NCBI GenBank assembly: GCA_013288145.1
Contig: JABDCJ010000037.1
Span: 1-25,724, forward strand
Source of the DNA: Nitrososphaerota archaeon
GTDB taxonomy: Archaea; Thermoproteota; Nitrososphaeria; Nitrososphaerales; CADDZS01
Direction of reading: 5' to 3'
Length of the DNA stretch: 25,724 bases
Made by a program: the position numbers and the translations under genes. The notes beneath the pieces were generated by a model that saw nothing but the letters and a program-made list of their open reading frames with translations, did no database searches and had not been told where the DNA came from. This document shows positions 1 through 25,724 of the stretch, one piece after another (positions within the stretch are counted from its first letter, which is position 1; each line of letters begins with the position of its first letter).

Positions 1-409
1 TATTTATTGCCGGGTTCCAGCGCAAAACAAAACCTACTACTGTTCTCACGCCGGACTTTGTCACGGCATTAGACATTTCGTGCAAATCTTCGAAGTTTAG
101 AGCAACAGGTTTCTCGATGAGTAGATGCTTCTTCGCGTTTGCGGCATCAATGACTTCTCTGGCGTGAAACTGCTGAGGCGTGCAGATCGAGATTATGTCG
201 ACTTCGTTATCCTCCAAAAGTTTATGATAATCAGTGTAAATCTTTGCTTCATCAAGGTTGTATTGAGCAGCAAGTTTTTTCGCACTCTCCTCTCTTCTAC
301 TCGAAATCGCTACAACCCTTGTATTAGGATTATTGACATATGCTTTAACGTGCTCGGTTGCTACATCCCCTGCGCCTTGTACAGCAACGCCGTAAACTTT
401 CTCAGCCAC
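1..409 (-). CDS. Gfo/Idh/MocA-family NAD(P)-dependent oxidoreductase, N-terminal part
   Basis: The reverse strand reads open from a GTG at 409 to the window edge, so the C-terminal part is missing (about 136 residues seen). The reading begins with a Rossmann strand and a glycine-rich turn (VAVQGAGDVATEHV), followed by a VVAISSR strand, then CTPQQFHA and the family's diagnostic EKP motif (LLIEKPVAL, about residue 100). Known members oxidise or reduce sugars, inositols and sugar acids; the substrate cannot be told from this half. GTG 409 is chosen because the Rossmann fold starts straight after it and no ATG lies in frame before the upstream stop at 473-475. It is divergent from the aldolase-family gene at 523, which fits a shared role in sugar-acid metabolism. 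The family call is firm. Confidence 0.87.
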   Translation of the reverse strand, partial: MAEKVYGVAVQGAGDVATEHVKAYVNNPNTRVVAISSRREESAKKLAAQYNLDEAKIYTDYHKLLEDNEVDIISICTPQQFHAREVIDAANAKKHLLIEKPVALNFEDLHEMSNAVTKSGVRTVVGFVLRWNPAIN

Positions 410-478
410 AGTCGACTCTAAACCTTCGCCTTTTGAGATCAGTCCAATCTTGCACTCTGCCTTACTGGGGGTTCACAT

Positions 479-488
479 GTTTAAGTAT
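479..488 (+). promoter_or_regulatory. TATA-like box upstream of the aldolase-family gene
   Basis: A TTTAAGTAT-type A/T-rich element lies about 38 bp before the GTG at 523, and a GAGGT Shine-Dalgarno-like sequence is at 509-513. Together they suggest a short leader starting near 507. Judged by eye only. Confidence 0.4.
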
Positions 489-522
489 CATTCTTTCAAT
501 GAAACCGTGAGGTTTCAAGCGT

Positions 523-1419
523 GTGTCAGGAAGTAAGAATAGTTTTAGAGGAATAATTCCCGCAGTCATAACTCCATTCACTGAAAAAAAAGAGACAGAT
601 CACGAAGGTTTGTCTGTCACTTTGAAAGGACTTTTGGAGCACGGGATTACTGGTTTTCTTATCAACGGAAGTACGGGAGAAGCTGCTACGCTTACTCGAG
701 AGGAAAGATCAGAAAATATTCGATCTGCAAGCATGATCGCGAAGGGACGTGCTAAAGTACTCGCTGGTGTTGGCTCGCCATCTACGACACAAGCAATACA
801 ATACGCAAAGGACGCTCAAGAGGCTGGTGCGGATGCAGTAGTTGCACTAACTCCTTACGATATCATACCCAACAAGGAGGGACTACTGGAATACTATAGG
901 GAGATTGCAAAATCGGTGAAGGTTCCTGTTATAGCTTACAATTTGCCCCAGCACACAGGTGTGAATCTGGGAGTCGACACACTCGTAAAACTGGTGAATG
1001 ATGGCGTCGTCATGGGAATCAAGGAAAGCAGTGGAAATCTTGCTAATTTAGCTCAGATGATCAAGGAGGTCGGCGAGAAAATATCTATCCTGACCGGGAG
1101 CGACGACCTAACTCTACAATCGTTTGTAATGGGCTGCTCTGGTGCAATACTTGCCCTCGGAAATCTTGCTCCGAAGCTTTGCGTCGATATGTTCGATTCA
1201 GTCCAGAGGGGAGACTTTGGAAGAGCTAAGGAATTGTATTACAAAGTTCTTCCTTTGGCTCAAGGTATAGGATCGCCCGAAAACTTTCCGGCTCCGATTA
1301 AAGAAGCACTAAAAATTCAGGGCAAACCAGCGGGCCCGTGCCGTTCTCCAGTGGTTCCAGTTAGTACTATGGAAAAGGAACAAATCAGAAAGGCCCTGGA
1401 ACATGCGGGATTGGTATGA
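523..1419 (+). CDS. Dihydrodipicolinate synthase/N-acetylneuraminate lyase-family aldolase (DapA/KdgA-like)
   Basis: A complete 298-residue class I aldolase of the DHDPS/NAL family, whose members are usually near 300. The phosphate/carboxylate-binding loop is GSTGEA (49-54), the catalytic tyrosine is in AYNLP (Y139), and the Schiff-base lysine is in MGIKESSG (K167). These enzymes join or split pyruvate and an aldehyde: DapA for lysine synthesis, KDG aldolase for sugar acids, NanA for sialic acid. No other lysine gene is nearby, and the divergent neighbour is a sugar-type oxidoreductase. A KDG- or sugar-acid aldolase role is therefore more likely than DapA, but this is inference. The GTG start is supported by GAGGT nine bases upstream and by the usual short N-terminus before the first strand (GIIPAVITPF). 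Confidence 0.88.
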   Translation: MSGSKNSFRGIIPAVITPFTEKKETDHEGLSVTLKGLLEHGITGFLINGSTGEAATLTREERSENIRSASMIAKGRAKVLAGVGSPSTTQAIQYAKDAQEAGADAVVALTPYDIIPNKEGLLEYYREIAKSVKVPVIAYNLPQHTGVNLGVDTLVKLVNDGVVMGIKESSGNLANLAQMIKEVGEKISILTGSDDLTLQSFVMGCSGAILALGNLAPKLCVDMFDSVQRGDFGRAKELYYKVLPLAQGIGSPENFPAPIKEALKIQGKPAGPCRSPVVPVSTMEKEQIRKALEHAGLV

Positions 1420-1511
1420 ATCCTTATCTCTTCTTCTAACATGAACCTCGTAAATCCCGGATACTCGAGCCCGAATAGTAATTACTCTTGAATCTTGGGA
1501 AGCTGAGCTGT

Positions 1512-1619
1512 TTACCCATTCGCGCTTCGAGTCAAAATAACAGCGAGATCTAAATTCATCAGATTGGTTCCCGTCATACCAGTTATTATTTGATGACGAA
1601 GAATTTCTGACAGCTCAAC
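1512..1619 (-). pseudogene. Relict C-terminus of a MOFRL-family glycerate kinase
   Basis: Read on the minus strand, 1619 to 1512 encodes VELSEILRHQIITG followed by MTGTNLMNLDLAVILTRSANG and a TAA at 1514-1512. This matches the last residues of the intact kinase at 7362-8717 (LLRKLEDTIVTG, then ATETNVMDLDLAVVLR), including TG-x-T-x-TN and LDLAV. Nothing upstream in this frame continues the kinase. It is therefore an orphan tail of a second copy. Its TGTN is closer to the usual family motif than the TETN of the intact gene. Confidence 0.75.
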
Positions 1620-1712
1620 CTGTCGGGGTGAAAAAATTGCCCAGTTCAACCAGTTGCTAAGAATCGAGGAAGAACTAGGGGAAAGTATGCTGGGCTTGAT
1701 TTTCGATTTTAA
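1620..1712 (+). pseudogene. Relict C-terminus of an enolase
   Basis: On the plus strand, from about 1621 the frame reads CRGEKIAQFNQLLRIEEELG, nearly identical to the end of the intact enolase (RSERVAQFNQLLRIEEELG). A frame change near 1684-1686 then leads to YAGLDFRF and a TAA at 1710-1712, matching the YAGKNFR ending of enolases. The nucleotides differ mostly at third codon positions, so this is an old paralogue and not a fresh copy. It ends 10 bp before the convergent aminotransferase stop and abuts the kinase tail at about 1620. Confidence 0.75.
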
Positions 1713-1722
1713 GCGTAGAACG

Positions 1723-2874
1723 TCAAGCGGCTGACTTGATTCGAGGAACCCCGATTGGCTTCCTGCCGGTGTACTTGCCCATCACCTCACTCACGTTAGC
1801 GAGAGCTTCCTCCACGATTGCCGGAGGATGACAGTAGCACATCCTGAGATATCGATCTCCGTTTTTCAAGTCAGGGAAACAGTCGTCGCAAGGAATGACC
1901 GCGATCTTCTTCTCCTCTAGAAGTTTCCTACAAAACTCGTTAGAGGGTATCTCTAATTCGTGGCGAACTAGAGCGATAACTCCAAACTTGGGTTTGTTAT
2001 AGCTCACGATTCCTTCATTTTGCCGCATCCAGCGATCAAATACATCAAAACTTTCGCGTACTAACTTTCGTCCGCGATCAATGAATTTTTGTCTCATGTC
2101 CCTATGTAAAACTCGAGCCGCAAGTTCTTCAGAGAGAACCGAGCCACCAAGAGTTGTATACTCTTTGTATGCCGAAGCTTTTTCGATCATGTCTTTGGAA
2201 CCCACGACCCAGCCTACGCGCAAACCCGCCAGCCCGAAAACCTTGGAGACGCTGCTTGAGACGAGCGCCTTATCATAGAACTCTGCAAACGACGGAGAAA
2301 ATGGACCGTCGAACTCAATACCTCTATAGACTTCGTCAGCTATGATCCACGCATTTGCGATTTCACAAATGGCCCTCACTTGTGATTTGTCAAGTACTCG
2401 TCCTGTAGGATTATTCGGATAGTTGAAAGCGAAGACCTTGATCTTGCTAGTAACCGCTTCATTGAACTTGTCAATATCAAATTCAAAACCATTCTCGGCT
2501 TCGAGGTAATACTTGTGAATTCTGACGCCATTGGCTTCGACTAGTCCCGGAATCTGCATGAAGGAAGGCACCTGGATCAAGACCTCGTCACCGTTGTTTA
2601 CCGCTAAGTTCGTTAAGATCATATTTGATTCCGAGGTGGAACTGGTTACTAGAATATTCTCTTTATCCAGACCCGAATAGAGTTCGGAAATTTCACTCCT
2701 CAGTTGATCATTTCCATAAATTGAAGCATAATCCATCCTCAAATCAAGTAAGTCTTCTGAGAAAAATTCACGCAAGCGTAGTGGTTCAGGAATTCCAGTC
2801 TCGGTCAAATCGGTTACCCCGGGAATCACTCTCTTTGCCTTCCACCGTTCTAATTCAAAGTCTGGAATTTTCAA
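1723..2874 (-). CDS. PLP-dependent aminotransferase, class I/II
   Basis: A 383-residue fold-type I aminotransferase, normal in length. Visible motifs are the NNPTG substrate/cofactor loop (154-158), D180 in ADEVY, the PLP lysine K211 in SSSVSKVFGLAGLRVGW, and a C-terminal arginine (YLRMCYC) placed to bind the substrate carboxylate. It should move amino groups between an amino acid and a 2-oxo acid in the cytosol; the substrate cannot be read from the sequence. The start is TTG at 2874, preceded by AAAGGGG about nine bases upstream and a TATA-like box near 2911. No ATG lies close to the N-terminus. The next gene upstream on the same strand is an amino acid permease starting at 4588, suggesting shared use in amino acid catabolism. 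Confidence 0.88.
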   Translation of the reverse strand: MKIPDFELERWKAKRVIPGVTDLTETGIPEPLRLREFFSEDLLDLRMDYASIYGNDQLRSEISELYSGLDKENILVTSSTSESNMILTNLAVNNGDEVLIQVPSFMQIPGLVEANGVRIHKYYLEAENGFEFDIDKFNEAVTSKIKVFAFNYPNNPTGRVLDKSQVRAICEIANAWIIADEVYRGIEFDGPFSPSFAEFYDKALVSSSVSKVFGLAGLRVGWVVGSKDMIEKASAYKEYTTLGGSVLSEELAARVLHRDMRQKFIDRGRKLVRESFDVFDRWMRQNEGIVSYNKPKFGVIALVRHELEIPSNEFCRKLLEEKKIAVIPCDDCFPDLKNGDRYLRMCYCHPPAIVEEALANVSEVMGKYTGRKPIGVPRIKSAA

Positions 2875-2906
2875 ACTAAAATCCCCTTTCTGATACTCCT
2901 ACACAT

Positions 2907-2916
2907 AGTATTAAAG
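2907..2916 (-). promoter_or_regulatory. TATA-like box for the aminotransferase
   Basis: On the minus strand a CTTTAATACT element is centred about 37 bp before the TTG at 2874. This predicts transcription starting near 2886, just ahead of the AAAGGGG ribosome-binding sequence. Confidence 0.45.
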
Positions 2917-2950
2917 CTACCAGAACTAGCCGGATGCGCGGGAAGCACAA

Positions 2951-4588
2951 TTACTCGGGCGGAATCTCTCTGTACGCTAACTCGACGTTTATTCCTTGTC
3001 TCTTCCTTATTTCCTTAACAACAAAATAGAGCGCCAGGAAGAAAACAATGAAGCCCAGCATGACTTCCAAGAAATTCGTGGTAACTCCAAAGTATGTGCT
3101 ATTGGTTATGAAAACGTATTCGTAGAAAACTAGTGTTATCACACTGATCACGCCTAAGATTGAAACACTTGGAATGCCCCCTATCCTGCTTCTAATTGGG
3201 CTTGACGAATCAAACAATGATTTGTACCGATAGGGCAATACAACGAGAGATATTGAAGCGAGTATGAAGCTAATCATGTAAACAACATTCAATCCTACAC
3301 CGTAGGTATAGATCGTAACTGCAGTACTAGGAATGGTCAGCAAAATGAGAAAAATTCCCGTCAGTATGCCAAATACAATGAAAGCCTTTACAGGAGTGTG
3401 AAATCTATCATTGATGTCAGACAAGCTTGTGGGAAAAAGTCGATCAAATGATAGAGCGAAAACTGCACGAGAGAAGATCATGTAAGACCAAGCAGTTACA
3501 GTAATGTAACCGAAGATGAATGCGAGGCTGATCAAGATCTGAACAATCACATTGTTTGCTGCGATGTTTGCATAGAGTGCAAAAAATGAGACAACGGGGA
3601 TCTTCCAAGAAGCAGGTTGGAAGAAATTCAGATACGATGCATGAGAAATCAAGTCGGGCCCTACCACCGTGTATAAACCATAAACTGAAACGAGTGTAAG
3701 AACATACCAGAATACAGCCGCGCCGATCATTCCCCAAAATTGGTTTCTTTTGGAATTCCTAATCTCACCACCCAGATAAGAGGACTGTGTCATCCAGTAA
3801 AATGAAGTAAAGAGAAGCGCTGAAGCTACCATTACAGACCAAATTCCTGAGCCAGGTTGTTTGTAGCCCAAAGAATTTGCAGTGTTGATAATATCTGTGG
3901 CGTTGGTGGAATACTTTGAAGCATAATTGTTGAATAGATTCAAGAATTGAGAGTGGCCCACAACCAGAAATGAAAGGGTCGCCGCTATTATTCCCAAGAT
4001 GGCAACCCCGTATAGCAAGTTGTTCAGCCGGTAGTATATTCTATTACCACCCAAGATTAGGATCGCCCCAAATAAGATAGTCGTCAAGATTCCCGCAATA
4101 GTCAGAGAGGTTGTCGAAGACAGTGAGCTTGCTAAATCTGCCTGACCCACTGCTGAGAGTAATGGAATCAGGCCTGATGTAACCCAGACAGATGCCCCAA
4201 AAGTAGCAGCCAGAACCAAGGTTCCGAAAATGCCGGTTAATCCCGCAGAGAGAACGCCTAACGAAGGGTGCATGAGACGGGAAATGTAAACGTAATCGCC
4301 TCCCGACCTAGGAATTGTTGTACTGAGAACGTAGTACACGACATTGACAAAGAGCGATAGAAGAAAGCCAATTGTTATTGATTCCCAAATACCGTTACCA
4401 TAGGTCATCAGTGGCAAGAGAAGAGCACTTCCACTGATGATGGCCACACCGGTAGCCGAAACTGCGTTAAATTGAAAGATATCGAATAATCCAGCCTCCT
4501 TAACCAGTCCCGTAGCCTGTCGAACAAACACAGACTTGTTGGAATCTTTCCCGGAAGAGTTTCCTGACAACCTGGATCTTCCGTCCAT
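2951..4588 (-). CDS. APC-superfamily amino acid permease
   Basis: A 545-residue polytopic membrane protein with roughly 12-14 hydrophobic helices. An early helix after FDIFQFNAVSATGVAIISG and the conserved loop IPRSGGDYVYISRLMHPSLG (about 91-110) are typical of amino acid/polyamine permeases of the APC superfamily. These act as proton- or sodium-coupled symporters or as exchangers; the substrate is not predictable. The ATG at 4588 gives a hydrophilic Ser/Lys-rich N-terminal tail. A later in-frame GTG at 4531 would remove most of that tail while keeping the first helix, so the start is not certain. Its 3' end lies 76 bp before the aminotransferase start, on the same strand, so transport and transamination of one substrate is plausible. 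Confidence 0.88.
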   Translation of the reverse strand: MDGRSRLSGNSSGKDSNKSVFVRQATGLVKEAGLFDIFQFNAVSATGVAIISGSALLLPLMTYGNGIWESITIGFLLSLFVNVVYYVLSTTIPRSGGDYVYISRLMHPSLGVLSAGLTGIFGTLVLAATFGASVWVTSGLIPLLSAVGQADLASSLSSTTSLTIAGILTTILFGAILILGGNRIYYRLNNLLYGVAILGIIAATLSFLVVGHSQFLNLFNNYASKYSTNATDIINTANSLGYKQPGSGIWSVMVASALLFTSFYWMTQSSYLGGEIRNSKRNQFWGMIGAAVFWYVLTLVSVYGLYTVVGPDLISHASYLNFFQPASWKIPVVSFFALYANIAANNVIVQILISLAFIFGYITVTAWSYMIFSRAVFALSFDRLFPTSLSDINDRFHTPVKAFIVFGILTGIFLILLTIPSTAVTIYTYGVGLNVVYMISFILASISLVVLPYRYKSLFDSSSPIRSRIGGIPSVSILGVISVITLVFYEYVFITNSTYFGVTTNFLEVMLGFIVFFLALYFVVKEIRKRQGINVELAYREIPPE

Positions 4589-4704
4589 ATAGTCGTTTTA
4601 TTTATTGATATTGCAAGATGGTTTTTTGACGTATGAATGGAGAAATTATGATGACAGAAACCACTATAGTCTTCGTGTTATAACTTTCACAGATAGGGGC
4701 GAAT

Positions 4705-4714
4705 CAAATAAGTA
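4705..4714 (+). promoter_or_regulatory. TATA-like box for the dipeptidase; leaderless start
   Basis: CAAATAAGTA is centred about 27 bp before the GTG at 4737, the spacing expected when an archaeal transcript begins at its start codon. There is no Shine-Dalgarno sequence in between. Confidence 0.5.
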
Positions 4715-4736
4715 GGTTTCTTGCCTCACCCCTCTT

Positions 4737-5786
4737 GTGTCAAGTCCAATATTGTTCGATCTCCACGAGGACATTGCTCTCTACTACTACTCGGGTGAGG
4801 GCTACGGATACGAGAACGATTCATTTGACAAGAATTTGCCTAATCGGCAGGCAGACCTTCCAAAATATGAAAAGGGCAATGTGAAGCTAGTTTTTTCCTC
4901 AATCTTTCCCTTGATGAGAACGTTCGATCCGGAGGTCGCAGGTATGCTTTCGCGGGGATACGGAGGATTGAATTCAGCGTTCACGTCCGCTTCAAGCAAA
5001 ATTGTGGCTGAACACCTAATCAAGATCTACTTTCAACTCCAGAGCAAATTCAAAGATCGAATCAAAATAATCGAGGACCCAGAGGACATAGAAATCATAC
5101 TTCAGGATTCTAAAAAGCTCGGATTCCTGATTTCTTTAGAAGGAACAGAATCGATAGACGATCTGTCAGACCTTGAGATTTTTCGACGATTGGGAGTCCG
5201 AAGTCTTCAATTCACATGGAACTTTGACACAAAATACGCAGCTTCTTGTATGTCGGCTAAAGACTATGGACTGACCGGTTCGGGGATGAAACTATTGCAA
5301 GTCGCCAACGAGCAAGGAATCGTTCTGGATTTGGCTCATTCAAGTAGGAATACTTGCCTCGAGGTATTGGAACACTCAGACCTGCCAGTCATTATCAGCC
5401 ATTCAAACGTCAGCAAAGTCTTCAAACATAGTAGAAATGTCGATGACGAAGTTCTTGACGCGCTAAAGAGGAATGGAGGAGTAATTGGTTTTACTCTTAT
5501 TCCCGATACTTATGGGAAAACTATTCCGAATGTAAGCGATATGGTGAGCCATATACAGCATGTAAAAGACAATTTCGGTTCTGAGATTCTGGCGATCGGG
5601 ACAGATTATTTTGGTTTGTTTCCACCAGATCAGCCGCCAGTTGGATTGGAGAATATTTCCAAATTCGAGAATCTGTGGAGAGAACTTCTAGGGCATGGCT
5701 ATGACGTAAAAGATGTCGAAGCACTTTCATACAAAAATGCTCTTAGAGTGTTAGAAAATAATGCGAAGAGATGGACTCCTAACTAG
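4737..5786 (+). CDS. Membrane dipeptidase-like metallopeptidase (M19, renal dipeptidase family)
   Basis: A 349-residue amidohydrolase-superfamily protein. Metal ligands can be placed in the M19 order: HxD as H10/D12 (DLHED), the bridging glutamate E135 in ISLEGTES, H201 in DLAHSS, H222 in ISHSN, and a late aspartate D290 in IGTDYFG. Family enzymes bind two zinc ions and hydrolyse dipeptides, including D-amino-acid-containing and dehydro-dipeptides. No signal peptide is visible, so it is probably cytosolic. The GTG start sits directly before the first ligand strand and has a TATA box at leaderless spacing. It diverges from the amino acid permease (148 bp between starts) and converges on the enolase-like gene, fitting a peptide and amino acid catabolic region. 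Confidence 0.87.
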   Translation: MSSPILFDLHEDIALYYYSGEGYGYENDSFDKNLPNRQADLPKYEKGNVKLVFSSIFPLMRTFDPEVAGMLSRGYGGLNSAFTSASSKIVAEHLIKIYFQLQSKFKDRIKIIEDPEDIEIILQDSKKLGFLISLEGTESIDDLSDLEIFRRLGVRSLQFTWNFDTKYAASCMSAKDYGLTGSGMKLLQVANEQGIVLDLAHSSRNTCLEVLEHSDLPVIISHSNVSKVFKHSRNVDDEVLDALKRNGGVIGFTLIPDTYGKTIPNVSDMVSHIQHVKDNFGSEILAIGTDYFGLFPPDQPPVGLENISKFENLWRELLGHGYDVKDVEALSYKNALRVLENNAKRWTPN

Positions 5787-5933
5787 AGATTTTCTCCATC
5801 GCGACTACATATGACTGACATTTCCATCTCCTTGTATTATTACCAAGTTTCAAGTTAATCCGATCGCCTAACTCACTTCTATAGATCCATCTTAAGCCAT
5901 CACAGGTATCACCGAAACAGACCTTTGCATCTA

Positions 5934-7223
5934 TTACATAGCAGATCTAAAGTTCTTGCCTGCGTATTTTGCCGAGGCGCCAAGTTCTTCTTCTATTCGA
6001 AGGAGTTGATTGAATTGTGCTACTCTTTCGCTTCTTGCCGGGGCGCCGTTCTTAATTTGGCCGGCGTTGATAGCGACTGTGATATCGGCGAGCCAACTGT
6101 CTTCAGTTTGGCCTGATCTTTCTGACACAAGAACGCTGTACCCATGTTTAAAGCAATAAGATGCGCTCTCAAGAGCTTCAGTAAGTGTTCCGACTTGATT
6201 CACTTTGAAAAGGAGACAGTTAGCAGCTCCCATCTCAACACCCTTTGCAATCCTGGTCACATTTGTGACGAAAAGATCGTCTCCGACTATTTGGATTGGT
6301 AAGTGGCGTGTGATTTCGACAAATCCCGCGAAATCATCTTCGTTGAAGGGATCTTCAATTGATTGGAGAGGGTAATTCTTCGCGAGGCCCTCGTAAATGT
6401 CCAAGAGTTGCTCCCGCGACAACTCTTTTCCAAGATATTCGTACTTTCCAGTCTTCATGTTGTAAAAGTGACTAGCCGCAGCGTCCATTGCAAGTATGAA
6501 ATCGTTTTTGTATCCAGCCTTATCTATCGCCAAGAGTATGATTTCGTAAGCTTCGGCGGGCTCTTTTAATCCCGGCGGCGAGAACGATCCTTCATCCCCG
6601 GTATTGAGAGAGTATTTACCATATTTCTTTGCGAGAAGCTCTCCTAGAACATGGTAAACTTCCGAACCCATTCTCATCGCTTCAGAAAAGGTCTTTGCCC
6701 CTATTGGCATCGCGTTAAATTCTTGGAAGACAAGATCGGTTGCAGCGAGTTTTCCTCCACATATGTAGAGAAACATAGGAACTGGAAGAATACTCGCATT
6801 TGATCCTCCAATATATCTGTAAAGTGGAATCGAAAGCGAATTTGCCGCAGCTCTCGCAGCTGCAAGAGATGTCGCAACGGTTGAGTTTCCACCAAGATTG
6901 CTCTTATTGGATGTACCATCAAGTTCGACCATTAGGCGATCGATTTCTCGCTGAGAAGTAACATCGATGCCTTTCAGAGCCGGAGAAATCTTTTCGTTAA
7001 CGACTGAAACGGCTTTGCGCACTCCAAGACCACGATACCGATCTTTTTCAGTTTCGTCTCGAAGTTCAAAAGCCTCGTACTTGCCTCGCGATCGGCCAGC
7101 TGGAACATCGGCCCTCCCAAGAATACCGTCTTCAGTCAACACATCAACTTCAAGTGTGGGATCTCCCCGACAATCAAGAATTTCCCTCCCCCTAACTGAT
7201 TTGATTTTAAGCATCGTCTGCAA
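5934..7223 (-). CDS. Enolase-like protein with altered active-site residues
   Basis: A 429-residue full-length enolase homologue: REILD-CRGDPTLEVDV at the N-terminus, then FQEF (E168), GDEGS (E211), MDAAA (D247), SIEDPF (E290), VGDDLF (D315), FKVNQVGTLTEA (K340) and GQIKNGAP (K391). These keep the three Mg ligands and the base/acid pair that turn 2-phosphoglycerate into phosphoenolpyruvate. Other near-invariant positions have changed. The mobile GASTG loop is GRSRG (43-47), the GGxHAG histidine is leucine (L159 in CGGKLAAT), and SHRSGET is SERSGQT (E368 replaces the second histidine). It may be a diverged paralogue acting on another substrate rather than the housekeeping enolase. Start is TTG 7223 with GGAG eight bases before; ATG 7214 is an alternative. 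It is divergent from the glycerate kinase-like gene, and a relic of the same pair lies at 1512-1712. Confidence 0.85.
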   Translation of the reverse strand: MQTMLKIKSVRGREILDCRGDPTLEVDVLTEDGILGRADVPAGRSRGKYEAFELRDETEKDRYRGLGVRKAVSVVNEKISPALKGIDVTSQREIDRLMVELDGTSNKSNLGGNSTVATSLAAARAAANSLSIPLYRYIGGSNASILPVPMFLYICGGKLAATDLVFQEFNAMPIGAKTFSEAMRMGSEVYHVLGELLAKKYGKYSLNTGDEGSFSPPGLKEPAEAYEIILLAIDKAGYKNDFILAMDAAASHFYNMKTGKYEYLGKELSREQLLDIYEGLAKNYPLQSIEDPFNEDDFAGFVEITRHLPIQIVGDDLFVTNVTRIAKGVEMGAANCLLFKVNQVGTLTEALESASYCFKHGYSVLVSERSGQTEDSWLADITVAINAGQIKNGAPARSERVAQFNQLLRIEEELGASAKYAGKNFRSAM

Positions 7224-7330
7224 TTTTGAACTCCGTCAAAAATTATGATCTATTAGTAATATGCATTAGTAGCCAGCTTTTGGCCGAACATTTGGGGGTA
7301 CGAAAGGAAAACTTGGATTTAATACTACGG

Positions 7331-7351
7331 CTTGGGAGGATATTCCCCAAG
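7331..7351. promoter_or_regulatory. Inverted repeat in the leader of the glycerate kinase-like gene
   Basis: CTTGGG (7331-7336) and CCCAAG (7346-7351) flank a short centre containing GGAGG. A TATA-like TTTAATACT lies just upstream (about 7317-7325), so the repeat is near the predicted transcript start, 10 bp before the ATG at 7362. It could be an operator or a hairpin covering the GGAGG. Confidence 0.4.
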
Positions 7352-7361
7352 TTTTCCCTAG

Positions 7362-8717
7362 ATGATCATAAAGAACACTAGTGAGCTTCTCAGCCACGGC
7401 AATTATCAGTCAAGGAACCTTTGTATCGAGCTTATCGAAACGGCGCTGCATTCAGTTGATCTCTTCAAAGAAACAAAACGCAATATTCGAATTAGAAATA
7501 ACTTCTTGATTGCAGCCGGAAAAAAATATGATCTATCGAAACTTGATCGAATATTTGTTGTTGGAGGAGGTAAGGCAACCTTTGCCATCGCAAAGGCACT
7601 AGACGAGAAATTACAAAACAGAATTACTAATGGTATTGTTTCAGTAAAGAAGGGAGAAAAAAGAAGGCTAGATCACATCAATATTATCGAATCTGGACAC
7701 CCAGTTCCCGATAAGAATAGTCTAGAGGCCGCCTCAGCAATCTGCAATCTGACTAGTGACTCTACCGACCGCGATCTCTTCATTTGTGGAATTACAGGTG
7801 GTGCGTCATCGCTTATGGTCGCCCCCTGCGATGGGATTTCTTTGTCAGATAAAATCATGGTTAATGAATTGCTCCTCAAATCCGGAGCACCAATCAACGC
7901 AATCAACAGTGTGCGTAATCACCTTTCAAAAATCAAAGGCGGCAACCTGGCTCGTCTGATCCACCCCGCAAAAATTCTAAACCTCATTGCAATCGACGAG
8001 ATCGAAGGGTTACCATGGGGCCCCACAGTTCCTGATAGAACTACTTTTGACGATTCAGTCAGTGTTTTGAAAAAATACAACTTGTGGAAGAAAATGCCTA
8101 ACAGCGTGAGAACTTATCTTAGCATAGGTTTGAAAAATAAAAAACCTGAGACTCCGAAAGACCGCGACTTGAAAGATACGGAGATACAAAACATCGTCTT
8201 GGCCAGCAACGAAAAGATGCTTGATGCTGTGCATGCAAGAGCCAAGAAGCTTGGTTTGAACGCAGCAATACTTTCCTCCAAAATCGAAGGAGAGAGTAGC
8301 GAAGCTGGCAAGGTCTTCGGTAGCATCGCAGCCGAGGTTGGGTCAAGAGGTCGACCCTTTAAGCCGCCATGCGTCCTGATCGCGGGGGGCGAAACAACCG
8401 TAAAAATAGATAATGGAAAGGGAAAAGGAGGGCCTAGCCAAGAATTCGTTTTAGGTGCAGCTTTAGAGATTTGCAATAGTAAAAAAATCGCAGTTGCATC
8501 AATAGATACGGATGGAACGGACGGGCCGACTGAAGTGGCTGGTGGAATCTGCGACAACCTTACGGTTGGCAGGATTGCCAAATTAAATGAGGATATTATA
8601 AGCACTCTAAACAGGCATTATAGCTACCAACTTTTAAGAAAATTAGAAGATACAATTGTTACAGGAGCGACTGAAACTAACGTGATGGACTTAGATCTCG
8701 CTGTCGTTTTGCGTTAG
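7362..8717 (+). CDS. MOFRL-family glycerate 2-kinase-like protein
   Basis: A 451-residue protein with the two-part architecture of GckA/TtuD-type glycerate kinases: an N-terminal DUF4147 region and a C-terminal MOFRL region. Motifs include VVGGGKATFAIAKAL (catalytic lysine), ESGHPVPD, an ISGGGSAL-like GITGGASSL, SVRNHLSKIKGG, GPTVPDRTTF, then in MOFRL GGETTVKI, GKGGPSQEF, DTDGTDGPTE and TGATETNVMDLDLAVV. Relatives transfer phosphate from ATP to the 2-OH of glycerate, giving 2-phosphoglycerate, the enolase substrate. Departures from the usual pattern are VRNHLS for VRKHLS, EGLPWGPT in place of the longer SDVxGDDxxxIASGPT segment, and TETN for TGTN. It is divergent from the enolase-like gene with 138 bp between starts, implying joint regulation. 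Exact substrate is uncertain. Confidence 0.83.
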   Translation: MIIKNTSELLSHGNYQSRNLCIELIETALHSVDLFKETKRNIRIRNNFLIAAGKKYDLSKLDRIFVVGGGKATFAIAKALDEKLQNRITNGIVSVKKGEKRRLDHINIIESGHPVPDKNSLEAASAICNLTSDSTDRDLFICGITGGASSLMVAPCDGISLSDKIMVNELLLKSGAPINAINSVRNHLSKIKGGNLARLIHPAKILNLIAIDEIEGLPWGPTVPDRTTFDDSVSVLKKYNLWKKMPNSVRTYLSIGLKNKKPETPKDRDLKDTEIQNIVLASNEKMLDAVHARAKKLGLNAAILSSKIEGESSEAGKVFGSIAAEVGSRGRPFKPPCVLIAGGETTVKIDNGKGKGGPSQEFVLGAALEICNSKKIAVASIDTDGTDGPTEVAGGICDNLTVGRIAKLNEDIISTLNRHYSYQLLRKLEDTIVTGATETNVMDLDLAVVLR

Positions 8718-9062
8718 TCCAACGCCAACTTTTCATTAAGCACGCTGAGTTCCCCGAAGTATATGGAAAGTGGAAATTTAGTTAGGTAGGTTGCATATCG
8801 ATTTGTCTATCCATATCAACTAGTTTGTCTGTATCTTTTTCTGAACTTGCCGTGCGTCAAACCGACGCAAACCGGACATCCACCCACCAAATTTAGTTGA
8901 TGGGACGTATTCCTCTGGTTCTTGCAGGGCGTATCGTGTTTAGAATTGGTACGTTGGTATTCCCAATCAGATTTTAGTCCATGTAGAATGAGCCGATTAT
9001 GTTTTTGTTGTACCCATACGACCCTGAGATGAGAGGCAACTCAGGCACGAAAAGCCATCCAC
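8718..9062. other. Intergenic region without a recognisable gene
   Basis: No convincing ORF, RNA gene or mobile element seen on either strand. The 10-mer AAATTTAGTT occurs twice (8774-8783 and 8889-8898). The stretch precedes a probable gene remnant and may itself be decayed coding sequence. Confidence 0.4.
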
Positions 9063-9335
9063 ATGGCGCATCCTTGTATATCTGCTTCCGCGCAACCGCG
9101 ATATTGTTCAGTATTTGCGATTGGTTTGAGTGGGAGGGCATGTATTCGACGTTTTGGTCAAGTCTATTCTGCTACAGTCAACAATGGTTCCTATTCCATC
9201 AGTCTGCCAAATAATCGGGATCACAATGTGAAAGTCACGGGTGTTGGGCCTTTTGGGTATACTGGGACTTGCAATGGTGGCGGTTTGAACTTGAATGGAG
9301 CTCGAGCGACCGTGAATTTTAACACATCGTGTTAA
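9063..9335 (+). pseudogene. Probable remnant of an exported protein, C-terminal domain
   Basis: The last 55-60 residues of this frame (VYSATVNNGSYSISLPNNRD onward, then VTGVGPFGYTGTCNGGGLNLNGARATVNFNTSC and a stop) read like a secreted beta-rich carboxypeptidase-regulatory-like or Ig-like repeat. They have a regular YSIxLPN strand and two cysteines, and end exactly at a domain boundary. The preceding residues in the frame look unlike protein sequence. No signal peptide or earlier domain is found upstream. I read it as the 3' end of a larger extracellular protein gene that has lost its 5' part. A short real gene cannot be excluded. Confidence 0.4.
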
Positions 9336-9510
9336 TTCCAGAATTAGCGGCCCTAAATGTAATCAAGAGGTTTTTCACTGTCCAAGTCAGACTTCGTTGG
9401 ATTCAGAATTTTCTGTATAGGAATGGCATCGATTCTTGTGCTAGGTATCAAAGTTTTGATAAGTAGGCTTTCATTTTAAGAGAAATGACGTTTGAGCTAC
9501 ATCTGAAGAT

Positions 9511-11790
9511 TTAGTAAAGTGAAGGGAAGTACATTCCGAACGCGGCTGGGTTCAGAGAGATCCCGCTGTAGCCCTTCACGGTGGAAGTAAATACTGCGAT
9601 CGACGATCCGGCCCATGCAAGATCGGGATATACCAACCAGACTCGAAGCACCAGGCTGTTCACCTCTTCCATGAAGGAATTCGCTAAGGAGATTAGTTGT
9701 GTTGTATTGCCCGCGTTGTCAGCTGCTACAGCTTGATTGAATAAATTGTTTAGAGCAGTGATATTGAGGTGGGTAGCTCCGACATCAACTCCTCTTGGCG
9801 AGAATGCAACCACCATTGGATCGAGCACCCAAGGATAATCTATGAACCAGCCTGCACCATATGCGAAAGCGTGTCCCGATAGAGTGTATGACTGGAATTG
9901 TCCCGCGGGCAGCGGAACGACACCAAAAGTTAGTCCCATATTGTAGGTCGAGCTGATATTGTTGAAAACGGTGCTCACTTGATCCATGATGGCCTGTCCC
10001 ACAGAGTCACCTACTTGGTAGTAGAGGGAAATACTCTGACTAACGGGATGTGAACACTGCCCATTTGCACCGAGTGTTGAGCATCCAAATGTGTTATTGA
10101 AGTAGCCATTGGGCGCGGAAGTTCCATTGAAGAATGTAAACTGCGTAATCGGGTGAAGCATTGCGTCCAGAAGGAGATTTTGGACCGCCGTCAAATTGAA
10201 ACTATAGCGAGTTGCGACGGTAGAGTTGTAGACTCCCGAGGGAGGAAGACCGGGTGGATAGATTTCGTTAGCGACCTTGCCGAGGTTGTTGTTGGTGTTC
10301 CTCTCAATATCGGAAACATTGATCGAATCGGCAAAAGCGAGCCGGAATCGCATGTCCGAAAATGGTTGGAAAGTGTAAAGTAGACCAGTAAGAGGGTTTG
10401 TAACGTTCGTGGCAAAATGAGTGTCGAGAGTATTCAGGGATACTTCTGGTCCGTAAACATTAGCGCCTGAAATGGTTGAAACCAGAGTTCCATTGTTCAA
10501 CCAATCATTCCTGTTGACAAAATCATACAGTTGCGCACTCGACACATCCACAGTCATTGCCTGACCTGATTTCGCGGCATTTTGGAAATCAATTCCTCTA
10601 GTCGTTGCCGAAGGCACATACTTTATGTCAATTGTCCCGATCTGTGGCTCAATTTTAGTTGCGAGAGGACCGCCCCAGTATCCGGAGTTTGCCTTGAGTA
10701 GGATTTCGTTGGTGGCAGTATTGATACTCTGAATGTAATATGGTCCAGTCCCTGCCATTGAACCATTAATAGAACTAGCATAATAAGTCAAGCCACACGC
10801 TGCCTTTGTTGCACCTGTAAAGCACGTTGAGATTTCGTCCATGTAATACTGATACGACATGTTTTGGAGATTGCCACTCAGTTTTGTGTAGGGCAACGTG
10901 TATCCATTGCTCGTTTGCGACCATAGCGCAATGTCACGCTGCATGGTAAACTGCGGCGCTAAAATTGGAGCATACATCCCGGCGAAAATGTAGGGCAGAG
11001 ATGCTTTGGGATGTTGAAGATGCATTGTAAACGTATACTGACCAGTAACCTGAATGAAGTTCTCTCCCAGAACTTGATTCAACCACGCTTGACTGTAGTT
11101 CTGATGACAACACAGGTTAGAACTCAAACTAGTATTAAGAAGCTGTTGAACTACCCATGCAAGCCCTATCCCAGGTGCAATCGCAAGGGTATTCCCGTCG
11201 AAGACCAGTAACCTATTCATTGAGAAATATACCGATGAAGCGTTGAAAGCTTCGCCATCTGCGAACTTTATTCCGCTTCTCAAGGTAAAGTTCAGTGTCT
11301 TACCATCGGGTGAGGTGGTATAACTTTGAGCCAGCCAAGGTACCACAGTGGAAGGGTTTGAAGAATTGTACCACATCAAATCCTCGTAAACATTCTGAAT
11401 TATTGCTTCATCAAAGGCTGCGCCTCCCTCTTGGGGATCGATACAACAAATCGTATTGTCAGTCTCCCAAGTTAGGGTTGATGGAATTTGACCGCCAGAG
11501 CTAGTACTCGAACTACTTTGGGAGGCGCCGGATGTGGTAGAACTTGACGAGCTAGATATAGATGATGTCTGCGAGCTTGAAGTTAGAGATGACGATGATG
11601 AAGAAGTGGAACTAAGAGCGGACGATGAGGAGGACGACGTCGATATTGTGGATGAAGAAGTGGAAGAGGAAGAAGAAGTTGAAGAGGATTTCAAAGATAG
11701 ACCGGCATATGCTCCTACAAGGATTATCACGATGACAACAATAACGATTCCAATCTTCGCGACATTCGAAATCGCCCGCTTCAATCCCAT
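9511..11790 (-). CDS. Extracellular solute-binding protein, family 5 (peptide/oligopeptide ABC transporter type)
   Basis: A 759-residue exported protein. An N-terminal membrane helix (about 12-32) is followed by an almost pure Ser/Thr linker (about 34-100) that would hold the binding domain away from the membrane. The rest is a family 5 solute-binding protein: VVPWLAQSYTTSPDGKTLNFTLRSGIKFADGEAFNASSVYFSMNRLL is the family signature region (split here by function: Leu-Ala-Gln, then PDGKT, then FADGE). Asn-x-Ser/Thr sites are frequent, fitting a glycosylated cell-surface protein. Cysteine pairs (TICCID, NLCCHQ, FGCST...GQCSH) could form disulfides. Such proteins feed Dpp/Opp-type ABC importers, but no permease or ATPase gene is in the window. 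ATG at 11790 is followed directly by the charged MGLKR and the helix. Confidence 0.87.
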   Translation of the reverse strand: MGLKRAISNVAKIGIVIVVIVIILVGAYAGLSLKSSSTSSSSSTSSSTISTSSSSSSALSSTSSSSSSLTSSSQTSSISSSSSSTTSGASQSSSSTSSGGQIPSTLTWETDNTICCIDPQEGGAAFDEAIIQNVYEDLMWYNSSNPSTVVPWLAQSYTTSPDGKTLNFTLRSGIKFADGEAFNASSVYFSMNRLLVFDGNTLAIAPGIGLAWVVQQLLNTSLSSNLCCHQNYSQAWLNQVLGENFIQVTGQYTFTMHLQHPKASLPYIFAGMYAPILAPQFTMQRDIALWSQTSNGYTLPYTKLSGNLQNMSYQYYMDEISTCFTGATKAACGLTYYASSINGSMAGTGPYYIQSINTATNEILLKANSGYWGGPLATKIEPQIGTIDIKYVPSATTRGIDFQNAAKSGQAMTVDVSSAQLYDFVNRNDWLNNGTLVSTISGANVYGPEVSLNTLDTHFATNVTNPLTGLLYTFQPFSDMRFRLAFADSINVSDIERNTNNNLGKVANEIYPPGLPPSGVYNSTVATRYSFNLTAVQNLLLDAMLHPITQFTFFNGTSAPNGYFNNTFGCSTLGANGQCSHPVSQSISLYYQVGDSVGQAIMDQVSTVFNNISSTYNMGLTFGVVPLPAGQFQSYTLSGHAFAYGAGWFIDYPWVLDPMVVAFSPRGVDVGATHLNITALNNLFNQAVAADNAGNTTQLISLANSFMEEVNSLVLRVWLVYPDLAWAGSSIAVFTSTVKGYSGISLNPAAFGMYFPSLY

Positions 11791-11833
11791 CTAAAAATCA
11801 CACACTTGTCCTCGGCCCTCCAAACACAGATCA

Positions 11834-11843
11834 TATTTATGTC
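11834..11843 (-). promoter_or_regulatory. TATA-like box for the solute-binding protein
   Basis: On the minus strand a CATAAATATG element lies about 48 bp before the ATG at 11790, predicting a leader of roughly 20-25 nt. Confidence 0.4.
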
Positions 11844-11892
11844 AATTGAACGAGCAGATATTCTTCAGATGTTGAAATGAAATCTTCAACCA

Positions 11893-13158
11893 TTAGGCCG
11901 TCCTTGGAGATAGCTTGGATATCGCCTTTGCAATCCTGTCGATGGCTTCTTCATTCCTCTCTGTCTTCAAGGAGATTCTAATGTGATCGTCAGCTTTGTC
12001 AGAGATTCCAGGATCGCACGCTACGTGAGCCTCTTTCAATAGATATTGACAAAACTCCATTGAGCTCATCCCAAAGGACGAAATATTTGGGAAAAGAAGG
12101 TTCGTCCCTTCGGGTTCAACTATTGAAACACCTTTCAGTGATGATAACTTTTGCATTGCATAATCACGTCCCTTTTGCAGTATTCTGACTGTATTTCTAA
12201 CGTAATTTTCTTCAAATTCCCTCGTTAAGATACCCATCGCCCCCCTTTGCAGAATTACGGAAACTCCTCCACTGGATGACCCATGGAGTATCGAAATGCC
12301 TCGGGTGACGTCAGGTGGAGCAATGGAGTAGCCGAGTCTGTAGTTTATCATGTTGAATAGTTTCGAAAAAGATGTAGCTGTAATTAACCTGTCATGGACC
12401 TCTTTGATTCCCGCCATTGGAATGTACGGTCTGTTATCATAAACTAGTCGCTCGTAAACTTGATCATGCAATATGAACAAGTTGTATTTGATAGCCAGTT
12501 CAGCGATTCCTGACAGCTCGTCTTTTGTTAATACCCTTCCAGTCGGATTGTCAGGATTGCATAAGATAATCATTCGAGTTTTTCGAGTTATTTTCTTCTC
12601 AATTTGATCCTTGAAATGGTAATATTTCTTGGACGGATCGATTTTATAGAACACAGGCTTTCCACCCGCGAGCCTTACTGCACGATCAAAGCTAAAAGAA
12701 GGAGTTGCCATCACCACTTCGTCGCCTGGATTTAACACAGCTCGAATTGCGTGAAATTCAGCTTCGAAACTCCCGGAAGTGACCACCACGTGTTCTTTCC
12801 AATCGACCTTCTGTCCATAAACTCGAGTGAATCTCGAAGCTATCTCTTTCCTGAGCTCGGGAAGTCCATTCATTGGAGGAACTTCGTGTGAAGCAGCTTC
12901 AGCGAGGTTATCAGAGGTAGTCTTTAGAGTAAAGTCCGGTGGGCGAGTTGACATTATACTTTCAGCGCAGAAAATCACATCTTTTCCTTTAGCGGCTAAC
13001 TCGTAGGCTGATTCTAATATCACAAACATAGCATAAGGCGAACCCGTCTTCCATACGCCTGGTCCCAAGCTCTGCCTTTCGCTCTGATCCATTTCAGCCT
13101 GAACGGTGTCTGATAATCGACTTTCCCTTTTAGGCGGCTCCAGTTGTTTTGTTTGCAT
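11893..13158 (-). CDS. PLP-dependent aminotransferase, class I/II
   Basis: A 421-residue fold-type I aminotransferase. It shows the cofactor loop SGSFEAEFHAI (128-138), NPDNPTGR (201-208), HDQVYERL (231-238) and the PLP lysine K266 in TSFSKLFNMINYRLGY. In HDQVYE the usual DE-x-Y glutamate is glutamine, a conservative variant; the aspartate that contacts the pyridine nitrogen is kept. An N-terminal extension of about 35 polar residues precedes the fold. It is clearly distinct from the aminotransferase at 1723-2874. It diverges from the RidA gene. RidA removes reactive enamine/imine products of PLP enzymes, so co-location makes functional sense. The ATG at 13158 has a TATA box at leaderless distance. 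Confidence 0.87.
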   Translation of the reverse strand: MQTKQLEPPKRESRLSDTVQAEMDQSERQSLGPGVWKTGSPYAMFVILESAYELAAKGKDVIFCAESIMSTRPPDFTLKTTSDNLAEAASHEVPPMNGLPELRKEIASRFTRVYGQKVDWKEHVVVTSGSFEAEFHAIRAVLNPGDEVVMATPSFSFDRAVRLAGGKPVFYKIDPSKKYYHFKDQIEKKITRKTRMIILCNPDNPTGRVLTKDELSGIAELAIKYNLFILHDQVYERLVYDNRPYIPMAGIKEVHDRLITATSFSKLFNMINYRLGYSIAPPDVTRGISILHGSSSGGVSVILQRGAMGILTREFEENYVRNTVRILQKGRDYAMQKLSSLKGVSIVEPEGTNLLFPNISSFGMSSMEFCQYLLKEAHVACDPGISDKADDHIRISLKTERNEEAIDRIAKAISKLSPRTA

Positions 13159-13183
13159 TTTTGGTTCTTACGACGTTACACTG

Positions 13184-13191
13184 TTTATAAG
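13184..13191 (-). promoter_or_regulatory. TATA box, leaderless start of the aminotransferase
   Basis: CTTATAAA on the minus strand is centred 28-30 bp before the ATG at 13158, and no Shine-Dalgarno sequence lies between. This is the clearest archaeal TATA box in the window. Confidence 0.55.
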
Positions 13192-13316
13192 ATCTCGGAG
13201 TGGAGACGATAGGTTTCTTCATTGCGATGAAGACAACTAAATTGAACAAATGTTCAGCTGCGAGTTTGCATAAGCATTAATATGAATGCTCGGTTCTCGG
13301 GTCATGGTTTTCTGGA

Positions 13317-13691
13317 ATGACAAAAGATGTTATTCTAACCGTCAATGCCCCTAAACCAACGACATCATACTCTCAAGCCATAGGGACGGAGAAGTTACTA
13401 TTCGTAGCGGGTCAAGCTGGTACAGATCCAGCTACAGGAAAACCTCCTGAGGGTATTGTTGCTCAGACAAACCAAGCCCTCACCAATATCAAGGCAATTC
13501 TGGAAGCAGGCGGGAGCTCGCTGGACAGAGTCGTGAAAGTTAATGTGTTTCTAGTAAAAATTACCGATTACAAGGAGATGACTGATACCTACGTGAAATT
13601 CTTTCCAAATAATCCACCGGCTAGGACGACTACAACAACCGATCTCCCTCCAGGGTATCTGATTGACATAGATTGCATCGCAACTCGATGA
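13317..13691 (+). CDS. ridA: RidA family reactive intermediate/imine deaminase
   Basis: A 124-residue protein of standard RidA length. It has the N-terminal SYSQAI, the strand LLFVAGQAGTDPATG, the central SLDRVVKVNVFL, and the catalytic arginine in NPPARTT, ending in IDIDCIAT where the family usually has (V/I)E(I/V)-x-A-(I/V)A. RidA hydrolyses 2-aminoacrylate and other enamines or imines released by PLP enzymes, freeing ammonia and protecting those enzymes. It is a cytosolic trimer in characterised members. The ATG at 13317 follows a second, out-of-frame ATG at 13304 that would not give a protein. The divergent aminotransferase and the downstream deacylase and Ntn-hydrolase genes suggest a nitrogen-compound catabolic role. 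A T-run follows the stop. Confidence 0.93.
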   Translation: MTKDVILTVNAPKPTTSYSQAIGTEKLLFVAGQAGTDPATGKPPEGIVAQTNQALTNIKAILEAGGSSLDRVVKVNVFLVKITDYKEMTDTYVKFFPNNPPARTTTTTDLPPGYLIDIDCIATR

Positions 13692-13705
13692 GACCGAAAG
13701 CCCCC

Positions 13706-13711
13706 TTTTTT
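13706..13711 (+). terminator. Poly-T terminator after ridA
   Basis: Six T residues preceded by five C residues, 15 bp after the stop codon. Archaeal RNA polymerase stops at such T-runs without needing a hairpin. Confidence 0.45.
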
Positions 13712-13736
13712 CCTATCTTAGAATATCAGTGATAGA

Positions 13737-14723
13737 ATGATTGACAATAAAGTAAATAGCAAAATAAGCGGCTCAATTGCGATCTCAGAACTCACGTCCC
13801 AAACAATAGAGATCCCATTCACTCGAATAATCGGGAAAAAAGAAACTCCGCTCTTGACGGTGTCTGCCGGGCTTCACGGTTCAGAATACGTAGGAATTTT
13901 GGCAGCTCATAAACTAGCAAACGAAATAACTCCATCCGATCTAGAAGGTGCTTTGACTGTGTTGCCTCTCGTAAACAGAGGTGCTTTCGAGAATTTCGTA
14001 AGACAGGTCAATCCACTAGACGGAGTTAATATCAATCGAGTTTTCCCCGGAAAACCGAATGGCTCCATTAGCCATCAAATGGCGTACAATTTATTCAATA
14101 TAGTAATCTCCAAGTCAAATTTTTACATCGACTTACATGGAGGCGAGCCGGGCGAATTTCTAACACCATATGCACTTTATTGTGAAACTGGAAACTCAAA
14201 AGTGGACGAGAAGTCGGAGGAATTGGTAGGAATATTTGGAATGAAATACGTGTGGAAAATGAAAACTCTCTCGAAGCACGAACCCTCCTCTGAGCAGATC
14301 GTTCTGTCACCGGATGGAATGGCGGCAGCTGAAGCTGCGAAAAGCGGAATTCCGTCTTTCATAGCTGAATCTGGTACTGACGGGAAAATAGACGAAAAGT
14401 ACGTCGAAGTCCTGTACAGAGGGATATTGAATGTGATGAAGAAAACCGGAGTAATTAGCGGGCAAGTGCAAAGCGCAATTGAAAAGCCAGTATTTTCGGA
14501 TCGCCACGCTCTTGTGAACGCGTCTGAGACCGGGATAAAATACATCAAGGTAAATGCAGGCGACATCGTTGACGAGGGTCAGCAGCTCTGCGAAACGCGA
14601 TCTCTCTCCGGCACGATGAAAGAAACAATAACGTCGCCCATTCACGGAGTAATTCTTTCTGTAAGAAACAATCCCATAAGCAGGCCAGCCGAGAATATTT
14701 TCCTCATTCTCGGTCTCGACTAG
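13737..14723 (+). CDS. Succinylglutamate desuccinylase/aspartoacylase-family zinc hydrolase (AstE/AspA-like)
   Basis: A 328-residue M14-like zinc carboxypeptidase-fold deacylase. Zinc ligands are H47 and E50 (AGLHGSEYVG) and a later histidine in IDLHGGEPGE (H134). NINRVFPGKP (99-106) carries the substrate-binding NxR pattern, and E211 in FIAESGTDG is the probable general base. The C-terminal quarter (KYIKVNAGDIVDEGQ, then SPIHGVILS) is the beta-barrel lid. Relatives remove acyl groups from N-acyl amino acids (aspartoacylase, succinylglutamate desuccinylase) or act in ectoine breakdown (DoeB). The acyl substrate here is not known. It follows ridA by 45 bp and converges tightly on the DUF1028 gene (19 bp between the stops). 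Confidence 0.87.
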   Translation: MIDNKVNSKISGSIAISELTSQTIEIPFTRIIGKKETPLLTVSAGLHGSEYVGILAAHKLANEITPSDLEGALTVLPLVNRGAFENFVRQVNPLDGVNINRVFPGKPNGSISHQMAYNLFNIVISKSNFYIDLHGGEPGEFLTPYALYCETGNSKVDEKSEELVGIFGMKYVWKMKTLSKHEPSSEQIVLSPDGMAAAEAAKSGIPSFIAESGTDGKIDEKYVEVLYRGILNVMKKTGVISGQVQSAIEKPVFSDRHALVNASETGIKYIKVNAGDIVDEGQQLCETRSLSGTMKETITSPIHGVILSVRNNPISRPAENIFLILGLD

Positions 14724-14742
14724 AGTACAAGACAAAGGCATC

Positions 14743-15642
14743 TCAAGAAAATATTTTCATCGTACCTGAATTATCAGAAGGGAATAGGCCGACCTTCACC
14801 AAATTCTTCGTTAACAATTTCCAAGTTGCTTTTTCTTCTTTCGTTCTCGAAATACTTTTGAAAATTGCTCTCGATTCGCTCATCTTTCCGGAAGCCACAA
14901 GGTTTACTGCTTTCCAATACTTCAACTCCGCAATGGATGGAGCGTATTTTATCGCTTTATCATATGCTTGCGCCGACGCCTCGTATTCATCTCTAAACAT
15001 TAGTGCGGGGGCTTTTCTCGCCCATTCATAGGCACGCTGAAGACGAAGCAAACGCTTCAACTCTTCAATAGGTTTTGGGTGATCTTCAACCCTCAGATCT
15101 ATAATTCTCTCCATTTCGGGAAATTTGGATCTTTTTGAGGAGACCACAAGCAGACTGGACGATTGCTGCCCTCGGATATCACCTCCAGCTTGTTGCCCCG
15201 CTTCTAAAGCTGCTACCATTCTTTCGGCGAAAGGTAACTTTGATTTTTGAGCAAAAGCATCTTTCATTTTGCTCCATACCGTATGATTCTTCATGGTGTT
15301 GGCTTGACAACTAAATTGGTTACCTGTGACATGACCGGCAGCCGGAAAACATCTAGAACCGGTGTGAACTGCGACATTCCCTTTAGCGTCAATGATCGCT
15401 ATTTGCCGGGCTTCGGTCTCGGCATCTCTCTTAATCATCGATTCCAAGACTTTTTGCGCACTATGTTTGGGTCGGATCATTTGATTTAGACAGCGAATAC
15501 CAAAAATGGGATCTGTACTTTCTACAGCACCGACTCCCGATCTAGCAAAGGAGACCAAGGATCCGACAGAAAACCAATGAGACTGAACTGCAACGCCAAG
15601 CTGCCCGGTGACTGCATCTCTTGCGATAATCGAGAACGTCAT
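14743..15642 (-). CDS. DUF1028 family Ntn-hydrolase-like protein with a C-terminal TPR-like region
   Basis: A 299-residue protein. The N-terminal two-thirds is DUF1028: TFSIIARDAVTGQLGVAVQS (2-21), SGVGAV (35-40), and GGDIRGQQSSSLLVV (about 153-167). The family has the Ntn-hydrolase fold, where an N-terminal Thr or Ser exposed after methionine removal would be the nucleophile (here T2). The substrate is unknown; members often sit beside peptidase and RidA genes, as here. Residues about 205-270 (ARKAPALMFRDEYEASAQAYDKA, written in part; then AELKYWKAVNL, EAR-type helix) look like one or two TPR repeats. The start follows a GTTATC-type A/T-rich element about 26 bp upstream. It lies 56 bp after the ParB-like gene on the same strand. 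Confidence 0.85.
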   Translation of the reverse strand: MTFSIIARDAVTGQLGVAVQSHWFSVGSLVSFARSGVGAVESTDPIFGIRCLNQMIRPKHSAQKVLESMIKRDAETEARQIAIIDAKGNVAVHTGSRCFPAAGHVTGNQFSCQANTMKNHTVWSKMKDAFAQKSKLPFAERMVAALEAGQQAGGDIRGQQSSSLLVVSSKRSKFPEMERIIDLRVEDHPKPIEELKRLLRLQRAYEWARKAPALMFRDEYEASAQAYDKAIKYAPSIAELKYWKAVNLVASGKMSESRAIFKSISRTKEEKATWKLLTKNLVKVGLFPSDNSGTMKIFS

Positions 15643-15698
15643 TTCCTGTCAAGTATCTTTGAAGAAAGATAACACGAGTTCAATAAAGGGACTTGGAA

Positions 15699-16811
15699 TT
15701 AAGTTGAGGCTCGTCCGATCGGGAGAATTCCTCTGACGTTTTCCCGGGCAAACTTTAGTTTCGTGCCTAGCTCTAAGCGAGATCCATGCTCGTGCAGGAT
15801 CTTCCACCTTCCAACTATTCTTAAGCATACAACAGTAGCTCTAGTAATTATACTATCGCGGTTATTCTCCCTATTTGTGTATGAAATATAAAATGTGGTG
15901 AGAGCCATTGAACCAACGACTTGAATCCGCAAGTCAAAAATCGTCGCAGAGTAGCGTGGAGCCATCGAGTAGAACCACTCTCTGTCATTTCTGCGTGCCT
16001 CTTTTCCGTCCAGTCTTCGCAAAGGCGGGACGTCGTTAAAAGAGCAAAACCCTGATTCATATGCATGCATGTCCGCAAAGGAGTCAAAATCACCTTCCAG
16101 GGGAAGAACTATTTCTTTTTCCAAGAGTTCCTGAATAGCTCTATGATCGGCATTGTTGGATAATCGCCCTAAGGGGTATTTTTTCGGGGATTCTTTTCCA
16201 AACCAGCTTCGGAGTCGTTGAATAACCCGCTGCAGTTCTCTAACGGACAGATTATCGTTTACAGTCATACGAAGGGCCATACGTCTTGAACTCTGATCCT
16301 GAATTTGAGCAAGAACCCTCGCGTGATGCTCGGATATCTTGTGGAGATCCAAAGCCAACTCTTTGTCGTGCAAGAGTGTGGATTGATCAAAGAGCTCGGT
16401 CATTCTCACGTAATTGCAAACATGTGATTTACTATAACCGGCTGACCTTCCAATCTCTTCATACGTTTCGTGGAATTCTTTATTCATTCTAGAAAAGGCG
16501 AGTCCCTTCTCGTAGTCCGTTAGGGCATGCCTGGAGTCATTTTCCGCATAGGAAAGTTCAAGCATTTTTTCGTCGGGGCAGGAGCTAACCTCAGCTGCGA
16601 TTGTCTTCCAACTAAGTAAAAGCGCGGCTCTGAGGCGAGCGTGCCCATAGATTAGCTGGTACCGATTTCCAACTTTGCGAACTCTGATAGGTTCCAATAA
16701 GCCATGCTGAGCGAGCGACCTTGCGAGTTTTCTTATTTCAGACTCTCTGTAAACAATTCTTGAATTAAACGGGTTCTCGTCTATTAGCTCGATTAGAAGC
16801 TCGTCAATCAA
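15699..16811 (-). CDS. ParB/RepB-like protein fused to a C-terminal SnoaL/NTF2-like domain
   Basis: A 370-residue protein. Residues 5-90 are a ParB N-terminal domain (ENPFNSRIV, then IRKLARSLAQHGLLEPIRVRK, and YGHARLRAA at 55-63, the ParB nucleotide-binding box). ENDSRHALTDYEKGLAF (90-106) is the second ParB box, and YEEIGRSAGYSKSHVCNYVRM (117-137) is the DNA-binding HTH. Instead of the usual dimerisation tail, residues about 240-350 resemble a SnoaL/NTF2-like fold: YESGFCSFNDVPPLRRLDG, VVGSMALTTFYISY, then TRATVVCLRIVGRWKILHEHGS, which matches the family's GrWkivHeHxS ending. No ParA gene is nearby. TTG 16811 fits with a TATA box about 30 bp upstream. It may be a partition protein or a ParB-type transcription factor. 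Confidence 0.82.
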   Translation of the reverse strand: MIDELLIELIDENPFNSRIVYRESEIRKLARSLAQHGLLEPIRVRKVGNRYQLIYGHARLRAALLLSWKTIAAEVSSCPDEKMLELSYAENDSRHALTDYEKGLAFSRMNKEFHETYEEIGRSAGYSKSHVCNYVRMTELFDQSTLLHDKELALDLHKISEHHARVLAQIQDQSSRRMALRMTVNDNLSVRELQRVIQRLRSWFGKESPKKYPLGRLSNNADHRAIQELLEKEIVLPLEGDFDSFADMHAYESGFCSFNDVPPLRRLDGKEARRNDREWFYSMAPRYSATIFDLRIQVVGSMALTTFYISYTNRENNRDSIITRATVVCLRIVGRWKILHEHGSRLELGTKLKFARENVRGILPIGRAST

Positions 16812-16836
16812 TTACGACGAACGATTCATATGTGAA

Positions 16837-16847
16837 GATATTAAAGG
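16837..16847 (-). promoter_or_regulatory. TATA-like box for the ParB-like gene
   Basis: CTTTAATATC on the minus strand, about 30 bp before the TTG at 16811, consistent with a leaderless or near-leaderless transcript. Confidence 0.45.
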
Positions 16848-16961
16848 ATGCGTTTTTAGAAAGAAAGTAGCTTCGGAGCTCATTGCAACTGGAAAATGAC
16901 TTATTCCTTGCAATTGCAGTTTGAGGATGTTAATGAGGTGTCTTCAAATATTCGAATACAT

Positions 16962-17105
16962 TCACCAAACGAAGTAATACCCTCGTCTCTTCAATTCTGC
17001 CTCCAGCTCTTGCTTTCTTGCTCGAACAAGTCTTGCAAGCCGCAGTAAGTCAGTATCGATTAGCCTCCCGAGTTCTCCGGGCGTGATTGTGTTTGCGAGA
17101 TTCAT
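16962..17105 (-). CDS. 47-residue protein sharing its motif with the tail of the RHH protein at 17880
   Basis: An ATG at 17105 opens a 47-codon frame ending in GYYFVW and TGA (16962-16964). TPGELGRLIDTDLLRLARLV, then RKQELEAELKRRGYYFVW, matches the last 42 residues of the RHH gene product at 17880-18344 (TPQELANWSDEDLWRLARQL, then RREEVESALRKRGFFVQW). Shared positions are TPxEL, DxDLxRLAR, a basic stretch, and a terminal RG-aromatic-aromatic-x-x-W. Such agreement on opposite strands is unlikely by chance. It may be a stand-alone short version of this motif or the surviving tail of a second RHH gene. A frame stop lies 13 codons above the ATG, and no RHH half was found upstream. The remaining 17106-17297 shows no gene. 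Confidence 0.55.
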   Translation of the reverse strand: MNLANTITPGELGRLIDTDLLRLARLVRARKQELEAELKRRGYYFVW

Positions 17106-17297
17106 ATCGATTAGTGGTTTCTTCTTCGAAGAAATCGTCCATTACAGGCGAGCTATTTCTCTTTGCCAGCTCTTTTTTGCGAGGGGGAATGTTCTTGATC
17201 AAGGTGCCCGAGGTCGTGGAACTTGGCCTTACATTAATGGTGCAAAGACCTTGTTAATTTTGAGGACAAACCTTTTGGATGATAACCCTCGTGTCGC

Positions 17298-17864
17298 GTG
17301 TTTTCGGTGATAATTGTTACGAAAGAAGATGTAACAGCTACCCGTCTGAAAGAAAAACGACTAGAGTTGGGAAAAACAGTCGGAAGAGTGAGTGGAAGAA
17401 GACCTCGAACATTCGGCAAGAGAAGGAAACAACTCATTAGAATTGTTTCTACAAAGTCTCCGTCCTGTTCTTGTCTTGAAATACCCATATTGCAGACACT
17501 TGCGGAGGCCCCGGGTGGATGCCTTCCGTCATCTGAAGTAATTAGGGCGCTCTTTGTAGCAAACAAGTGGTTCGATCATGAATTAAGTGACGACGATCTA
17601 GCTGGACGTTATCCCCGCTCGAAGCGCCTAATTCACGAAATCATCACTCGATTCTGCCGGGAGAATCTCGTTCTCAAGCAGGAAATGGCTCCCCCGGGGA
17701 TTCGGCCCGGGGAGTGGAGGATTACCGAAAAAGGACGAGAGCGGCTCCAGAGAGCTGAAGTAAGTCTGTGGCGCCCCAATTATGTCGAACATTGCGGCGC
17801 CGTAATTCTTGAGGATGATCCCGATTCAGATGGGATGACTAGCGAAGGAGTGGACCAACTATGA
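17298..17864 (+). CDS. Winged-helix DNA-binding protein, Mrr N-terminal-domain-like
   Basis: A 188-residue protein, not assigned to a characterised family. Residues 14-50 are strongly basic (RLKEKRLELGKTVGR, RRPRTFGKRRKQ). Residues about 61-150 resemble the winged-helix domain found at the N-terminus of Mrr restriction proteins: IPILQTLAEAPGGCLPSSEVI, a helical middle, and GEWRITEKGRERL as the wing. No nuclease domain follows; the tail is acidic. The GTG start at 17298 is uncertain, with another GTG at 17307. It precedes the RHH gene by 15 bp on the same strand, so the two are probably one transcript. This looks like a regulator of a mobile element rather than a restriction enzyme. Confidence 0.6.
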   Translation: MFSVIIVTKEDVTATRLKEKRLELGKTVGRVSGRRPRTFGKRRKQLIRIVSTKSPSCSCLEIPILQTLAEAPGGCLPSSEVIRALFVANKWFDHELSDDDLAGRYPRSKRLIHEIITRFCRENLVLKQEMAPPGIRPGEWRITEKGRERLQRAEVSLWRPNYVEHCGAVILEDDPDSDGMTSEGVDQL

Positions 17865-17879
17865 GAACGCGGATCGCAA

Positions 17880-18344
17880 ATGAGTGGAGTAGAAGCTTCC
17901 GCGGGCGTACTATGCCAATTCTTGCGTGCACGACATGTAATGCATTACTACAACCATACGGAGCTTGATCAACCGGTGAAAGTTAGGTTTACGCACGCAA
18001 TCAACTTCCGGGAAAGCGACAAATCCTTGCTTGACGACGCCATAGCCGTTTCGAAGGAAGAAAGTATCAATTTCACGAACCTCGCCCGACGCGCAATCGC
18101 AGAATACGTAGGGGCGAGAAAGAAGCGCAAGGCGAGCGGAGAGAATGGAAAACTCGAGGACTATTTGAACGGCTTGTCAAGTGGAAAGACTGGCTCATAC
18201 CCTTCCATCGACTATTTGCTCACCCCGCAAGAGCTTGCCAACTGGAGTGATGAGGACTTGTGGCGCCTGGCTCGGCAATTGAAGGGGAGGAGGGAAGAAG
18301 TAGAGTCCGCCCTGCGAAAACGGGGTTTTTTCGTTCAATGGTGA
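17880..18344 (+). CDS. Ribbon-helix-helix (CopG-like) DNA-binding protein with a conserved C-terminal motif
   Basis: A 154-residue protein. Residues about 33-78 fit a ribbon-helix-helix domain: a short strand (VKVRFTHAINF), helix one (SDKSLLDDAIAVSKEES) and helix two (FTNLARRAIAEYVGARKK), ending in the A-I-x-E-Y pattern of RHH repressors. After a flexible Lys/Gly/Ser linker comes a second module (113-154, TPQELANWSDEDLWRLARQL to GFFVQW) shared with the small ORF at 16962-17105. RHH dimers usually bind operators as autorepressors or antitoxins; no toxin partner is recognisable here. ATG 17880 follows the winged-helix stop by 15 bp. An in-frame ATG at codon 21 would still keep the RHH domain. 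Confidence 0.6.
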   Translation: MSGVEASAGVLCQFLRARHVMHYYNHTELDQPVKVRFTHAINFRESDKSLLDDAIAVSKEESINFTNLARRAIAEYVGARKKRKASGENGKLEDYLNGLSSGKTGSYPSIDYLLTPQELANWSDEDLWRLARQLKGRREEVESALRKRGFFVQW

Positions 18345-18420
18345 ATTTCAAAATGGTTACGTCCGTTAGTTGCAAAACTCTTTCGACCTTTTGCTCTCCC
18401 CGTTGAATCATTAGTCCGAT

Positions 18421-18954
18421 CTATCGATGAATTTCTGTTCCTCCCTCTAACCTCTCAATCATCCTCCTTACGGCATAGCTAAGCACTTCAGCCTTCGTGG
18501 ACTCTTCCGAAGGGTCCTGGTTCATATCTCTCCAGTCGAAATCCGGATCTTCCTCCAGCGCTTCCGCTATTTCGCCGGTTAACTTGTCCAGAACGTCGCC
18601 GACTCCAACCGCGCCAATCACATCGTTCTGCCCGAGCCAGCCCTCCTCGTACAAAAAGCCCACCATCTCGAGCGACCTATCCGCTATCCTCTGCACAACT
18701 TCCCAGCAATCACCGTTGGCGAGCGCGGAGCGCTCATCGGAATTGGCAAAGCCGCGTCCTCGTCCCAGCCCGACGACATCTACTACCCGGATGTCGTTCA
18801 CGAAAGTCTCGGGGTGAAAACTCTTCTCAGGCGTCTGCTTCCCGCAAAGCGGACATTTCACAGATAGAGAACCGGTCAAATGCAGGTCAAACTCTCCAGG
18901 GGCGCTCTCTGCGTGCGGGGCGCAACTCGCACTGCACGACACCCGTGCAAGCAA
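18421..18954 (-). CDS. Uncharacterised acidic protein with an N-terminal zinc-binding cysteine cluster
   Basis: A 177-residue protein I do not recognise. Cysteines C7, C11 and C34/C37 (SCSASC and KCPLCGK) look like a zinc ribbon. The rest is acidic and helical (LTGEIAEALEEDPDFDWRDM, then STKAEVLSYAVRRMIERLEGG), possibly an interaction domain. The only start in this frame is TTG 18954. Yet a perfect AGGAGG lies at 18983-18988, followed by an ATG at 18979 in another frame. Loss of one T in the TTTT at 18953-18956 would join that ATG to this frame, so the true start may be 18979 with a one-base indel. It converges on the RHH gene, and its upstream region carries the 18-bp palindrome. Confidence 0.55.
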   Translation of the reverse strand: MLARVSCSASCAPHAESAPGEFDLHLTGSLSVKCPLCGKQTPEKSFHPETFVNDIRVVDVVGLGRGRGFANSDERSALANGDCWEVVQRIADRSLEMVGFLYEEGWLGQNDVIGAVGVGDVLDKLTGEIAEALEEDPDFDWRDMNQDPSEESTKAEVLSYAVRRMIERLEGGTEIHR

Positions 18955-18994
18955 AATCGGCTGGACGTTCCGCGATCATGGACCTCCTATGCTG

Positions 18995-19012
18995 TAATAG
19001 GCTAGCCTATTA
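18995..19012. promoter_or_regulatory. 18-bp perfect palindrome, probable operator
   Basis: TAATAGGCTAGCCTATTA is fully self-complementary with no spacer. It lies between the divergent zinc-protein gene and the HTH/coiled-coil operon. It overlaps a TATA-like ATTAATA reading toward the minus-strand gene and sits 7 bp from that gene's AGGAGG. This is the expected position for a repressor dimer to block transcription. Confidence 0.6.
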
Positions 19013-19037
19013 ATGGAATCGATTTTTTCATACTTAT

Positions 19038-19161
19038 TTGACCACCCTGTAGTCTTTCTGACCGGAAACTGACCAACGCCTGCGTTCCTTTCTGACTGCC
19101 GCCCGCATCAAATGACAAAACAACGTCAACCAGATTGACCACTTGACCGGCTGGTCTGACC
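19038..19161 (+). repeat. Cluster of six YTGACC repeats (iteron-like)
   Basis: TTGACC or CTGACC occurs at 19038, 19058, 19069, 19135, 19143 and 19156, all on the plus strand; several continue as CCG or CCA. About 0.06 copies would be expected by chance in this length. The cluster lies between the palindrome and the TATA-like element (about 19175-19184) of the downstream operon. Spacing is irregular, so it may be a regulator-binding cluster rather than a classical origin. Confidence 0.5.
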
Positions 19162-19174
19162 GATCACCGTTGGG

Positions 19175-19184
19175 TGTAAATAGC
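19175..19184 (+). promoter_or_regulatory. TATA-like box of the HTH/coiled-coil operon
   Basis: TGTAAATAGC lies about 40 bp before the ATG at 19219, predicting a short leader of about 10-15 nt. Confidence 0.4.
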
Positions 19185-19218
19185 AGACACTTGCGAGGAA
19201 TAGATCCCAAGACCCGCC

Positions 19219-20121
19219 ATGCCGCCTCGAATCGAACCTGAGCTTCGGACATCCATAATCAGGCTTCGCCTTCGGGGCTACGGGCGGAACGAAATCTGGC
19301 GGCAATTAAGGGGCTCGAGGGCAACTTTGAGCCCGGCGAGCGTCGGCAATGTGCTTGGGGAGTTTATGGATTTTGCAAGAGAAAAAGGATCAAGACAGGC
19401 GGCGAAGGAATTCGGATTGGAATCAGTAGAAATTGACGAGTTGCTGGCGATCGCAGATTACGCCAGAAAAAACGGCGTCGCTCCTCCGGAGATGGGGCAG
19501 GGCGCGAGGATTGCAAAAAATATCAATTCCCTCGCCGTCGACCCGCCAACTGTAGAAACGTTTGCCGGCGAAATCGCTGGAGCCGTTCGAAACGGGCGCG
19601 TCAAAGATGGGAAAAAATTCATCGACAATTGCCTGGAACTCGATCGCCTGGCGAAGAAGTACAACCTCGATTATGATAAACTTCTTCAGAAGAACAACGA
19701 GCTGGGAACAGACCTCGAGAAAAAGGAAAAGCGGGAAAAAGACCTTGATGACGAAATCAAGGCAAAGACCGACCAACTATCTGGGCTGAAGAAAAAATAC
19801 GATATCGATGAGAATAGAGGGAAGGAGTACGACGCGACAAAAAAGCAACTTTTGAATCTCGGTCTGGACGCCGAATCTCTGACAAAGTACGGGAAATTCC
19901 TCACCAATGTGGCTGAGTTGAATTATGACCCCAAGAAGGCGATCGGCTCGCTAAACGTGGTTGATGACATCAAGAAGCTAGACGCAACAAAATCGACCGT
20001 CGAAGGAAAAGTCTCGGAATTTGAAAAGCGTCTCGAATCTTTGGACAAGGATCTCGAAAAGGCAAATGACGTCCTAAAAGATGCGAAAGAACAGTTCGAC
20101 GCAAAAAAAGGTAGAGATTGA
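19219..20121 (+). CDS. HTH/coiled-coil protein, first part of a probably frameshifted gene
   Basis: A 300-residue frame. Residues about 8-50 form a transposase-type helix-turn-helix (SIIRLRLRGYGRNEIWRQLR, then SPASVGNVLGEF). Residues 50-135 are a helical middle domain. Residues about 140-300 are Lys/Glu-rich coiled coil (TDLEKKEKREKDLDDEIKAK, KVSEFEKRLESLDKDLEKAN). The frame ends just after an A7 run (20102-20108). With six A's the reading would continue straight into the next frame as DAKKVEIEAY, giving one protein of about 496 residues. HTH plus long coiled coil is an architecture I associate with uncharacterised thaumarchaeal proteins of mobile regions; a DNA-bridging or segregation role is only a guess. 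The YTGACC cluster lies directly upstream. Confidence 0.7.
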   Translation: MPPRIEPELRTSIIRLRLRGYGRNEIWRQLRGSRATLSPASVGNVLGEFMDFAREKGSRQAAKEFGLESVEIDELLAIADYARKNGVAPPEMGQGARIAKNINSLAVDPPTVETFAGEIAGAVRNGRVKDGKKFIDNCLELDRLAKKYNLDYDKLLQKNNELGTDLEKKEKREKDLDDEIKAKTDQLSGLKKKYDIDENRGKEYDATKKQLLNLGLDAESLTKYGKFLTNVAELNYDPKKAIGSLNVVDDIKKLDATKSTVEGKVSEFEKRLESLDKDLEKANDVLKDAKEQFDAKKGRD

Positions 20122-20710
20122 AGCCTACTCACGCGCTCGATCAAGGGGGGTGAATGACGAGTCAATTCTTCGATGGGACAGAATCATAACCCAAGCCAAA
20201 CTGCCCTCAGGGGTTGTCGAAGGCGAGCTCATAAGGGCCAGATCCCTCGAAGAATCGATCTCGCAAAAAAATAAGGAGGTGGAGACCCTCGATAAAACGA
20301 AAGCTTCGCTCGAGTCAGCGGTCTCGACTCTTGAGAGAAAACAGTCTGAGCTTGACGTATCGCTCAAAGCGATCGGGGAAAAAGCGGTGACCGCCCTTGA
20401 TGAGAAAATCGTGGCTCTTGGAAAGACTGTTGACGAATACTCTCAGCGCTTGTCTGAGGGCGCGCGGTTCGAGGAGGAGCTAAAAATCGCGAGGCTGGTT
20501 AGTGCGATCACGAAATATCCTGGTGAGGCAAGAGGTTATCCGCTTAGTTGGGCGCTTCTCTTGGTCGAGACCGCCAGGAAGCTCTGCGCGTTAAAGGCGG
20601 TTGATCCGTACATTCACCAGGCACCCTCGGAGCACACCCTTCTCAACTTTCTAGACTCAGCGATAAAGTCGCTTACTGAAAAAATAGGGGAAGAAGGGAG
20701 AAATCAATGA
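20081..20710 (+). CDS. Coiled-coil protein, probable continuation of the preceding gene
   Basis: A 209-codon frame that overlaps the end of the previous one by 41 bp, in the +1 frame. Its first ten codons are out-of-frame sequence of the upstream coding region. Real protein seems to begin at VEIEAYSRARSRGVNDESIL, just after the A7 run. The body is coiled coil (SISQKNKEVETLDKTKASLE, STLERKQSELDVSLKAI), followed by a globular end (about 150-205, YPLSWALLLVETARKLCALKA). If translated on its own, the GTG at 20150 preceded by GGGGGG is a candidate start. It is more likely the second half of one 496-residue protein, split by a sequencing indel, real decay, or slippage. Its stop overlaps the next start as ATGA. 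Confidence 0.6.
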   Translation: MRKNSSTQKKVEIEAYSRARSRGVNDESILRWDRIITQAKLPSGVVEGELIRARSLEESISQKNKEVETLDKTKASLESAVSTLERKQSELDVSLKAIGEKAVTALDEKIVALGKTVDEYSQRLSEGARFEEELKIARLVSAITKYPGEARGYPLSWALLLVETARKLCALKAVDPYIHQAPSEHTLLNFLDSAIKSLTEKIGEEGRNQ

Positions 20711-21621
20711 GCCTGGAAGCAATTGACAGGTACCTCTCTGAGCTAAATGCGGTAAAGAACTACGACAATGTCATACGCGAGCGCGACACCGAACGAAGCC
20801 GCGCGGCCGCCCTCGAAAAGAAACTAGAAAAAAGTGACAAGACGATCAGCGATCTAGAGTCCACGCGCTCTTTTCTTCCAACGGGCAAGACGCTCGGCGA
20901 GGCGCGTAGCGAGTTCCTCGCGAGCAAAGAAGAGGAGATCGCCAAGAGGGTAGACGTAAAGTTCGAGCGCCTGCGCTCCGAGTGGGAAAAAACCGCAAAG
21001 CCCGATGAGGTCAAAAAGGCAGCGCTAGGGATGCTCGCTTCGGTCCTTACAAGCATGAGCGGCACTCACGAATACTACGAGTCCGAGATCGAAAAGAGTG
21101 GTCTGCCGGACCAGGTAAAGTCTGCAATCGAGGGGCAGGTGAGGAACCGTATGGATCAAGAATTTGAAAAGAGGGTGGATGAGAAAGCGAACAAGAAAGC
21201 CCAAGATCGACTGGACGAACTCATCGATTCAGAATGGCCCAAGTTCTTGGCGGAGAAAGTCACGCCGAAGGCTGAGGCTCTAGAGCAAGGAATATCTGAA
21301 AATCTTTTCCGAATCCTTGCTAGCACTACCTGGACGGTGACTTGTGACAAGTGCGGCACTGCTCAGGGTCGAAGACTCGCTGCCGCTGAGGTCTCTGCTT
21401 TGCTCGAGAGACGCGCTCTCGAGATACAGTGCTCCAACCCCGAATGCACCGATTGGCCCCTCGGCAGACATAGATTTTCGGTAACTTTATCCAATCTTAT
21501 TCTGGGTTTGATTGTTCGAGAGGAGGATGCGGAGGTATCTCAAACTTCCCTTATCCCGAGAAAAGAGCCGAAAAAAACTCGCCCCAAAAAATCGGGCGAC
21601 AAGGGTGCAGTGAAAAACTAG
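20707..21621 (+). CDS. Coiled-coil protein with a C-terminal zinc ribbon
   Basis: A 304-residue protein. Residues 15-60 and about 75-195 are charged helices (VIRERDTERSRAAALEKKLE, then KVDEKANKKAQDRLDELIDS-like stretches). Residues about 209-262 hold a zinc ribbon with C213/C216 (CDKCG) and C242/C247 (CSNPEC). A basic tail (RKEPKKTRPKKSGDKG) could contact nucleic acid. The ATG overlaps the previous stop in an ATGA, so its translation is probably coupled to the coiled-coil protein; the two are likely partners in one complex. I do not recognise the family. The coding sequence is richer in G+C than the catabolic genes (for example 20761-20820 is about 63%). Confidence 0.7.
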   Translation: MSLEAIDRYLSELNAVKNYDNVIRERDTERSRAAALEKKLEKSDKTISDLESTRSFLPTGKTLGEARSEFLASKEEEIAKRVDVKFERLRSEWEKTAKPDEVKKAALGMLASVLTSMSGTHEYYESEIEKSGLPDQVKSAIEGQVRNRMDQEFEKRVDEKANKKAQDRLDELIDSEWPKFLAEKVTPKAEALEQGISENLFRILASTTWTVTCDKCGTAQGRRLAAAEVSALLERRALEIQCSNPECTDWPLGRHRFSVTLSNLILGLIVREEDAEVSQTSLIPRKEPKKTRPKKSGDKGAVKN

Positions 21622-21639
21622 CGTAAGATAATGAGATTC

Positions 21640-21951
21640 TCAGTGAACTGTTGCAACTGTGTGAGAAATTTCTAAGAGCGAACTCGCTGTTTGATTTGTT
21701 CGTGAACCGCCGCTGACTAGAACTGTCGAGAGAAAGAAACCGTCGCGTGTGATAATCGAAAGAATATTTAGCGAGTCAATCGTTTTTGAATGGATGTTTT
21801 TCACCGCTCCGCTAAAATCATCACCGGTAAAACTCTCACCATACGCAATGTTTGACGAGATCAGATAATCTTCTTTCTCAAATCCAGCGAAGTGCATTAG
21901 TTGAAATTCTTTGAGATAAACGTGCCTCCACGATGTCATCTTCTCATTCAT
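21640..21951 (-). CDS. Hypothetical 103-residue protein
   Basis: A complete frame from ATG 21951 to the stop at 21640, convergent with the zinc-ribbon gene (18 bp between stops). It has mixed hydrophobic and polar composition, no signal peptide, no membrane helix and only residues of ordinary abundance (NIAYGESFTGDDFSGAVKNI, then SLNILSIITRDGFFLSTVLV). There is no family I recognise. It is listed because it is the only long frame here, but it could be spurious or decayed. Confidence 0.35.
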   Translation of the reverse strand: MNEKMTSWRHVYLKEFQLMHFAGFEKEDYLISSNIAYGESFTGDDFSGAVKNIHSKTIDSLNILSIITRDGFFLSTVLVSGGSRTNQTASSLLEISHTVATVH

Positions 21952-22135
21952 GCTCTCCGCTCGTCAATTCCGAGAACAAGAGGGATTTTAGTAAATTGAA
22001 TTATTTTCGCCCAAATTTCGGGTCCTCTGGATGGCATTTCGAGTCTTACCAAAAATTAGAGCCGCTAATATCCCTTTTAACCTGCTCGACATTCGAAATC
22101 TACTCAGTATATCATCTGAAAGAAACAGGGTAAGA

Positions 22136-22639
22136 TCAACTTGCGACGAAATGATCAATGTTACTTTTCAGCTCGCGAAGTTTATCTCCCCAAAAAAATC
22201 CTTCGTTCACCGGCTCTAGTCTAATCAAGAAATCCTTTGTTATCATCAGTATGTCATTTGCAATCCCTATCGTTTCAGGTATGGTGAATTTTTCGGAAGG
22301 TTCGCCAGTTCTATTGACGCCCAAATGAAGAATCTGGTTATTGACTTTCTCCCAAAATGTTTCCGTGATGTTTGTCGCAAAATCTGGCTTGCGAAAATCT
22401 GTAACAAACATATTGGCTCTCGGATGCTCACGGGGATTCTCTCTTCGTTCAAGTCTGAAATAAAATTCGTATAGTACTCTCGAATGAAGAAGTGTATGTT
22501 CCAAGCCCATATTGACAAATGCTTGAACCAAATTTGAAGGAACTCGACCTTTGTAAATTTCTTTGCAATTGGCAAGTTCGATGACCTCGTATGTAAAATG
22601 ATTGTTGATGATGTCCTTGAGCCTTTCTTGACCGATCAA
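22136..22639 (-). CDS. Hypothetical protein with an LHSRxLxEFYF motif
   Basis: A 167-residue soluble, helical protein. LEHTLLHSRVLYEFYF (about 46-61) and later WEKVNNQILHLGVNR resemble a family of uncharacterised bacterial and archaeal proteins carrying HARNLxxFF followed by an N-x-x-I-x-HL-x-x-x-R segment. The function of that family is not known to me. The only start codon in frame is TTG 22639. However, the frame stays open for 25 more codons up to a TAA at 22715-22717 (QVTVISHEATISAFSSEWHY reads like protein) without any ATG, GTG or TTG. The gene may therefore have lost its true N-terminus. The base composition is A+T-rich, unlike the element that precedes it. Confidence 0.5.
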   Translation of the reverse strand: MIGQERLKDIINNHFTYEVIELANCKEIYKGRVPSNLVQAFVNMGLEHTLLHSRVLYEFYFRLERRENPREHPRANMFVTDFRKPDFATNITETFWEKVNNQILHLGVNRTGEPSEKFTIPETIGIANDILMITKDFLIRLEPVNEGFFWGDKLRELKSNIDHFVAS

Positions 22640-22911
22640 TTTGTAATGCCATTCACTCGAAAAAGCAGAGATTGTAGCCTCGTGTGAGATGACCGTGACC
22701 TGATTCGGGAGGTCTTAAGTTATGATTTCGCTCGCAAGGCATCAAGTGAGTCGGACAAATTTTCGAACAAGAGTTTCTCTCGATGGTTCTTCGTGACAAG
22801 AGGATAGTTACTGTAACTTTACTATAACAAAAAGATTACTTTAGGGTATGCGGGTATTGGTAACCTTAGGATCTGTCAAATAACTCTAACACAACTTTTT
22901 TCTAAATTCAT
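22640..22911. other. Intergenic region with a short inverted repeat
   Basis: No gene apart from the possible extension of the minus-strand frame to 22714. AGTTAC-T-GTAACT at 22806-22818 is a perfect 6-1-6 inverted repeat about 135 bp before the RibD-C gene, with A/T-rich sequence after it. An AAATAAC element (about 22878-22886) could be its TATA box. Confidence 0.35.
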
Positions 22912-22941
22912 TTGAGTTACTACGACGGCAGGCGAAAGCGT

Positions 22942-23481
22942 TTGAGAAAAATAATTGTAGAGGAGGACATATCACTGGACGGGATATTCGAGGATAACGG
23001 GAAGTGGCGGTTCGACTATTCCAGCGACGATTTGGCCGATTTCGACAGGACGAAGCTCAAACCCGACGCCATGCTGATTGGAAGGAAGACCTATGAATTA
23101 TTCGCGTCTTACTGGCCGAATCAAAAGAGCGACGAGAATTCGTTCGCCGACAAGATGAATAGCATGCACAAGTATGTTGTATCTGCAACGCTCAAGAGAG
23201 CAGACTGGAAAAATACAACCATCATCGACGGGGATGTGCCGAAGGAGATATCCAGGATCAAGAATGAATCGGACGGAGACATTGAAATCTTCGGGAGTGC
23301 AAAACTTGTTCAGACTCTAACGCAGTACGGATTGGTCGACGAATTCAATCTTCTGGTCTTTCCTGTAATTCTGGGGAGCGGGAAGCGGCTGTTCGCTGAA
23401 GGGAAGAAACTCCCCGTGACTCTGGTCGAGACAAAGAAATTCAGCAAAGGTGTGGTTCTGCTGCATTATCGTACTTCCTAA
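22942..23481 (+). CDS. Dihydrofolate reductase-like/RibD C-terminal domain protein
   Basis: A 179-residue single-domain protein of the RibD-C/dihydrofolate reductase-like family (YyaP/YwjB type). It shows the N-terminal strand LRKIIVEEDISLDGIFED, the nucleotide-binding strand MLIGRKTYELFASYWP, YVVSATLKRADWKNT, DIEIFGSAKLVQTLTQYGLV (the IxGSxxL helix) and VFPVILGSGKRLFAEG. These proteins bind NADPH; most small members have no proven reaction. TTG 22942 is chosen because family members begin with M-R-K-I directly at the first strand. The frame is open to a TTG at 22912, which would add ten residues (SYYDGRRKR) and would suit a leaderless transcript from the AAATAAC box. Confidence 0.82.
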   Translation: MRKIIVEEDISLDGIFEDNGKWRFDYSSDDLADFDRTKLKPDAMLIGRKTYELFASYWPNQKSDENSFADKMNSMHKYVVSATLKRADWKNTTIIDGDVPKEISRIKNESDGDIEIFGSAKLVQTLTQYGLVDEFNLLVFPVILGSGKRLFAEGKKLPVTLVETKKFSKGVVLLHYRTS

Positions 23482-23522
23482 CGCTAAGGCAGTTCTGAGA
23501 GTTAACCCTAGGAGTAAGAATC

Positions 23523-23873
23523 TCAAGGAACTGATTTGGAGAAGGCGCAGATAGTTTCGTTCCATGCGATTCCCGGTATTCCGGAATATGTCAAGGTTGT
23601 TCCAGTAGCAGTCGAAATACCTTGGGAAGAATTTAGAATATGTACGTTCGTTTGAGTATAAGTTTCTAGGGCAGATATCAAAGTTGTATTCGTATAAATG
23701 TAAGACGAATTATTGAACGGGTTGTATGAATATGAGTGCGAAAAACTAACGACTGTGCACACTCCAAAAATCGAGTTGTGTGATTGATTGAAGTAACCTA
23801 AGGTTAGACCTACGGCTATCGCAACGCCGACTAGAATGATAATTGCAACTACGCCGATGATTCTAGTTTGCAT
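23523..23873 (-). CDS. Small exported, membrane-anchored hypothetical protein
   Basis: A 116-residue protein. One hydrophobic helix (about 5-27, IIGVVAIIILVGVAIAVGLT) follows a short positive N-terminus (MQTR). The remaining 90 residues are extracellular in character: rich in Ser, Thr, Asn and Tyr, several N-x-S/T sites, and two cysteines (GVCTVV, ETICAF) that could form a disulfide. No family is recognised. ATG 23873 gives the normal start for such a signal-anchor. It converges with the RibD-C gene (41 bp between stops). It looks like the many small surface proteins of thaumarchaea. Confidence 0.6.
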   Translation of the reverse strand: MQTRIIGVVAIIILVGVAIAVGLTLGYFNQSHNSIFGVCTVVSFSHSYSYNPFNNSSYIYTNTTLISALETYTQTNVHILNSSQGISTATGTTLTYSGIPGIAWNETICAFSKSVP

Positions 23874-24226
23874 TAATGCTCAAATGATTCGGCGAATTCC
23901 AGATGATATTAATCTCTCTTCATCCCACCAATTCGCAATTTGGGGTTGCTCTTTTTTCGCATTCTTTCCAAGGATACGGCTGTCACACGTCCATGGTAGC
24001 GCATACCTCTGCCATTACTGAGTGAAATGAATATTCCCCAATTTTGGAGTTATCTTAAGCTTAGGAAGTATTATCCTTTCTACGAAAGTCTGATTCGCAA
24101 CAAATTTTACAAGCATCAAACTAGCAGCAAAGTAGCCCATACTAATCATTAGTACACGTTATTTGCGCTCATATTGAGCATTAGACAAGGCAACGTTCAA
24201 AATCAACTAAACCCATTCGCGCACCT
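23874..24226. other. Intergenic region, no gene seen
   Basis: A+T-rich, stops in all frames on both strands; no RNA gene or repeat recognised. It should hold the divergent promoters of the exported protein (start 23873) and the zinc-ribbon gene (24227), but no box is clear enough to mark. Confidence 0.4.
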
Positions 24227-24553
24227 ATGACGTCGCCGTCACACCTGGAAAAGTGCAAGAATTGTCATCTTCGTTTTGCGCCCAATGTCGAAGTAGAATC
24301 TCTACCATTGTTTAACTCCGTCGACAAGTCTCGATGGACTGAAACCAAGTGCCCTGATTGTGGGATACGATATAAGGTAGCGCGAGTGAGGAGAAATTCC
24401 TTTGAAGTGGTTGTAATTCTTTCCGAGAGGCTGCCTATTAGAGAAAGCGCTGTGATAACCTCGGCAATTTCTGAGCCTGGATACGACCTTCTCCTTTCGT
24501 CCCAAAGAATACCAGCAGATCATATGGAACCGCTCTTGGCAAGCGTCCGGTAA
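24227..24553 (+). CDS. Small zinc-ribbon protein
   Basis: A 108-residue protein with two CxxC knuckles, C10/C13 (KCKNCHLRF) and C42/C45 (KCPDCGIRYKVARVRR), the second followed by basic residues as in nucleic-acid-binding zinc ribbons. The C-terminal half (EVVVILSERLPIRESAVITS) is of no recognised fold. The function is unknown. Its last 34 bp overlap, tail to tail, the 3' end of the winged-helix gene on the other strand, so the two transcripts are complementary at their ends. Confidence 0.6.
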   Translation: MTSPSHLEKCKNCHLRFAPNVEVESLPLFNSVDKSRWTETKCPDCGIRYKVARVRRNSFEVVVILSERLPIRESAVITSAISEPGYDLLLSSQRIPADHMEPLLASVR

Positions 24554-24969
24554 GCCTGTGAGGCAAAGATTACGATAGCTGCCAAGTTAATTACGATTGA
24601 AAAAAGATAGAGCGATGTCAGAACTGCCGGTCTTAGTATTGTAAGTAGTATCACTAGGGTCGTCGTGAAGAAGATTGTATATGTGGTCTGAAATGGTATC
24701 AGCGATCTTCTTATCCTGATCATGTTTTCGAAGACGAGCCTGTCGACGTAATAACCGCCGCCTTCCTGCTCTTTTACCAGCCCAGCCACTATCAGCTTGT
24801 TGATATGGTATTGCGGAATCGAAGCCGAGCTTAGCTTGAGTCCACGCTGAATTTCGTGAAGACCCATCGGCCTTCCCTCTTTGTACATGAATCTGTAGAT
24901 TCTGAGCGTAGTCCCCTTGAGCACATCCTCGTCCTTCGGAGAGTCACGTTCAGGTCCATTCTTTTTCAT
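24520..24969 (-). CDS. Winged-helix regulator with two C-terminal membrane helices
   Basis: A 149-residue protein. Residues about 20-78 form a winged helix: TTLRIYRFMYK, EGRPMGLHEIQRGLKLSSAS (turn and recognition helix), QYHINKLIVAGLVKEQEGGG (wing). Two hydrophobic helices follow (about 94-112 and 116-138), ending in a short basic tail. This membrane-tethered ArsR-like layout recurs in thaumarchaeal genomes; the signals sensed are unknown. ATG 24969 has an A/T-rich box (about 24998-25008) at leaderless distance. An inverted repeat (24967-24996) covers the interval between box and start, suggesting autoregulation. It overlaps the zinc-ribbon gene by 34 bp at the 3' end. Confidence 0.72.
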   Translation of the reverse strand: MKKNGPERDSPKDEDVLKGTTLRIYRFMYKEGRPMGLHEIQRGLKLSSASIPQYHINKLIVAGLVKEQEGGGYYVDRLVFENMIRIRRSLIPFQTTYTIFFTTTLVILLTILRPAVLTSLYLFSIVINLAAIVIFASQAYRTLAKSGSI

Positions 24970-24996
24970 GACTTTCTAGAATTCGAAAGAGTCATG
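24967..24996. promoter_or_regulatory. Inverted repeat over the start of the winged-helix membrane protein gene
   Basis: CATGACTTTC (24967-24976) faces GAAAGAGTCATG (24985-24996), giving CATGAC/GTCATG outer arms and TTTC/GAAA inner arms. It spans the start codon and the predicted transcript start, directly below the TATA-like TTACTTATTG. Likely a repressor site, possibly for the winged-helix protein itself. Confidence 0.5.
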
Positions 24997-25068
24997 CAAT
25001 AAGTAAACATCTTGAATCTTTCCGTGTTCAAGATAAACCAAAGTTTCCACTAGCTTGTACTAAAGATT

Positions 25069-25077
25069 AGTATTAAG
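25069..25077 (+). promoter_or_regulatory. TATA-like box for the terminal exported-protein gene
   Basis: AGTATTAAG about 45 bp before the TTG at 25118 predicts transcription from near 25099. Confidence 0.35.
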
Positions 25078-25117
25078 TGGAGATTGAAGTCTAGTACTTC
25101 AGGGACTTGAAACTATC

Positions 25118-25724
25118 TTGGCCGAGTATCGAAGACAGATAGTTTCCGGTGGCATAGCAGCAATCCTCCTTGCCATTAGTATTGGCTTGGCCGTGATCTA
25201 CGTTCCTACTCTGAATCTGAATGGCCAGGGCGGTTCGACTTCTAGCTCGTTATCTTCAACTATTGCTACGACTTCAAGCACATCAGCTGTCACAATCTAT
25301 CTAAATAGGACCACGAGCACTCATACAAGTTCCAGATCTATTGAATCAAGGACCTCAGCTACAAGTTCACCTGCGGCAACTGTTTCCGTCACCATATACA
25401 GGAACGGGACAGCAACTGAAACGACCACAGTTACGAGTACCTTGGTCGAAACTGTGACTTATCTTTCAAACTCCACTACCTCGTCAAGTAGTGCGTGTCC
25501 CCAATATGGAGGACCGGGGTCTCCGTCTTATTGCATCCCTGTGATTATATCAAACAGCCAGCTTTCTGCGATTCCATCGGGTACGCAAATTATATTGCGG
25601 GTCGACTGGCAGAGCTTTGAATCTTACCTCGCTCCAAACGTCGGAAACGTGATCTTCACTGATACTTCCGGGAGTCCACTTTATGCTTGGTGCGAATCTA
25701 GCTGTTCCAGCACTCAGTCAGTCT
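25118..25724 (+). CDS. Exported cell-surface protein, N-terminal part (DUF2341-like domain)
   Basis: An open frame from TTG 25118 to the right edge, about 202 residues seen. After LAEYRRQIVSGG comes a membrane helix (IAAILLAISIGLAVIYVP, about 13-30), then about 95 residues dominated by Thr and Ser, then a folded region with cysteines (SACPQYGGPGSPSYCIPVII). SNSQLSAIPSGTQIILRVDW, then NVGNVIFTDTSGSPLYAW, resembles the start of the DUF2341 domain of archaeal surface proteins, which usually reads ISNSQ...P..QQ.I.V followed by N(V/L)xFF...G..IxSW. The start could be a few codons earlier, since no ATG is present. The function is probably surface adhesion or carbohydrate binding, by analogy only. 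Confidence 0.7.
   Translation, partial: MAEYRRQIVSGGIAAILLAISIGLAVIYVPTLNLNGQGGSTSSSLSSTIATTSSTSAVTIYLNRTTSTHTSSRSIESRTSATSSPAATVSVTIYRNGTATETTTVTSTLVETVTYLSNSTTSSSSACPQYGGPGSPSYCIPVIISNSQLSAIPSGTQIILRVDWQSFESYLAPNVGNVIFTDTSGSPLYAWCESSCSSTQSV

Follow-up and report, generated by a model that had tools for sequence, protein, structure and literature searches.

The 303-bp spacer (1420-1722) between an aldolase gene and an aminotransferase gene, in the 25,724-nucleotide stretch of archaeal DNA analysed here (referred to as the window), holds the decayed C-terminal ends of two genes that point away from each other and meet at a sharp junction: a MOFRL-type glycerate 2-kinase on the minus strand (1512..1619) and an enolase on the plus strand (1624..1712). 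With good confidence, these are the relic of a second divergent kinase/enolase pair, probably an old paralog or one gained by transfer, whose interior was lost, most simply by one deletion. An intact pair of the same two families occupies 5934-8717. Its enolase (5934..7223, minus strand) scores 522 bits with TIGR01060 (cut-off 300); its MOFRL glycerate kinase (7362..8717, plus strand) matches PF13660 and PF05161, as well as two NCBIfam glycerate 2-kinase models, both below cut-off; the two genes are divergent and 138 bp apart. The relic lies between the 3' ends of two convergent genes, both of which face it: on the left a DapA/DHDPS-family aldolase (523..1419, plus strand; PF00701 E 8.6e-73; TIGR00674 240 bits against a cut-off of 206) and on the right a class I/II aminotransferase (1723..2874, minus strand; PF00155 E 1.6e-47).

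The enolase tail is located by tblastn and by a C-terminal profile, and spans about 28 of 429 residues. In a tblastn search of 1420-1742 it is identical to the window's own enolase at 18 of 29 residues (E 5e-10, plus strand), and the best six-frame local score for enolase in the 303-bp spacer is 92, against a maximum of 51 in 1000 dinucleotide shuffles. The strand and the end point, here a TAA stop codon (1710-1712), are those of the initial annotation, which placed the tail at 1621 to 1712, but recognisable homology begins only at 1624. The reading frame is broken after the codon that closes the motif ...ELG at 1680, where 2 nt replace three codons of the homologues (a net deletion of 7 nt); beyond the frameshift the tail reads KYAGLDFRF and then stops. 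Third positions differ from the intact gene at 13 of 19 codons and residues at 3 of 19 (NG86 Sd 15, Nd 4), which bears out the earlier statement that the differences are mainly silent. Similarity over part of the gene's length, combined with a disabling frameshift, makes this tail a pseudogene remnant. That the spacer is instead a functional element fashioned from gene ends (terminators, a small RNA or a small protein) is very unlikely: the tail does retain 16 of the 17 columns that are conserved at ≥95%, when residues before and after the frameshift are counted, but the frameshift itself speaks against such a role, as does the finding that the spacer contains no start-to-stop open reading frame of ≥60 amino acids in the ORF list.

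The kinase tail, also located by tblastn and a C-terminal profile, has the coordinates and strand first assigned to it (1619 to 1512, minus). Its recognisable homology ends at 1619, and about 29 recognisable residues are followed by a 6-residue extension and a TGA stop codon at 1514-1512. These 29 residues are what remains of ~451, so that >90% of the gene is missing. Identity with the window's own kinase is 15 of 28 residues (tblastn of 1420-1742, E 6e-7, minus strand), and the best six-frame local score is 70, compared with a maximum of 53 in the same 1000 shuffled versions of the spacer. The tail departs from four of the ten columns conserved at ≥95%, and over 28 codons it differs from the intact copy by Sd 13 and Nd 19 (NG86; pS 0.65, pN 0.30), so that the changes are less markedly silent here than in the enolase tail. 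Judged by its partial-length similarity and its lost constraint, this tail, too, is a pseudogene remnant.

The C-terminal profiles represent the last 45 positions of 120 kinases and 119 enolases, none of them the window's. Applied to all six frames, with the intact pair masked, they match the relic at E 7.9e-8 (kinase) and 1.2e-11 (enolase); the next-best matches are at 0.48, elsewhere in the window, and at 0.51, the latter being the terminus of the relic itself past the frameshift. Full-length profiles also rank the relic first, at E 6.2e-8 for enolase but at only E 0.0015 for the kinase. A single reversed-sequence decoy gave a best E of 0.27. With the intact pair masked, the profiles find no further fragment of either gene elsewhere in the window, and the full-length profiles find no displaced interior of the pair there. 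The suggested translated and profile search of the spacer region has thus returned significant matches for both tails, and the proposal that two C-terminal tails lie between the aldolase and aminotransferase genes is upheld by tblastn, by the shuffles and by profiles free of the window's own proteins.

The junction (1620..1623) consists of ~4 nt that belong to neither tail, its bounds being the limits of homology. The tails point outward from it, and both end at stop codons near the usual end of their families. Their layout is that of the intact 5934-8717 pair, inverted, as the initial annotation had correctly described. What is missing by comparison with the intact pair amounts to 421 kinase codons, ~396 enolase codons and the 138-bp spacer, which add up to ~2.6 kb. 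The history originally put forward, a second copy of the pair with an interior of ~2.5 kb deleted and the ends joined at ~1620, is supported as the simplest one (at ~2.6 kb); the idea that this second copy was a plain duplicate of the intact pair is probably wrong. A search of the flanks past the relic's stop codons against the flanks of the intact pair found no similarity. An inverted repeat of 5 bp that spans the junction, seen by eye, is taken as chance.

Compared as DNA, relic and intact copies share best stretches of 43-50 bp at 72-79% identity. These values bear on the alternative that the sampled genome contains an intact second pair whose interior was dropped by metagenome assembly or strain mixing. 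The record is short (just 25,724 bases), which leaves some room for an artefact of this kind, but the two copies are too unlike for an assembler to confuse them, and the tails are themselves damaged, by the 7-nt net deletion and by a D to H replacement and other losses at conserved columns. An assembly artefact is therefore very unlikely, and a genuine loss is preferred.

The substitution counts in both tails (enolase Sd 15, Nd 4; kinase Sd 13, Nd 19) argue that the two copies of the pair diverged for a long time. The initial annotation went further in holding that both copies were long under selection; constraint is clear for the enolase and less clear for the kinase. Synonymous sites between relic and intact copy are near saturation. 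A recent inverted duplication of 5934-8717 was considered as the source of the relic and is rejected on this divergence together with the kinase tree and the approximately unbiased (AU) test described next.

The relic kinase tail is identical to P0002, a kinase from another source, at 20 of 29 residues, as against 15 of 29 for the window's own copy, and a tree that joins the relic, on its 29 residues, with 14 of the 121 kinases places it as sister to P0002 (support 91). Six placements of the tail, all resting on those 29 residues, were compared by AU and SH tests. AU rejects the tail as sister to the window's copy (p = 0.041), for which SH gives p = 0.079. In all, AU p values of 0.03 to 0.04 reject four placements: as sister to P0001, to the window's copy or to the two together, and at the base of the clade. 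A position outside the clade withstands the AU test (p = 0.106), and by SH none of the six is rejected (p 0.063 to 0.13). The motif LAV[IV]L occurs within the last 20 residues of only three of the 121 kinases, those of the window, P0001 and P0002, and the relic has it too. On the enolase side, the relic fragment groups with P0134, outside the window's clade, with a support of only 54 (15 of 120 enolases), too little to fix its position. FRF is found in the last 12 residues of only P0122 and P0123 among the 120 enolases and is absent from the window's own; the relic tail has it, beyond the frameshift. Since the relic kinase is nearer to P0002 and its sisterhood with the window's copy is rejected by AU, an old paralog or a xenolog is the probable identity of the lost pair, rather than a mere duplicate of the intact one. 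The P0123 enolase, from a sequence labelled Nitrososphaerales archaeon, is 86% identical to the window's; the closest enolase in a genome that was searched is 72% identical and belongs to G739, of the same class as the AmoA-bearing G261. On these grounds the window would probably come from a lineage related to Nitrososphaeria. A search with the 400-452 region of P0002, in which 20 candidates were scored, returned P0002 alone; neither P0001 nor even the kinase of the window came up, so the search is insensitive and no proof of absence.

Kinase and enolase genes are neighbours in other Thermoproteota as well. Loci L001-L150, 80 of them from a kinase scan and the rest from kinase, enolase or other queries (picked by similarity, and so no census), contain 21 distinct pairs, spread over 18 other genomes of Thermoproteota, a pair being defined as kinase and enolase within 1.5 kb, each matched over ≥150 residues. 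Nineteen of the 21 are co-directional and two divergent. The kinase precedes the enolase in one pair each in 11 genomes (G001, G002, G029, G035, G037, G069, G217, G281, G288, G364 and G428) and in five pairs of a more distant type (one each in G742, G745 and G748, and two in G751); the enolase comes first in G739, G748 and G751; the divergent pairs are those of G381 and G874. G751 has three separate pairs (L133, L136 and L150) in two gene orders, with enolases 66, 49 and 39% identical to the window's, and G748 has at least two (L134 and L137). The 80 loci of the kinase scan, mostly bacterial, were those kept when contigs were scanned with a 30-kinase alignment (a single kinase as query found no loci); 11 of the 80 have an adjoining enolase, nine bacterial and two archaeal. 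Kinases L091-L096 (42-46% identity, from the class of G001) have no enolase partner in the stretch fetched around them, nor is there a partner in the fetched stretch for kinases L139 and L143-L148 or enolases L083, L084, L123, L126, L127, L129 and L130; the stretch around such partnerless loci was often 1.5 kb per side or ended with the contig. The earlier assertion that kinase and enolase travel as a unit is borne out as regards their linkage, with 21 pairs in 18 genomes, and not as regards the divergent layout, 19 of 21 pairs being co-directional.

The window's own divergent layout recurs among the 18 genomes only at L107 (G381) and L128 (G874). At these two loci the kinases share just 54% and 40% identity with that of the window, and a divergent arrangement may therefore have arisen more than once. 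Because that arrangement is rare (two of 21 pairs), a divergent ancestor at the relic's position is suggested mostly by the intact pair. The prevalence of co-directional pairs (19 of 21) also lends something to the view that the tails are separate remnants brought side by side by several events (independent losses, inversions, insertions), as does the affiliation of the kinase tail with P0002 when the enolase tail has no firm place (support 54). But two tails ~4 nt apart, directed outward and with stops near the usual family ends, are just what would remain of a divergent pair after one deletion, and the identical divergent layout survives 4 kb away. A juxtaposition by several events is accordingly unlikely, and loss from within one divergent pair is the reading adopted here.

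Among the relatives, no intact second pair was seen at the relic's position in any of the loci examined. When 25 open reading frames of the window were compared with L001, L002, L107-L113 and L131-L135, enolase and kinase alone matched at E ≤ 1e-4. The aminotransferase has matches at E ≤ 1e-60 in six of 398 genomes of the phylum, at 35-40% identity, with at most four candidates scored per genome. In G314 (L116, L151; G314:C195, 1581-3399 of L151 for the two genes together), a distant aminotransferase homologue (34%) adjoins a weak oxidoreductase match on the opposite strand; this oxidoreductase is 29% identical over 116 amino acids to the window's partial oxidoreductase at 2-409. The 8.7-kb contig of G314 has no aldolase, kinase or enolase match. 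For that reason, the G314 locus differs from the relic's neighbourhood, and it was set aside as a candidate for the same one.

The history that would account for the relic can be outlined as follows. A second divergent pair would once have stood in 1420-1722, its kinase reading leftward and its enolase rightward, related to but distinct from the pair at 5934-8717, either as an old paralog or as a transferred copy; that both genes were complete at this site is inferred. The shared promoter region and both gene bodies would then have been lost, most simply in one deletion of ~2.6 kb, which would have joined the last ~29 codons of the kinase to the last ~30 of the enolase at 1620-1623. The tails would by now be drifting without function. 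Presumably, the lost copy was redundant with the surviving pair, which would serve the same conversion of glycerate by way of 2-phosphoglycerate to phosphoenolpyruvate. The pattern of decay fits a long-lived pair of genes whose function was lost later. Gene decay of this sort is commonplace; the one unusual feature is that a single junction seems to have truncated both members of a divergent pair.

The rest of the window offers some context. For the aminotransferases at 1723-2874 and 11893-13158, a GntC cyclodehydratase model is one of the best NCBIfam matches, though at 245 and 226 bits it falls well short of its cut-off of 415. An M19 dipeptidase, an amino acid permease and a peptide-binding protein are also encoded, and the gene content, with two aminotransferases, suggests a region for the use of amino acids or peptides. 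A ParB-family protein (15699-16811; TIGR00180 above cut-off) is encoded on this archaeal contig, and beyond its gene all seven of the open reading frames tested in 17298-22639 are without a Pfam match at E ≤ 1e-3.

Some 200 bp of archaeal spacer can thus be taken for the scar left by a vanished pair of genes, and glycerate kinase and enolase would seem to be linked so closely that they can be copied, and lost, jointly. A broader proposal can be offered tentatively, at somewhat less than even confidence: that in Thermoproteota the two genes make up a module that is mobile or has been duplicated repeatedly, with as many as three divergent copies in a genome and three different layouts, and that is gained and lost whole, the relic being one such loss after a long coexistence of two copies. 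The relic serves more as a pointer to this pattern of several enolase/glycerate-kinase pairs per Thermoproteota genome than as evidence of a new mechanism.

Pseudogene remnants in the intergenic spacers of prokaryotes are of a known kind (PMC522871). As in such remnants, the pieces in this spacer are disabled, are recognised by protein similarity and combine a frameshift with truncation; unlike those, the relic has two genes of one functional pair seemingly truncated at a shared junction. The MOFRL (class II) glycerate kinase of Thermoproteus tenax serves the non-phosphorylative branch of the Entner-Doudoroff pathway (PMC2063504). The window's intact kinase belongs to the same family, and the product of the T. 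tenax enzyme, 2-phosphoglycerate, is the substrate of enolase. The sections of the T. tenax study consulted here report MOFRL kinase genes clustered with pyruvate kinase and do not describe an enolase neighbourhood (PMC2063504). The pairs of Bathyarchaeia and other Thermoproteota (G001, G035, G428 and others) bring the same two families together as the window does, but mostly in co-directional order with the kinase first, whereas the window's intact pair is divergent, as its lost pair would have been.
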